Below, one piece after another: positions 1 through 48,320 of a stretch of 48,320 nucleotides of DNA. Positions within the stretch are counted from its first letter, which is position 1. Each line of letters begins with the position of its first letter. Location: contig WTCE01000072.1 in assembly GCA_013138735.1 (NCBI GenBank), forward strand, positions 1 through 48,320. Reading direction: 5' to 3'. The DNA is from Crocinitomix sp. Lineage in GTDB: Bacteria > Bacteroidota > Bacteroidia > Flavobacteriales_D > Crocinitomicaceae. Both the position numbers and the translations under genes were made by a program. Below the pieces are notes generated by a model, which was given only the letters and a program-made list of their open reading frames with translations, did not search any database and had not been told where the DNA came from.

Positions 1-303
1 GCGGGCAATGTTTATGGCATTACGTGGTCTTGCATCATTTGGGTATCCTTTTTCAAAAAGGTGCAGGACCATCTCGGCCATGTCAGCAGAGATGCAACGG
101 GTAAGGTAATCCTCATCAATCACGTTATCGACCACCCAAAACGCTCCATCTAGACCATTGGAGTCTAGGACCGTTAGAACGGAGAGTTGTAGTTCATTGG
201 TTTTCGCACTTGATGGTGATACGCCAAGATGCTTAATCAGCTTATTCCACCCCTCGGCACAAGGGCTGGCCTCGCGTATGTCTTTTAGTGTTGTGTAAAT
301 CAT
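1..303 (-). CDS. Alanine-rich Imm-5-like protein, N-terminal part (continues at 48320)
   Basis: The frame opens with ATG at 303 behind a GGAGG Shine-Dalgarno and stays open to base 1, giving 101 residues. Joined to base 48320 it continues in frame for 95 more residues to a stop at 48033, 196 residues in all. The N-terminal half resembles alanine-rich phage and bacterial proteins that I associate with the Imm-5-like putative immunity family: an SPCAEGW segment, a LTVLDSNGLDGAFW segment, then LFEKGYPNDARPRNAI. The second half is a tetrapeptide repeat, described under 48033-48320. The function is unknown. The in-frame junction shows that the window ends are contiguous in a circular or circularly permuted map. 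Confidence 0.8.
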   Translation of the reverse strand, partial: MIYTTLKDIREASPCAEGWNKLIKHLGVSPSSAKTNELQLSVLTVLDSNGLDGAFWVVDNVIDEDYLTRCISADMAEMVLHLFEKGYPNDARPRNAINIAR

Positions 304-361
304 CCTCGCCTCCGCTACATATTTCTAGCGATTAATTCCAAACGTCACCATCAGAAAACCT

Positions 362-580
362 TTAAAAGCCTATGGTAACAGAGTCACCCTTGTAGATAAG
401 TTTTGCTTTGGGGTATTGGCGGGTCAAAATTTCAATAGAACTAAAAACCCCTTTATACACGGTCTTGTTATCATACAAGGCATCATAAGTCCCGTCCACA
501 TTCTTCAAATACAGTGCATTCACTACAACAGCCCCAACAACTTCAGGCTTAGGTGTATCACGGTTTATAGAAAACTTCAT
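362..580 (-). CDS. Small hypothetical early protein (72 aa)
   Basis: The ATG at 580 lies just after the stop of the 46-residue gene upstream (582-722), whose last codons supply a GGAGAA Shine-Dalgarno. The product has 72 residues, no membrane segment and no signal peptide. It is rich in beta-branched residues and has a Lys/Tyr-rich C-terminal half (KLIYKGDSVTIGF). I do not recognise a family. Its place in a tight chain of small leftward genes, next to the divergent promoter region, suggests an early protein, possibly one that acts on the host. Confidence 0.65.
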   Translation of the reverse strand: MKFSINRDTPKPEVVGAVVVNALYLKNVDGTYDALYDNKTVYKGVFSSIEILTRQYPKAKLIYKGDSVTIGF

Positions 581-581
581 G

Positions 582-722
582 TCATTTCTCCTGTGTTATA
601 ATAACTATTGAATCGGTTTCCTCATAGACACTATAGCCCATAAAGGAAAGAAGGTTTTGAGCCACATCAGGGGTAACTGGTATGTTACCCCCATGTAGTT
701 CCCTTATGTAGAAGTGTTTCAT
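582..722 (-). CDS. Small early protein (46 aa)
   Basis: The ATG at 722 overlaps the TGA of the upstream membrane-protein gene by four bases, and the stop lies one base before the next ATG (580), so it sits in a translationally coupled chain. The product starts MKHFYIRELHGGN and ends SIVIITQEK; it is a soluble mixed alpha/beta peptide with no motif I recognise. The coding sequence contains a perfect 8-bp inverted repeat (GGGGTAAC, six bases, GTTACCCC; 670-691) that could fold in the mRNA. Coupling and coding continuity support a real gene. The function is unknown. Confidence 0.6.
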   Translation of the reverse strand: MKHFYIRELHGGNIPVTPDVAQNLLSFMGYSVYEETDSIVIITQEK

Positions 723-946
723 GCCCACCCCCTGTATAATATATATAGTAAAGTGCTATATAAGACAGCGAAGGAGATAGATACAACTGCAACAGCCCTT
801 GCAAACGCCCAGTCGAACCCTTCCCCCACATCCCAGTAATAAGCCCACCCAACCCCTTGTAGGACAAGTTGTAGCAGCAGGAAACCAAGGGGTACCCCAA
901 CTATAGGGGCCAAGTAGCACAGAGGCTTAGGTAAGGAGTCATACAT
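719..946 (-). CDS. Small membrane protein (75 aa)
   Basis: The ATG at 946 follows the stop of the 163-residue gene by three bases. The protein is mostly hydrophobic, with about two membrane segments: residues 10-32 (CYLAPIVGVPLGFLLLQLVL and on) and 48-72 (AVAVVSISFAVLYSTLLYIL). A short loop with Asp and Glu lies between them. Its TGA overlaps the next start by four bases. Small inner-membrane proteins of unknown role are common in phage early regions; superinfection exclusion or host membrane modulation are possibilities, not conclusions. Confidence 0.65.
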   Translation of the reverse strand: MYDSLPKPLCYLAPIVGVPLGFLLLQLVLQGVGWAYYWDVGEGFDWAFARAVAVVSISFAVLYSTLLYILYRGWA

Positions 947-949
947 TAT

Positions 950-1441
950 TCAGCCACCCTTAGCCGCAATGGTTTTAAGAGCAGACTTCAGGGCATTGTC
1001 AAGCTTGGCCTGTGTCACATGTTCTTTGTTCATACGACGGGCCAGAGTCAAAGCCCATTTGTCAAGATCAAAGACAATTTCGGGGGCTTCAAACAATACT
1101 TCACGAACCTGCTTAGACCGAAAGCTAACACTTTCACCAGTGAGTTCACGAAGTAACGGCATCTTTTCAGAAGGTCCAGCGTTGTCCCCTAAGGTGATAC
1201 GAAGGCCGCTAGGCTGGTTTGCATCACGTTTGAGCTTAACACCCCCCACGCACTCCTTGACGACACGTCGCAGCACCGTAGAGTCTGCGCCTTCAGTTTT
1301 AGCTAGAAGCCAAGCCAAGGGTGTCCAGTCGTTGTGCTCAAACATGTGGTCAATGGTGGTTTCAACCAATTTGAGGCCGTTGGCCCCTGCCTTAGCTTGA
1401 CCACGGGTAAAGCCTTGGACCTGTTTAAGTAGAGTAGCCAT
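950..1441 (-). CDS. Hypothetical early protein (163 aa)
   Basis: The ATG at 1441 has a GAAAGGAA Shine-Dalgarno about six bases upstream. The 163-residue product is soluble and charged, with the segment HNDWTPLAWLLAKTEGADS near residues 36-54 and a Lys/Ala-rich C-terminus (ALKSALKTIAAKGG). I recall similar phage proteins of unknown function but cannot name a family. The gene heads one leftward unit, with the element at 1531-1559 and leader hairpins at 1470-1529 just upstream. This suggests early, well-expressed synthesis. Confidence 0.75.
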   Translation of the reverse strand: MATLLKQVQGFTRGQAKAGANGLKLVETTIDHMFEHNDWTPLAWLLAKTEGADSTVLRRVVKECVGGVKLKRDANQPSGLRITLGDNAGPSEKMPLLRELTGESVSFRSKQVREVLFEAPEIVFDLDKWALTLARRMNKEHVTQAKLDNALKSALKTIAAKGG

Positions 1442-1469
1442 TTGTAGTTCCTTTCACTGGGATGCTATG

Positions 1470-1529
1470 GGAAACAAAGTTTCCTTGTGCCTTATGACAC
1501 ATGAACAAGGCTGTAAAATTACGGCCTTG
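1470..1529 (-). promoter_or_regulatory. Structured 5' leader of the 163-aa gene
   Basis: Two inverted repeats lie between the promoter-like element and the start at 1441. The first, at 1506-1529, pairs CAAGGC with GCCTTG and GTAA with TTAC, nearly perfect with a short loop. The second, at 1470-1484, is GGAAAC, three bases, GTTTCC. The first would sit at or near the 5' end of a transcript from 1531-1559, where a hairpin could stabilise the mRNA. No U-run follows either, so termination is unlikely. Confidence 0.4.
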
Positions 1530-1530
1530 C

Positions 1531-1559
1531 ATAGTGCTATAAGTAGCCGCGAGAGTTAC
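1531..1559 (-). promoter_or_regulatory. Leftward promoter-like element, copy 2
   Basis: Read on the minus strand this is GTAAC, seven bases, GCTACTTAT, two bases, CACTAT. It matches the element at 1703-1732 in sequence and layout, with a spacer one base longer. Each copy precedes a leftward gene (this one the 163-residue gene). The repeated layout, with a hexamer resembling a -10 box, suggests a duplicated early promoter. The strand and direction are inferred from the downstream genes. Confidence 0.45.
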
Positions 1560-1672
1560 CCCTTCAAACCTAAATGCAGCTTAATCATAGCCGTGACAGT
1601 CTTGAAATCTTTTTGGGGGTGAAATTCGTGGCCGTTTACTTGGCAAGATTTGGCAGACATAGTAATTTTCAT
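1556..1672 (-). CDS. Small basic early protein (38 aa)
   Basis: The ATG at 1672 has an AAGGAAG Shine-Dalgarno six bases upstream. The frame encodes 38 residues, beginning MKITMSAKSCQVNGHEFHP and ending KLHLGLKG, and stops inside the downstream promoter-like element. It is the first leftward gene after the long intergenic region, with a promoter-like repeat just upstream. I recognise no family. The strong ribosome binding site and position make it a credible early peptide. Confidence 0.55.
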   Translation of the reverse strand: MKITMSAKSCQVNGHEFHPQKDFKTVTAMIKLHLGLKG

Positions 1673-1702
1673 AACAACTTCCTTTTATACAAGGGCATTA
1701 GG

Positions 1703-1732
1703 ATAATACCATAAGTAGCTCGTATGTTACAA
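1703..1732 (-). promoter_or_regulatory. Leftward promoter-like element, copy 1
   Basis: On the minus strand the element reads TTGTAA, eighteen bases, TATTAT, and contains GTAAC-N6-GCTACTTAT, which is shared with 1531-1559. It resembles a sigma-70 promoter with a long spacer and sits about 30 bases upstream of the 38-residue gene. It is probably a major early leftward promoter. The shared internal block suggests duplication or a common regulator. Confidence 0.5.
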
Positions 1733-3115
1733 GCTACCAAGCTATTATCTAGCTTCAGTTAGACAATCTCAAAGCCTAATATGTTCCAACCGAAACCCTA
1801 GGTTTCAGCATTACATAACTAACCGAGTCACTAACATATGGAAGCCTTGTCAATCTACCAATAGGCTTGATGCAAGGGCATATGCTAAGTTCCAACTATA
1901 ATATTCTTGTGCGACGGCAATGCCTGAACCCGCTAGGCCGTATCATTCCCAAAGCCAAACATGTAGACGCAATGCGTCATAGTTCGGAGGAACTGCCTAT
2001 CACTTTTCCTATCGCTAGCATGTTGCCGCATCTATAATCTATATCCTATGGATACATCTATAGCTATACGTGCCTGTCAAAGCCCATGTTTCACAAAATA
2101 GTTCGTGCCTTGTTTGGTTTGTTATCTGGTGTAATATAGGTAGGATGCAAGGTCCCTAATGCTATACCCCTGTTAGGATGTGTCGGAGTGGTTCCCTAGC
2201 TTACGTATCCCCCTAAGGTTCTATGCTTACCAAGTATGTAGTCCTATCCCGCGCCTTGCTTATGGTGGCAAGTGTCACCTGTTGCCTAGTTGCAACACGG
2301 GCGGTTGTGTGGAACGCCTACTCAATCCAGCTACAGTTTAAGGTCGTAATCGATTGGACCAAGTGCATCTTGTTCATATATTCAATTCATAGTCAACTTA
2401 TATTTACAGGGACTTGATTGCACCCTGTTAGCTTAGTGTGGAGACGCTGATAACCAGGTTGCCTTAGCGGTTTGGTGTATCTTGTCTTTCCGTATAACCC
2501 TTATGCCACCCAATTGTGGCAGAAATAAGGCAAGGGGGGGATTTAATTAAACTATCTTTGCAGTTGAGAATCATTCGCAACTAGCCACACATTATATATA
2601 AGGAACAGGCGCACGCGAATAGGCATAAGACATAGAATGTCAATGGCCGCGAAGCGTTTAATAAGCACCAAGCCCCCTTGCATACCTCTAACCCTTTGAA
2701 AAGCCTTGCTTTTCCCTCCCCCTATGTTGCAAACAAGGCACAGTTAGGATAAAACAAGGGTGTGTATGTTCAATACAACTAGACTTTGCGGAGGGAAATT
2801 GATAAGGGGGTGGCTAAGGGGGGAAGGCCTAGTGTTTCTATTTGCATAGCAACTCAAAATATTCCTGCGGAAAAGACAGGAGTTGGGAAACTTGTGGTGC
2901 TTATACTATTTACAACTATGTCCGATATACCTCCGTTACCTCTTTTCGTAAAAAGAACCACTCCCCAGCGGGAGTTAAGCTACGGAGAACAATTTCACCA
3001 GAGATAGCCGTGAAGGTCCAAAGGACCTGAACGTCTACTCTTTACACTACTTATACGAAGAAACAGTCAGATTGGGTTTTAAACTAAAACCTTAGCTACA
3101 GACAAAGGAATAACA
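1733..3115. other. Long non-coding region between divergent arms
   Basis: I see no convincing gene in about 1.4 kb. The frames at 2223-2417 and 2786-3030 lack good ribosome binding sites and look random. The region has many short repeats of TAG/CTA character and a hairpin near 2500-2530 (TGCCAC, six bases, GTGGCA). It separates the two opposed arms, so it could hold promoters, an origin, a packaging-related site or an untranslated RNA. None can be assigned from sequence alone. Confidence 0.5.
3014..3091 (+). promoter_or_regulatory. Two hairpins upstream of the first rightward gene
   Basis: A perfect 6-bp inverted repeat with a three-base loop lies at 3014-3028 (AGGTCC, AAA, GGACCT). A second, GGTTTT-AAACT-AAAACC, lies at 3075-3091, about 25 bases before the start at 3116. 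Neither has a clear U-run. They may be operators or leader structures of the rightward transcript. The sigma factor encoded at 35749-36237 might act in this region, but I see no certain promoter. Confidence 0.3.
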
Positions 3116-4006
3116 ATGTTTAATAAGAATAGTCTATTTGAGGTTTTGGGTAACGAAGGTTACAGTGGCCAAATGAATGAAAGAGAATATGCCTTTTTAA
3201 AGACAGGGGGGTATAGTGGGCAGTTAAACTATATGTGGTGGAACTACCTAGAGGCCCAAGGCTATAGTGGAACACTTACAGATAAGTTCTATGCGTGGGC
3301 CCTAGCTGGCTATCCACTAGCGGGGTTCTCTTTTGCTGACCTCCCTGCCGCAAAGATGCAGTGGCTTGATGAAACTGCGGCAGACCTTGCACTGGACGTC
3401 CCACCAGACGTAACTGAGTTGATCAACCGCATAGCGGGGGAGCCTAACGCGATACAGCTTGCCACGGTTAACATGCTGCACGATGGCGGGGCGTATGTTG
3501 AGGCTGGTGCGGCGCAATACGCGACAATGGACCTCGGTGGGGCCGGAAGTTCTGACTACCTAATAAGTTGTGTGGTTAATGCCACGGCAACGACTAAGGT
3601 TAGGCGCATTGTCGAGTTGACTGACGCCGCCAAGACTTACCTTATCCAAGCGTCTGTGTATTCGTTGGTTAGTGCTGACGGGTTCAGGTTTGCGTCGAGT
3701 GTCGGCATTAACCACTTGATAACTGGCCTAACTGTCGGGAATTATTACGCGATCACCTACGGGCATATCGGAGGCGAATTCTACTACGGTGTTAAGGGCG
3801 AGAACGCTACAGGTTTAATCGCAAATGTTACTGGGACTGCGCTGCCAACCCCCTACCACTTTCTTGTCGGCAACGTGCTTACCGTTGGGACTGCGGTTAA
3901 TATCGCGTCTGCTCAACTGGCCTTGGGCGGCATTGAGGTATCGGACTACCAAAATGTCCTAGATGAATCCTATGACTGGGGCGTAGCGCAGGGGCTAATC
4001 ACATGA
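3116..4006 (+). CDS. Tail fibre / virion adhesin-like protein (296 aa)
   Basis: The ATG at 3116 has an AAAGGAA Shine-Dalgarno. Residues 15-60 hold three copies of a short GYSG repeat (GYSGQMNEREY, GYSGQLNYMWW, GYSGTLTDKFY), a pattern seen near the N-termini of phage tail or appendage proteins. The rest is beta-rich with Gly, Ala and Thr, as expected of a receptor-binding or carbohydrate-binding region. From about 3330 the bases become clearly richer in G and C than the surroundings, and this continues through the next gene, a sign of separate origin. The role in host binding is inferred from composition and from lying first in the structural arm. Confidence 0.6.
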   Translation: MFNKNSLFEVLGNEGYSGQMNEREYAFLKTGGYSGQLNYMWWNYLEAQGYSGTLTDKFYAWALAGYPLAGFSFADLPAAKMQWLDETAADLALDVPPDVTELINRIAGEPNAIQLATVNMLHDGGAYVEAGAAQYATMDLGGAGSSDYLISCVVNATATTKVRRIVELTDAAKTYLIQASVYSLVSADGFRFASSVGINHLITGLTVGNYYAITYGHIGGEFYYGVKGENATGLIANVTGTALPTPYHFLVGNVLTVGTAVNIASAQLALGGIEVSDYQNVLDESYDWGVAQGLIT

Positions 4007-4416
4007 GAGTTTTAATCACAGACACGGTTCAAAATGCAGTTATGGCGCAGCAGGCGGTCTTTGGTCTCGGTGTTCGCGTGGCGACGAAGGCTGGCATTAC
4101 CCTGAAGGCCACGGCCACGTCACGCATTTACACAATGGCGGACGGTCGGCCCTGCATTCTTCTCGATGATGGGTTCGCGATTAACGAGAAGGTTCTTCTC
4201 GCCGGTAGCTTCACAGACGTTCCGCAAGACATTGCAGACGCATGGGGGGCCTCCCCCTCACCCGAGCAATGGGCAGCCATTGGCATTGCTGACCCGCTGG
4301 TTGAAGTGCCTCTGCCAGGTGAAGTCTGGATGCTTTCCAGCTTGGCTATATTGGGTGTTCCAACCGAAATCTACGCTCTTGGCGAGGATGACGAACTGAC
4401 CGAGGTGCAGATGTGA
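4003..4416 (+). CDS. Hypothetical virion-associated protein (137 aa)
   Basis: The ATG at 4003 overlaps the previous stop by four bases. The 137-residue protein has mixed alpha/beta character, with short segments DGRPCILLDDGFAINEKVLLAG and SPSPEQWAAIGIADPLVEVPLPG. It has no signal peptide or membrane segment. The gene shares the raised G+C of the second half of the gene before it and was probably acquired with it. It may be a fibre partner or chaperone, since such proteins often follow fibre genes; this is positional inference only. Confidence 0.6.
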   Translation: MRVLITDTVQNAVMAQQAVFGLGVRVATKAGITLKATATSRIYTMADGRPCILLDDGFAINEKVLLAGSFTDVPQDIADAWGASPSPEQWAAIGIADPLVEVPLPGEVWMLSSLAILGVPTEIYALGEDDELTEVQM

Positions 4417-4769
4417 CGTTCAGTAACTTATCACCAGATGTCCAAGCCAGTTTTGGCAACGGGATCGGCCCGAAGTGGTTTCCCGCTTGGCTACGCGACT
4501 TCATTACCCAAACCCTAAGCAGGTTCTTTTCCGAGGCAAGCTGGCGGCATCACGATTACGGCTATTGGATTGGGGGGAATGAACGGGACCGTGCGGTCTG
4601 TGATAGGAAATTCTTGGCTGCAATGCTTCGGGATAGCGGATCACTTTGGTATGATGGGAGCAAGACTATGATTCCGCTTGCCGCACTCTTGTCGTTCATA
4701 TTTTACGCTGCTGTCCGGTTATTTGGGGGTGGCTCATTCAATTACTTTAGGGGGCCTTATGAAGGTTGA
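4413..4769 (+). CDS. Small protein with HHDY motif and C-terminal membrane segment (118 aa)
   Basis: Translation probably starts at GTG 4413, overlapping the previous stop by four bases. Residues 42-72 carry SWRHHDYGYWIGGNERDR followed by CDRKFLAAMLRD. This combination of His-Asp-Tyr, a Gly-rich turn and a Cys-containing helix recalls phospholipase A2-like and related small phage proteins, but I cannot confirm a catalytic family. A hydrophobic stretch near residues 85-105 could span a membrane. Its 3' end overlaps the next gene. A role in DNA entry or membrane interaction is possible. Confidence 0.5.
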   Translation: MTFSNLSPDVQASFGNGIGPKWFPAWLRDFITQTLSRFFSEASWRHHDYGYWIGGNERDRAVCDRKFLAAMLRDSGSLWYDGSKTMIPLAALLSFIFYAAVRLFGGGSFNYFRGPYEG

Positions 4770-5268
4770 CAAAAATCTTTTCAAAGATGGTAAGAACAGG
4801 TATATTACACAAAGCTTGTTCCTAGAGCTTGGTTACAACACAGACCTGGCAGTGTATACACTAGACGGAGAGGACAAGGTTTACAAAGGCAAGACCTACC
4901 CCTCCCTTAAGAAGAGGTTCCTTGAGATGAGGGACCCAGAGCAATATTTGTTTGCTTCTGAACACCTCTTTGACTGGGGCCATTGGAAACGTATCAGGAA
5001 TAACAACTTAATTACACCCCACGTAGAAGAGTGGGAGGAGGAGCTTAGTGCCCTTCTTCGTTCAGAGGGTATACAAACCATCCTAGAGGCTGCTGATGCA
5101 GGTTCATACCAAGCTGGTAAGTGGCTTAATGACAGGGGTTGGGAAGTTAAGAAAGCTGGGAGACCCTCTAAGGCAGATGTTAATGATGCCATAGAAAAAG
5201 AGAAGAAAATTAAAGAAGACTTTGGTGAAGATGTAACTCTTCTAGAAGCATATAGAGAGAGCAAGTAA
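4759..5268 (+). CDS. Probable terminase small subunit (169 aa)
   Basis: I choose the ATG at 4759, within the end of the previous gene, because the longer frame upstream is only overlap. The protein is charged. Its C-terminal third reads WLNDRGWEVKKAGRPSKAD and then a Lys/Glu-rich helix. The GRPSKA segment near a helical C-terminus is typical of small terminase subunits of T7-like and related podoviruses, which recognise phage DNA and load the large subunit. The gene lies one fibre gene upstream of the large terminase, which supports the call. A helix-turn-helix is not obvious by eye. Confidence 0.6.
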   Translation: MKVDKNLFKDGKNRYITQSLFLELGYNTDLAVYTLDGEDKVYKGKTYPSLKKRFLEMRDPEQYLFASEHLFDWGHWKRIRNNNLITPHVEEWEEELSALLRSEGIQTILEAADAGSYQAGKWLNDRGWEVKKAGRPSKADVNDAIEKEKKIKEDFGEDVTLLEAYRESK

Positions 5269-5269
5269 C

Positions 5270-6304
5270 ATGGGCATATTTACATCACTAATCAACGTAA
5301 CTAGCGGCTATAATAGGTCTGCTGTTAACAGTAATTTTGAAGCTATTGCTACCGCCCTTGAAGACGGCCTAAGCAGGTCTGGCTCACTTGTGAATACAAT
5401 GGAGGCTGGCCTAGACTTAAATAACAATGACTTGTTGAATGTAGGCGTAGCTAATGTGGCTTCTCTAAAGGTGGCGGGGGTAACTGTAACAGATGCTACC
5501 TATGTCCCAGACTGGGAAGGTCCTTGGGAAACCTCCACACCATACACCATAAATGATTTGGTAAGTGAGGCTGGTAGCACCTACATTTGTCTTGTGGCAC
5601 ACACCTCTGGGACATTCTCCTCTGACCTAACATCCAACTACTGGGACCTATTCGCCCAACAAGGGTCGGCTGGTGCTGGGACGGGGGACATGCTAGCTGC
5701 TAACAACCTCAGTGATGTCACCAACGTAGCTACTTCAAGGGGCAACCTTGATTTAGGGACAGCTGCAACGACAGCTTCTACAGATTATGCTACAGCTGCA
5801 CAAGGCACCTTAGCTGACAGTGCCTTGCAGAGCCTCTCACAAGCAACAGAGACTACAGTGGGGGGAGCTGAACTAGCTACACAAGCTGAAGCGGAGGCTG
5901 GCTCTGATGATCTAGCAATGATGACAGCACTTAAAACTAAGCAAGCTGTTGATAACCTCTCCCCAATTAGTGCGAAGTCTTTCGTAAGCACTGCACAAGT
6001 CCCAACAGACGGTGCTAGAATCTCTGTGGCACATGGACTAGGAACGGTCCCACTAATTATCAGCTTATCCGTTGTTTGCACCACAACAGAGGGGGGCTGG
6101 TCTGTTGGGGAGACCATGATGATTAACCCAGCTTCCAACGAAACCTCGGATGCCTCTGGCACCAAAGGGTTAGCCACAATGTTTGACAGCACAAATGTCT
6201 ACCTACAAATGGGGGACGATGGTTTGAGACTTGTCTCTAGCACAGGGGGTAAGTTTACATTGGATAGCTCTAAGTGGAATTTATATATAAGGGCTTGGGC
6301 ATAA
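5270..6304 (+). CDS. Tail fibre with carbohydrate-binding-like module (344 aa)
   Basis: The start is one base after the previous stop. The N-terminus (MGIFTSLINVTSGYNRSAVNSNFEAI) and the LDLNNNDLLNV segment at about residues 48-58 are typical of podovirus tail fibre bases. Residues 80-128 (WEGPWETSTPYTINDLV, Y-C, HTSGTFSSDL, YW) match the aromatic pattern of small carbohydrate-binding modules common in phage fibres. A collagen-like linker follows (AGAGTGDMLAANNLSDV, NLDLGTAAT), then a beta-rich tip with an Asp/Gly-rich end. It probably binds host surface polysaccharide. Confidence 0.75.
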   Translation: MGIFTSLINVTSGYNRSAVNSNFEAIATALEDGLSRSGSLVNTMEAGLDLNNNDLLNVGVANVASLKVAGVTVTDATYVPDWEGPWETSTPYTINDLVSEAGSTYICLVAHTSGTFSSDLTSNYWDLFAQQGSAGAGTGDMLAANNLSDVTNVATSRGNLDLGTAATTASTDYATAAQGTLADSALQSLSQATETTVGGAELATQAEAEAGSDDLAMMTALKTKQAVDNLSPISAKSFVSTAQVPTDGARISVAHGLGTVPLIISLSVVCTTTEGGWSVGETMMINPASNETSDASGTKGLATMFDSTNVYLQMGDDGLRLVSSTGGKFTLDSSKWNLYIRAWA

Positions 6305-6308
6305 TAAA

Positions 6309-7910
6309 ATGGAACAGTGGCTAAAAGAAGCTAATAAGAAACTTGAGGCCATGCCAGACAGCGTGAGAGAGGTTAGGGAAGTCGCTATGAACGACCTTAA
6401 CTTCTTCGCTAAGTTGGTTAACCCAGGGTATATGTATGGCAGTGTTCACAGAGATATATATAATTGGTTGCAGACATACAATCTATATGGGATGGAAGAT
6501 GAACTAACTAGTAACAAACTAATCATGCTACCCCGTGCCCACCTTAAGTCTCATATGGTAGCAACTTGGTGTGCATGGATTATCACCCGACACCCAGAAG
6601 TAACCATCTTGTATACATCAGCTACATCAAACTTAGCTGAGACACAGCTGTATGACATCAAGAATATTCTTGGGGGGACTCAATATCAGAAGTATTGGCC
6701 TGAGTATATTAAACCAGATGTTGGTAAGAGGGAGAAGTGGTCCTCTGTTCGTATTACTATTGACCACCCAAAACGTAAAGAAGAAGGCATCCGAGATGCA
6801 ACCATCTCTGCTGCTGGACTTACCACCAATACCACTGGTTGGCACGCTGACATTGTTATAGCTGATGACTTGGTTGTGCCAGAGAACGCCTACACAGAGG
6901 ATGGACGAGAGTCTGTTAGTAAGAAAGCCTCCCAGTTCACTTCCATCAGGAACGCTGGGGGATTTACTCTGGCATGTGGCACACGTTACCACCCAGCTGA
7001 TATTTACGCTGTGTGGAAAGATCAACTCTTCCGTAACTACACTGAAGAGGGGGAGTTTGTTGGGCAAGAACTAGTTTGGGAAATCAAAGAGTTCAAGGTT
7101 GAGGTAGACGACTTGTTTATCTGGCCTCGTGTAGTGCGTAAGGATGGCAAAGCTTTTGGGTTTAACAAACAAGTCTTAGAACGTATTCGTGCTGAGTATT
7201 CAGATACAGTGCAGTTCTTTGCCCAATATTATAATGACCCCAATGACCCTGCTTCAGACAGGATTAGCAGAGACAAGTTCCAATATTATAACCCTTTCCA
7301 CCTTCGTAAAGAAAGTAATGGGTGGTTTTATAAAGGACGTAGACTCAACATCTATGCTGCAATTGACTTTGCCTTCTCTATGAGGAAGCAAGCAGACTAT
7401 ACGGCCATTGTAGTTATAGGCATTGATTGTGATAAGCAGATTTATGTCTTGGATATTGACAGGTTTAAAAGCTTTAAAACCATTGAATACTTTAGGCACG
7501 TAGCTGTATTACACTCTAAGTGGGGGTTTAAGAAGCTCCTAGCTGAGGTTACAGTGGCACAGAAGACTATCGTGGAGGCTATTAAGGATCATGTTCGTAA
7601 GGACGGTCTACGGCTCTCTGTGGACGAGTATAGACCCTCTAAGGCAGAGGGTAGTAAGGAAGAACGCATCGCTGCTGCACTAGAACACAGATATGAAGAC
7701 TTAACCATGTGGCACAACGAAGGTGGGTGGACCCCAACTTTGGAGGATGAGCTTATCCTATCTAGGCCGAGACACGATGACATCAAAGATGCTTTGGCCT
7801 CAGCCGTGAATATAGCGATAGCCCCAGCTAGGGGGAGATCAGATACAATGAAGGATTTGTTCACCTCTAAGAGGACTAATGTTCAAAGTAGATTCGGGGG
7901 ATTTGCCTAA
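6309..7910 (+). CDS. terL: Terminase large subunit
   Basis: This 533-residue protein is the DNA-packaging motor and nuclease. The deviant Walker A PRAHLKS lies at residues 75-81, and Walker B DIVIADD at about 181-187. A coupling segment with ATSNLAE follows Walker A. The C-terminal RNase H-like nuclease begins with AAIDFAFSMRKQADYTAI near residue 350 and has a later Asp in RHDDIKDAL. Length and motif order match T7 gp19-type terminases. Its stop overlaps the portal start (TAATG). Confidence 0.93.
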   Translation: MEQWLKEANKKLEAMPDSVREVREVAMNDLNFFAKLVNPGYMYGSVHRDIYNWLQTYNLYGMEDELTSNKLIMLPRAHLKSHMVATWCAWIITRHPEVTILYTSATSNLAETQLYDIKNILGGTQYQKYWPEYIKPDVGKREKWSSVRITIDHPKRKEEGIRDATISAAGLTTNTTGWHADIVIADDLVVPENAYTEDGRESVSKKASQFTSIRNAGGFTLACGTRYHPADIYAVWKDQLFRNYTEEGEFVGQELVWEIKEFKVEVDDLFIWPRVVRKDGKAFGFNKQVLERIRAEYSDTVQFFAQYYNDPNDPASDRISRDKFQYYNPFHLRKESNGWFYKGRRLNIYAAIDFAFSMRKQADYTAIVVIGIDCDKQIYVLDIDRFKSFKTIEYFRHVAVLHSKWGFKKLLAEVTVAQKTIVEAIKDHVRKDGLRLSVDEYRPSKAEGSKEERIAAALEHRYEDLTMWHNEGGWTPTLEDELILSRPRHDDIKDALASAVNIAIAPARGRSDTMKDLFTSKRTNVQSRFGGFA

Positions 7911-9703
7911 TGGCAACCGCAAGTAAGAAGACAGTAGAGATACGGAGCTTTATGGCCCGTGAAGATAATGCAGAGTGGGTTGGTAATCTATGGGATACAT
8001 GGAATAACCAACGGGCAGAGAAGATGGCATCTTGGGCAGAGACAGATAAGTTTATCTTTGCTGTAGACACCACCACAACTGCAAACAGTTCACTACCTTG
8101 GACTCACACCACCACCCTGCCCAAACTAACACAGATCAGGGATAACCTACACGCCAACTATCTAAGTTCTTTGTTCCCAAATGATAAGTGGCTACAGTGG
8201 CTAGCTTATGATAAGAACGCTGCGAAAGCTGCTACAGCCTCTACCATCCAAGCTTATATGGAGAATAAGACAAGGGAGGGGGGTTTCAGAAATGTGATTA
8301 GCCGACTCTTGTATGACTACATTGATAAGGGCAATGCTTTCGCTATGCCATCATTTGAGGCTAGATACAAAGACTATATGGGGGAGAAGGTAGCAGATTT
8401 TATCGGGCCAGTTCTCGTCCGTATCAGCCCTGTGGACATTGTGTTTGACCCAACAGCAGCCGCTTTTGACAAAACCCCTAAAGTTGTTCGTAGTATTAAA
8501 ACTATTGGGGAGCTTAAACGGCTGGCTATAGATAACCCAGACGAAAGATTCTGGGAGGACGTCGTTAGCCGCAGACTTAACATACGTGCTAATATGGCCA
8601 ACTACACCAACACTGAGTGGAACAAAGCCTCTCAGTATCAAGTGGATGGGTTTGGTAGTTTGACAGAGTATTACCAATCTGACTACGTTGAGATTCTTGA
8701 GTTCTTTGGGGACTACCACGATGCCCAAAGCAACACCCTAGAGCTAGACCGGATGATTACCATTGTTGATAGGTCTATCGTTGTAAGGGATGTCCCAGTC
8801 CCTACATACAGTGGCGGGGACCTAATCAGGCAAGTTGGTTGGAGACTGCGCCCAGAGAACTTGTGGGCAATGGGCCCTCTTGACAACCTTGTTGGTATGC
8901 AATATTTGCTAGACCACCGTGAGAACATGAAGAGCAACGCTCTTGACCTCAAAGTTATGTCACCACTTAAGATCATTGGTGAGGTAGAGGAGTTCACATG
9001 GGGGCCACGAGCAGAGATTCATATTGATGAGAATGGTGATGTGCAGGAGCTTGCTCAGGGCTTTAACGACATCTTTGCTTCCAACAACGAAATGGAGGCT
9101 ATTGAGGCCCGCATGGAGCTTTATGCAGGGGCCCCACGAGAAGCTATGGGGGTAAGGTCCCCTGGGGAGAAGACAGCCTTTGAGGTGCAGTCCCTAGAGA
9201 ATGCAGCTGGTCGCATATTCCAAGAGAAGATCATCCAGTTTGAAGTCTTTATGGAACAGTGCCTAAATGATATGCTAGAGACCTCTCATCGTAACATGGA
9301 TATGGGGGATGTAATTAGGGTCATAGATAATGACCTTGGGGTCCAACAATTCCTCAACATCACTAAAGAAGACATCACAGCTAATGGAGTCCTTCGTCCA
9401 GTAGGGGCGAGACACTTTGCTCAGAAGGCTCAGGAGCTACAGAACCTAACTGGCATCTTCAACAGTCAGCTAGGACAAATCATAGCCCCCCACACCTCAA
9501 GTGTGGCTCTCACACGCTTCGTAGAGGATGTTGTAGACCTACGTGGCTATGAAATCTTCAGGCCTAATGTAGCTGTTGCTGAACAGCAAGAGACACAAGC
9601 TCTGGTGAACCAAGCAGATGAGGATAATATGATGGAGTCTGCTGAAGGTATGTCAGAAGAAGAGCTAGCAGCAACAGTGAGCGTGCCACAAAATGAAGTC
9701 TAA
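7910..9703 (+). CDS. Portal (head-tail connector) protein
   Basis: This 597-residue protein directly follows the large terminase and precedes the scaffold and capsid genes, the usual place of the portal in podoviruses. Its pattern is typical of the T7 gp8-like family: an N-terminal region with WDTWNNQRAEKMASW, SSLFPNDKWLQW, SRLLYDYIDKGNAFA, and later RENMKSNALDLKVMSPL and PREAMGVRSPGEKTAFEVQ. Twelve copies would form the ring at the capsid vertex. The C-terminus is acidic, and the gene overlaps the next one by 11 bases. Confidence 0.9.
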   Translation: MATASKKTVEIRSFMAREDNAEWVGNLWDTWNNQRAEKMASWAETDKFIFAVDTTTTANSSLPWTHTTTLPKLTQIRDNLHANYLSSLFPNDKWLQWLAYDKNAAKAATASTIQAYMENKTREGGFRNVISRLLYDYIDKGNAFAMPSFEARYKDYMGEKVADFIGPVLVRISPVDIVFDPTAAAFDKTPKVVRSIKTIGELKRLAIDNPDERFWEDVVSRRLNIRANMANYTNTEWNKASQYQVDGFGSLTEYYQSDYVEILEFFGDYHDAQSNTLELDRMITIVDRSIVVRDVPVPTYSGGDLIRQVGWRLRPENLWAMGPLDNLVGMQYLLDHRENMKSNALDLKVMSPLKIIGEVEEFTWGPRAEIHIDENGDVQELAQGFNDIFASNNEMEAIEARMELYAGAPREAMGVRSPGEKTAFEVQSLENAAGRIFQEKIIQFEVFMEQCLNDMLETSHRNMDMGDVIRVIDNDLGVQQFLNITKEDITANGVLRPVGARHFAQKAQELQNLTGIFNSQLGQIIAPHTSSVALTRFVEDVVDLRGYEIFRPNVAVAEQQETQALVNQADEDNMMESAEGMSEEELAATVSVPQNEV

Positions 9704-9938
9704 GTTGACGAAGGGTGTGCCACAAGACGAGAAAAAAGAAATTAGGGCTTCCTTTTTGGAGGCCCTACAGTTTCGTAAACGACTTACCATTGTCTTAGAA
9801 GATGAGATTAAGACCCTACAAACCTCTATGAGAGCTGAGGCCAACTTTGATAGCCCGAACTGGGCTTATATTCAGGCCGACAGGGTGGCTCAAACGAAGG
9901 CTTTAGAACGTGTAATAAGTCTTATTAACGAAGACTAG
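9693..9938 (+). CDS. Small coiled-coil protein between portal and scaffold (81 aa)
   Basis: The ATG at 9693 lies inside the end of the portal gene. The product is almost entirely helical and charged (DEKKEIRASFLEALQFRKRLTIVLEDEIKTL) with a heptad-like pattern. Small helical proteins occur at this position in several podoviruses, but their function is generally unknown. It may assist capsid assembly. It ends the first block of the structural arm before the promoter-containing gap. Confidence 0.65.
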   Translation: MKSKLTKGVPQDEKKEIRASFLEALQFRKRLTIVLEDEIKTLQTSMRAEANFDSPNWAYIQADRVAQTKALERVISLINED

Positions 9939-10005
9939 TAAAAAGTGTGTCACGAAAAGTGGGTTCAATGAAAACAACAACTTATAAAATAGTTAAAAAT
10001 AGTTT

Positions 10006-10035
10006 GTGACAAACACCACTTTTCACCAGTATATA
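10006..10035 (+). promoter_or_regulatory. Candidate late promoter for the capsid genes
   Basis: GTGACAAACA is followed, after 14 bases, by TATATA. The same 10-mer and hexamer with identical spacing occur at 46176-46205, the only other copy I found. The layout resembles a -35/-10 promoter. The start site would be about 155 bases ahead of the scaffold gene. Whether host sigma-70 or the phage sigma factor reads it is unknown. Confidence 0.5.
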
Positions 10036-10080
10036 TAAGTAGGGGTTAGAGAAATTGTATCTAGCTTATAAGAATCTTGA

Positions 10081-10101
10081 GTTGTGTGTATAACACATAA
10101 C
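10081..10101 (+). promoter_or_regulatory. Operator-like dyad in the scaffold leader
   Basis: A 21-base near-palindrome reads GTT, G, TGTGT, ATA, ACACA, T, AAC, symmetrical except at one pair. It lies 45 bases beyond the putative -10 box, in the leader of the scaffold gene. It could be a protein-binding site or a weak RNA hairpin. No partner protein is identifiable. Confidence 0.3.
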
Positions 10102-10197
10102 GAAGTTCTTCCCTACTAAGTGTTGTATGTATTAGTTTGTTTATTACTCGAATACATACCCCACCCAAGTAATTAAACTCTAGATAAGGATACAGGA

Positions 10198-10956
10198 ATG
10201 ACTGACCCAGTTAATCCATTTAACGAACCTAACCCAACCCAACCACCTAAACCAGGTGAGCCTCAAACTGAATCTTTCGTAGACCAACTGAATGCTATCC
10301 AGAATGAGAATGGTGAACAGAAATACAAAGACATTCCAACGGCTCTTGCTGCCTTGGGACATTCACAGCAACATATTACGACCCTTGAAACTGACAACAG
10401 TCAGAAGGCTCAGGAACTTTCCACTCTGCGTGAAGAACTAGCTAGCAAGAAATCTGTAGAAGATTTTGTATCTCAACTCACCAACAAACAAGACCCCCCT
10501 TCTTCGTCACCAAACAAAGAGGCTGGCCTTGACGCACAAGCTGTAAGTGATATGATCGCTAGGCAGTTTCAAGAAGCTAATAATAAGACTAGTGGGGACA
10601 ACAATCTCCAAGGGGTCTTGCAAAAGCTTAACGAGCTCTATGGAGATAAAGCTGGTGAAATTATCACTAGTAAGGCCACAGAGTTTGGCACCACTGCTTC
10701 TGCTCTAGAAACTATGTCTAGGGAGAACCCTGCTATGGCCATTGCCATTCTAAGCGGGGGTAAGGTGTCTGCACAAAGTAAACCAACTTCAACTTCTGTT
10801 AATTCTCGTGCACAAACCCTCGCCACACCAGCTTACACAAAACCAGAGAAATCTGTTATGCGTGGAGCTACTGGGGCTGAGGTGGCAGATGTCTGGTCTA
10901 AGATCAGAGATGATGTGCATCAGAAGTTTAATGTGGAAAATTTTTCTCAAAATTAA
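10198..10956 (+). CDS. Scaffolding protein
   Basis: This 252-residue acidic protein lies between portal and major capsid, the canonical place for scaffold. The N-terminus is Pro/Asn-rich (NPFNEPNPTQPPKPGEPQ). A long helical region with coiled-coil character follows (QQHITTLETDNSQKAQELSTLREELASK), and the C-terminal part is Ser/Thr/Ala-rich and ends near KFNVENFSQN. Scaffold proteins guide capsid shell assembly and leave before or during packaging. Position, acidity and low complexity support the call; sequence conservation is weak in this family. Confidence 0.8.
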   Translation: MTDPVNPFNEPNPTQPPKPGEPQTESFVDQLNAIQNENGEQKYKDIPTALAALGHSQQHITTLETDNSQKAQELSTLREELASKKSVEDFVSQLTNKQDPPSSSPNKEAGLDAQAVSDMIARQFQEANNKTSGDNNLQGVLQKLNELYGDKAGEIITSKATEFGTTASALETMSRENPAMAIAILSGGKVSAQSKPTSTSVNSRAQTLATPAYTKPEKSVMRGATGAEVADVWSKIRDDVHQKFNVENFSQN

Positions 10957-10965
10957 GGATAGCTA

Positions 10966-11910
10966 ATGCAGCTTACCACTAATACAACTGCATTCATCGA
11001 GGCGGAACAATATAGTTCCTTCATCTTGATGAACTTGCATGACGGGCTTTTGCCAGATACATTCTATCGGAACGTTGCCGATTTTATGCACGGCTCTACG
11101 CTCAATATTAAAACAGTCGGCTCAGTAACTCTTCAAGAGGCCGCTGAAGACGTAGCACTAACCTACAACCCAATCGAGTCTGGTGAAATCACTTTCGCCA
11201 TTACTGAATATGTAGGCGATGCTTGGTATGTAACGGACGACCTTCGTGAAGACGGCAACCAAATCGACCAGCTTATGTCTGCTCGCGGTGTTGAGTCCAC
11301 ACGGGCCATCCAAGAGAAGTTTGAATCAGACTTCCTTGCTGTTGCTGCCAATCCATACACACTAGCCAGTGACCCGTTTAATGTAAACGGTTTTGCACAT
11401 CACATTGTCTCCGCTGAGACTAATGGTGTCTTTGGCCTAGACCACCTAATTGAACTGCGCCTAGCTGCTGATAAAGCTAACGTGCCTTCTACTGGGCGTG
11501 TGTTTATTGTTGACCCTGTTGTTGAAGCAACATTCAATAAAAAATTGTCCATCACTAATGATGTCACCCCCTTCGCATCTGCCATCCTAGAGAAAGGTTT
11601 GGCTGAAGGCCAACGCTTCTTCTCCAGCTGGTTCGGTTGGGATATTATGACATCTAACCGCTTGTATGTAGGCGACGCTAATGATGGCACGACTTCCATC
11701 AGCGACGCTGTTTACAACATTGGCATGTGTATCCTAGACGACCAGACCAAACCAGTTATGGGTGCATGGAGACGTATGCCTAAAGCTGAGGGTGAACGCA
11801 ACAAAGATCGTGCTCGTGATGAGTTCGTAGTTCGTGGTCGCTATGGTTTTGGTATCCAACGTATGGATACATTGTTCTGTGTTGCCACTAGCGCAACTGC
11901 AACTGAGTAA
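10966..11910 (+). CDS. Major capsid protein
   Basis: This 314-residue protein follows the scaffold gene by nine bases, with an AGGATAG ribosome binding site. Its start (QLTTNTTAFIEAEQYSSFI) and later segments (LNIKTVGSVTLQEAAEDVALTYNPIESGEITF, WYVTDDLREDGNQIDQL, AHHIVSAETNG, FIVDPVVEATFN) have the character of podovirus HK97-fold capsid proteins. Codon use here is the most regular in the arm, as expected for the most abundant virion protein. A candidate promoter lies upstream and a strong terminator downstream of the next gene, both consistent with high output. Confidence 0.88.
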   Translation: MQLTTNTTAFIEAEQYSSFILMNLHDGLLPDTFYRNVADFMHGSTLNIKTVGSVTLQEAAEDVALTYNPIESGEITFAITEYVGDAWYVTDDLREDGNQIDQLMSARGVESTRAIQEKFESDFLAVAANPYTLASDPFNVNGFAHHIVSAETNGVFGLDHLIELRLAADKANVPSTGRVFIVDPVVEATFNKKLSITNDVTPFASAILEKGLAEGQRFFSSWFGWDIMTSNRLYVGDANDGTTSISDAVYNIGMCILDDQTKPVMGAWRRMPKAEGERNKDRARDEFVVRGRYGFGIQRMDTLFCVATSATATE

Positions 11911-11921
11911 GGAGAGCCACT

Positions 11922-12413
11922 ATGGGATATGAAACTTCGCCATTTGGCAATCAGGGTTCTAACGTCACATCTGATGTTAGCAACCACTATGGTGCACGAG
12001 ACACTGGTAAAACAGTTGGTGTATCTAAGACCGAGGGCTTTGTAAATGAGCTCACGATTAACATTGACGGGGACATGGTGACTGCTGGTGCTTACGCACT
12101 TCTAGCTCCTAGCCTCCCAGCTAAGTCAATCGTTGAAGATGTCTATATGGAGGTCACAGAGGCCTTCGTGCTTGGCGGGACCACTCCTGTCATTGACATT
12201 GGCACCGAGAGCACTGAGGCTACAAACGGCTTCACCATCACCGAAGCACAGGCTGAGGCTGTAGGTATGTATGACCTAACCTCTGCCCTAGCTGGCACAT
12301 GGGCTGCTGGCCTAGCTGCTGACACTACTGTCGGCTTGCTGCTTGGTGGCACGTCACCAACAGTGACAAGCGCTGGTAAAGCGAAGATTGTTATTCGCTA
12401 CGTAGCACTTTAA
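11922..12413 (+). CDS. Probable capsid decoration or minor structural protein (163 aa)
   Basis: The gene starts 11 bases after the capsid gene with a GGAGAGCC ribosome binding site and ends just before a terminator, so it is made with the capsid protein. The product is Ala/Gly/Thr-rich and beta-like, with many small residues (DGDMVTAGAYALLAPSLPAKS; LGGTTPVIDIGTESTEATNG). It has no signal peptide or membrane segment. Position and composition fit a capsid-surface or decoration protein. No family is firmly recognised. Confidence 0.65.
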   Translation: MGYETSPFGNQGSNVTSDVSNHYGARDTGKTVGVSKTEGFVNELTINIDGDMVTAGAYALLAPSLPAKSIVEDVYMEVTEAFVLGGTTPVIDIGTESTEATNGFTITEAQAEAVGMYDLTSALAGTWAAGLAADTTVGLLLGGTSPTVTSAGKAKIVIRYVAL

Positions 12414-12419
12414 CTTTAT

Positions 12420-12460
12420 GGGGGAGGGGGAGTTGATTCTCCCTTTCCCCCTTTTCTTTT
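12420..12460 (+). terminator. Strong intrinsic terminator after the capsid genes
   Basis: A G-rich arm (GGGGGAGGGGGAG) pairs across a TTGAT loop with a C-rich arm (CTCCC, TTTCCCCC), followed by TTTTCTTTT. It sits directly after the capsid/decoration pair, like T7's terminator after gene 10. Downstream tail genes are probably reached by read-through. Confidence 0.85.
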
Positions 12461-12470
12461 AGGAGCACAC

Positions 12471-13040
12471 ATGACAGAACATGTAGACTTAACAGACCCA
12501 GAACTGCATGAGCCTAAAGGGGTTGCAACAGCAGCGGTTGATAATATTTATCTGGCAGATGGTGTTGGATCGGGAAGCTGGGTAAAGCATAAGGCTCACA
12601 TTGGTGGGTATGTTGTTTTTGATGACGTTACCCCAGCCTACTCGGTCACTACTGGTGGCACATCTGATGTGGTAATTAACCCAACATTTATTGGGACTCA
12701 CGCAGAAGACTTCACAGCTCTGATAACCCCAAATGCCAGGATTAGGTATGATGGGCTCACCGACCTCCCCGCCTTTGTCCACTTTAATGGATCCATTAAA
12801 CAAGCCTCCGGTGGCACAATAGATATGCAGTTTGTCCTATACAAGAATGGTGTCGCACAAGAAGGAAGCCGTGTTGTTAGATCAGCTACATCAGGGGCTT
12901 GGGGGAGCGTAGCTATGGGGTTTGACACCTTATTGTCGACAAACGACTACCTAGAGTTCTTCCTAAAAACTCCAGCTGGCACAGCCACAGCTTTGTTCGC
13001 TCAAATGTATATGAACGTCCAAGGGACTCCAGGGGTATAA
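12471..13040 (+). CDS. Head fibre-like protein (189 aa)
   Basis: The ATG at 12471 has an AGGAGC ribosome binding site immediately after the terminator. The N-terminus (DLTDPELHEPKGVATAAVDNIYLADG) resembles the start of podovirus capsid fibre proteins, where a DP-LHEPKG motif is common. The following GSGSWVKH and a beta-rich body of about 130 residues fit a trimeric jelly-roll tip. It may attach to capsids and bind host or environmental glycans. The assignment rests on motif recollection and context. Confidence 0.65.
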   Translation: MTEHVDLTDPELHEPKGVATAAVDNIYLADGVGSGSWVKHKAHIGGYVVFDDVTPAYSVTTGGTSDVVINPTFIGTHAEDFTALITPNARIRYDGLTDLPAFVHFNGSIKQASGGTIDMQFVLYKNGVAQEGSRVVRSATSGAWGSVAMGFDTLLSTNDYLEFFLKTPAGTATALFAQMYMNVQGTPGV

Positions 13041-13041
13041 G

Positions 13042-13791
13042 ATGGCTAAAACACTTTTAAATATCACACAAGAAATCCTCTCTGAGATGGACTCCGACGA
13101 AGTAAACAGCATTAGTGACACTGTTGAGTCTGAACAAGTGGCTAACATTGTCATCACTTCTTACAGAGACATGATGTCTAATCGTAACTGGCCACACCAA
13201 CGCTCGGCGGCTGTTATGACAGCTAGGGGGGATTCAAACTACCCCACGCATATGATATTGTCAGATGATGTCAAAGAGCTGATCTCTGTTCGTTATAACA
13301 AAGCCACTGTTGGGGAGACCCAGAAGAGGTATGGTGATGTATCTTACAAATCCCCAGACAACTTCTTGGCCTACACTAATCCAAGGAACAATGACAATAG
13401 TAATGTTGAGGTTGTGTCAGACGACTCTGGCATTGATTTGCTAATTGTGAACGACGCACACCCAACCTACTATACATCTTTTGATGACACTAATGTCATC
13501 TTCGATTCTTACCATAATGGTGTTGACAGTTCCCTACAAGCTAGCAAGGTTCAAGCTCTCGGCTACATCCTTTCTGAGCTAACGTTCTCTGACACAGCCA
13601 CCCCAACAATGCCGGATGAAGCTCTCTCTGCCCTCATAGAGGAAAGTAAGAGCAGGGCCCAGTTAAAACTGAGGCAGTTCCAAGATGTTAAGTCAGAGGG
13701 GGAAGCTTCTCGACAACAGCGATGGTTGTCTAGGAAAGCTTGGAAGACTAATGGTGGTGTGGAATACCCTAATTATGGGAAAGGTCGATAG
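13042..13791 (+). CDS. Tail tubular protein A (gp11-like)
   Basis: This 249-residue protein shows the T7 gp11-type pattern: an N-terminal ITQEILSEMDSDEVNSISDT, then SEQVANIVITSYRDMMSNRNWPHQ, and a C-terminal helix rich in Arg/Glu. These proteins form the ring (gatekeeper) between portal and nozzle. Order before tail tubular protein B and size match the family. It starts one base after the previous gene and ends on the start of the next small gene. Confidence 0.88.
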   Translation: MAKTLLNITQEILSEMDSDEVNSISDTVESEQVANIVITSYRDMMSNRNWPHQRSAAVMTARGDSNYPTHMILSDDVKELISVRYNKATVGETQKRYGDVSYKSPDNFLAYTNPRNNDNSNVEVVSDDSGIDLLIVNDAHPTYYTSFDDTNVIFDSYHNGVDSSLQASKVQALGYILSELTFSDTATPTMPDEALSALIEESKSRAQLKLRQFQDVKSEGEASRQQRWLSRKAWKTNGGVEYPNYGKGR

Positions 13792-13988
13792 TGGATAATA
13801 TTTATAACGGTTATATGATTGAGGCTGATGGGACCTTCGGGTATTATAGGGTGCGGGCTAAAGCTCAGGGCAAAAGCCCCAAAGCTCTTGGAGGCACTTA
13901 TACAACACGCCCCTTGGCTATGAGGGCGATTGATGCCTATGTAGCGACTAAAGGGAAAAAGAATGGCACAACAAAAACTTCCAGTTGA
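13791..13988 (+). CDS. Small protein between tail tubular genes (65 aa)
   Basis: Translation probably starts at GTG 13791, overlapping the last base of the tubular A stop. The product is 65 residues and very basic at the C-terminus (VATKGKKNGTTKTSS), with a segment (GYYRVRAKAQGKSPKALGGTYTTRPLAMRAIDAY) suggesting a small nucleic-acid-binding or structural fold. The last 26 bases overlap tail tubular protein B in another frame. No family is recognised. Confidence 0.55.
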   Translation: MDNIYNGYMIEADGTFGYYRVRAKAQGKSPKALGGTYTTRPLAMRAIDAYVATKGKKNGTTKTSS

Positions 13989-16254
13989 GATAAATAGTTT
14001 TGGTGGGGGTCTTATAACAGAGATCAACCCACTTAATTTTCCCCCTAACGCCTCGGCAGACGAGAAGAATATGAGGCTTAATAGGGATGGCAGCAGAAAC
14101 CGTAGGCTTGGTTTTGACCTAGAGAACAATGCTGTTACAATAGACTCGTCTATTAGCTTTAACCCTGCGGACACTTTGGGGGCCTCTCAATATAAGTGGA
14201 AAAATGCAGGGGGGGATGTTGACAAAGAGCTTATAGTCCTACAAGTTGGTGGGCACATGTCCATCTATGACCTGGACAATGCCCCTGTCAGTGGCACAGT
14301 TCTATACACAGAGGATTTTGGCTCAACAGCCTATGCTAAAGATTTTAGCTATGCTGTAGTAGATAGCTACCTTGTGGCGGCGACTGGTTTGGGGGATATA
14401 GCCATTTATGACTATAGTTCTGGGGCAGTTGTAAAGACTACAGACCGCCTCCTAATTAGGGACTTGTTCGGCTTAGAGGCGGTTGTGGACGGAGACGACC
14501 TTACCTTAACAAGTAACATGCAGACAAGACCGACCACCTTAGAAGATGAACACTTGTATAACCTAAGAAATCAAGCGTGGGCTCTCCCAAGACTAAAGAG
14601 TAATACTGAAGTTAAAGATGACCCCATAACACACTTCTTCGCCCAAGAGGCTACATACCCAGCAAACAGTGATAACCTGCTTAGGGCATTGCTAGCTGAC
14701 TCTTCTGATTCTGATAACAGGACTATTGAGAGGTTCTTCGCAGAAAACCTAATTGACAGCCCAACGGGGTCTAGTTACTCCCCTAAAGGGCATTTCATTA
14801 TTGATGCTATGAACAGGGGCTCTAGTAGACTTACACAAGAGGGAATGCTTGTCGCTAGGAACATAGAGTTGGATTTCTCTCTCACCAGCCTTGGTAGTGA
14901 TGTAACCCCAGGTGGGGCAAGTGTCTTAGAAGAATATGCTGGTAGAGTGTGGTATTCTGGGTTTAGTGGGGAGGTGACAGAGGGGGATTCAAAATCCCCT
15001 CGTATGTCCTCTTTTGTCATGTTTAGCAGGCTTGTAAAAGATAAGACAGATATAACACAGTGTTACCAAGAGGCTGACCCAACTAGTGAAATAGAGTCTG
15101 ATATTGTGGCCACAGATGGCGGATTTATACGCATCAATGGGGCCTATGGTATTAAGAAGCTGGTAAATGTGGCCAACTCTCTTTTCGTATTTGCACTGAA
15201 CGGTGTATGGAGAATTAGTGGGGAAGATCAATCTGGGTTTACGGCTACCGCATATAGAGTGGATCGTATTAGCCAAGAGGGTTGTTCCTCTGGGGACAGT
15301 GTAGCTTTTGTAGAAGACTCCATGTTTTACTGGGCCAACTCTGGTATCTATAGGGTTGGGGCCAATGAATACGGGGATTGGACCTCTGTTAACATAGCAC
15401 AGCCCCTAATCCAAACTTTTTATAATGAAATCCCAGTAGAGCAGAAAAAGCAAGTTGCTGGGGCTTTTGACAGTTACGAACAGAAGATTAGGTGGATTTA
15501 TGGAGGCCCTTTAAATGTAAGTGGGCCAAGCAAAGAACTTGTGTTTGACACTCTACTACAAGCCTTCTCTGTTAATGATGTGGCAGTTACCTCTGGGACA
15601 GACCACAGGATTGTTGGCATTTTTGAGGGGCAACCCTACAAAACCACAGAGCGCACTCTAGATGTAACCGAGGACGGCACTGTTGTTACAGCTAGTGGCG
15701 TGGATGTCACAGTGACCTCCCTTGTAAGGGCTGACTCCACTAAAGAGCTTTTGTATATGGTGGTAACAACTCTTAATGGTTCTATTAAATACTCAATAGG
15801 GGCTTTTACAGACAACACTTTTGTTGACTGGGGGGGCATAACTAGCACTAACTATGAGTCCTACTTAGTCACTGGGTTCCTAACAGCTCAGGAGTCTCGT
15901 AGACGCAAGCAAGTCCCCTATATAACAACCTATCTTAAAAAGACAGAGGATGGGTTTAGTGGGGACTACGTTCCAGACAGCCAGTCTTCGTGCATGGTTA
16001 GCACGAGGTGGGACTGGACAAACAGTGCAAACAGTAACAAGTGGTCAACACCTTTTGAGGCATACCGACACAAAAGAAACTACATGCCCACCTCCCTAGC
16101 AGACACTTTTGATGATGGTAACTCAATGGTAGTTACTAAGAACAAGGTGAGGGGACGTGGGAGGTCAGTGGCTATGAAGTTTGCCTCATCCCAAGGTAAA
16201 GATATGTATATATATGGTTGGTCAGAAGACCTAACAATTAACGCTGAGGACTAA
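13963..16254 (+). CDS. Tail tubular protein B (gp12-like nozzle)
   Basis: This 763-residue protein starts with PVEINSFGGGLITEINPLNFPPNASADEKNMRLNRDGSRNRRLG, the characteristic opening of T7 gp12-like nozzle proteins (LITEAS/NPL, ...NM.../GS..RRLG). Its repeated beta-propeller-like segments (GVWRISGEDQSGFTATAYRVDRISQEGCSSGDSV) fit the tail nozzle. Length matches the family. It forms the distal tube through which DNA leaves. Confidence 0.9.
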   Translation: MAQQKLPVEINSFGGGLITEINPLNFPPNASADEKNMRLNRDGSRNRRLGFDLENNAVTIDSSISFNPADTLGASQYKWKNAGGDVDKELIVLQVGGHMSIYDLDNAPVSGTVLYTEDFGSTAYAKDFSYAVVDSYLVAATGLGDIAIYDYSSGAVVKTTDRLLIRDLFGLEAVVDGDDLTLTSNMQTRPTTLEDEHLYNLRNQAWALPRLKSNTEVKDDPITHFFAQEATYPANSDNLLRALLADSSDSDNRTIERFFAENLIDSPTGSSYSPKGHFIIDAMNRGSSRLTQEGMLVARNIELDFSLTSLGSDVTPGGASVLEEYAGRVWYSGFSGEVTEGDSKSPRMSSFVMFSRLVKDKTDITQCYQEADPTSEIESDIVATDGGFIRINGAYGIKKLVNVANSLFVFALNGVWRISGEDQSGFTATAYRVDRISQEGCSSGDSVAFVEDSMFYWANSGIYRVGANEYGDWTSVNIAQPLIQTFYNEIPVEQKKQVAGAFDSYEQKIRWIYGGPLNVSGPSKELVFDTLLQAFSVNDVAVTSGTDHRIVGIFEGQPYKTTERTLDVTEDGTVVTASGVDVTVTSLVRADSTKELLYMVVTTLNGSIKYSIGAFTDNTFVDWGGITSTNYESYLVTGFLTAQESRRRKQVPYITTYLKKTEDGFSGDYVPDSQSSCMVSTRWDWTNSANSNKWSTPFEAYRHKRNYMPTSLADTFDDGNSMVVTKNKVRGRGRSVAMKFASSQGKDMYIYGWSEDLTINAED

Positions 16255-16255
16255 C

Positions 16256-16540
16256 ATGAAACAGACTTTCTCCAATAGTGACGACTACAACATCATTATA
16301 CAAATGGAATCAGATTTACTCTTTCTGCACATTGATGTGGTCAACTGGGGGAAGTCTGTTTTGAAATCTATTAGGCAAGATATGGAAAAGATACTAGATC
16401 GGACAAAGGCACAAGGTTGGGGCGAAGTTTATGCCTACACTAGCAATGTTAAGTTTGCTAACCTTGTGGAGCCCTGCGAAGTTGTTGGGCCAATGGCTGG
16501 GCATGAACACTTGACAATAGTTAAATGGGTTACGGGGTAG
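16256..16540 (+). CDS. Small hypothetical protein (94 aa)
   Basis: The gene starts one base after the nozzle gene. The product is 94 residues with WGKSVLKSIRQDMEKILDRTKAQGWGEVYAYTSN in the middle and ends in HLTIVKWVTG. The helix followed by a strand with an aromatic-rich turn recalls small acetyltransferase-like phage proteins, and its place matches T7 gene 13, which encodes an internal virion component. I cannot confirm either. It is probably a minor virion or assembly protein. Confidence 0.55.
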   Translation: MKQTFSNSDDYNIIIQMESDLLFLHIDVVNWGKSVLKSIRQDMEKILDRTKAQGWGEVYAYTSNVKFANLVEPCEVVGPMAGHEHLTIVKWVTG

Positions 16541-16543
16541 ATT

Positions 16544-16975
16544 ATGCCAGCAGCATTAATAGGATTAGCTATCACAGCCGTAGGCACTATCGCAAGTGTT
16601 TCAGCTGAGAAGAAAAGGGCCTCTGCGGAAAGAGAAGCCAGAAGCATCTCTTCCGCCAATGAGAACCTCCGTAATACAGCTGCCAAAAGGAAAGCTGTAA
16701 GAGAAGAGCGCATTAGACGTAGCAGGGTTCAACAGATCAGTGTTAACACTGGTGTAGCTGGTAGTTCCGGTGAGATAGGTGCTACATCAGCTCTCTCGGC
16801 CTCTGTGGGGCGTAACATAGCCTTCCAAGAGCAAGAGACTAAAGCTGCACAGGGCATCTCAGCACAAAATCAAAAGGCGGCTAATGCTAATAGTAGCATA
16901 GCTAATATTAGAGCTTTCACAAACCTCTTCCAAGCTGGGGTAGGGGCTGGAGAAGAGCTTGGTTTGTTTGAATAG
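16544..16975 (+). CDS. Internal virion protein, gp14-like
   Basis: This 143-residue protein has a short hydrophobic start (ALIGLAITAVGTIASVSA) and then a long helical, Ala/Arg/Glu-rich region (EKKRASAEREARSISSANENLR, AAKRKAVREERIRRSRVQ). The segment VNTGVAGSSGEIGATSAL is typical of podovirus gp14-like ejection proteins. These proteins leave the head during infection and form part of the channel across the outer membrane. Position ahead of two very large internal proteins supports the call. Confidence 0.75.
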   Translation: MPAALIGLAITAVGTIASVSAEKKRASAEREARSISSANENLRNTAAKRKAVREERIRRSRVQQISVNTGVAGSSGEIGATSALSASVGRNIAFQEQETKAAQGISAQNQKAANANSSIANIRAFTNLFQAGVGAGEELGLFE

Positions 16976-16982
16976 GTGATAT

Positions 16983-19900
16983 ATGGAACTTGAACAGTTT
17001 ATACAAGAAACAAGTGCAAGTCTTGAGGACTTCACAACAGAGGTTGAAACCCCCTCTCCGGTCAACTCTGTAAGTGCTTCTAACATAGCTGCTCAGTCAG
17101 CTGTGATGGATGGCACAGAGACTATGCTGGATACATACAGACAAACTAAACAAGACTTACTTAGCCCTGTGTCTAGCCAAATGTTTATCTTAGACCAGCA
17201 GGTCCAAAGAGACAAGATTATGGCAGACCTTAACCAAGAGCTATCCAGTATCTTAGGCAACCCAGAGGCCTCCTTCGAGGAGAAGAGCGAAGCCTACACC
17301 ATGTTTGAGAAGATAGAAGAGACTGCTCTTCCTGATCTTCGTAACGAGGTTGCTTATAAGTCGTTGTCTGAGGAGAGTGAGCCCACTGACACAGATAGTA
17401 TGGACATGTCCAGAAATCTTATGGTGGACTCCATCCTTGAAGTGCAAGATCAGAAACGTAACCTACAGAATATGATTAACAGCATGGCTGTTAGCGAAAA
17501 CCCAACTATGACTAAAACCATAGGGGATATTGCCGAGATCATGGTCCCTTTTGTTGAGTGGGAAGCCATTAATAAAATCTGGCGTGAAGTTGAGGACAAG
17601 GGCCAGTTAAATACTAGGCTCCTTGGTGACCTCAAAGTGGCTTTGTTCTCCAACATCAAGAACATCCCTATGGACCAACGAGAGGCTTGGGCTAAATCTA
17701 TTATTGATTTGGTAAACGAGAATGAATCTATCTTATTCTCTGGCTCAAATGATGTTGTTAAACTAGACACCCTAAATAGGATGATAGTTGACAATGATTA
17801 TAGTGACCTTGAGAAGTGGTTTGACAGCACAACAAGTGTGCTTGATGTTGTTGGTATTGGGGCACTAGCCAGGGCTGTAATAAAAGGTGGTCGTGGCACT
17901 GCCGCTGTAGTAGAGTCCTCTGAGGCCCTACGGACAGCCACCAGGACTGATGTTAACCCAGCTTCGGTTGGGGAAACTGTGGCCCAAACTAACCCACGTC
18001 AAGCTCGTGCAATGGACGACATGAACACAGCTGACGAAACTGGTAATGCTGCTGAAGCCACTTACGGGACTACCCGTGAAGAGGTAGTAGCTAATAACCA
18101 CCTTCCAGAGGCAGAGATTGTTGTAGGGGAAGTTCGGGCTAAGCCCTCCTTTGCCCCTTCTGAACGAGTAAGAGGGGTTATTGACTCTGGTGGTCAAACT
18201 GCTTTTACTGCTGCTGAGAAGGCTGCCCAAGAAGCTGCCATTGTCGGGAGATTAGAAGATATTGAAGGTGCGAAGATGAGGGGCAATAGCCTTACCGTCA
18301 GAGAATCTTTTGATGGGGGTATGACTATCCGTGGACTGTTCTCTCTTACCGACACTGGCTACAAGACCGCTGAGGAGGCTCTGGGAGCCGCTGGGTGGGC
18401 CTTTAGGCATCAAGGTATGAAAGAGTCAGACTTTACGCTTATGGTCCGCACTGGGGACACCTACGAGGTTGCAGATGCAGCTACTCTCACAGCTCGTGCT
18501 GAACTAAGAGCAGAGTTTGTTAGGCGTAAGGTTAAGATTCCTGAAGAGATTAAGCCAGCCATTGACTATGCTGTTGCCATAGACTTTACCAGACCTTATG
18601 ACCCAAACCTAGTCGGGGTGTTTGACTTCCTGGACACTAAGCGTAACGTGTTTGATAGGTGGGGGGTAGCTTCTGGGAAAGGTAGTGCTGGGTCGTTGAC
18701 CCAAACCCTCCTCCCAGCTGATACAGTGTTGCACCAGCAAATAACTAAACCAGCTAGTGTAGCAGTTAACAGAAGTGTTGCTCTGCGCAAATCCCTGGTT
18801 GAGATGTTTGGCCCCTTTGTAGACCAATACTCTTCTCTCAAGAAAGGCCCGCGTAAGGCTGTCTCCGACTACCTGCATAAAGCCAATTATGATGGGATTA
18901 AATATGATGTAGCTGACCTAATTAATCGTGGGTTTACAGTTGCAGAACGGGAGGTGATTAAATCTTGGCGAAAAGCTAATGACGGCATGTATCACGTTGT
19001 CAACAGTGATCTTGTGAATAGCCTCCGTAACAGGGGTTTTCAAGTGTTCTTTGACAAAGGGTCTAACACACAGCTTTTCGTGAAACCAGTTGGTAGAGCA
19101 GCAATAGGCCCTCAAAAGGACTTGTTGGACACTGCCACTGGTCAACTAATCAGGCTTAACAAAGGTGATCTAGATGATCTCTATGCTAAAGGTGGTGGTG
19201 TCGTAAGGACAGAGGAGCCTTTTAGAGTTGGCGAAGAGTGGGTGGAATATGTTATTAATCGTAACACACCTACATCTGGCTACACAAGAGCCCTGAGAGC
19301 AGATGACACAGTGTTGGCATACAGAGATGGTTACTACCCAGTTGTATACGATGCTGAGTATTTCATCACTAAAACCTTCAGAGTTGGTAATGACGAAACA
19401 ATTACCAAGGCAGTGGCAACTGCTCGCACTAGTGAAGAAGCTAGGAATATAGAGAAAGCCCTTAAGTCTGCTGAGACTGACCCAACTGTGGTGTATGCTA
19501 ACCGCAGGGATCGTAAGGCAGAGCCTCTTGACAGGGCTGAGGGTGGTGCATGGAATAACCTAGTTAACTCTGGGCTGTCCTCACAGCGTTATCGTGGGGA
19601 ACGTCTAGCAGATGGTTCCACAGACCTGCATAAGATGGGGATGGCTAATCTGTCCGACCCTCTTGAGGCTATCGCTAGCCAAATCCGATCTGTCTCTGAG
19701 AGAACCTCTATGAGGAGCTACTTGGATACAGTTAAGGCTCGTTGGGTTAGCAACTTCTCTAAGCACCTTGACGAAGATGTGTTGAGGGACAGGTTTGGTC
19801 AAGTGAACTACCCACAGTCTTGGGACAATATCAAGACTACTGATGGGCGCAGGACTAAGCAGTTGGCTGATGCTAGAACCTTGTTTAACTATATTCGTTC

Positions 19901-21611
19901 TCTAGAGGATGGGTATGTTAATACTCTGGATGACAGTGTTAAGGGTCTTATGCATATGTTTGCTGATATAGCAGATATATACGGGGTGCCCAAAGCTGAA
20001 GCTACTTTCAATGCTGTGTCTAAGTTTAGGCCAACTGTAGCCATTAAGTCGGCTACATTTAAGTTGTTCTTGGCTGCACACCCTATGAGACAAGCTCTTA
20101 TCCAGGCACACCAAACCATACAACTCTTTGCTATCGAACCTAAGTATATGCTTGGGGGAGGTTTCTCAAGTGATGTAGCCTCACTACTACGAGGTAGGTT
20201 GGGGACTGGTTCTGTAGAGGACGCAGCTCTATACAATGACTTTGTTAAGAGTGGTCTGGCGGATGCTGTTGATGCTAACAACCTAGTTCGTGATGACACA
20301 CTCCACCTAGCTGACCTAACTTGGCAACAGAAGGCACGGTCTGTTGTTGGTGCCCCCCTCAAGTTCTCACAAAGACTTGGGTTTGATGTTGGCGAGGAAA
20401 CTGTGTTGGCAACAGCGTGGTTGACCTACCGCAACAAAGCTCTCACAGCAGGGAAGCCTCTAAGTGCATCTGTGATGGATGAAGTTGTTGGCAATGCCCG
20501 TAACTTTACTTATAACATGGACAAAGCTGGGGACATGCCTTATAACCAAAACTCCTTGAACGTGATTATGCAGTTTATGCAGGTCCCACACAAGGCAGTG
20601 CTGCAACCTCTTATTAACAGGGGCCTCAGTGGTAAAGACAAAGCCCAGCTTGTTGCTTTCAATACAGCTATGTATGGGATACCAACAGCGACCCTAGCCC
20701 CAATCCTCTACCCACTTGTGGCAGAGGGCCCAGCTAGGGATGCCCTAGAGTTTGGTCTGGAGGATGTTATTCTCAATGCGACCCTCTCGGCTGCATCTGG
20801 GACAGACACTAACATAGACTTTGGGGACTTGTCCCCTATAGACTCCTATGGTCTTGCTGACACATTGGTTGGGATGGTTACCACAGATTTGGGCACCATC
20901 GTATCTAATGCTCCAGCAGCTACAATTATGTTTGGGGGGAACTCTCGTATAGGCCAGTTGATGAAAACCTCTGCGAGATACTTTAATATTATTGATGACT
21001 ACGAAGAGCCAGGAAATGGGACTAGATACACTGACGTAGCTTTGGCTGCTGGTAATCTATTCTCAGGCTTCTCTAGTATGTTTAAGGGGCTATATGCTCT
21101 GGAAACTAGGCAGAAGATAAGTGCCTTGGGGGTCATTACCGATGAAGATGTAACTAAACCAGAGGCCATCTTACAAGCCCTGTTTGGGCTCAAGACAAAA
21201 GATGAGTCTTCTAACTGGGAGATTAATCGTATCCTCTATCAGGGGAGAGATGCTCCCCCAGACCCAAATGATGTTAAGCTCTGGTATAATGAGCTCAAGA
21301 GGCACTTTGCTCGTCGTGGTATGTCTACGATGGAAGCTGAGTTTCAACAAAGAGTTCTAGCGGAAGCTTGGAGAGTGTTTGATGGCAGCGATATTAAGGC
21401 AAGAGAATCTATCTTGTCCTACATACAAGCTGATGTTAAGAGTGGGGATGATGCTTTGATAAGAGGTATTATGTCTGCAATGGGGTCTGAGAGTAAGGGG
21501 TTCCATTCCAACAGGGATGTCTCTGCCATGATTGAGAAGCTCCCAGACAGTGCACAGAAGGAACAACTTCGTATTATGTTCAATAACTTTTTAGACGCTA
21601 CAGGGGGATAA
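16983..21611 (+). CDS. Large internal virion (DNA ejection) protein, 1542 aa
   Basis: This is the largest gene in the window. The product is mostly helical and lacks a signal peptide. It follows the gp14-like gene and precedes a lysozyme-containing virion protein, the order of T7 ejection genes. Segments such as NARNFTYNMDKAGDMPYNQNSLNVIMQFMQVPHKAVLQPL (about residues 1165-1205, quoted only to show the AGDMPYN and MQFMQ signatures) occur in large podovirus internal proteins. Two hydrophobic stretches near residues 1225-1250 may insert in membranes. It probably builds the trans-envelope ejection tube. Confidence 0.75.
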   Translation: MELEQFIQETSASLEDFTTEVETPSPVNSVSASNIAAQSAVMDGTETMLDTYRQTKQDLLSPVSSQMFILDQQVQRDKIMADLNQELSSILGNPEASFEEKSEAYTMFEKIEETALPDLRNEVAYKSLSEESEPTDTDSMDMSRNLMVDSILEVQDQKRNLQNMINSMAVSENPTMTKTIGDIAEIMVPFVEWEAINKIWREVEDKGQLNTRLLGDLKVALFSNIKNIPMDQREAWAKSIIDLVNENESILFSGSNDVVKLDTLNRMIVDNDYSDLEKWFDSTTSVLDVVGIGALARAVIKGGRGTAAVVESSEALRTATRTDVNPASVGETVAQTNPRQARAMDDMNTADETGNAAEATYGTTREEVVANNHLPEAEIVVGEVRAKPSFAPSERVRGVIDSGGQTAFTAAEKAAQEAAIVGRLEDIEGAKMRGNSLTVRESFDGGMTIRGLFSLTDTGYKTAEEALGAAGWAFRHQGMKESDFTLMVRTGDTYEVADAATLTARAELRAEFVRRKVKIPEEIKPAIDYAVAIDFTRPYDPNLVGVFDFLDTKRNVFDRWGVASGKGSAGSLTQTLLPADTVLHQQITKPASVAVNRSVALRKSLVEMFGPFVDQYSSLKKGPRKAVSDYLHKANYDGIKYDVADLINRGFTVAEREVIKSWRKANDGMYHVVNSDLVNSLRNRGFQVFFDKGSNTQLFVKPVGRAAIGPQKDLLDTATGQLIRLNKGDLDDLYAKGGGVVRTEEPFRVGEEWVEYVINRNTPTSGYTRALRADDTVLAYRDGYYPVVYDAEYFITKTFRVGNDETITKAVATARTSEEARNIEKALKSAETDPTVVYANRRDRKAEPLDRAEGGAWNNLVNSGLSSQRYRGERLADGSTDLHKMGMANLSDPLEAIASQIRSVSERTSMRSYLDTVKARWVSNFSKHLDEDVLRDRFGQVNYPQSWDNIKTTDGRRTKQLADARTLFNYIRSLEDGYVNTLDDSVKGLMHMFADIADIYGVPKAEATFNAVSKFRPTVAIKSATFKLFLAAHPMRQALIQAHQTIQLFAIEPKYMLGGGFSSDVASLLRGRLGTGSVEDAALYNDFVKSGLADAVDANNLVRDDTLHLADLTWQQKARSVVGAPLKFSQRLGFDVGEETVLATAWLTYRNKALTAGKPLSASVMDEVVGNARNFTYNMDKAGDMPYNQNSLNVIMQFMQVPHKAVLQPLINRGLSGKDKAQLVAFNTAMYGIPTATLAPILYPLVAEGPARDALEFGLEDVILNATLSAASGTDTNIDFGDLSPIDSYGLADTLVGMVTTDLGTIVSNAPAATIMFGGNSRIGQLMKTSARYFNIIDDYEEPGNGTRYTDVALAAGNLFSGFSSMFKGLYALETRQKISALGVITDEDVTKPEAILQALFGLKTKDESSNWEINRILYQGRDAPPDPNDVKLWYNELKRHFARRGMSTMEAEFQQRVLAEAWRVFDGSDIKARESILSYIQADVKSGDDALIRGIMSAMGSESKGFHSNRDVSAMIEKLPDSAQKEQLRIMFNNFLDATGG

Positions 21612-21614
21612 CTC

Positions 21615-23948
21615 ATGGCGGATTTTTCACAGACTGAGGTAGCTCCTATACAGTCTTTTACTACAGTGAAGGAGGGGGTGGAAGGTCCTGCCCCCTACCT
21701 TGCTGAAGGTCTCACCAACATGTTTAAGGCTGTTGGGGAGATCGGTGCAGCTAATAATGCCAAACAGGATGAACAGTTTGTAGCAGATTTTGTTATACAA
21801 CAGACCACACTGGCTGAGGCTGTAGAGCAAGGGCTCCCTAGCAGAGAGGCTCTAACTCGTATGAGGGCAAACTTTAAAAACGCCGTAGCTAATGCCCCTG
21901 GCCTAACCTCAGAGCTGTTTGCTGCTCAGTCTTCTATTATTGGCACTGCTGGTATTGGGCAGATTGCTACAACTGGCAATGAGCAAGAAGCTAGAACCAA
22001 CCGTGTAGACAATGCTTTGGTTGACAGTGGGGCGGTTGGCCCAAATGCCACAGACTCAGAACTTGCTGTGGCTCGCACCAACTTCCAAATGTATGAGGAA
22101 GCACAACTACGCTTCCAACAACAAATGGACACTATCAACCTCTCCAACGCTGCTGAGTCCCAAAAGAGTGCTCAGAGAACCTCTGTTGCACAGACCTGGC
22201 TAAGAGAGTCCTCCCCACATAAGCTAGACACGTTTAGTGGGCAAGTTAAAGCTATTGTAGAGGGTGTGGGGGCTAATGGTTCTACTGGAGCTGAAGCCCT
22301 TCTTGCACTAGACCAGCTATGGAACTCTGTTCAAACAGAGTATGCCGGACAACTGGTAGAGGCTGGTGGGTATGGTGCTGCACTAGTAACCCCCTTCCAA
22401 ATGTTATATGACACTGCACAGAAACAAATCAACGGGACATACAGCACAGCTTTCGCTAAAGCTGAGGCGGACCGTATCTTAGCTCTTCAAGAGTATATGC
22501 TGTTGCTTGACCCAGAGGTTGCCTCAGTAGCAGCTGCTTCTAATGTTATCCAAGGGCTCCCAATAGACCAGCTTGTAAAAGCTAATAATGCTATTTCGAG
22601 AGTCCTTGCTGAGAACTCCCTCCCAGAGGGTGATGCGGCTAGGGTGTTTACTAATGATGAGTTGCAAGGGCAAGCTTTAAAAGGCTATTATGATGCCCTT
22701 TCTTCCACCATCCGTAAGGGGGATATGTCAGACGACCTACATACTGAGATGGTCACCCACCTCTCTAATATCTTTGCTGGCACAGTTGATGGTGGTTCAG
22801 CCCTCTCTAAGAATGCCATCTTGGGCAAAGACATGGTTAGGTTCTTCTCTTCTCAGGAGTTCTACTCTTTCCTTAGTGAGAACCCAAGCGCTAAGGATGA
22901 GGGGTATCTAGAAGCCCTAGAAATCCTACAAGTCCACTATGCCGATGAAGTGTGGGGGATGGCTCGTAGGGAGTTTACAGACAATGAAATTGTCAATATG
23001 CCTGGTGGCATAGGGGCAACAGATATTTTCGTAGAAGACGGAGCTGCTACTTCAGGGGGCCCAACCCCAGAGTCAGTTAGTTATAGAGCTACAGACAGTG
23101 GTATGGAGTTCTTTGCTCTAGACCAAACTAATGTAGATGCTGTAGCTAAAGCTAGAAAACTTAACAAGACCCTTAAGCCTGTTCTCAATGAGACTGTTAG
23201 GGGGTTTGCCCACCTTAATGGCAGAACAGACTATGGTAACTACTGGAACGAAGTTAGTGAGACCATCCTTGGTTCCCAAGAACTTGGTGACGAAGACCTT
23301 ACAACTAATGACCTAGTGGAACGCACAACTGGTGAAGCTGGGGTAACCCCTGTCTCACTAGGGGCAGATATGCTTAGAAACTTCGAGGGTTTCCGTGAGG
23401 GGACCTACTGGGATGTAAACGCCCACAGAGTTGGTTACGGGTCTGATACAATTACCAAAGCTGATGGGACAGTGGTTCCGGTTAAACGTGGGGACACTGT
23501 TACCAAGGAGGACGCAGAGAGAGACCTTGAGAGACGCTCTGCTGAGGAAGACAAGGCAGCCAGACTTCGTGTTGGGGCTGCTGCTTGGGAGGCACTCCCT
23601 GATGCTGCTAGAGGGGCCCTGATCTCTGTGGCTTACAACTATGGGGAAATCCCTAGAAGACTCTTAGCTTCAATAAAGACTGGTGATGTAAACGCCATTG
23701 CTGATGCAGTAGAAAAACTTGGGGGAGACAATGATGGCGTAAACCGGAGTCGTCGTCGTCGGGAAGCTGAGGCAATCAGAGCTTCTGCTAATGGCCAAAC
23801 AACTGGGATGCCTGTTACAGGGGCCCCAGAACGTAGGCCAGACTATGCTTCTGAGCAAGCTGTTATGGAAGCCATTGAAGCTGGTGACCTCAAAGAGGGT
23901 GACATTGTTACCGTCAATGGTGTTCGTGTAAGAGTGGAGGCTGAATAA
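21615..23948 (+). CDS. Virion protein with C-terminal lysozyme domain (777 aa)
   Basis: The first 560 residues are Ala/Glu-rich helical structure without a recognised domain. From about residue 576 a phage lysozyme-like (GH24-type) domain appears: MLRNFEGFREGTYWDVNAHRVGYG, then VTKEDAERDLERR and ISVAYNYGEIP. The Glu of NFEGFREG and the downstream Asp and Thr fit the Glu-Asp-Thr arrangement of that family. A small C-terminal GDLKEGDIVTVNGVRVRVE segment resembles an SH3-like unit. It probably opens peptidoglycan during DNA entry. Its stop overlaps the next start. Confidence 0.78.
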   Translation: MADFSQTEVAPIQSFTTVKEGVEGPAPYLAEGLTNMFKAVGEIGAANNAKQDEQFVADFVIQQTTLAEAVEQGLPSREALTRMRANFKNAVANAPGLTSELFAAQSSIIGTAGIGQIATTGNEQEARTNRVDNALVDSGAVGPNATDSELAVARTNFQMYEEAQLRFQQQMDTINLSNAAESQKSAQRTSVAQTWLRESSPHKLDTFSGQVKAIVEGVGANGSTGAEALLALDQLWNSVQTEYAGQLVEAGGYGAALVTPFQMLYDTAQKQINGTYSTAFAKAEADRILALQEYMLLLDPEVASVAAASNVIQGLPIDQLVKANNAISRVLAENSLPEGDAARVFTNDELQGQALKGYYDALSSTIRKGDMSDDLHTEMVTHLSNIFAGTVDGGSALSKNAILGKDMVRFFSSQEFYSFLSENPSAKDEGYLEALEILQVHYADEVWGMARREFTDNEIVNMPGGIGATDIFVEDGAATSGGPTPESVSYRATDSGMEFFALDQTNVDAVAKARKLNKTLKPVLNETVRGFAHLNGRTDYGNYWNEVSETILGSQELGDEDLTTNDLVERTTGEAGVTPVSLGADMLRNFEGFREGTYWDVNAHRVGYGSDTITKADGTVVPVKRGDTVTKEDAERDLERRSAEEDKAARLRVGAAAWEALPDAARGALISVAYNYGEIPRRLLASIKTGDVNAIADAVEKLGGDNDGVNRSRRRREAEAIRASANGQTTGMPVTGAPERRPDYASEQAVMEAIEAGDLKEGDIVTVNGVRVRVEAE

Positions 23949-24643
23949 TGGGCTTCCGTTTAGTCCCCGTAGAGGGGGAAGCCTCGAAGACAATACCAAA
24001 GATAACACCAATTGACTCTGAGGGCGAAGCCCTTGGGGTTGGTTTGGCTGACCTAGACTTTCAAAGCGATTTGATTAACTCTGGGTCACAAGACCCAACC
24101 TCTCAGTTGGGGTTTGACATTGGTGCAGCACATTTCCTATCTAACCCAGATAATGCTGATAGGGCTTTCCACTTGATGAACTTAGGCTCTAGACAGAAAG
24201 AGTATGAGTTCTATGCACAAGAGGGTTTGCGTCGTAGTAAAGATGATGTCTTTGTCGGCGCAGGGGTTAACACCCCAGCTATCTGGAACCATGAGTTTAG
24301 ACACCGAGGCTTTGAGGCTCTTGGAGACAGGTTCTCTGACGAAGACGAAGTTACTAAGTTGTTTGGGGATCAGGGCACACGAGCTCTCTCTATGATAAGG
24401 GGTAGCAAGTCAGACCGAGAGGCCTTGACAGAGCTGTTCGACAGGCCAGACGATGATGCTGGTGTGTATGGCACCATTGAAAACACTATGGAGGCTGTAA
24501 CCCCCGAGAACAGAGAAGAGCTTAGGAATACAATAAGTGCAATGTCTAAACAAGTCCTGAGTGAGCGTGGTTCACCAGATCAAGCAGAGCGTAAGGAGCC
24601 TGGGTTCTTTGCAGGAGTCCTTAATAGTATGTTCGGAGAATAA
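23948..24643 (+). CDS. Virion-associated protein with HExxH motif (231 aa)
   Basis: The start overlaps the previous stop. Near residue 118 lies WNHEFRHRGFEAL, containing HEFRH, an exact HExxH zinc-peptidase signature inside a predicted helix. The surrounding sequence (AHFLSNPDNADRAFHLMNLGS, SRQKEYEFYAQEG) has no other feature I recognise. A single short motif can occur by chance, so a metallopeptidase role is tentative. Position between the virion lysozyme and the endolysin suggests a virion or entry function. Confidence 0.5.
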   Translation: MGFRLVPVEGEASKTIPKITPIDSEGEALGVGLADLDFQSDLINSGSQDPTSQLGFDIGAAHFLSNPDNADRAFHLMNLGSRQKEYEFYAQEGLRRSKDDVFVGAGVNTPAIWNHEFRHRGFEALGDRFSDEDEVTKLFGDQGTRALSMIRGSKSDREALTELFDRPDDDAGVYGTIENTMEAVTPENREELRNTISAMSKQVLSERGSPDQAERKEPGFFAGVLNSMFGE

Positions 24644-24644
24644 T

Positions 24645-25286
24645 ATGAATAAGCAAATTGAAGCCTATATAAAAGCACAGTCGTTTATCGGCACGAAGGA
24701 GATCAGGGGGCCTTCTCATAATCAAATTGTGGTTGACATGTTTAAAGATGTTGGTCACGCTTGGGTTAAGGATGACGAGACTGCATGGTGTGCAGCCTTT
24801 GTCGGGTCAATGCTAGAAAAGGTTGGAGTTGACTCCACTCGTAAACTAGATGCTAGGTCTTACTTAGGTTGGGGGGAGGTTGTAGAACCAGAAGATGCCC
24901 GCGAGGGGGATGTAATGGTCTTCTACACAGGAGATAAGAACGGGTGGCGTGGCCACACAGGGTTCTTAGTCTCAATCACATCCACTGGTAGTTATGAAAT
25001 CCTTGGTGGAAATCAGAGTGACTCAGTGGGGATTAATACATATCCAAAGGAAAGGCTCCTGGGAATACGTCGTATTAGGGAAGTTGTGCCATTTAAGCCT
25101 ATGATAAGCTCTAAGGAGCTCTTAGCGGGCTCTGGAGCGTTGCTGGCAAGTGGTGCAGGTGTTCTTGGTGCGGTAGGCCCAGTTCCACAGATCATCCTCT
25201 CAGTGGGGCTTACAATAAGCCTCATGGCTTTCGGGGCTTTTATTATCTGGAACCGAGTCCAAGCCCGTAAACGAGGGGAACGTTGA
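24645..25286 (+). CDS. Endolysin, TIGR02594-type cysteine peptidase with C-terminal membrane segments (213 aa)
   Basis: I choose the ATG at 24645 because it begins the conserved domain; the longer frame overlaps the previous gene. The segment DDETAWCAAFVGSMLEKVG supplies the catalytic Cys, GHTGFLVSI the His, and EILGGNQSDSVGINTYP completes the CHAP/NlpC-like pattern of TIGR02594 proteins, which cut peptidoglycan peptides. After about residue 150 come two hydrophobic stretches (LLAGSGALLASGAGVLGAVG and IILSVGLTISLMAFGAFIIW) and a basic end. The membrane hairpin is unusual for an endolysin and may anchor it or add a holin-like role. Confidence 0.8.
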   Translation: MNKQIEAYIKAQSFIGTKEIRGPSHNQIVVDMFKDVGHAWVKDDETAWCAAFVGSMLEKVGVDSTRKLDARSYLGWGEVVEPEDAREGDVMVFYTGDKNGWRGHTGFLVSITSTGSYEILGGNQSDSVGINTYPKERLLGIRRIREVVPFKPMISSKELLAGSGALLASGAGVLGAVGPVPQIILSVGLTISLMAFGAFIIWNRVQARKRGER

Positions 25287-25288
25287 GT

Positions 25289-25549
25289 GTGACCGATAAA
25301 GACCCAATCACAATGGAAGCTCTTTTAAGCTTCCTCCCTGGAGTCCTGGTGGGGGCGATGACTTGGGTAACAACGTATCTAGTAAGAACAGTGTTGACTA
25401 ACCAAAAACAGTTGGTTAAACTAGACACTGAAATAAAGGAACGAGAGAAGGCTGCTCAACGTGGCCGTGAAGACCTAAAAGAAGTTAAGGCTGATGTCAA
25501 AGAGATGAACACAGCCTTGATGACCTTCTTCTCTAACCACAAAAATTAG
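25289..25549 (+). CDS. Small membrane protein with coiled coil, possible holin (86 aa)
   Basis: I prefer the GTG at 25289, about eight bases after GAGGGG; a TTG at 25283 is the alternative. One membrane segment (ALLSFLPGVLVGAMTWVTTYLV) precedes a charged helical region (KLDTEIKEREKAAQRGREDLKEVKADVKEMN). Size and place directly after the endolysin suggest a lysis protein, holin-like or spanin-like, but a one-segment topology does not decide it. It is the last rightward gene before the shared terminator. Confidence 0.55.
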   Translation: MTDKDPITMEALLSFLPGVLVGAMTWVTTYLVRTVLTNQKQLVKLDTEIKEREKAAQRGREDLKEVKADVKEMNTALMTFFSNHKN

Positions 25550-25557
25550 ACAAAAAT

Positions 25558-25591
25558 AAAGGGGAGCCCGCTTAATTGCAGGTTCCCCTTT
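25558..25591. terminator. Bidirectional intrinsic terminator between convergent arms
   Basis: AAAGGGGAGCCCGC pairs with GCAGGTTCCCCTTT around a TTAATT loop, with one G-U pair and one mismatch. Both strands have a T-rich stretch beyond the stem. It lies exactly where the rightward and leftward arms meet and should stop both. Confidence 0.88.
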
Positions 25592-25609
25592 CTTCGTTTA
25601 TACTTATTA

Positions 25610-25804
25610 CTAGAACCTACTTATCCTACTTTGTAGCGCTTTTAGGTATGACACCATGTGATAGTGCTGTGTCTCCAGGAAAGCTTGGTCAGCAGGTTGG
25701 AGTTTATTAAACATAGTAGTCTTAAAAAAGTCGCTCAGTTTTGACACTTTAGTTGCCAAATCATGGTGTTCATTCAACACCCTTTGTTCGTGCTGTTTCA
25801 TCAT
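25610..25804 (-). CDS. crAss001_48-related small protein (64 aa)
   Basis: This 64-residue helical protein reads MMKQHEQRVLNEHHDLATKVSKLSDFF, then TQHYHMVSYLKALQSRISRF. The pattern of an E(R/Q)-x-EH-x-L-x-x-K-x-x-L-x-x-F start and a LQSRIxRF end matches the widespread small phage family that Pfam calls crAss001_48-related. Function is unknown. It is the last leftward gene, and its start overlaps the stop of the lipoprotein gene upstream. Confidence 0.75.
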   Translation of the reverse strand: MMKQHEQRVLNEHHDLATKVSKLSDFFKTTMFNKLQPADQAFLETQHYHMVSYLKALQSRISRF

Positions 25805-25983
25805 TTACATAAGTCCTCATAAGTTTCATTATGAGACAAAATTGCCCTAAGTTGGTCCCCTGGGTTCCCTTGGTAGGCAATGATTGGGTGGTCTACAGTG
25901 CAATAGTCAATCTTTGAACCAACCTTGCTTTCGCAACCTGCCAACAACATCGTCGTCATCAATAGTGTCAATGTCAGCTTCAA
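25801..25983 (-). CDS. Outer-membrane lipoprotein, probable Rz1-like spanin subunit (60 aa)
   Basis: A signal sequence with lipobox LLAGC lies at residues 13-17 (MKLTLTLLMTTMLLAGCES), so Cys17 should be lipidated. The mature peptide is about 44 residues and ends in ILSHNETYEDLCK, an arrangement I associate with small phage lipoproteins of lysis modules. The start is nested in the 3' end of the upstream membrane gene in another frame, the classic Rz/Rz1 overlap. Together they would fuse the membranes at lysis. Confidence 0.65.
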   Translation of the reverse strand: MKLTLTLLMTTMLLAGCESKVGSKIDYCTVDHPIIAYQGNPGDQLRAILSHNETYEDLCK

Positions 25984-26143
25984 TAGTGTTTCTCCTTTTT
26001 ATAGCCTCAAGGGTGTCTTCAAGGCTACTAACCTTAACCCCCTTAGCGCCTTCGTTATAAATACGGGCTAGTAGCAGGGCTATCATCCCCCCTGCCACCA
26101 CATAAGCCCAAACCTTAAGTCCTAAGCTTTTTATCCAGATCAT
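25907..26143 (-). CDS. Inner-membrane protein, probable Rz-like spanin subunit (78 aa)
   Basis: One N-terminal membrane segment (VWAYVVAGGMIALLLARIY, residues 10-28) precedes a charged helical domain (LEDTLEAIKRRNTIEADIDTIDDDDVVGRLRKQG). This is the topology of an i-spanin. The lipoprotein gene starts inside its 3' end, which supports a spanin pair. The location is odd: endolysin and the holin candidate are on the opposite strand across the terminator. Confidence 0.65.
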   Translation of the reverse strand: MIWIKSLGLKVWAYVVAGGMIALLLARIYNEGAKGVKVSSLEDTLEAIKRRNTIEADIDTIDDDDVVGRLRKQGWFKD

Positions 26144-26164
26144 TTCTTCATCTCTCCTAAAGCC

Positions 26165-27976
26165 CTAATCTGAGCATGATCGCTCGCCTGTGAGGGGGTT
26201 AATGAAACAAGCCCCAGCATCAGTGTTTGTAGTTCCTGGTCCTGTGCTGAAGTCAAGCTCTTGTTGAGACTCTGTGTCAACAACTGGATCAGCCTCGCTG
26301 TCACCATCCTTCTCTTCAATCTTTGTGAGGATTGCTCCTTCAAAAGAGGATGGTCTAAATGTTGTGCACCCACTAGCGCCCCCATCGTATGCCATAATAT
26401 ATAAATCTTTGAACTCATCAAAAGTAATATGGTCTCCCACATTACATGTCTTAGAGCAAGCTGAGTCTACCAGTTCAGAGGCTAGGCACAGAACCTTAAT
26501 GTGGTCTTGAGCACTAATCTCATCTGAGGTCCTCCCCTTAACCCCATATTCACTATAGGCATAGTCCTCAACATAATATTCTTTAAAGCTGCCACCATCT
26601 TGCCTAATCTTCCTGTTGTAAGCTAGGGCAAACGGGGGCTCAATACCAGAACTAATGTTCTGTGCCCAAAGACTAATAGTGCCTGTTGGGGCAATTGATA
26701 GGAGGTGTGAGTTCCTAATGCCATGCTGACTAATGAGGGTTTGAATCTCCTCTGGGAGGGTTTGGATAAATTCCCCAGAGACATAGTGCCCAGCGTCGAA
26801 AAGGGGGAAGGGTCCCTTCTCCACAGCCAGCCCAACTGATGCGATGTAAGCTGTGTCACGAAGCAGGGTCATAACCTGTCTCATCCACAAGAGCATCTCT
26901 TCTGAACCATATGGGAGCCCAAGAATCTCAGCTGCATTAGCTACCCCAGTAACCCCAAGCCCCATACGACGTTTACTCTCAGCCTCTAGGCGTTGTGCAT
27001 CTAGTGGGTAGATAGTTCGATCCACAACATTGTCCATCATACGAACAATAGGTGTGATGTCGTGTTGGAACTTGTTGTAGTCAAACGACATGACCACAGA
27101 ACTGAGGTCTAGTGGGTCATCGTCCCCAACAGCCTCTTGTATAATATACTTGGTAAGGTTAAACGAGCCTAGTAGACACGCCCCATTTGGAGGGAGCGGC
27201 TGCTCTGCACATGGATTTGTGGTAGCAATGGTTTCTAAATACCACATGTTATTCTTCTGGTTAATCTTGTCCATAAACAATACGCCAGGTTCAGCATGTT
27301 CCCAGGTGTTACGCATGATTTTATTCCATAGCATACGTGCACTAACTACGTTGTGGACAACCCCCTCGAAGGATAGTTCAAATGGTAAGTCTTCTTTAAC
27401 AGCCGCAATAAACTTGTCCGTAACTGCCACACTAATATTGAAATTAGTAAGCTTCCCGTTCTGTTGTTTACAGGTAATAAACTCTTCAATGTCTGGGTGG
27501 TCAACCCGCATTACCCCCATCATAGCCCCCCGCCGATGACCAGCTGACTTAATGGTTTCACACATAGCATCCCACACACCCATGAAACTGATGGGGCCAG
27601 AGGATGTAGAACCGAGAGACTTAATAAGGTCCCCTTTTGGTCGTAAGGTAGAGAAGTCAAACCCATCCCCACCCCCTAGCCGCATGGTCTCAGCTGCGTC
27701 TGAAAGGGCCACCATAATCCCACTCATGGAATCCTCAATAGTGTCGCTAGCAAAGCAATTAAATGCTGTAGTCTGTCTAGCAGCCCCCACGGAGGCCTGA
27801 ATACGGCCAGCTGGTAGGAACCTCTGGTTCAGCAGAATTTCCTGTGTTTGTTTGAAGTGCTCTGGGCTATCCTTTAGTGTGTCAGCAATGCGTGACATAC
27901 CTTCGTGGAAGCTCTCTCCTTGTTGTAGGTATTTAGGGGCGCACTCAAGCTCCATAACCTCTTTAATTTGGTTCAT
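26165..27976 (-). CDS. nrdJ: Adenosylcobalamin-dependent ribonucleotide reductase (class II)
   Basis: This 603-residue enzyme reduces ribonucleotides to deoxyribonucleotides using coenzyme B12. Typical class II features are visible: RFLPAGR, AFNCFASDTIEDSMSGIM with the first substrate Cys, LGGGDGFDFSTLRP, SAGHRRGAMMGVMRVDHPDIEEFI, TNFNISVAVTDKF, and TNPCAEQPLPPNGACLLGS, which holds the radical-site Cys and catalytic Glu. The C-terminus carries further Cys residues (ACFINPLTGERSCSD) that may relay reduction. The start overlaps the gene upstream by four bases. It needs cobalamin from the host and pairs with ThyX to feed DNA synthesis. Confidence 0.95.
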   Translation of the reverse strand: MNQIKEVMELECAPKYLQQGESFHEGMSRIADTLKDSPEHFKQTQEILLNQRFLPAGRIQASVGAARQTTAFNCFASDTIEDSMSGIMVALSDAAETMRLGGGDGFDFSTLRPKGDLIKSLGSTSSGPISFMGVWDAMCETIKSAGHRRGAMMGVMRVDHPDIEEFITCKQQNGKLTNFNISVAVTDKFIAAVKEDLPFELSFEGVVHNVVSARMLWNKIMRNTWEHAEPGVLFMDKINQKNNMWYLETIATTNPCAEQPLPPNGACLLGSFNLTKYIIQEAVGDDDPLDLSSVVMSFDYNKFQHDITPIVRMMDNVVDRTIYPLDAQRLEAESKRRMGLGVTGVANAAEILGLPYGSEEMLLWMRQVMTLLRDTAYIASVGLAVEKGPFPLFDAGHYVSGEFIQTLPEEIQTLISQHGIRNSHLLSIAPTGTISLWAQNISSGIEPPFALAYNRKIRQDGGSFKEYYVEDYAYSEYGVKGRTSDEISAQDHIKVLCLASELVDSACSKTCNVGDHITFDEFKDLYIMAYDGGASGCTTFRPSSFEGAILTKIEEKDGDSEADPVVDTESQQELDFSTGPGTTNTDAGACFINPLTGERSCSD

Positions 27977-28194
27977 GTATTCTCCAATAGGGCTTGTTTT
28001 GCTTGTTCTAGTAGCCAGAGGATTTCTGGCGGGTTGGGGGCGGAGGAGGCAAAGTATAAAAGACCTTCAACACCAGTTCCTATTACAAGAACCTCCTCTA
28101 GCATCCCCTCCTTAGCTCCGTCTAGCACCTTGTCAATAGGCACGTTCAGTGTTGTGTATGTATCTAGGTCAACTACGTTGTCTTCCTCATCCAT
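27973..28194 (-). CDS. Small conserved phage protein between thyX and nrdJ (73 aa)
   Basis: The start lies within the end of thyX and the TGA overlaps the nrdJ start. The product reads MDEEDNVVDLDTYTTLN, then VLDGAKEGMLEEVLVIGTGVEGLLYFASSAPNPPEILWLLEQAKQALL. I recall this layout, an acidic start, then a GLLYFASS strand and a WLLEQAK helix, from many phage genomes, where it is of unknown function. The tight coupling with nucleotide-metabolism genes suggests co-expression. Confidence 0.7.
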   Translation of the reverse strand: MDEEDNVVDLDTYTTLNVPIDKVLDGAKEGMLEEVLVIGTGVEGLLYFASSAPNPPEILWLLEQAKQALLENT

Positions 28195-29005
28195 TTGTAA
28201 GAGCCTCCCACGAATAAGGATAAAGGGGTTGGATTATATTTTTGATTTGTTCGGCAACCATTTGTGTTTCTTTCTGTGCATGAGGGTCTGACCTCTGGTT
28301 ATACAAGTTAGCCCACCCATACAGGCTTCCAGTCTTGAAAGACTCTACATACATAGACTGAGGCAATACCATACGGGCTTGCTCGGAAGCCACTTTAAGA
28401 TCGAGCAGGTGTGTGTAGTAACTAAGGCAGACCCCATTAAATGACTCTGGTGTGTGATACCTACCTAGATCAGGGTCCTCTTCTACGTCCACCTCATCAC
28501 TACTAGACCCTTGTTTGACATTATCAGCAGCCTTACGCCACACATCAGGGACATAAAACTCTGGGCCGTCAGTGATGTATCTACGACTGCTCTCACTGGT
28601 AGTGAACCCAACCTGGTGTTTGTCTAGCTGACGTTGGACAAATAGGGGCACCTTAACATGTAGGGTGATTTGACAATGGGCAAAGGGGGCCCAATGTGAA
28701 GGCATATTCTTAAGGTGGTTTAGTAGTTTTAGGAACTCGGTGTCATCACCCATGTATTCGACGAGCGAGTGCCCCTCCTCTGCAACCTCCTTGGAGAGGT
28801 CACCCCAGTCCCCACTCGTGCAACCACGAGCAAGGAACTTAATGAGGGATTGGTCTGCTTCTGAGAGCTCTTGATGTAATCGGGGGCCGCATTTACCTTC
28901 GTGGGTATATTCATCTGCCCACTCACTACGTTTACCAAAGCTTACCCTAGCCATGTTGACAACCTTTAGGTCATCCCCCATGTGATCTTCATAAGTAACC
29001 TCCAT
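28187..29005 (-). CDS. thyX: Flavin-dependent thymidylate synthase
   Basis: This 272-residue enzyme makes dTMP from dUMP with FAD, NADPH and methylene-tetrahydrofolate. Diagnostic parts are present: the FAHCQITLHVKVPLFVQRQ segment, the ThyX region QLDKHQVGFTTSESSRRY, and a C-terminal EQARMVLPQSMYVES with the FAD/dUMP-site Arg. The canonical RHR(x7)S signature is altered to KHQ followed by SES-RRY; similar changes occur in phage ThyX proteins. The start overlaps the upstream phosphoesterase stop (TAATG). Confidence 0.93.
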   Translation of the reverse strand: MEVTYEDHMGDDLKVVNMARVSFGKRSEWADEYTHEGKCGPRLHQELSEADQSLIKFLARGCTSGDWGDLSKEVAEEGHSLVEYMGDDTEFLKLLNHLKNMPSHWAPFAHCQITLHVKVPLFVQRQLDKHQVGFTTSESSRRYITDGPEFYVPDVWRKAADNVKQGSSSDEVDVEEDPDLGRYHTPESFNGVCLSYYTHLLDLKVASEQARMVLPQSMYVESFKTGSLYGWANLYNQRSDPHAQKETQMVAEQIKNIIQPLYPYSWEALTNG

Positions 29006-29811
29006 TACTCATACTCCCTTTTCATTCTGTCCATACTAATAAACTCTGGGTCAAAATGGCCCTCTTCTACCCCACGTAGGACAACAGCCCCTTTCCACCA
29101 CAAGTCGTTCACATGCCCAGCCCAACCTGATCGGTAGTCTTGATACACGCCACACACTAGGCCCATAATCTTCGTCCCGTCTGGTTGTGTTCTAACAGAC
29201 CAGTCAGCCGTATGACTATGCCCACAGACAGAACTGGTCATGTTCTTAGCAATTAGAGAAGAGGCGTGGTGGATGCCCCCAATAGGTCTCCCCATAAGAC
29301 CACTTACGAAGTAGTGAGCATAGGAGATACCATCTACATCAATGATGCCTGGGGTCTGACCTTCATACTCTACCACTTCGTTGTAATAGTGGTTAAAGTC
29401 AAAGTCCCTGAAGCTAATGCCAAACCTATCCCCAGCTAGTTCTGGAGAATACTCAAGGGCCTTTTTAACCCTATACTCATGGTTCCCTTCAAGGACAACT
29501 CGGTGTGGCTTCTTCTTCTTACCCTTCTTCAAAGGCTTCCACATTCTCTCTTGGAAGTCTAGGTGAGACATGATGTCTTTCTCATAACTCCTAGCGGCAA
29601 AGCTTGCCTTCCCCTTATCGAAGGAAGACATGCTCGCCATATCAGCAGCATCACCAATGTTAATAACTACGTCAGGTTTAATGTCTTTGATGAGTCCACC
29701 AAGCCAGTCCGCCCTGTCGTTGTTAAAATCTGGGTGGGCGTGGGAATCAGGGACAATTAGGTGCACCTTTGGCCTGTTCAAAATTAGGTTAACCATCTTC
29801 TTTCTCCACAT
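29005..29811 (-). CDS. Calcineurin-like metallophosphoesterase (268 aa)
   Basis: The metal-site motifs appear in order: VPDSHAHP (D-x-H), INIGDAADM (GD), LEGNHEYR (GNHE) and CGHSHTADW (GHSH). This is the classic dinuclear metallophosphoesterase pattern. The start is uncertain: ATG 29811 or 29796 are both possible, and all overlap the previous gene. Phage members near DNA-metabolism genes may act on nucleotides or nucleic-acid ends, but the substrate cannot be read from sequence. Confidence 0.85.
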   Translation of the reverse strand: MWRKKMVNLILNRPKVHLIVPDSHAHPDFNNDRADWLGGLIKDIKPDVVINIGDAADMASMSSFDKGKASFAARSYEKDIMSHLDFQERMWKPLKKGKKKKPHRVVLEGNHEYRVKKALEYSPELAGDRFGISFRDFDFNHYYNEVVEYEGQTPGIIDVDGISYAHYFVSGLMGRPIGGIHHASSLIAKNMTSSVCGHSHTADWSVRTQPDGTKIMGLVCGVYQDYRSGWAGHVNDLWWKGAVVLRGVEEGHFDPEFISMDRMKREYE

Positions 29812-30013
29812 AATCAATGAGAATTTCTAACAGGTGTTTAGCCTTTTCTAGGTCCTCAATACCACCCTTGAGTTCCCAACGGGTTACATACTTAACCACA
29901 GCCCCTTCAATATAACCAAGGTTGTGTGCCATCATATACTCAATGGGTTGGATGGTGGCATTAGTGTAGTGGTCCCCGCCAACCTGTCTTCCCAGGGGGT
30001 TACTCCCCGACAT
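29789..30013 (-). CDS. DUF3310 protein (74 aa)
   Basis: I choose the ATG at 30013, which overlaps the end of the gene upstream. The signature VGGDHYTNATIQPIEYMMAHNLGYIEGAVVKYVTRWELKGGIEDLEKAKHLL (split here only by eye: GGDHY, QPIEY, EGAVVKYVTR, KGG-DLEKA) defines the DUF3310 family of small phage proteins, often annotated near nucleotide metabolism. It is helical and soluble. Its end overlaps the phosphoesterase. Confidence 0.88.
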   Translation of the reverse strand: MSGSNPLGRQVGGDHYTNATIQPIEYMMAHNLGYIEGAVVKYVTRWELKGGIEDLEKAKHLLEILIDYVEKEDG

Positions 30014-30245
30014 TATAATCAACCCTTAGCCCGTCAGTGCAAATACGCCTAGCCTCTTTTAGCCCGTGTTTCTTAATGAACCCACTAAGGATAAAGATGT
30101 TACGTCTATCAATGTCGTCGAATAGGGCCAAGTATTGCTCTGATACATGCTCCCCGAAGTCTTCTGTTAGATTGTGGGCCATAGCGGTTCTGTTAAATAC
30201 CCGCAATGGTTTGTGTTCAATAGTATCGAAGCGATTAAATTCCAC
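30000..30245 (-). CDS. Small conserved phage protein (81 aa)
   Basis: The product starts MEFNRFDTIEHKPLRVFNRTAMAHNL and continues with EDFGEHVSEQYLALFDDIDRRNIFILSGFIKKHG. The helical segment with GEHVSEQYL is one I recall in phage proteins from DNA-metabolism regions; the function is unknown. It overlaps the HNH gene upstream and the DUF3310 gene downstream, so it is part of the same coupled chain. Confidence 0.7.
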   Translation of the reverse strand: MEFNRFDTIEHKPLRVFNRTAMAHNLTEDFGEHVSEQYLALFDDIDRRNIFILSGFIKKHGLKEARRICTDGLRVDYNVGE

Positions 30246-30657
30246 TTTCTCTCTCCTTCTTTCGTCTCTCTGTGGCTATGGCACGTTCTTCTGTGCTTTT
30301 AGTGTCGTGACACGCCTTACAGATAAGCTGTAAATTATCTTCTTCACAAAAAATTCTGTTAATATACTCGTCCCAAGTGGTAAACCCAATTGCTGGGTCT
30401 ACTATGGGGTCAATGTGGTCAACGAAGGTGTTCTGCTTACGCTTCCTACCATCCCTAACTGTTACTGGCACATGCTCTTTACACTCGGCACACTCATAGA
30501 TACCTCTGGACACGTTAGCAGCTTTCTTAACCTCTTGTAGAGGCCCCCACCGCCTTGTCCCTTGACGTAGGAGTGAAGTGACAAAGCTGTTGAACCTTGA
30601 CTCAGTCCACTGTCCAGAGCACCTGACCTTTGGTCCACTAGGCCTCGCCATCTTCAT
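30235..30657 (-). CDS. HNH endonuclease (140 aa)
   Basis: I choose ATG 30657 (MKMARPSGPKVRCSGQW) because upstream residues overlap the previous gene. A zinc-binding pair (YECAECKE) precedes the HNH core: FVDHIDPIVDP, NRIFCEEDNLQLICKACHDTKS. The His-Asn-His residues are in DHIDP, EDNLQL and CHDTKS. The layout suits small phage HNH nucleases that process DNA or act in packaging. It lies inside the replication chain, not next to terminase, so repair or degradation of host DNA is equally possible. Confidence 0.85.
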   Translation of the reverse strand: MKMARPSGPKVRCSGQWTESRFNSFVTSLLRQGTRRWGPLQEVKKAANVSRGIYECAECKEHVPVTVRDGRKRKQNTFVDHIDPIVDPAIGFTTWDEYINRIFCEEDNLQLICKACHDTKSTEERAIATERRKKERESGI

Positions 30658-30808
30658 GCTCCCAGTAGCGAGAATGTTTAACTGCAAACTCAATGTCCTC
30701 GTCAGGATATTTATGGTCCAACAACTGCTGTCTATAATCCTCTTTAACTGGGGCGGGGAACCCATATCTCCACCCGCTTGGCGGGTCTACAATAAGCACT
30801 TTAGTCAT
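30638..30808 (-). CDS. Small conserved phage protein (56 aa)
   Basis: ATG 30808 lies within the end of the exonuclease gene (AATGACTAAAG). The product reads MTKVLIVDPPSGWRYGFPAP, then YPDEDIEFAVKHSRYWEHED. The VDPPSGWRYGFP opening is one I recall from small phage proteins of unknown role. It overlaps the HNH gene by 20 bases. No motif allows a functional call. Confidence 0.65.
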   Translation of the reverse strand: MTKVLIVDPPSGWRYGFPAPVKEDYRQQLLDHKYPDEDIEFAVKHSRYWEHEDGEA

Positions 30809-31673
30809 TGGGCATCTCCCAAAACTTAGGTTTACCACCTTCATGTAGCTCCTGGACCATATGAAGTAGATTAGCTTGTTCTATAAAATATTCTTTACTC
30901 ATACCCTTCTCCTTGTATGCAGTTTTCACTGCTTTAAGTAGGTCTTTTTCACTTGTTAGGTCTTGTAAGAGCTTCTTAGACCCTACATCTCCCCAACCCT
31001 TAAGGCCAGGGATGTTGTCTGCTGTATCACCAACTAACATTTGGTAATAGAAGAACTTAAGCCCATATCCAAGGGTCTTGCCATTGTTGCCAGTGGTGAG
31101 ACTGCCCAGCCTGTCGGTATAGTGGGGGCCAACACTACGTTGCTTCCCACACTCCCAACTATAGTGGTTTCCTTCACAGATACGAAGGTCCTTGTCTCTA
31201 GAGCAGATGATGGTGTCGTCTCTTCCGTTTTGATAAACACACATCGCATCATCAGCTTCTAGTCCATTCTCCATAACAACCCACTCATACTCGTGCATAA
31301 GATAGGCCAAAATATTATGAAAGTGGAACGGTTTGGGGTTCTTCCTCGTTCCCTTATAAGGCTTAGTTACCGCAACCTCATAACGAAAGTTGTGCATATA
31401 GGGTAACTCTTCCTCGTTAAGGAACTTACGAGCTTTGTTTAGTTTCTTGTTTAGGTTCTCAGAGTTAGTGAAGAATAGAAGAGGGGGCTCAGTGGCTTCT
31501 ACATCAGCACAGATTACTGCTATTCGCTTGTCTAGCAACTCCTGCACATGTTCAAAGTCCATTAGAACTGCCTCACCTATCTCCCCTAAAGCCTCGTCCC
31601 TGTTCTTAAACTCCCCTGACCAACCAAATTCGTGCAGTCACAGGAGGATGTCTCCATCAATTAATGGTTGCAT
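30801..31673 (-). CDS. 5'-3' exonuclease (gp6/FEN-like) with in-frame UGA at codon 12
   Basis: ATG 31673 has an AAGGAGG Shine-Dalgarno at ideal spacing. Eleven codons (MQPLIDGDILL) precede UGA at 31640-31638, after which the same frame continues as LHEFGWSGEFKNRDE and on to 30801. The continuation contains nuclease features: GLEADDAM, ICSRDKDLR, and the helix-hairpin-helix region YYQMLVGDTADNIPGLKGWGDVGSKKLL. IDGD would supply the first metal-binding Asp, so starting at the later ATG 31562 would lose it. From memory, homologs read DILLHEFGW, so a CUG-UGA-CUG bypass would restore it. Mutation or assembly error are alternatives. Confidence 0.75.
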
Positions 31674-32010
31674 CCTCTACCTCCTTGTCTTCGGCGTTGC
31701 CGAACTGAGCGTTAAGTGCTGTTAGAAGTTCAATCCCACGTTCTTCACTAACCTTCTCTAGGCTACGTGGGTCTACTAAGTAGTTCATAGCCACATCATC
31801 CCCCTCTTTGGGAATTAGCACCTCACCATCTACAATCTTGTTACACAGGACATAGATACGTTGTAGGTATGGGTCAGACTTCTTAGCGGGGAGAGCCCTA
31901 GTAGCAGCTACTAGGACCTCCTCACCTTGAACTAGGCCGTGGTCTGCAAGTTTCTTACTAACAACTGTGCAGAAATCTAGTGGTTTTAGTAGTGTGTTAT
32001 CTTTTACCAT
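31657..32010 (-). CDS. Hypothetical phage protein (117 aa)
   Basis: The ATG at 32010 lies inside the end of the HNH/AP2 gene. This 117-residue protein is charged and helical (LDFCTVVSKKLADHGL, SDPYLQRIYVLCNKIVDGE) and ends in an acidic AEDKEVEDATIN. I recall comparable proteins beside phage exonucleases but cannot name a family. Its last codons carry the Shine-Dalgarno and start of the exonuclease gene, so the two are coupled. Confidence 0.65.
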   Translation of the reverse strand: MVKDNTLLKPLDFCTVVSKKLADHGLVQGEEVLVAATRALPAKKSDPYLQRIYVLCNKIVDGEVLIPKEGDDVAMNYLVDPRSLEKVSEERGIELLTALNAQFGNAEDKEVEDATIN

Positions 32011-32524
32011 GATTGATATGAAAACCTTTCTCTTTATTAAATACCTCTCGTGAAGAGATAGCTTCGTCTAAATTTTTAAACGCCCCAAGATAAAACTGCC
32101 CCCCGTCAACCATTGCCCTAGCAACCCATTTGTTGGAAGATTTGTTCCATGTCACACCAGTCATACCACTTAAACTGCCTGCCGCAAGAGTAGCGTTTCT
32201 AGTGTTTTCTTTTTGAGTAACATCTCTCAGATTAGGTACCCTATTGTCAGTTCTGTCCCCATTAATATGGTCTATAGTATGATTAGGCCAATGCCCGTGA
32301 TACATAGCATAAACCACCCTGTGAGATTTAACTCCGTGTCCCAACACCTCACCAACCATGTAACCGTCTTTGTCCAAAGAATTTAATGCTTGCACACCAG
32401 CCAACCTTGAATTCCACGAGGGGTTTAAAGGGCGTTCTCTCCAAATTAACGCCCCTGTTTCAAAGTCCGCCAACAGTAATGCGTTTAAGTCGTCTACACT
32501 TACCATTGGTTTAATTGGTGTCAT
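31997..32524 (-). CDS. Free-standing HNH homing endonuclease with AP2-like domain (175 aa)
   Basis: Residues 60-110 hold the HNH_3 core: KSHRVVYAMYHGHWPNHTIDHINGDRTDNRVPNLRDVTQKENTRN, seen as HRVVYAM, DHINGDRTDNR and NLRDVTQKEN. The C-terminal part (GMTGVTWNKSSNKWVARAMVDGGQFYLGAF) is a DNA-binding AP2-like domain. This pairing is typical of mobile homing endonucleases. It sits between the SLOG gene and the 117-residue gene with short overlaps, so it may have inserted without disrupting either frame. Confidence 0.88.
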   Translation of the reverse strand: MTPIKPMVSVDDLNALLLADFETGALIWRERPLNPSWNSRLAGVQALNSLDKDGYMVGEVLGHGVKSHRVVYAMYHGHWPNHTIDHINGDRTDNRVPNLRDVTQKENTRNATLAAGSLSGMTGVTWNKSSNKWVARAMVDGGQFYLGAFKNLDEAISSREVFNKEKGFHINHGKR

Positions 32525-32857
32525 CTTATCTCCCTCACTTCAATACTAGCACCCTTAGCACGACGAACCATCTCTGCTGTCCCAACACCTCCCGAGAAGG
32601 CAATAACTAACTCAGGTTTACCTTCATCAAGCATTTGTTGATTACGGATATGCCCAGCAGCTCGGCCATGCTTCTTCCAATCTGCTGGATACTCTATATT
32701 ATCTAACTCGTAATATTTAGCCCACACTTTAGCGAGAAAGTCGGCACCTTTTGCACCCCCCTTGAATAATAAAAGGGGCTACGTCAAAACCTTCTAATGT
32801 TGTAGATAATACATGCCAATCATCAAAATCTCGCCCACCGCATACGAGAATACGCAT
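32521..32857 (-). pseudogene. SLOG-family (DUF2493-like) gene with +1 frameshift at G6
   Basis: ATG 32857 shares its A with the SSB stop. The first frame reads MRILVCGGRDFDDWHVLS, then EGFDVAPFIIQGG and fails. Removing one G from the G6 run (minus strand, plus-strand C6 at 32756-32761) joins it to AKGADFLAKVWAKYYE and then YPADWKKHGRAAGHIRN and VIAFSGGVGTAEMV. The joined protein has the GGRDF, GGAKGAD, GRAAGxIRN and GGxGT features of YspA-like SLOG nucleotide-binding proteins. The length, 337 bases, is one more than a multiple of three. It is a sequencing error, a mutation or programmed slippage. Confidence 0.8.
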
Positions 32858-33552
32858 TACCAGTCCTCAGTCTCTTTTGGTTGATCGGCCAGAGCTTTGC
32901 CCCCTGCCTTTGGTTCAGCAGCTTTCTCTTTTACCCCACCATTAAGTTCAGCATACAGGGCCGAGTCAGTGTGGTCTAGAGCTTCCTTGATCTTGTTTTG
33001 AATCCACTCTGGCAAGCTACCAAACACTTCCATGTCAGGGCTATCTGGATCAAATACCTTAGGTTTGTTTACCAACTCTGGTGCAGCAGCCTCTTCCTTA
33101 GCTCTCATAGTGGAAGCCCCACGAATGTTGTGGTAGGGACGGTCTGGGTCCTTCTTATTGGGGTTAATAACTACTTGTAGCATACAAGCGTTACCAAGAA
33201 TAGCTGCCCAGTCACCTCCATGTTCAAGCTTAGGGTCCATAGCCATATACCGTTTGGTGCTATTAGCTAGGTCATTAGACAAAGCATTCAGTGGGATGTC
33301 TTCGGACAACCAACGTGGCTTATCTTTCAACTCATTACCATCTTCATCCAACATGAACTCGTCTAGGAGCTCATATGTGACTCGAATTACCAGTTTAGGG
33401 GGCTTGTCTTTCCCTTGGTGAGGGCGTTGGGGCTGTAGGCCCATGCCCAATACTTGCACTAGTCGTGCTGGGTATGTCCCAGGCTCTAGTGTTGGTGCAG
33501 TCATACCACTGTTGTCAGAGTTACCTGCGATCTTACTTGCGTTTAGTGCCAT
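32857..33552 (-). CDS. Single-stranded DNA-binding protein, gp2.5-like (231 aa)
   Basis: This protein lies directly upstream of the exonuclease cluster and downstream of the DNA polymerase. An OB-fold-like core is suggested by GTYPARLVQVLGMGLQPQRP, then PPKLVIRVTYELLDEFML, and MLQVVINPNKKDPDRPYHNIRG. The C-terminus is low-complexity and acidic and ends in KETEDW, like the acidic, aromatic-ended tail of T7 gp2.5 that contacts polymerase and helicase. It should coat single strands in replication. The last residues resemble the KxDWL tails of the small proteins in this genome. Confidence 0.8.
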   Translation of the reverse strand: MALNASKIAGNSDNSGMTAPTLEPGTYPARLVQVLGMGLQPQRPHQGKDKPPKLVIRVTYELLDEFMLDEDGNELKDKPRWLSEDIPLNALSNDLANSTKRYMAMDPKLEHGGDWAAILGNACMLQVVINPNKKDPDRPYHNIRGASTMRAKEEAAAPELVNKPKVFDPDSPDMEVFGSLPEWIQNKIKEALDHTDSALYAELNGGVKEKAAEPKAGGKALADQPKETEDW

Positions 33553-33569
33553 ATTATTTATGCCTTTGT

Positions 33570-35402
33570 TTAGTGAATTGAGGCGTAATTGTCGCCATAT
33601 TGAATATCAACGTCTAAATCAACATTGAGCTTAAGTTTGTTGTTTACTACCCCTATAGCATCCTTAAGTATTTTGCTATAGGCATCTCTGTGCCCAACCT
33701 TTAGGCAAGCAACTATTTCGTCGTGCATCTGCCCTGTGAGTTGTGAACGCTTCTTACGAAACTCCTTCACCCAACTATCAAATGCATACACACCAGTGCT
33801 TTGGTTTAGTGTGCTGAAGATGTCTTTTTTATAACGAAGGGGTAGGTAAAGCCCACTAACTGGATTCAACAGCCACATCTCCCCCCTAACATGTTTAATT
33901 ACCATCTTCTCAGACAGAGTTTTAACAGACCAATTACGTTTCCAATAGGTTTCTATCAGTTGACCAGCCTTCATAACAGATAGCCCAGTCTCTCTGGCCA
34001 ACTTATACTTGCCTACGCCATAGACACAGGCGTAATTAGCTGCCTTATAAATACTTCGTGTAGCTTTTAGGTCTAGTTCTCCTTTGTTGTATAAATCAAT
34101 CTGCTCTTGAGTTACCACCCCAGCAAATTTAGCTAGGTCCAAGTGCGCATCAAACCCCTCACTAGACATATCCTTTACAAACCCTGGGTCGTAAGGAAAC
34201 ATATAGTGCTTCTTAGTAGTTTCTTCAAGGCTAACCATATCACTTCCACACAACTCGTAGCCTTCAGGGGCTATTAGGCTCCCTCTAACCTCTTCCCCCC
34301 AAGGCTTGTCCACCTTAGGTAGGTTCACAATAGTGGTGTGTTTGAACCGAAGGGTGTTAGTAAACCCAGTTATCTCAGCCTTTAGCCAACCATCTTCGTG
34401 GTTTTTCAAGAAGCCCTTAAATAAACCTAGTCTATGGTTGATAACCGACAACCCTTCTAGTAACTTTACGTCTGGGTTTTCTTTAATGAGCTTAAGGATT
34501 GATGGGCAAATGCCACCACCGTGAGGGAGTTGCACTTGAGGTATCTTCCTCTCCTTGTCCCCATCCTTTACATACTTAAATGTCTCTGGAACCCAACCCA
34601 AAGAAGTTAGCCAAGCTTTAACTTGCTCAGGACTCCCAGGATTAGCCTCTTCCTCCTTTACCCAAACCTTAACTGGGCCTTCATAGTCTTCTGGATAACC
34701 TTCTTCTTTTAACAGAGCAAACCATGTAGCCCCTATAGCAGAGAGGCTCCCATCCTTTTTGAAAGGTTTCTTGGGCCTCACCTTGTCTGTGTATAAGGAC
34801 CGTGGAGGCATGGCTAGGGTCAGTTGGCTAGTCTTACCTATCTGAGCCTCCAACAGGCTGTCAGCGGCTCTCTGAGCTCGTCTCACGTCCAATTTCCACC
34901 CACTTCTCTCCTGTTCCCTAGCACAATCCATCTTAAAGGTCAGGTAGCTGATTAGTTTGTCAGCTTCTTCCTTGTTTGGGTATAGCTCTAAGAGGTGTTC
35001 TTTTAGTTCCCCCCATAGCTTCTTCGTCACCCAAACATCTTCTTCACACCTATGTGCATACTCTTCTGGTGTGAGGCCTGTCCAATCATCAATTGGGGGT
35101 TTGGGGCGGCCATATTCTAGCCCGAAAGAAGCTAGCCCATGCACTCTTCGTGACCTGTTTAAATACCAAGACAAGGGGAGGGTGTCAATTAGTCTAGCCT
35201 TAATCTTAATGCCAAGTAGCCTCTCTAGCACAACAGTGTCATACCTAACGATATTGTGCCCGATCAGAACCTTGGCCCCAAGAAGCAGGGCTCTCATCTC
35301 GTCATAAGAATGTGTTGTCTTTATATCAGGACCATCAACATACGAGAGACAATGTATTTTAGTTGCATCTAGCAGCCCATCTAGCTCCGCATCAAATATC
35401 AC
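33570..35402 (-). CDS. DNA polymerase, family A (T7-like), 610 aa
   Basis: I choose GTG 35402, which overlaps the upstream stop by four bases (GTGA); a TTG at 35408 is less likely. The 3'-5' exonuclease has FDAELDGL (Exo I), IGHNIVRYDTVVLE (Exo II) and RCEEDVWVTK (Exo III). The polymerase has motif A DMVSLEETTKKHY, motif B RSIYKAANYACVYG with Tyr at the sugar-selecting position, and motif C MHDEIVA. It replicates the genome with the primase-helicase and SSB encoded nearby. The processivity factor is not evident and may be host thioredoxin, as in T7. Confidence 0.93.
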   Translation of the reverse strand: MIFDAELDGLLDATKIHCLSYVDGPDIKTTHSYDEMRALLLGAKVLIGHNIVRYDTVVLERLLGIKIKARLIDTLPLSWYLNRSRRVHGLASFGLEYGRPKPPIDDWTGLTPEEYAHRCEEDVWVTKKLWGELKEHLLELYPNKEEADKLISYLTFKMDCAREQERSGWKLDVRRAQRAADSLLEAQIGKTSQLTLAMPPRSLYTDKVRPKKPFKKDGSLSAIGATWFALLKEEGYPEDYEGPVKVWVKEEEANPGSPEQVKAWLTSLGWVPETFKYVKDGDKERKIPQVQLPHGGGICPSILKLIKENPDVKLLEGLSVINHRLGLFKGFLKNHEDGWLKAEITGFTNTLRFKHTTIVNLPKVDKPWGEEVRGSLIAPEGYELCGSDMVSLEETTKKHYMFPYDPGFVKDMSSEGFDAHLDLAKFAGVVTQEQIDLYNKGELDLKATRSIYKAANYACVYGVGKYKLARETGLSVMKAGQLIETYWKRNWSVKTLSEKMVIKHVRGEMWLLNPVSGLYLPLRYKKDIFSTLNQSTGVYAFDSWVKEFRKKRSQLTGQMHDEIVACLKVGHRDAYSKILKDAIGVVNNKLKLNVDLDVDIQYGDNYASIH

Positions 35403-35680
35403 ATCCAATCTTCCTTGTTCACAGGCTTGCTTGGCAGGGCTAACACACTTATCATAGCCCTAATGTGCTGCTCTTCTTCCCCGTCTGGGTGGGCACCATC
35501 ATAATAGTTTGACCAATATTCCTCCCCCTGGTCTGACCTACCCCACTCTATGGCCCCGTCAATTGCTTCTCTCCTGGAGAGAGATTCTACTAGCAGTTCT
35601 AGGGTTAGTTGGTTAGTTTTATCTCTCCAACTACACTCCAACCCACTAGAACCCTTTGGGTTCTTAGCTCTGTATGTCAC
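35399..35680 (-). CDS. KxDWL-tail small protein, member 1 (93 aa, ends KEDWM)
   Basis: This belongs to the 90-100 residue paralog family with MxxRAKNPKG at the start, a W-x-x-x-x-x-G-x-x-YW core (EWGRSDQGEEYWSNYY) and the tail LALPSKPVNKEDWM. Translation starts at GTG 35680. It precedes the DNA polymerase and overlaps its GTG by four bases, which changes the last residue from Leu to Met. It lies away from the ligase operon but shares body and tail with the members at 39709, 44365 and 45511. The function is unknown. Confidence 0.75.
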   Translation of the reverse strand: MTYRAKNPKGSSGLECSWRDKTNQLTLELLVESLSRREAIDGAIEWGRSDQGEEYWSNYYDGAHPDGEEEQHIRAMISVLALPSKPVNKEDWM

Positions 35681-35681
35681 C

Positions 35682-35738
35682 TTACATTACCCCCATAGCA
35701 ACTGCGATAATCACCACGATTACCCACACTGGTTGCAT
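35682..35738 (-). CDS. Possible 18-residue hydrophobic peptide
   Basis: A frame from ATG 35738 encodes an 18-residue, almost fully hydrophobic peptide (MQPVWVIVVIIAVAMGVM), with the stop just before the GTG of the KEDWM gene. It starts 11 bases after the sigma-factor stop. The ribosome binding site is weak. It fits a single membrane segment, but so short a frame could be chance. Not strongly supported. Confidence 0.3.
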   Translation of the reverse strand: MQPVWVIVVIIAVAMGVM

Positions 35739-35748
35739 CTTAATTAAG

Positions 35749-36237
35749 TTAAATAGAAACGTCATGTTTCTTCTGTATAAGTTTTCTAAATCTTGTAGCT
35801 ATAGTTGTCACGTTTGTAACAGACATGCTGTTAACAACTTGACTTATCTCTTTAGCACTATACCCGAGGATAAACCACAAGTATAGCACAGATTGCACCC
35901 TACCATCTCCTAAAACACCCTCAATCTCCTTCTCAATAAACCCAATGTGCTCGTTCTCTACAATATAGGTGAGCTCTTCTACAATGTCATCGGACAAAGG
36001 CTTCTTAACAATGCCCTTATCCCTGTCCTGTGTCTGCCAATCTTTCATAGAATTATACAAAATACTATTAAACCAGGTAGACAGCTCACCCATCTCCTCC
36101 CTGTAAGAGGATTGGTATTTAACGGCACGCCTATATGCCTCTTGCACCACATCTTCCGCAGAAGAGTGACTTCCTATAATGTATCTAATCTTCTTTACTT
36201 GTTTATCAAAGTTATTTCTGTAGAACTCTTCTATCAT
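35749..36237 (-). CDS. Sigma-70-family (ECF-like) sigma factor (162 aa)
   Basis: Region 2 is visible as YIIGSHSSAEDVVQEAYRRAVKYQSSYREEMGELSTWFNSILYNSMKDW (AEDVVQEAYRRA, LSTWFNSILYNSMKDW). Region 4 is LYLWFILGYSAKEISQVVNSMSVTNVTTIATRFRKL, a helix-turn-helix. The linker DRDKGIVKK is short, as in ECF factors. phiEco32 also encodes a small sigma factor for middle/late transcription. Since no phage RNA polymerase is seen, this factor probably redirects host polymerase. It overlaps the upstream membrane gene by four bases. Confidence 0.82.
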   Translation of the reverse strand: MIEEFYRNNFDKQVKKIRYIIGSHSSAEDVVQEAYRRAVKYQSSYREEMGELSTWFNSILYNSMKDWQTQDRDKGIVKKPLSDDIVEELTYIVENEHIGFIEKEIEGVLGDGRVQSVLYLWFILGYSAKEISQVVNSMSVTNVTTIATRFRKLIQKKHDVSI

Positions 36238-36506
36238 TCCCCGTCCTCTGTATAAAAGAACTCAGCTAGGTGAAGGGAGAGGACTACACACAGTTGTAAG
36301 AACCATGTAGTTACCATGCCCCCGGCAAACCTCATAACCTCTTCTGGGCTCTCCCATTCTCTTTTTGGTATCATATACCCAGCGACCAGTGTGCCGATAA
36401 ACATATATACTGCCATAAATGTTATAATTTGTGTAAAAATATTAAACCCCCTTAAATAGTGTAGTGCGTTTATCCCAATAGAGGGGGACTTTAGCACTGT
36501 TGCCAA
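36234..36506 (-). CDS. Two-segment membrane protein (90 aa)
   Basis: Two hydrophobic stretches (IFTQIITFMAVYMFIGTLVAGY and GGMVTTWFLQLCVVLSLHLA) flank a charged loop (IPKREWESPEEVMRF). The ATG at 36506 lies inside the 3' end of the primase-helicase gene, and the TGA overlaps the sigma-factor start. The overlap on both sides makes it a coupled member of the replication operon. Function is unknown; small phage membrane proteins may localise replication or block superinfection. Confidence 0.65.
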   Translation of the reverse strand: MATVLKSPSIGINALHYLRGFNIFTQIITFMAVYMFIGTLVAGYMIPKREWESPEEVMRFAGGMVTTWFLQLCVVLSLHLAEFFYTEDGE

Positions 36507-38154
36507 ACTCCCTGTCTTCTAATATGGACAGCCATCTCATGTTTCGGACCTCCTCTTGGAGCTCTGAGTCTTTATTACCCTCCAACCCTATCATTAGGTT
36601 ACAAGACCTCATCATGGCACGACTACCAGCGAATTGGTTAGATACAATGTCCCCACCAAACTCGTGTGGGCAATTTCCTAGCCCTACATAGTCCCCCTTG
36701 TCGTATTTTTTAGCTCTTAGGTCCTTACTAATCATACCCTCTGGGGCTTTTAGGTGGACGAAGATAAAGATAACAACATTCAAGTCGTGTGCCATAGAAG
36801 CCAAGTCTTGCGCTATCTCTTGTAGTTTTGTGTTAGCATCACCAGAACTCATACCATTAGTTAGGTTTGTGATTGGGTCAATGAATACAGCTTTAGCTCC
36901 CATGCTGACAGCAGCTACAATGTCGCTCTTAAGACTTGACCACCCCAAGTGCTGGTAAAGGTCCACCATCATTAGCTTACCCTTTAGCATCTCCCCTGCC
37001 TTGTCATAAGCCTCATAATCAAAGTCAACATCTGGGTCATGAAAAACCTTACCCACCATCTTGTTACACATGAGCTTGTAAGTTTTCTTATTCTCTTCCT
37101 CTGGTTTAGCCATAAACACTGGGACGTTATGAGCCCTAATAAAGTGCCCAGCTATGTCATTCAGTAGCTCTGACTTACCCATTTTCACACCACTTCCGAT
37201 GTAGACTGTCTCCCCATAACGAACCCCACGAAGGAGTTTGTCCATTTTTGGGTAGGGCCACGTCAATTCCCCGTAGGGGGTTGGGTGTTTAGCCGCCTCA
37301 TGTAGGTCTTCCCCTAAGATAATACGTGTATTCTTAGGGACGTGGGCTTTAAAAGCATAAGCCTTGTAAGCAGCCTCCTTAACCCCTTTGATGATACACT
37401 CGTTAGCATCTTTTTCTGGCAGGATGACCACCCTAGCTGTTGGCAATATCATAAGTGCTTTTTGCACAGCTGCTTGACCTGGTTCATCGTTATCAAAGTT
37501 TAGAATTACATCTTTGAACAGGCGTTTAATGTCAGAAGCGTGCTTAGTTAGACATTTTTCAACAGAATTAACTCCGTTGGGCAGAGAGACGAAAGCAGGG
37601 TGATACTCCGGCTTATTATTATACATCTCATACATTTTCTCTGCTGCAACAGCGTCTTCTAGACCCTCTGTGATGATTAGTCTAGAGGCCCCAGACCTGA
37701 TTGCACGTTCCCAACCAAAGAGGTCCCCATCCTTTACACCGCCAATTGACCACTGTTTTGTGGGCTTAAAAGCTGTTTTGACGTAGTATCCTGTGGTTTT
37801 CCCACCTTTTGTTATAGGAAAATAGGTCTCAGAGGGGGTTTTACCATCCTCTTCGCTGACTCCCACTTTAATGTTGAATTTAGCTAGGCTATCAGCCCTG
37901 AGTTTCCTGTGAGGCAAGTCCTGCACGTAATACCCATCAATAGCTGCCAACTCTTCTTGTATCTGAGCCTCAGACTTGGGTTCAGGGAGATCAACTTGGT
38001 CAATGGTCTTCTCTTCCCCATAAGGGTTTGGCACCCATGTCTTACAGCTCCAACAGTATCCGTCAACCTTACCAGTCTCACTGTTGGCATACACTTGTAG
38101 ACCTTGCCTTGACCCACAGCTGTGACTTAGCTTATCGACGCAAACCCCACTCAT
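36442..38154 (-). CDS. Primase-helicase, T7 gp4-like (570 aa)
   Basis: I choose ATG 38154, which has an AGGGG ribosome binding site and starts at the zinc module; a TTG 60 bases upstream is weaker. The zinc module CVDKLSHSCGSRQGL...GYCWSC binds template. TOPRIM residues are in RLIITEGLEDAVAAEKM and ILNFDNDEPGQ. The helicase has Walker A GSGVKMGKSE, a Walker B-like AVFIDPITNL, and a C-terminal FAGSRAMMRSCN. It primes and unwinds at the fork with the family A polymerase. Note that the gene is downstream of the moron and shares the operon. Confidence 0.92.
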   Translation of the reverse strand: MSGVCVDKLSHSCGSRQGLQVYANSETGKVDGYCWSCKTWVPNPYGEEKTIDQVDLPEPKSEAQIQEELAAIDGYYVQDLPHRKLRADSLAKFNIKVGVSEEDGKTPSETYFPITKGGKTTGYYVKTAFKPTKQWSIGGVKDGDLFGWERAIRSGASRLIITEGLEDAVAAEKMYEMYNNKPEYHPAFVSLPNGVNSVEKCLTKHASDIKRLFKDVILNFDNDEPGQAAVQKALMILPTARVVILPEKDANECIIKGVKEAAYKAYAFKAHVPKNTRIILGEDLHEAAKHPTPYGELTWPYPKMDKLLRGVRYGETVYIGSGVKMGKSELLNDIAGHFIRAHNVPVFMAKPEEENKKTYKLMCNKMVGKVFHDPDVDFDYEAYDKAGEMLKGKLMMVDLYQHLGWSSLKSDIVAAVSMGAKAVFIDPITNLTNGMSSGDANTKLQEIAQDLASMAHDLNVVIFIFVHLKAPEGMISKDLRAKKYDKGDYVGLGNCPHEFGGDIVSNQFAGSRAMMRSCNLMIGLEGNKDSELQEEVRNMRWLSILEDREFGNSAKVPLYWDKRTTLFKGV

Positions 38155-38202
38155 TCTACTTCCCCTGTCATATATAAAACCTTTCTCTAAATCAAGCCTG
38201 TA

Positions 38203-38219
38203 ATTTTTTCCCAAAAAAT
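38203..38219. promoter_or_regulatory. A+T-rich perfect palindrome
   Basis: ATTTTTT, CCC, AAAAAAT form a perfect inverted repeat between the moron and the primase-helicase gene. It could be a weak terminator for the moron transcript or a leader structure for the next gene. There is no G+C-rich stem, so termination would be inefficient. Confidence 0.3.
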
Positions 38220-38240
38220 CTTGGCGTTTTCATTGTATAA

Positions 38241-38723
38241 CTACCCTTCACTCTTTGGTTCTGGTGGTAGGTATGGTGGTATGTCCATCCACACGTCGTC
38301 CCCATACTTCTCGCTCTTGTGGAAGAACACGGGTCGCGTAAGTCCGTCACGTTCAAACTCGTCCTCGTAATATCCATGCACCCGATTATATCGGCAACGC
38401 ACAACGAGATTCATCATACGTGGGTAGCGCACTAAAAACATGCGCCCGGATTTCGGCGCTGTCGATATGTCACGCCACGTAAGCTGCGCCTCCAGCTCCG
38501 AGATACGTGCGGCGGATGCGGCTAGGGCGTCTGCGGCTTCAATTAATAGCGGTCCGATAGTGATATTCCACCTAGCTATCAATGCCGGGTCGTCTATTCC
38601 GGCTAGGGCATTAACACAGGCGACAATGCGCTTCTTATGCGCGTAAAGATCAACAGCCTCGGTCTGGCCTTTGACAACGTAATCCATCTTTACCCGCCAA
38701 GGCTCTTTCGTGTGTTCAGTCAT
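38241..38723 (-). CDS. G+C-rich moron-like protein with DUF551-type end (160 aa)
   Basis: The N-terminal part (EPWRVKMDYVVKGQTEAVDLYAHKKRIVACVNALAGIDDP) resembles phage ead/Ea22-like early proteins, and the C-terminal part (WRDISTAPKSGRMFLVRYPRMM, then WMDIPPYLPPEP) resembles DUF551-type domains with W-DISTAPK-G and a W-x-PP end. Codons are clearly richer in G and C than those of the neighbours, from about 38300 to 38800. Such accessory genes are common morons. The function is unknown. Confidence 0.72.
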   Translation of the reverse strand: MTEHTKEPWRVKMDYVVKGQTEAVDLYAHKKRIVACVNALAGIDDPALIARWNITIGPLLIEAADALAASAARISELEAQLTWRDISTAPKSGRMFLVRYPRMMNLVVRCRYNRVHGYYEDEFERDGLTRPVFFHKSEKYGDDVWMDIPPYLPPEPKSEG

Positions 38724-38809
38724 CCCACCACCTCCGTAATCGTAGCGTATTCCTCGGCTTCCTCGCGGATCGGTAGGTCTTGCAGCTTTCCGGTTTTCTT
38801 GTAGGGCAT
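38720..38809 (-). CDS. Small peptide gene of the moron (29 aa)
   Basis: ATG 38809 has a GGAGA ribosome binding site six bases upstream, and the TGA overlaps the next ATG by four bases. The peptide starts MPYKKTGKLQDLPIREEAEE and ends TITEVVG. It shares the G+C-rich composition of the gene after it, so the two probably arrived together. No function is apparent. The promoter-like sequence upstream would give a very short leader. Confidence 0.55.
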   Translation of the reverse strand: MPYKKTGKLQDLPIREEAEEYATITEVVG

Positions 38810-38820
38810 TTCATATCTCC

Positions 38821-38848
38821 TATATAAGTATCGTCTACTGTTTGTCAA
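38821..38848 (-). promoter_or_regulatory. Sigma-70-like promoter for the moron
   Basis: On the minus strand TTGACA is followed, after 16 bases, by TATATA. This is the best sigma-70 match I saw on the leftward arm. The start site would fall near or just after the ribosome binding site of the 29-residue gene, leaving almost no leader, which lowers confidence. It would let host polymerase express the moron independently. Confidence 0.45.
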
Positions 38849-38851
38849 GGG

Positions 38852-39712
38852 CTAAGAGAAAAAGTTTTCCTTCTCTTTCTCTTGGCGACGAAAGATGTTT
38901 AAGTTTTCTTCTACGACATAAGCCCAATCTCGTGAGTAGGCTATGTCTTGTGCATTAAGTAGGCCAATCCTAATGGACTCGCCTAAGTCTGGCATAGCTA
39001 AGAAGTGTTTTGCATACCCACCGAAGATAGACTTTACGAAGTAGTGTTCACCCCCCGCACTAATAGCATCTAGCACATCTGTTGGGGAATCAAACTCTAG
39101 AGAGGTTGTCTTAAGTTTATCAATGATGCCACACCAGTCTTTAATAGTATTTTTGTCAGATGTGCTACGCATTGCTCTAAACTCTAAGCTCCCATATTTA
39201 AAGAGGCTAGTAACATTGAGGGCACTATACCTTAGGTCCTCTGTTTGTAGGTAGGACATATCCCCCTCACTAACTGCCTTAGAGATAGTTTGTGTTAGGA
39301 ACTCTGCATCACTACTTCTCATACAGAAGTGGTTGCCTTCTCTCTCGTTCCCACAGAACCTAGTTAGTGGACCCTCTAGGACAAAGTATAGCACGATAAG
39401 TGTAACCAACTGTTTGGGGGATAAATCCTGCACATTCAAGTGGACATGCACGCCAGCCCTAAAGCTGTCCTCTACATGAGAACCCTCTTGTTCAAAAGCC
39501 CCCCACAAGTCGTCTAGAGCCTTGTTAGCCCCTGTCAGTGGTAGGGGGTGTGGGAGGACATACTCTGCGTTCTCTGCCCCTCTGAGGCTCCCGTCACGGT
39601 GTTTTACCCACCCTTTTGGGTGCTGTGGGAGACTCTCTCCCTCTACCTCAATCTCTACACCAAGTAGACCATCTGTGTGACCTAGCCCCAACTTATGCCT
39701 TACATTATTCAT
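38852..39712 (-). CDS. Amidoligase (Amidoligase_2-type COOH-NH2 ligase), 286 aa
   Basis: This glutamine-synthetase-fold ligase forms amide bonds between carboxyl and amino groups with ATP. Family marks are GVEIEVEGE near residue 18, WVKHRDGSLRGAENAEYVLPHPL, then AGVHVHLNVQDLS, FCGNEREGNHFC and KYGSLEFRAMRS. The acidic and His residues of EIEVE, ENAEYV and HVHLN would bind metal and ATP. ATGA overlaps the upstream INKEDWL stop, so the enzyme is coupled to a tailed small protein. It is the last gene of the ligase operon. Confidence 0.85.
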   Translation of the reverse strand: MNNVRHKLGLGHTDGLLGVEIEVEGESLPQHPKGWVKHRDGSLRGAENAEYVLPHPLPLTGANKALDDLWGAFEQEGSHVEDSFRAGVHVHLNVQDLSPKQLVTLIVLYFVLEGPLTRFCGNEREGNHFCMRSSDAEFLTQTISKAVSEGDMSYLQTEDLRYSALNVTSLFKYGSLEFRAMRSTSDKNTIKDWCGIIDKLKTTSLEFDSPTDVLDAISAGGEHYFVKSIFGGYAKHFLAMPDLGESIRIGLLNAQDIAYSRDWAYVVEENLNIFRRQEKEKENFFS

Positions 39713-39993
39713 AGCCAGTCTTCCTTATTTATAGGTTTAAGAGGGGTTGCTAACAACCCTATGTAAGCTCTTATCTTGCCCCTAGCCTCTTCTAATCTCC
39801 CCCCTTCCAGATCACCACGGTAATAGACCCCCCAATAGTTGTGGCCCTCTTTCGTCTCCTCCCAACAGAGGGCAGTATTAACAGCATCTACAGTTGTTAG
39901 GGACTTAATCAGATAACTTAAACATTGGGTATTGTTGCCCGTTTGGCCACTGAAAGTGTGTGTCCCACCAGGATTCTTAGCTTGTCTATGCAT
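39709..39993 (-). CDS. KxDWL-tail small protein, member 2 (94 aa)
   Basis: The 94-residue product starts MHRQAKNPGG, has the core CWEETKEGHNYWGVYY and ends LLATPLKPINKEDWL. It is a close paralog of the member at 44365: the last 14 residues of each differ little and LATPLKPINKEDWL is identical. The stop overlaps the ATG of the amidoligase (GGCTATGA). The start lies at the end of the 187-residue gene. No catalytic motif is visible. The repeated W-x-x-T-x-EG-x-x-YW core also appears in other small phage proteins. Confidence 0.85.
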   Translation of the reverse strand: MHRQAKNPGGTHTFSGQTGNNTQCLSYLIKSLTTVDAVNTALCWEETKEGHNYWGVYYRGDLEGGRLEEARGKIRAYIGLLATPLKPINKEDWL

Positions 39994-40549
39994 CCCTAAG
40001 TGCCTCCCCTAGCCATAAAAATTCTTTATTAAGAACGGTTCTCACACCACCAACCATGTCTCCAACAATGTGAGCCCCTTTATACTCTATCTCTCCCTTT
40101 GCCGTAATAGCAAAGGTCCTACTAAAGGCTACAACCCCGCCACCCTCTTTAGCTCTATTAGTGGCCTCCTCTAAGCTGGGGTAGTGGCCTTTGTGAACAA
40201 ACTTTAGGTCCTTTGTGCCAACACCTATAAAACCCAAACCAAAGGTTGATTGTGCCACTACTCCACCCTTATCTACCCCCTGCTTCCACCGCCTAGAAGG
40301 TTTTCGCATTAAGTATTTAGCCACCACACCAGTGTTAGAATACCCAAGCTTAATTGGGGTTAGGTCTACATCTTTAAGTAGTCCTTCTTTAATATCTTCT
40401 CCTTCGTCTGGGCGGTTTACATAGGCAAAGGTTGGGGCTTTGCCCCTTGCAACATCCACTACAAACACCAAAGATTTTTTATATACGACAAAGGTGCCAG
40501 TTAGTCTTCCCCTAGCATAGTCTATGTCCTTTAGGTAACTAATGCTCAT
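39986..40549 (-). CDS. Unknown protein of the ligase operon (187 aa)
   Basis: I choose ATG 40549 (MSISYLKDIDYARGRLTGT), which overlaps the VVKEDWL stop of the upstream small gene by four bases. The protein has no membrane segment. It is basic in the middle (LMRKPSRRWKQGVDKGG) and ends with a helix EFLWLGEALRDA. The opening resembles phage proteins I recall from similar regions but I cannot name a family. Its place between tailed proteins and amidoligases suggests a part in the same process. Confidence 0.65.
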   Translation of the reverse strand: MSISYLKDIDYARGRLTGTFVVYKKSLVFVVDVARGKAPTFAYVNRPDEGEDIKEGLLKDVDLTPIKLGYSNTGVVAKYLMRKPSRRWKQGVDKGGVVAQSTFGLGFIGVGTKDLKFVHKGHYPSLEEATNRAKEGGGVVAFSRTFAITAKGEIEYKGAHIVGDMVGGVRTVLNKEFLWLGEALRDA

Positions 40550-40767
40550 AGCCAATCCTCTTTAACTACGGGGCTACTGTAGGGCACCTTATAAGTGCCC
40601 CTTTTAATACCAGGGCGAAGGATCCTAAGTGCTCCCTCCCAACCTCCGCCAAACTCTCTACGACTCCACCCAGATTGTCTACCATACTTCACCTCGTAGG
40701 AGTTTTCACTTCCAAAAGCCGGTTTTCTGTAAGAAGACTCAGGCCCCCTAATCATTATAATGTTCAT
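40546..40767 (-). CDS. KxDWL-tail small protein, member 3 (73 aa, different body)
   Basis: The start overlaps the stop of the type 2 amidoligase by four bases, and the stop overlaps the next ATG. The body (IRGPESSYRKPAFGSENSYEVKYGR, then GGWEGALRILRPGIKRGTYKV) is rich in Gly, Arg and Tyr and unrelated to the AKNP family, yet the end is SSPVVKEDWL. So the tail occurs on unrelated sequences. No known domain is visible. Confidence 0.8.
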   Translation of the reverse strand: MNIIMIRGPESSYRKPAFGSENSYEVKYGRQSGWSRREFGGGWEGALRILRPGIKRGTYKVPYSSPVVKEDWL

Positions 40768-41591
40768 GCTGCAAGCTCCCTATAGTATTTGGGGGTTTTA
40801 ATTAGACCTTCTTCTAGGTGCCCACCAACAGGGTCAAGGTCATTATTCTCGAAGATGTCTTGTGCTTTCACATAGTCATCTTCATAGTCATGCTTACCAG
40901 ACAGTAGTCTTTTGATAGCATAGGTGGTGTTGCCATACACCGTCTTCATAAGCAGGTCAGATTTAAGCCACAAGTTGCTTAACACCCTATACTCAACCCC
41001 ATAATGTGTCGGCCTAAAGCACCCCAGTTGTCCATATAACTCTCGACGCTTAGTGTCCCCATCCCAGAACAAAGATGGGATAGCCAGATGAAAATCAAGT
41101 TGTTTGGTTAGGGTTTTACAAGCCTCGAAGTGGTCTGGGTGGTGTGGGTCTACATCATTTGTCCAACCAATGTGAATGTGCCCAGCTGCGGTGCGAAAAG
41201 GGGTGTCAACATCTGGCCTAGCATTTGCTTCCCCTGTGTAGGCATTGTAGTCTGGTTCACAACCAAGGATACGAGCCTCTTCTGGCTGTTCGTTTATGTA
41301 GTCGGCCCCGAACTCTGCCACACAACCATCATACATAGTCATGTCTGGGGTCATCTTTAAGATTTGCTCCATGACAGAATTGATGTTGTTTACAAAGGAT
41401 TTGGAGCCTTTGGCTGGGTTGATATTAAACTCTAGCGCCATCCCGTCTACTTGCACAGCCCCATTACGAACTTTGTATGGATTCTTTTTGTCACCAGGGA
41501 TTAGGCCATATGCACTAACTGGCACACCTTTTTTAGCCACAAAGAACTCTGGGTCAGCCCCTATTAGGAACTCCTTACCTTTAATTTTCAC
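40764..41591 (-). CDS. COOH-NH2 ligase type 2 (phiEco32-like amidoligase), 275 aa
   Basis: This protein matches the phiEco32-like amidoligase pattern. It begins FLIGADPEFFVAKKG, then VQVDGMALEFNINPA, AAGHIHIGWTND, and YGQLGCFRPTHYGVEYRVLSNLW. GADPEFF, ALEFN and HIHIGW supply the acidic and His residues of the glutamine-synthetase-like fold. I recall type 2 ligases in phages alongside ATP-grasp and amidotransferase genes, discussed by Iyer and Aravind as peptide-modifying systems. The acceptor is unknown. It lies after the amidotransferase and before a tailed small protein. Confidence 0.88.
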   Translation of the reverse strand: MKIKGKEFLIGADPEFFVAKKGVPVSAYGLIPGDKKNPYKVRNGAVQVDGMALEFNINPAKGSKSFVNNINSVMEQILKMTPDMTMYDGCVAEFGADYINEQPEEARILGCEPDYNAYTGEANARPDVDTPFRTAAGHIHIGWTNDVDPHHPDHFEACKTLTKQLDFHLAIPSLFWDGDTKRRELYGQLGCFRPTHYGVEYRVLSNLWLKSDLLMKTVYGNTTYAIKRLLSGKHDYEDDYVKAQDIFENNDLDPVGGHLEEGLIKTPKYYRELAA

Positions 41592-41602
41592 ATCAACTCC
41601 CC

Positions 41603-42928
41603 TTAGTTTGTGTAATGTTTGAAGACTTCTAGCTCTGCACAGTCCTCACACAGACACGTGTGTTTACTTACAGCTTTGATAATGAACCGATCTTTCCAAG
41701 AGATGTCTTTGAAACAATTCTCACAGATATTGTAGGTCTTCTCGAACCTCTTTTTCCACAGCATCTCATTGAAAGGGCTTTGCCAAAGGGTCTCCACCTT
41801 CTTAGCCTTTTCTTCGTTTGGTTTTTGCAAGGGGTCAAGTGCGCAAGAGTTAAACCAAATACGTTTTTTCCATTCATTGCCGTAAATACTCCTCTCGCAA
41901 GCCAAGTGGTAGGCTTGTCCAGATTTAATTGAGGCCTCTATCTGCCCCTCAAGACTTTTATTCAGGCTCCCCCTAAACTGACAACTTAGGTTAAGTTGAT
42001 ATAGCACTTTGTCATCCAGCTCCCCTGTTACATCACAGACAAACTCTGGCACACCAGTCTCCCCAACAACCTTTTTAAGCAGTTTAAGTCTAACCACTTT
42101 ACCACCATTCATAAGATTACTGTCAACCAAGTTAATTGGCCAGCCATTCTGTCGTGGCTTGGGGGTTTGTTTTTGGTAGTTGTGATAAGAGTAAGGTTTT
42201 CTCCCCTCAACCTCTTTGGTCTCTACCAACACCTTTTTGCCAGAGTCCACCTCAAATTCATAGTGGGTGTTTACATCGGTTGACATAACCTTGGTGTGGG
42301 TTACTTTAGCATACGCCAAAGCAATATTAAGCATCCACTCCTCACTAGCCCAGAAAAGGGTTTTCTTGTCTGTTGAGTAGCAATAGTTCATGGGGCGTTG
42401 GTCATTACGAATAAAATTGAGTTTGCCCGTGATCCTGTCATACCATGTTAGTGAGGCTGCTCCATAGAACTCTCCCCACACCTTGCCCAAATCACCATTC
42501 TCAGAGAGCTCACTATAGAGGATTTGACTGTCGATGTCGAAATCATTTGCCCCATGAAAGTCTTTGAGGGACCATTGTGCAATTGTGCCGTTGTGAGCCC
42601 CGACCAAGTTTTTGAACTTAAACGGGTGTGCCCCATCTACATCAATAGCCCCTTGAGTAGCAAACCTGTTGTGCCCCATAAGCAATATCACAGGCTTCTT
42701 ACTCTTGTAAACCCCCTTGTCAAAGAGGGCTGGGTAAGCCTCGTATAACCTGTCAGGCGTGCCCACCTCTTTCAGATTGTGGAAGAAGTGCTTTTCGCCC
42801 TCCCCCTTAAAGACAGACAACAACCCTGTTGAATGCTCACCACGAAGGGTATCAAACATCAGCAGGCTCTTCATAACCTTTTTATGCTGCGGGTTAATTA
42901 CCCCAGCTACTCCAACCAGTCCACACAT
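41603..42928 (-). CDS. Ntn-type glutamine amidotransferase with C-terminal zinc ribbon (441 aa)
   Basis: I choose ATG 42928 because Cys2 then becomes the N-terminal nucleophile (MCGLVGVAGV) after Met removal; GGAGAA lies just upstream. LRGEHSTGLLSVF and GHNRFATQGAIDVDGAHPF, then GAHNGTI, are the class II glutaminase pattern. The C-terminus has CENC and CLCEDC, a probable zinc ribbon that may bind protein or nucleic acid. No synthetase domain is present, so the ammonia or glutamyl group presumably goes to a partner such as the ligases next to it. Confidence 0.85.
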   Translation of the reverse strand: MCGLVGVAGVINPQHKKVMKSLLMFDTLRGEHSTGLLSVFKGEGEKHFFHNLKEVGTPDRLYEAYPALFDKGVYKSKKPVILLMGHNRFATQGAIDVDGAHPFKFKNLVGAHNGTIAQWSLKDFHGANDFDIDSQILYSELSENGDLGKVWGEFYGAASLTWYDRITGKLNFIRNDQRPMNYCYSTDKKTLFWASEEWMLNIALAYAKVTHTKVMSTDVNTHYEFEVDSGKKVLVETKEVEGRKPYSYHNYQKQTPKPRQNGWPINLVDSNLMNGGKVVRLKLLKKVVGETGVPEFVCDVTGELDDKVLYQLNLSCQFRGSLNKSLEGQIEASIKSGQAYHLACERSIYGNEWKKRIWFNSCALDPLQKPNEEKAKKVETLWQSPFNEMLWKKRFEKTYNICENCFKDISWKDRFIIKAVSKHTCLCEDCAELEVFKHYTN

Positions 42929-42929
42929 A

Positions 42930-43544
42930 CTATTCTCCAAACATGCGATTAATTAGTTTAAAGTAATAGGCCTGACAAGGGTGGTCAGGCTCAAAGAACT
43001 CTGGGTGCGGCTGGAAACATAAGGCTTTTGTGTCTTCATACCAAACAACCTCTGTGTCAACAGGGGAGTTACGAACAACCTCTGTGTCACTTTCCTTCTT
43101 GGTAGCAAACCCTGCTGCTGTGGCTACAAAAACCCCTTTGTTGCCCTTGCGCATCATCTGGTGGTGAGTCGAACTTACTTCAACTTCTTCTTTCGTAAGG
43201 ACATCGGTCAAGAGGTGTGTCCCACCAATTGTATGACCATTAACATTTTGCCACAAAGAACCTCCAGACATCACATTGAGGAACTGTGCCCCACGACAAA
43301 TCCCCAACAAGCCTTTGCCCAATGTAACTGCCTCTTCAAAGATTGCCATCTCTTTGTGGTCACGCACTGGACTATGGTGAGTTGTTGGGTGTAGCTCTTC
43401 CCCATACAATTCTGGGGACACATCTGCCCCCCCTGTAAACTGCACAAAGTCTGCGTCATACATATTGTCTACAACATCCCAACCATTAGCCAGGAACATG
43501 TTAACATACCCCATTTCATTGCCAATTACCCAAACTGTTTTCAT
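42930..43544 (-). CDS. Class I glutamine amidotransferase / gamma-glutamyl hydrolase-like (peptidase C26), 204 aa
   Basis: The nucleophile is Cys83 in GICRGAQFLNV, and the His/Glu pair is H180/E182 in FQPHPEFF. FTGGADVSPELYG and SSTHHQMM match gamma-glutamyl hydrolase-type peptidases, which remove glutamyl groups. It could reverse or trim glutamyl links made by the ligases. Its start overlaps the upstream 274-residue gene by one base, and its stop is one base before the amidotransferase start. Confidence 0.87.
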   Translation of the reverse strand: MKTVWVIGNEMGYVNMFLANGWDVVDNMYDADFVQFTGGADVSPELYGEELHPTTHHSPVRDHKEMAIFEEAVTLGKGLLGICRGAQFLNVMSGGSLWQNVNGHTIGGTHLLTDVLTKEEVEVSSTHHQMMRKGNKGVFVATAAGFATKKESDTEVVRNSPVDTEVVWYEDTKALCFQPHPEFFEPDHPCQAYYFKLINRMFGE

Positions 43545-44368
43545 TACATAAATTCCTTTTCTACATATGCGACAAGCGCGGGGAAATCTTTCTTAGTGAA
43601 CTCTTTAGCTGACACAACCTTTTTTGGCTTTGTGTCAAAGATATTTAACCCAGACTCAGTAGTTACCACTGGGGCAAACTTTTGTAGATACCTTAGCAAA
43701 TCCTCCCCGCCAGCCCCAAAGCTATTGTTTACGCTGCGGGAGTGTATAGGGTTATCTATGCACAATTCATCTTTACGTGGGGAGTGTGACATAAAGTTTT
43801 TCACATAGTCTTTTGACAATCCATCTGGCATGTGCGTGTGCCCATAATAGTCCCCACTGACAACAAACCCCTCCCCAGACTTAGCAATGAAAAAACTAAC
43901 CAAGAAGGCTAGGTCCTTGTTGCTAAACAGGTGGTATAGGTCATAGAAGCTAACCAACTTCATTTTGTTTTCTGTGGCCATCCTACTAGCAAAGCAAGCT
44001 TGTGTAGTTAGGTTGTTAGGGTTGTTGGTGTCAATGATAAAACCCTTATCTTTACCGTCTTGCACCACATCGACAACACTAGGCTTAACAAACAGTCCAG
44101 ACCAAGGGCTCTCGTATAGCAGGTAGCTATAGAAGAGGTCAATTGTTTTGTCTGGCCCAGTCGGCCCTTGATGCCTAGTGAAGATAGCTAGGTCCCCTAC
44201 CTCCCCATATTCTCTTAGCCCTGCGTGGCAATAGGTGTTATTGTTCCTCCCGAAAGAGCCGTTTTTACGACAAAAACCAGCCACAGTTACAGAGGTCCTG
44301 TTTTCGGGCTCGAACTTAGTGAATTTTTCTCTGGCTTCTAAGACCAACTTTAGTGTTGTTTTATTCAT
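43544..44368 (-). CDS. Unknown protein of the ligase operon (274 aa)
   Basis: The ATG at 44368 overlaps the INKEDWL stop of the small gene upstream by four bases. The 274-residue protein is soluble, with patches such as AGFCRKNGSFGRNNNTYCHAGL, FTRHQGPTGPDKTIDLFYSYLLYESPWSGLF, and GDYYGHTHMPDGLSKDY. The Cys and His residues in the first and third patches could suggest metal binding or catalysis. I do not recognise the family. Its place in the centre of the operon makes it a likely enzyme or adaptor of the same pathway. Confidence 0.72.
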   Translation of the reverse strand: MNKTTLKLVLEAREKFTKFEPENRTSVTVAGFCRKNGSFGRNNNTYCHAGLREYGEVGDLAIFTRHQGPTGPDKTIDLFYSYLLYESPWSGLFVKPSVVDVVQDGKDKGFIIDTNNPNNLTTQACFASRMATENKMKLVSFYDLYHLFSNKDLAFLVSFFIAKSGEGFVVSGDYYGHTHMPDGLSKDYVKNFMSHSPRKDELCIDNPIHSRSVNNSFGAGGEDLLRYLQKFAPVVTTESGLNIFDTKPKKVVSAKEFTKKDFPALVAYVEKEFM

Positions 44369-44649
44369 AGCCAGTCTTCCTTATTTATAGGTTTAAGAGG
44401 GGTTGCTAATTCTTCCACCATTTCTAGCAGCCTGTTATGGGCATGAGACATCTCCTCTTCTGTCCTCTCGCCAAAAGAATAGTTGTCCCAATAAGTATGC
44501 CCCTCTGGGGTCTTAGACCAAGTAAAGGCGGTTATAACACTAAGGCTCCCATTGAGAACCCCCTCTATAGAACGTAAAACACTCTGGTTGTCATAACAGG
44601 GCTTTATAGGAGATCCCCCGCTGGGGTTTTTAGCCTGTCTATGCTTCAT
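44365..44649 (-). CDS. KxDWL-tail small protein, member 4 (94 aa)
   Basis: This product begins MKHRQAKNPSGG, contains FTWSKTPEGHTYWDNY and ends ELATPLKPINKEDWL. It is the closest paralog of the member at 39709; the ends also match at the base level. The start overlaps the ATP-grasp stop and the stop overlaps the start of the 274-residue gene, so it links the two by coupling. Body and tail occur in four copies across the arm. Confidence 0.85.
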   Translation of the reverse strand: MKHRQAKNPSGGSPIKPCYDNQSVLRSIEGVLNGSLSVITAFTWSKTPEGHTYWDNYSFGERTEEEMSHAHNRLLEMVEELATPLKPINKEDWL

Positions 44650-45500
44650 ACCAATTCAGCCCCCTCATGGATAGCTGGGTGAATAAACTTCTTATACCCC
44701 CCACGACCTCCCCGAAGTGGAATGTGGCCCTTTCCATTGTTACAAATGTAGTCAAAAGCCTTTGCTGTGCATGACTGACGGTAGGGGCTTGTCTGGGAAG
44801 GGGCAGAATTGATTTCAATAATATACACCTTGCCATCTTTGCCAACCATAACATCAACCCCACCAAAGTCCAAATCACTATAATTGAAAGCTTCAATGGC
44901 ATAACGAACAACCTTTAGAGGCCAATCGTCCCACCGGACATTATCAAAGCGGCCACCTTTAGCCACGTTCCAAGCCACTGCATCAGGATCACCTGGGGTT
45001 TTCTCTGCTACCCAAACAGCCCGACCTTGTGAGACGAACACACGGAACTCCTGAGCCTTGTCTACATACTCTGAAGCATACCACCCCTCTCCACACCTCT
45101 GCACCGCCTCAGCGAGCTCCTGTGGCGTTCTGACAAGGTATACGTGCTTCCCTTGCGCATGGTGTTTAGGGCGGATGATTAGTGGGCCCTGTTCTTCTTC
45201 TGCAAGGATCTCGTCCATGCTAAAAAATGTCTTGGGGATAAGCTCAGGCTGGTCATTGCGTAACAGCTTGCGAAAGCGTGTCTTGTCACCGATAAGGTGG
45301 ATAGCACTGGCCTTGTTAATAACATTCTTCACAGGAACGTTAGACGTGCATCCCCAACGGAATACATAATCAACCCCATTAAAGTCCTCCTCCTTCATCG
45401 TATCGTTACGAACAAAGTTAAGGCCTGTTGTGCTTGCGTCACGGATGCCTCGGCATGAGCCTAGCCCCAGTTTACGACGACGTAGTAGTAGTCCCTTCAT
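44646..45500 (-). CDS. ATP-grasp carboxylate-amine ligase (RimK-like), 284 aa
   Basis: ATP-grasp motifs appear in order: the nucleotide-loop Lys in GDKTRFRKLL, PLIIRPKHHAQGKHVYLV near residues 106-123, YASEYVDKAQEFRVFV, and GGVDVMVGKDGKVYIIEINSAPSQTS, in which E229 and N231 are the metal ligands. These enzymes activate a carboxylate as acyl phosphate and join it to an amine; RimK relatives extend C-termini. GGAGG lies four bases before ATG 45500. The gene follows the frameshifted KADWL member. A direct role in modifying tails is plausible but unproven. Confidence 0.87.
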   Translation of the reverse strand: MKGLLLRRRKLGLGSCRGIRDASTTGLNFVRNDTMKEEDFNGVDYVFRWGCTSNVPVKNVINKASAIHLIGDKTRFRKLLRNDQPELIPKTFFSMDEILAEEEQGPLIIRPKHHAQGKHVYLVRTPQELAEAVQRCGEGWYASEYVDKAQEFRVFVSQGRAVWVAEKTPGDPDAVAWNVAKGGRFDNVRWDDWPLKVVRYAIEAFNYSDLDFGGVDVMVGKDGKVYIIEINSAPSQTSPYRQSCTAKAFDYICNNGKGHIPLRGGRGGYKKFIHPAIHEGAELV

Positions 45501-45510
45501 ACTATCCTCC

Positions 45511-45805
45511 TTATAGCCAATCGGCTTTGGTTACGGGTTTAATAGGGGTCGCTAGGGCCTCTATTAAACCCCTTATTAAGTTCTGTGCTTTAGTGTTCTC
45601 TTCTAGAAAGAGTCTGCCGTATTGGTAGCCTTCCCACAATAGCTGATCTTCTGGGCAAAGGTTGTAGTAACGAAAGATGTCTGTCACCAGTCCTTGCTCA
45701 ATTAAAGCTCTGCATAACAAGTCTAAGAGAGTTTGGTTGTTTCTATGCCCCCCAAACCCCACTTAGCCCCCTTAAACCACCTGGGTCTTTAGCACTACGT
45801 CTCAT
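45511..45805 (-). pseudogene. KxDWL-tail small protein, member 5, frameshifted at G6
   Basis: ATG 45805 overlaps the stop of the VIKGDWL gene by four bases and starts MRRSAKDPGGLRGLSGVWG, matching the AKNP family start. This frame soon stops, while the frame from 45762 continues with HRNNQTLLDLLC, a YW-like core and the tail ALATPIKPVTKADWL. Removing one G from the G6 run (plus-strand C6 at 45748-45753) joins them; 295 bases is one more than a multiple of three. The stop is TAA, 10 bases before the ATP-grasp start, so here the tail is not shaped by an overlapping start codon. Confidence 0.78.
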
Positions 45806-46044
45806 AGCCAATCCCCCTTAATCACCTTCTTGTGCTCAACAGACAACACACAACCACTTCTGTGCGACCAACTGCTTACCAAGCTGCCCCAGCCGAGGAA
45901 ACCAAACTTTTTATAGTTCATCGTATATGTATACCCCTTCTTTTGGTATAAACAGTCGCCCCTAGCAGTTAGCAAGTAGTGTTCACTGTTAAGGGGGGTA
46001 GCGTTATACCCAGAATTGAGAATTACCTTAGTTACTTTAGGCAT
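45802..46044 (-). CDS. KxDWL-tail small protein, member 6 (80 aa, different body)
   Basis: ATG 46044 follows AGGAGGT. The body (VTKVILNSGYNATPLNSEHYLLTARGDCLYQKKGYTYTMNYKKFGFLGWG) is Tyr/Gly-rich and beta-like and unrelated to the other members, while the end is EHKKVIKGDWL. The TGA overlaps the start of member 5. A C13 tract lies about 40 bases upstream of the start. It is the first gene of the operon after the 46.05-46.33 kb gap. No domain is recognised. Confidence 0.78.
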   Translation of the reverse strand: MPKVTKVILNSGYNATPLNSEHYLLTARGDCLYQKKGYTYTMNYKKFGFLGWGSLVSSWSHRSGCVLSVEHKKVIKGDWL

Positions 46045-46084
46045 TACCACCTCCTATTTAGAGATTACGAGAAAAGGTTTTGTG

Positions 46085-46097
46085 CCCCCCCCCCCCC
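46085..46097. repeat. C13 homopolymer tract
   Basis: Thirteen consecutive C on the plus strand (G13 on the coding strand) lie about 40 bases upstream of ATG 46044. No other run this long is present. Such tracts change length readily during replication and are also error-prone in sequencing. Confidence 0.9.
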
Positions 46098-46175
46098 ACT
46101 AAAAACAAAACCTGTAAAAGTCACATATTTCTTTCGTTAAGAAACAGCGAGTTACAAATTAGTTTACGAAAAGAT

Positions 46176-46205
46176 GTGACAAACAGGGTGTTTTAGGGGT
46201 ATATA
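46176..46205 (+). promoter_or_regulatory. Second copy of the GTGACAAACA promoter-like repeat
   Basis: GTGACAAACA, 14 bases, TATATA: the same layout as at 10006-10035. Here it points rightward, against the neighbouring leftward genes, so a transcript would be antisense or short. The hairpin at 46299-46328 lies about 100 bases downstream. The spacer sequences differ between copies, so only the putative boxes are conserved. Confidence 0.45.
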
Positions 46206-46298
46206 CTAGTATAGTCACTATATAGAGTGAGTATGTTGCTAGCAACGTGCGAACCTTGTATTAAGTAGTTTTAGTTTGGGTTTAGTTTTTGGTTAGGT

Positions 46299-46328
46299 TA
46301 CATGTTGTTGATAATTCTACAACATGTA
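46299..46328. terminator. Hairpin at the 3' end of the VIKSDWL gene
   Basis: TACATGTTGT and ACAACATGTA form a perfect 10-bp stem with a ten-base loop. It lies directly after the stop at 46333 for leftward transcripts and about 100 bases after the plus-strand promoter repeat. The plus strand has a weak T-rich tail (TTCTTT), the minus strand none, so it suits a rightward RNA slightly better. An operator role is also possible. Confidence 0.4.
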
Positions 46329-46332
46329 TTCT

Positions 46333-46554
46333 TTACAACCAATCAGATTTGATTACAGGGGTGTGTGGAATAACAGTGAACGACCCTGAGTCGTAGGTAT
46401 ACCCATCATGCCCCGATATTACCACTGAGTTGTGATGCAGACCAAGCGCGAAGACGGCGTAGGTATGGTTGTGGTAACACATGTGGCAGTTACCAATACG
46501 CCTAACCCTGTCCCCAACTTTAATTTCTCTGCCCATATTGTCTGGGTTTTCCAT
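46333..46554 (-). CDS. KxDWL-tail small protein, member 7 (73 aa, different body)
   Basis: ATG 46554 follows GGGGGG by seven bases. The product reads MGREIKVGDRVRRIGNCHMCYHNHTYAVFAL early, with CHMCYHNH as a possible metal site and an SH3-like GDRVRRIG strand, and ends IPHTPVIKSDWL. The codons of the last residue and stop (TTG TAA) differ from other members, and no gene overlaps the stop. This independent encoding is the best evidence that the tail is conserved at protein level. Confidence 0.8.
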   Translation of the reverse strand: MENPDNMGREIKVGDRVRRIGNCHMCYHNHTYAVFALGLHHNSVVISGHDGYTYDSGSFTVIPHTPVIKSDWL

Positions 46555-46558
46555 TGTA

Positions 46559-46714
46559 TTACCCCCCGTTGTTTAGAGCACGTGTTACTTCAGAGGCAAA
46601 GCTGTGGTAATCCCCCTCTACAAGCATGTTCCAGTTAAACCACAAGCCCATACAATGGCCTATCTCCGATAAGGTGTGATGCCCCTCAAAAACACGTGTC
46701 CTCCAACCTGTCAT
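46559..46714 (-). CDS. Small early protein (51 aa)
   Basis: An open frame from ATG 46714 encodes 51 residues beginning MTGWRTRVFEGHHTLSEIG and ending FASEVTRALNNGG. It overlaps the upstream gene by 29 bases in another frame. A second start, ATG 46651, has a better ribosome binding site (GGAGATAGG) and would give 30 residues. The GGGG of its last codons serves the next gene. The frame fits the tightly packed early region; no function is apparent. Confidence 0.5.
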   Translation of the reverse strand: MTGWRTRVFEGHHTLSEIGHCMGLWFNWNMLVEGDYHSFASEVTRALNNGG

Positions 46715-46808
46715 ACAAGGACTTATACCTATCTTCAGTTAGTTTCAGGCCCTGGGCTAGGTGCATGTAGGCTGCCAACACCCCAATTACCGCGTCAGTC
46801 TTGTTCAT
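46686..46808 (-). CDS. Small helical early protein (40 aa)
   Basis: I choose ATG 46808, which has AAGGGG six bases upstream; the longer frame above it overlaps another gene. The product (MNKTDAVIGVLAAYMHLAQG, then KLTEDRYKSLYDRLEDTCF) is a short amphipathic helical peptide. It belongs to the chain of coupled small leftward genes. No family is recognised. Confidence 0.55.
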   Translation of the reverse strand: MNKTDAVIGVLAAYMHLAQGLKLTEDRYKSLYDRLEDTCF

Positions 46809-46893
46809 AATAGTCCCCTTCTTCGTCACACTCGTCAGGGGGCTTCCAGCAGAAGTATGCCACCCAAAGTAGTGCATAAAGTATTACCCCCAT
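46795..46893 (-). CDS. Small membrane peptide (32 aa)
   Basis: ATG 46893 lies three bases after the stop of the gene upstream. The peptide has one membrane segment (VILYALLWVAYFCW) followed by an acidic tail (KPPDECDEEGDYYEQD). It overlaps the next start by 14 bases, and its acidic codons contain the Shine-Dalgarno of that gene. The hydrophobic-then-acidic layout is that of an inner-membrane micropeptide. The ribosome binding site is weak. Confidence 0.5.
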   Translation of the reverse strand: MGVILYALLWVAYFCWKPPDECDEEGDYYEQD

Positions 46894-46895
46894 AA

Positions 46896-47117
46896 CTACC
46901 ACTCAATAGGGTAGAACTTAGTCTCTTCAGCCCCTTGATAGGCTAGACGACGACGAGCAGAGTTACGAGCAGAGTTGATAAGCCCCTTAGTTAGGTCACA
47001 CCCCTCTAGGCCAACCTTACCTTTAAGATGCTTCCCTGCCCTGCTATCTTCGTCCTCGTTAGAGTAAGTTGTTACAGTGACCAGTGGGTTCCCCACAATG
47101 CCTTGAACGTTTTTCAT
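46896..47117 (-). CDS. Small hypothetical early protein (73 aa)
   Basis: The ATG at 47117 overlaps the end of the membrane-protein gene upstream. The product is charged (VTTYSNEDEDSRAGKHLKGKVG) with a basic helical part (INSARNSARRRLAYQG) and ends ETKFYPIEW. The aromatic end is reminiscent of, but not the same as, the DWL tails. No recognised family. It was probably made early with its neighbours. Confidence 0.65.
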   Translation of the reverse strand: MKNVQGIVGNPLVTVTTYSNEDEDSRAGKHLKGKVGLEGCDLTKGLINSARNSARRRLAYQGAEETKFYPIEW

Positions 47118-47446
47118 TACTTCATCCCCTCGAGTTGAGTTTTAATTATCGCCTTAATGTCGTCAATAACCTCTTGCCCCTCAGTAGACGTCACAACAGC
47201 TTCCCCAGCCTCAGACCCAGCAATTAAGTAAATGGTCTGTTTAGAGGGGGATGCAACTGTTATTACCGCTGCAATAATAAGCAAGGTTATGTGGGTTTTA
47301 ACTGGGGGCTTGAAGACCTTCGTGTCATGCCCCATCATTAGGAAAACTGTCCCAAGCACCCCAGCTATGGGAAGGTAAAGCATGGCAAACTCCCCAAGGT
47401 TAGGAACCACGTCTGCTAGATACAAAAGCCACGATAGGTTGTTCAT
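47117..47446 (-). CDS. Phage membrane protein (109 aa)
   Basis: Two membrane segments (FAMLYLPIAGVLGTVFLMMG and HITLLIIAAVITVASP) precede a cytosolic or periplasmic helical tail (AGSEAGEAVVTSTEGQEVIDDIKAIIKTQLE). I recall this arrangement, two segments and a SEAGE-VV-S-EGQEV helix, from membrane proteins of unrelated phages; the function is unknown. The gene is the first of a coupled pair with the 73-residue gene. Confidence 0.75.
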   Translation of the reverse strand: MNNLSWLLYLADVVPNLGEFAMLYLPIAGVLGTVFLMMGHDTKVFKPPVKTHITLLIIAAVITVASPSKQTIYLIAGSEAGEAVVTSTEGQEVIDDIKAIIKTQLEGMK

Positions 47447-47462
47447 TGCATATTCCTTTCAG

Positions 47463-47603
47463 TTAACGGTGGTAAGTGGTGTATGGCCAAGGCTTCTCGT
47501 GGTGAATCTTTACACCACCCAAAGCGCAATAACTTGAATAAGATACCTCATTGTGTGAGCCATAGCGATTAAAACACTTATACCTCTGACAGTATGATAG
47601 CAT
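47463..47603 (-). CDS. Small Cys/Tyr-rich protein (46 aa)
   Basis: I choose ATG 47603 with a GGGGGG-type ribosome binding site; an upstream extension would run into the tRNA. The peptide (MLSYCQRYKCFNRYGSHNE, then SSYCALGGVKIHHEKPWPY) has three Cys and several His and Tyr, which could bind metal. It lies just downstream of the tRNA on the same strand. Whether it is translated is not certain. Confidence 0.45.
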   Translation of the reverse strand: MLSYCQRYKCFNRYGSHNEVSYSSYCALGGVKIHHEKPWPYTTYHR

Positions 47604-47629
47604 TACTTCGTCCCCCCTACTGCCAATGT

Positions 47630-47705
47630 TGGAGGCCATGCGAGGACTCGAACCCCGAACTGAAGGATAGAAGCCTTCCGTTATATCCAGTTTCACTACA
47701 TGGCC
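47630..47705 (-). tRNA. tRNA-Arg (anticodon UCU)
   Basis: The 76-base sequence folds as a tRNA: acceptor GGCCATG/CATGGCC, anticodon stem GAAGG/CCTTC with loop CTTCTAT, T stem CGGGG/CCTCG with loop TTCGAGT, and an encoded CCA. The D stem has one mismatch. Anticodon UCU reads AGA and, by wobble, AGG, codons frequent in this phage's genes. It lies among small early genes. Confidence 0.93.
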
Positions 47706-47712
47706 AACAGGT

Positions 47713-47931
47713 TTAATTCTCTAAGCAGAGGGAGCCATTAAGTGGCTTAAGGCCCAGGCTTGACCAAATGGTAAAATAAGTCCCGACAGGGTTCTTATTA
47801 CTACCTTTGTGAAGCAGGGTCCCAGAACTTGACGATGTCATAAGCAGGACAGCCCCCGAATTTTCAGACCTCATAAGACATGGGTATGTAACAGTCTCAT
47901 TACAATTGGTGTTTGATAGTGTAGATTTCAT
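47713..47931 (-). CDS. Small conserved phage protein (72 aa)
   Basis: ATG 47931 has an AAGGGAA ribosome binding site. The product reads NETVTYPCLMRSENSGAVLLMTSSSSGTLLHKG and ends KPLNGSLCLEN. The layout, a YPCLM strand, a VLLMTS strand with GTL and a final G-x-L-L-N strand, is one I recall from a small beta-rich phage family of unknown function. It precedes the tRNA. Confidence 0.68.
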   Translation of the reverse strand: MKSTLSNTNCNETVTYPCLMRSENSGAVLLMTSSSSGTLLHKGSNKNPVGTYFTIWSSLGLKPLNGSLCLEN

Positions 47932-47944
47932 AACTTTTATTCCC

Positions 47945-48040
47945 TTAGTTTAACCAAGTTTGGATGTTTATAACCCAAACAGAAATAGCTCCCATCCCTG
48001 CGATGAAAGCTATAAGCCACTCTTCTTCGTTATTAGGCAT
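47945..48040 (-). CDS. Membrane micropeptide (31 aa)
   Basis: ATG 48040 overlaps the stop of the alanine-rich gene. The peptide has an acidic start (MPNNEEEW) and one membrane segment (LIAFIAGMGAISVWVINI) and ends QTWLN. The overlap and clean hydrophobic span support a real small gene. No function is known. Confidence 0.55.
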   Translation of the reverse strand: MPNNEEEWLIAFIAGMGAISVWVINIQTWLN

Positions 48041-48320
48041 GTTGCCCCCACGTTTCTGGCATATCTTTAGCTACAATACCATACTCTAAATATTGGCGTA
48101 GTCGTGCTTCTTGTCTTTCACGCAAAGGGTCCCCAGCATCCCCCGCATCCCAAGCATCCCCAGCAGCATACCCAGCAGCATGCCCAGCAGCAGCCCAAGC
48201 AGCAGCCCTAGCAGCAGCCCTAGCAGCATCCCAAGCAGCAGCCCTAGCAGCAGCCCAAACATCCCCAGCAGCCCTAGCAGCATCCCTAGCAGCATCCCAA
48301 GCATCCCCAGCAGCCCAAGC
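48033..48320 (-). CDS. Alanine-rich Imm-5-like protein, C-terminal repeat half
   Basis: This is the second half of the gene starting at 303 and is open to the window end. It consists of tetrapeptide units of the form A-A-x-x, where the variable pair is mainly W-D, R-D, R-A, W-A or G-D (AWDAARDAARAAGDVWAAAR). It then ends with RERQEARLRQYLEYGIV and a stop at 48033. The repeats would form a long helix with aromatic and charged stripes. Another frame here is Leu/Gly-rich and is a shadow. The GCAGC-type DNA repeat could vary in length. Confidence 0.82.
   Translation of the reverse strand, partial: AWAAGDAWDAARDAARAAGDVWAAARAAAWDAARAAARAAAWAAAGHAAGYAAGDAWDAGDAGDPLRERQEARLRQYLEYGIVAKDMPETWGQHA

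Follow-up and report, generated by a model that had tools for sequence, protein, structure and literature searches.

Why should small proteins with unrelated bodies end in the same few residues, next to a set of genes for amide-bond-forming enzymes? The window (the whole stretch of 48,320 nucleotides analyzed here) raised this question with seven small proteins of 73-94 aa, which fell into four body groups and all ended in K-x-D-W-[L/M]. All seven open reading frames were found where an earlier note on this DNA had placed them, all on the minus strand, and their ends read as it had given them (KEDWM, KEDWL in three proteins, KADWL, KGDWL, and KSDWL). The AKNP...YW body that it had ascribed to four members was recovered as one body group. 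The PV/PI/VI segment that it had described as usual before the tail was found with V or I at -7 in 7/7 proteins and P at -8 in 6/7, the exception at -8 being the 45802 protein with K instead of P.

Table 1. Tailed small proteins and genes of the amide-ligase cassette, in order of position in the window.
Feature	Coordinates	Strand	Details
Tailed small protein, 93 aa, YW body	35399..35680	-	tail PVNKEDWM 35402-35425
Amidoligase_2	38852..39712	-	PF12224 E 5.1e-11; phrog_7469 E 3.1e-70
Tailed small protein, 94 aa, YW body	39709..39993	-	tail PINKEDWL 39712-39735
phrog_11055 protein, function not assigned	39986..40555	-	E 4.8e-25; in 82/84 ligase loci
Tailed small protein, 73 aa, own body	40546..40767	-	tail PVVKEDWL 40549-40572
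COOH-NH2 ligase type 2	40764..41591	-	PF14395 E 6.8e-8; phrog_3815 E 5.9e-82
Class II glutamine amidotransferase type	41603..42940	-	PF13522 E 5.5e-13
Class I glutamine amidotransferase / Peptidase_C26 type	42930..43544	-	PF07722 E 6e-23
Conserved protein, function not assigned	43544..44368	-	phrog_27195 E 9.6e-9
Tailed small protein, 94 aa, YW body	44365..44649	-	tail PINKEDWL 44368-44391
RimK-like ATP-grasp ligase	44646..45500	-	PF08443 E 2.9e-9; phrog_2599 E 9.6e-21
Tailed small protein, 83 aa as listed, YW body	45511..45762	-	tail PVTKADWL 45514-45537
Tailed small protein, 82 aa, own body	45802..46050	-	tail KVIKGDWL 45805-45828
Tailed small protein, 73 aa, own body (IKVGDRV start)	46333..46554	-	tail PVIKSDWL 46336-46359

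The tail group was far larger than expected by chance. The pattern AARNNNGAYTGGYTNTRR matched the window 6 times, whereas 100 shuffles averaged 0.02 matches; it does not cover the seventh member, which has ATG at its end. When 400 random sets of 52 C-termini were drawn from ligase-free phage loci, none contained a cluster of seven, and clusters of 3 to 6 occurred in 33/400 sets. For the 45511 protein, the listed open reading frame begins with an internal GTG. Upstream of it, in a different frame, lies an AKNP-like start (MRRSAKDPGG), whose ATG overlaps the stop of the 45802 gene, and the frame change between the two lies near a G run.

The neighboring enzymes were as claimed, with Amidoligase_2, COOH-NH2 ligase, RimK-like ATP-grasp, GATase_6, and Peptidase_C26 domains. 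The adjacency of tailed genes and operon described in the earlier note held, but its count of six did not, as none of the seven genes is more than 4 kb from the nearest cassette gene. The 43544 protein gave profile matches in 19/27 genomes and no PDB match with E < 0.1; none of the confident structure models used in the fold search (pLDDT 90.7 and 88.0) gave a PDB match below that value.

To judge from the sequences searched, the K-x-D-W-L tail looks private to the phage of the window. Among 88 related loci no C-terminal K-x-D-W end was found. A first exact DNA pattern for the tail, searched in viral contigs with a TGA stop only, returned 0 stretches; a second, with the same scope, returned 62 stretches with one match apiece, and those matches that were in frame at the end of an open reading frame belonged to unrelated proteins. 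Neither a profile built from the four YW proteins nor tblastn with the 39709 protein found a relative, and the YW body gave weak PHROG matches (best E 1.1e-4). A literature search of titles and abstract openings returned no account of common C-terminal tails on small phage proteins.

The architecture, in contrast to the tail itself, was not private. An unsupervised C-terminal search found it in 13 further phage genomes with other tails, 14 genomes in all; the observation was confirmed and is larger than first claimed. These included CVT22 (a 13-member L-E-N-E group), Klyazma (E-N-K, 8 times), Pecta (L-E-N-D, 9 times), and phiM6 (a 14-aa tail, 13 times). The clustering threshold of 22 was chosen after the list at threshold 20 had been seen; a three-member cluster in Slicky01 was present at 20 and absent at 22. 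G176/L092 and the HMO-2011 fibre genes were left out of the locus count or the genome tally because their bodies are homologous. In the 14 genomes the bodies under one tail were mostly unrelated, with up to about 10 unrelated bodies per genome, while the tails were near-uniform inside one phage and different from phage to phage. On the searches above, K-x-D-W-L was rejected as a cross-phage family; each tailed phage has its own tail. Where tailed bodies could be paired across genomes, each protein carried its own phage's tail in 8/9 pairs; in the ninth, a CVT22 protein matched a Klyazma protein and an L-E-N-K ending was common to both. An acidic residue was present, by eye, in 13/14 tail types, F-K-G-N-K being the one without any.

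The L-E-N-E, L-E-N-K, and L-E-N-D tails belong to phages of Citrobacter, Klebsiella, and Erwinia, and this bears on whether the tail governs protein stability or turnover, as a C-terminal degron or cap. The position of the tail and the small, early nature of its carriers are consistent with such a role, but a common host protease would not require such unlike tails in phages whose hosts are related, and we regard this explanation as improbable.

The tail is selected as a peptide. Tail pN/pS was 0.21-0.42 in 13 genomes, synonymous differences outnumbered other differences, and the phiM6 tail was conserved across 14 codons with variable third positions. The tail codons of the window also differ synonymously. 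These values speak against the tail being a homology boundary for the shuffling of gene cassettes. Identical endings on different bodies, and the CVT22 protein that matches a Klyazma protein, are what such shuffling would produce, but low pN/pS together with high pS calls for selection at the peptide level, something that recombination by itself does not supply, and we give this explanation almost no credence.

A tail of this kind could also be a by-product of a translated ribosome binding site and the overlapping start of the next gene. Four of the window genes (35399, 39709, 40546, and 44365) have a stop overlapped by 4 or 10 bases by the next called gene: the overlap is 10 bases with DNA polymerase at 35399, and an ATGA with the Amidoligase_2 gene start at 39709 and with the next gene at 44365. 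Words like AAGGA or GAGGA occur in four window tails, an SD-like 5-mer occurs in 83/113 tails of all genomes, and the Citrovirus trio has an almost invariant GGAGAAT directly 5' of the next start. However, 30/113 tails have no SD-like word, and several of these have a separate SD 3' of the stop. In the window, the 45511 tail lacks such a word and is followed by a separate GGAGG 3' of the stop, and the 46333 tail lacks one and lies 282 bases from the next called gene. Tails were present on 113/771 small and 0/297 large proteins, the coupled large genes of the window included, and the excess of synonymous differences and the phiM6 tail, kept despite varied third positions, likewise speak against this origin. 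The SD-less tails, the tail-free large genes, and the pN/pS values led us to reject the translated site as sole cause. As an explanation it is highly improbable, and the tail at most doubles as a ribosome binding site.

The nearest cassette gene was no more than 4 kb away for 85/110 tailed genes, versus 68/247 untailed small genes on the cassette strand, and 110/110 tailed genes were on that strand; in phiM6, 9/13 tailed genes lay more than 4 kb from the cassette. Common tails were found in 8/85 ligase-bearing versus 0/221 ligase-free viral loci (counts that ignore kinship), and among loci with at least 20 small genes the ligase association had p = 0.074, kinship again ignored. Tails without ligases, which the earlier note had set against its own reading, were sought and none were found on unrelated bodies in the 221 ligase-free loci. 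It had named ligases without tails in the same way, and these were frequent: 77/85 ligase-bearing loci (many of them partial contigs) carried no common tail, and none was seen in 11/17 named ligase phages (whole or partial genomes). Strict coupling of tail and ligase thus fails, because most ligase phages show no tail, and the tailed proteins were rejected as obligate cassette members on the same 77/85 loci. What stands is a selected tail on different bodies adjoining ligases, as the pN/pS values, the other tailed ligase phages, and the clustering near the cassette indicate.

No cassette family was specific to tailed loci (0/7 families tested). The 43544 protein was found by BLAST in 9/13 tailed and 0/10 untailed ligase phages, and was dropped as a candidate tail reader when its profile matched both. 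The phrog_11055 protein, found among called genes in 12/13 versus 13/28 (p = 0.006), was dropped when a search of all open reading frames placed it in 82/84 loci. Tail-free ligase phages and the lack of a tail-specific family would suit a tail that binds its carriers to a different hub, for example a replication or transcription complex of the phage or a protein of the host, with the ligases as mere early-operon neighbors. Against this, distances to the cassette are shorter for tailed genes than for the remaining small genes on its strand, and no tails were found in the 221 ligase-free loci; we consider another hub rather unlikely.

A tail on unrelated bodies next to peptide-bond-making enzymes looks like an address label for a partner. 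Our preferred reading, held tentatively, is that of a phage-private C-terminal recognition tag on small early proteins, served by one reader that is most likely part of the ligase cassette; the tail would be a client tag, probably read by the cassette. Each phage would use its own C-terminal peptide as the tag on diverse small early-region proteins. A single reader acting in trans would bind it, with the phage as its most likely source and the adjoining cassette as its most likely place. This reader would either dock the tagged proteins onto the ligases or present them for the formation of amide bonds through their C-terminal carboxylate (or acidic side chains). We infer the single reader, its place in the cassette, and its action, and likewise the acceptor, leader, or docking role that the earlier note had given the tail. 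A more specific proposal, which we find unlikely, is that of a protein-conjugation system, in which the cassette would recognize the private tail and amide-link it either to added amino acids or to an amine on host proteins. One ligation machine would then take about a dozen small, interchangeable effectors as its substrates, and the link would be removed by C26-type and gamma-glutamyl cyclotransferase-like enzymes, which were found in some of these phages.

The tail might instead be a targeting tag for virion loading and ejection, a C-terminal analogue of the T4 capsid targeting sequence. The N-terminal version of the clustering test recovered a five-member MKT[YF][QK]EFI-type group in T4, which we take to be that sequence, and found no N-terminal cluster in the window. 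The T4 internal proteins are described in PMC3012670 as highly diverse, with the targeting sequence alone conserved. However, the tailed genes lie on the cassette strand amid replication genes and outside the structural block, and T4 has no such cassette family. No virion data on tailed phages were found in the literature search, and we judge a virion tag quite unlikely.

Several known systems resemble the tag reading in part. The encapsulin cargo-loading peptide is a short C-terminal tag common to unrelated cargo; in the tailed phages, up to about 10 unrelated bodies per genome carry the tag. The acidic C-terminal tip of SSB is an acidic run with an aromatic end, and some tails are both acidic and aromatic at the end, but the SSB-like proteins of these phages have W or F ends of their own (16/16), while the common small-protein tails end in other residues. 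C-terminal glutamylation of the RimK type and similar peptide tagging are known, and here the RimK-like ATP-grasp ligase lies next to mostly acidic tails; RimK-type tagging adds amino acids at the C terminus, which would here be a predicted modification, and one tail type is non-acidic. The enzymes beside the tailed genes are those of the phage amidoligase cassette, the 'peptidoglycan modification cassette' of RIO-1-like phages (PMC5498523, PMC6256558), with Amidoligase_2, COOH-NH2 ligase, ATP-grasp, and amidotransferase genes together. In the passages of these papers that describe the cassette, peptidoglycan modification is a proposed role, and tailed small proteins are not mentioned as part of the cassette; the tailed proteins are candidate clients. 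The T4 capsid targeting sequence is likewise one short terminal peptide on diverse small phage proteins, as described in PMC3012670. It is N-terminal, whereas tails of the window type are C-terminal, phage-private, encoded in the early region, and next to ligases. A private tail offers a homology-free way to list the small early proteins of a phage, comparable to the use of the T4 targeting sequence as a mark of diverse internal proteins.

The window, part of a 6.84 Mb assembly (contig C152), reads as a Zobellviridae-like podovirus; in tblastn its COOH-NH2 ligase had PA11, CW02, CVT22 and Klyazma among its best relatives. Seven of its ORFs end in K-x-D-W-[L/M], all on the minus strand, as the earlier note had claimed of seven small proteins. 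The expected count of the pattern covering six of these seven tails was 0.02. Tail codons varied among the copies (AAG/AAA, GAT/GAC, CTA/TTG), and position x was E, A, G or S. The bodies formed four groups, one with four members (AKNP...YW, hereafter YW) and three single, which bears out the division into four related and three separate bodies made from the sequence alone.

Features of the window discussed in the text
Feature	From	To	Strand	Observation
SSB-like phrog_862 protein	32857	33552		C-terminal E-D-W; W or F ends all 16 phrog_862-family SSB-like proteins found, P-W or P-F in 11
Tailed ORF	35399		minus	
Tailed ORF	39709		minus	
phrog_11055 protein	39986	40555		
Tailed ORF	40546		minus	
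Operon enzyme	40764			
Cassette protein	43544	44368		Near-invariant C47, S87, R129, E133, A154 and H177 (35 relatives)
Tailed ORF	44365		minus	
Operon enzyme	44646			
Tailed ORF	45511	45762	minus	AKNP-like start (MRRSAKDPGG) upstream in another frame, interrupted near a G run (region 45511-45805); either an assembly indel or a broken or shifted gene
Tailed ORF	45802		minus	
Tailed ORF	46333		minus	
Low-complexity ORF, contig end	48086	48304		Leu/Gly/Met repeats; perhaps a repeat, or the edge of the assembly

K-x-D-W-L followed by a stop matched 13 times in the window's own assembly, six times within the window, and the backward control matched 4 times. The search for this ending in other phages, proposed in the earlier note, came back empty: no ORF in 88 related loci ended in K-x-D-W-x, and two had the looser end R-x-E-W-L. 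The K-x-D-W-L tail thus appears private to the window phage.

The shared-tail architecture is general beyond the window. Within each locus, ORFs were called mechanically, and those of 40-200 aa were clustered by their last nine residues (BLOSUM62, single linkage); internal nine-mers served as the control. At a threshold of 22, C-terminal clusters of at least three members were present in 11 of 89 ligase-related loci (window included, CW02 and PA11 each entered twice), while five internal positions gave 0 or 1. Whole genomes, read in pieces, showed shared tails in the window and in further phages. CW02 carried 5 tails (L-L-E-E-N-[VL]), CVT22 13 (eleven L-E-N-E, one L-E-N-K, one L-I-N-E), Klyazma 8 (seven L-E-N-K, one M-E-N-K), Pecta 9 (L-E-N-D), Rhizobium phage RHph_I3_11 7 (G-D-T-E-E-D-I-like) and phiM6 13 (Y-x-x-D-Q-E-(P)-x-x-x-E-E-x-[LI]-like). 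Seven viral contigs were also tailed (P-L-E-D-W-M, L-E-D-W-L, L-E-D-[WY]-M, F-K-G-N-K, E-N-E, M-E-E-Y-L-C and E-E-L-I); the weakest tailed case was genome G155, with two clusters of three. Tailed bodies within one phage were mostly unrelated, with 8 body groups among 8 tailed proteins in Klyazma, 7/7 in RHph_I3_11 and 10/13 in both phiM6 and CVT22.

Ten cross-genome body pairs matched at E 2e-7 to 9e-4 in a comparison that excluded the last nine residues and was uncorrected for composition. Both partners were tailed in nine; in eight of these the tail on each side was that of the phage encoding it, as with L-E-N-D in Pecta versus L-E-N-E in CVT22. The ninth pair joined the exceptional CVT22 L-E-N-K protein to a Klyazma protein with the same ending, which speaks for transfer or a body-linked tail. 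In the tenth, a window YW protein matched an untailed PA11 protein; untailed YW proteins also occurred in GP100 and KZY1, both ligase-bearing. The tail thus tracks the phage more than the body.

Of 771 small genes in 13 genomes, 113 had the tail pattern of their own phage; none of the 297 large genes did. Because SD-like 5-mers lie inside four window tails and the stops of four window tailed genes are overlapped by the gene called next, the tail could be a constant peptide that arises from translating the ribosome-binding site of the next gene. However, a separate GGAGG follows the 45511 tail, the 46333 tail lacks an SD-like word and is followed by 282 bases free of called genes, and the operon enzymes at 44646 and 40764 have the same 4-base overlap yet no tail; 30 of the 113 tails lack an SD-like 5-mer. 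Wherever a start codon follows the tail in the Citrovirus trio, GAG hardly varies, so the tail probably doubles as a ribosome-binding site in these phages. The tail peptide itself is under selection: pN/pS was 0.21-0.42 across the last 6 to 14 codons (13 genomes), where picking members by amino-acid pattern lowers pN but does not explain the high pS.

All 110 tailed genes in the position set (13 genomes, phiM6 in, G155 out) are encoded on the same strand as the cassette. Of these 110, 85 had a cassette gene no more than 4 kb away, versus 68 of 247 untailed small genes on that strand (pooled p = 1e-18); per-genome p ranged from 2e-5 (CVT22) to 1 (genome G151), and phiM6 had 4 tailed genes near and 9 far. 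We looked for tails without ligases, and tails on at least three unrelated bodies occurred in 8 of 85 ligase-bearing versus 0 of 221 ligase-free viral loci (p = 2.8e-5, kinship uncorrected; one of the 221 was retrieved by a ligase query yet missed the ligase profile). Restricting the loci to those with 15 or more small genes gave p = 0.0025 for the association, and to those with 20 or more, p = 0.074, kinship again uncorrected. The expectation that tailed proteins always accompany ligases failed. Among 17 hand-picked named ligase phages (Slicky01, phiM6, KZY1 and phi14:2 read in part), CW02, CVT22, Klyazma, Pecta, RHph_I3_11 and phiM6 were tailed, and 11 had no shared tail (PA11, GP100, KZY1, Slicky01, PaP3, phiEco32, 1.293.O, WD615, SE131, phi14:2 and RIO-1). 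Eighteen further ligase contigs (16 from ligase loci, 15 of these without a locus-level cluster) gave one cluster, on homologous bodies. No shared tail on unrelated bodies was found in ligase-free T7, T4, N4, VpV262, SIO1 or HMO-2011, the last two counted ligase-free on annotation, and no shared tail in fourteen polymerase-related ligase-free contigs; in HMO-2011, of which 50 of 55 kb was covered, three fibre proteins share an end but are homologous.

Tails hardly vary inside a given phage, related phages have different ones, and the body they sit on matters little; this pattern points to one co-evolving, trans-acting reader of each phage's tail. A cassette product would be the first candidate because of its position. 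None of seven cassette families tested was specific to tailed loci; any reader within the cassette would therefore be a variant form of a component that is common. An acidic residue in 13 of 14 tail types, F-K-G-N-K being the exception, suits gamma-glutamyl chemistry; the acceptor common to all types would be the terminal carboxylate. A confident model of the 43544 protein gave no PDB match below E 0.1. The phrog_11055 protein was present in 82 of 84 ligase loci; its confident model has a strand-rich N-terminal half, and its weak best matches include tudor domains, none significant. Annotations of phiM6 (two genes), RIO-1 and CW02 place gamma-glutamyl cyclotransferases inside the cassette or close to it; these enzymes might erase gamma-glutamyl links.

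Terminal tags as a general concept are known, as is the cassette itself, which is proposed to modify peptidoglycan (PMC5498523; PMC6256558). No word starting 'C-termin' occurs in the main text of either the Klyazma or the CVT22 paper, and the literature searched gave no account of shared C-terminal tails on small phage proteins, in agreement with the earlier note, which knew of no description of this family. As far as that literature shows, no description exists of C-terminal tags that are private to a phage and borne by many unrelated early proteins next to a ligase cassette.

N-terminal clustering of the genomes grouped at that stage gave one VGD[RK]V-start group in genome G154, a five-member MKT[YF][QK]EFI-type group in T4 (pieces L314, L317 and L321) and nothing else. 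The T4 group, which we take to be the T4 capsid targeting sequence, is a useful positive control of the clustering test. T4 internal proteins are described as a highly diverse set, conserved only in this targeting sequence (PMC3012670); a targeting tag in the form of one terminal peptide common to diverse small phage proteins therefore has a precedent. The T4 sequence resembles the window tails in this respect but is N-terminal.
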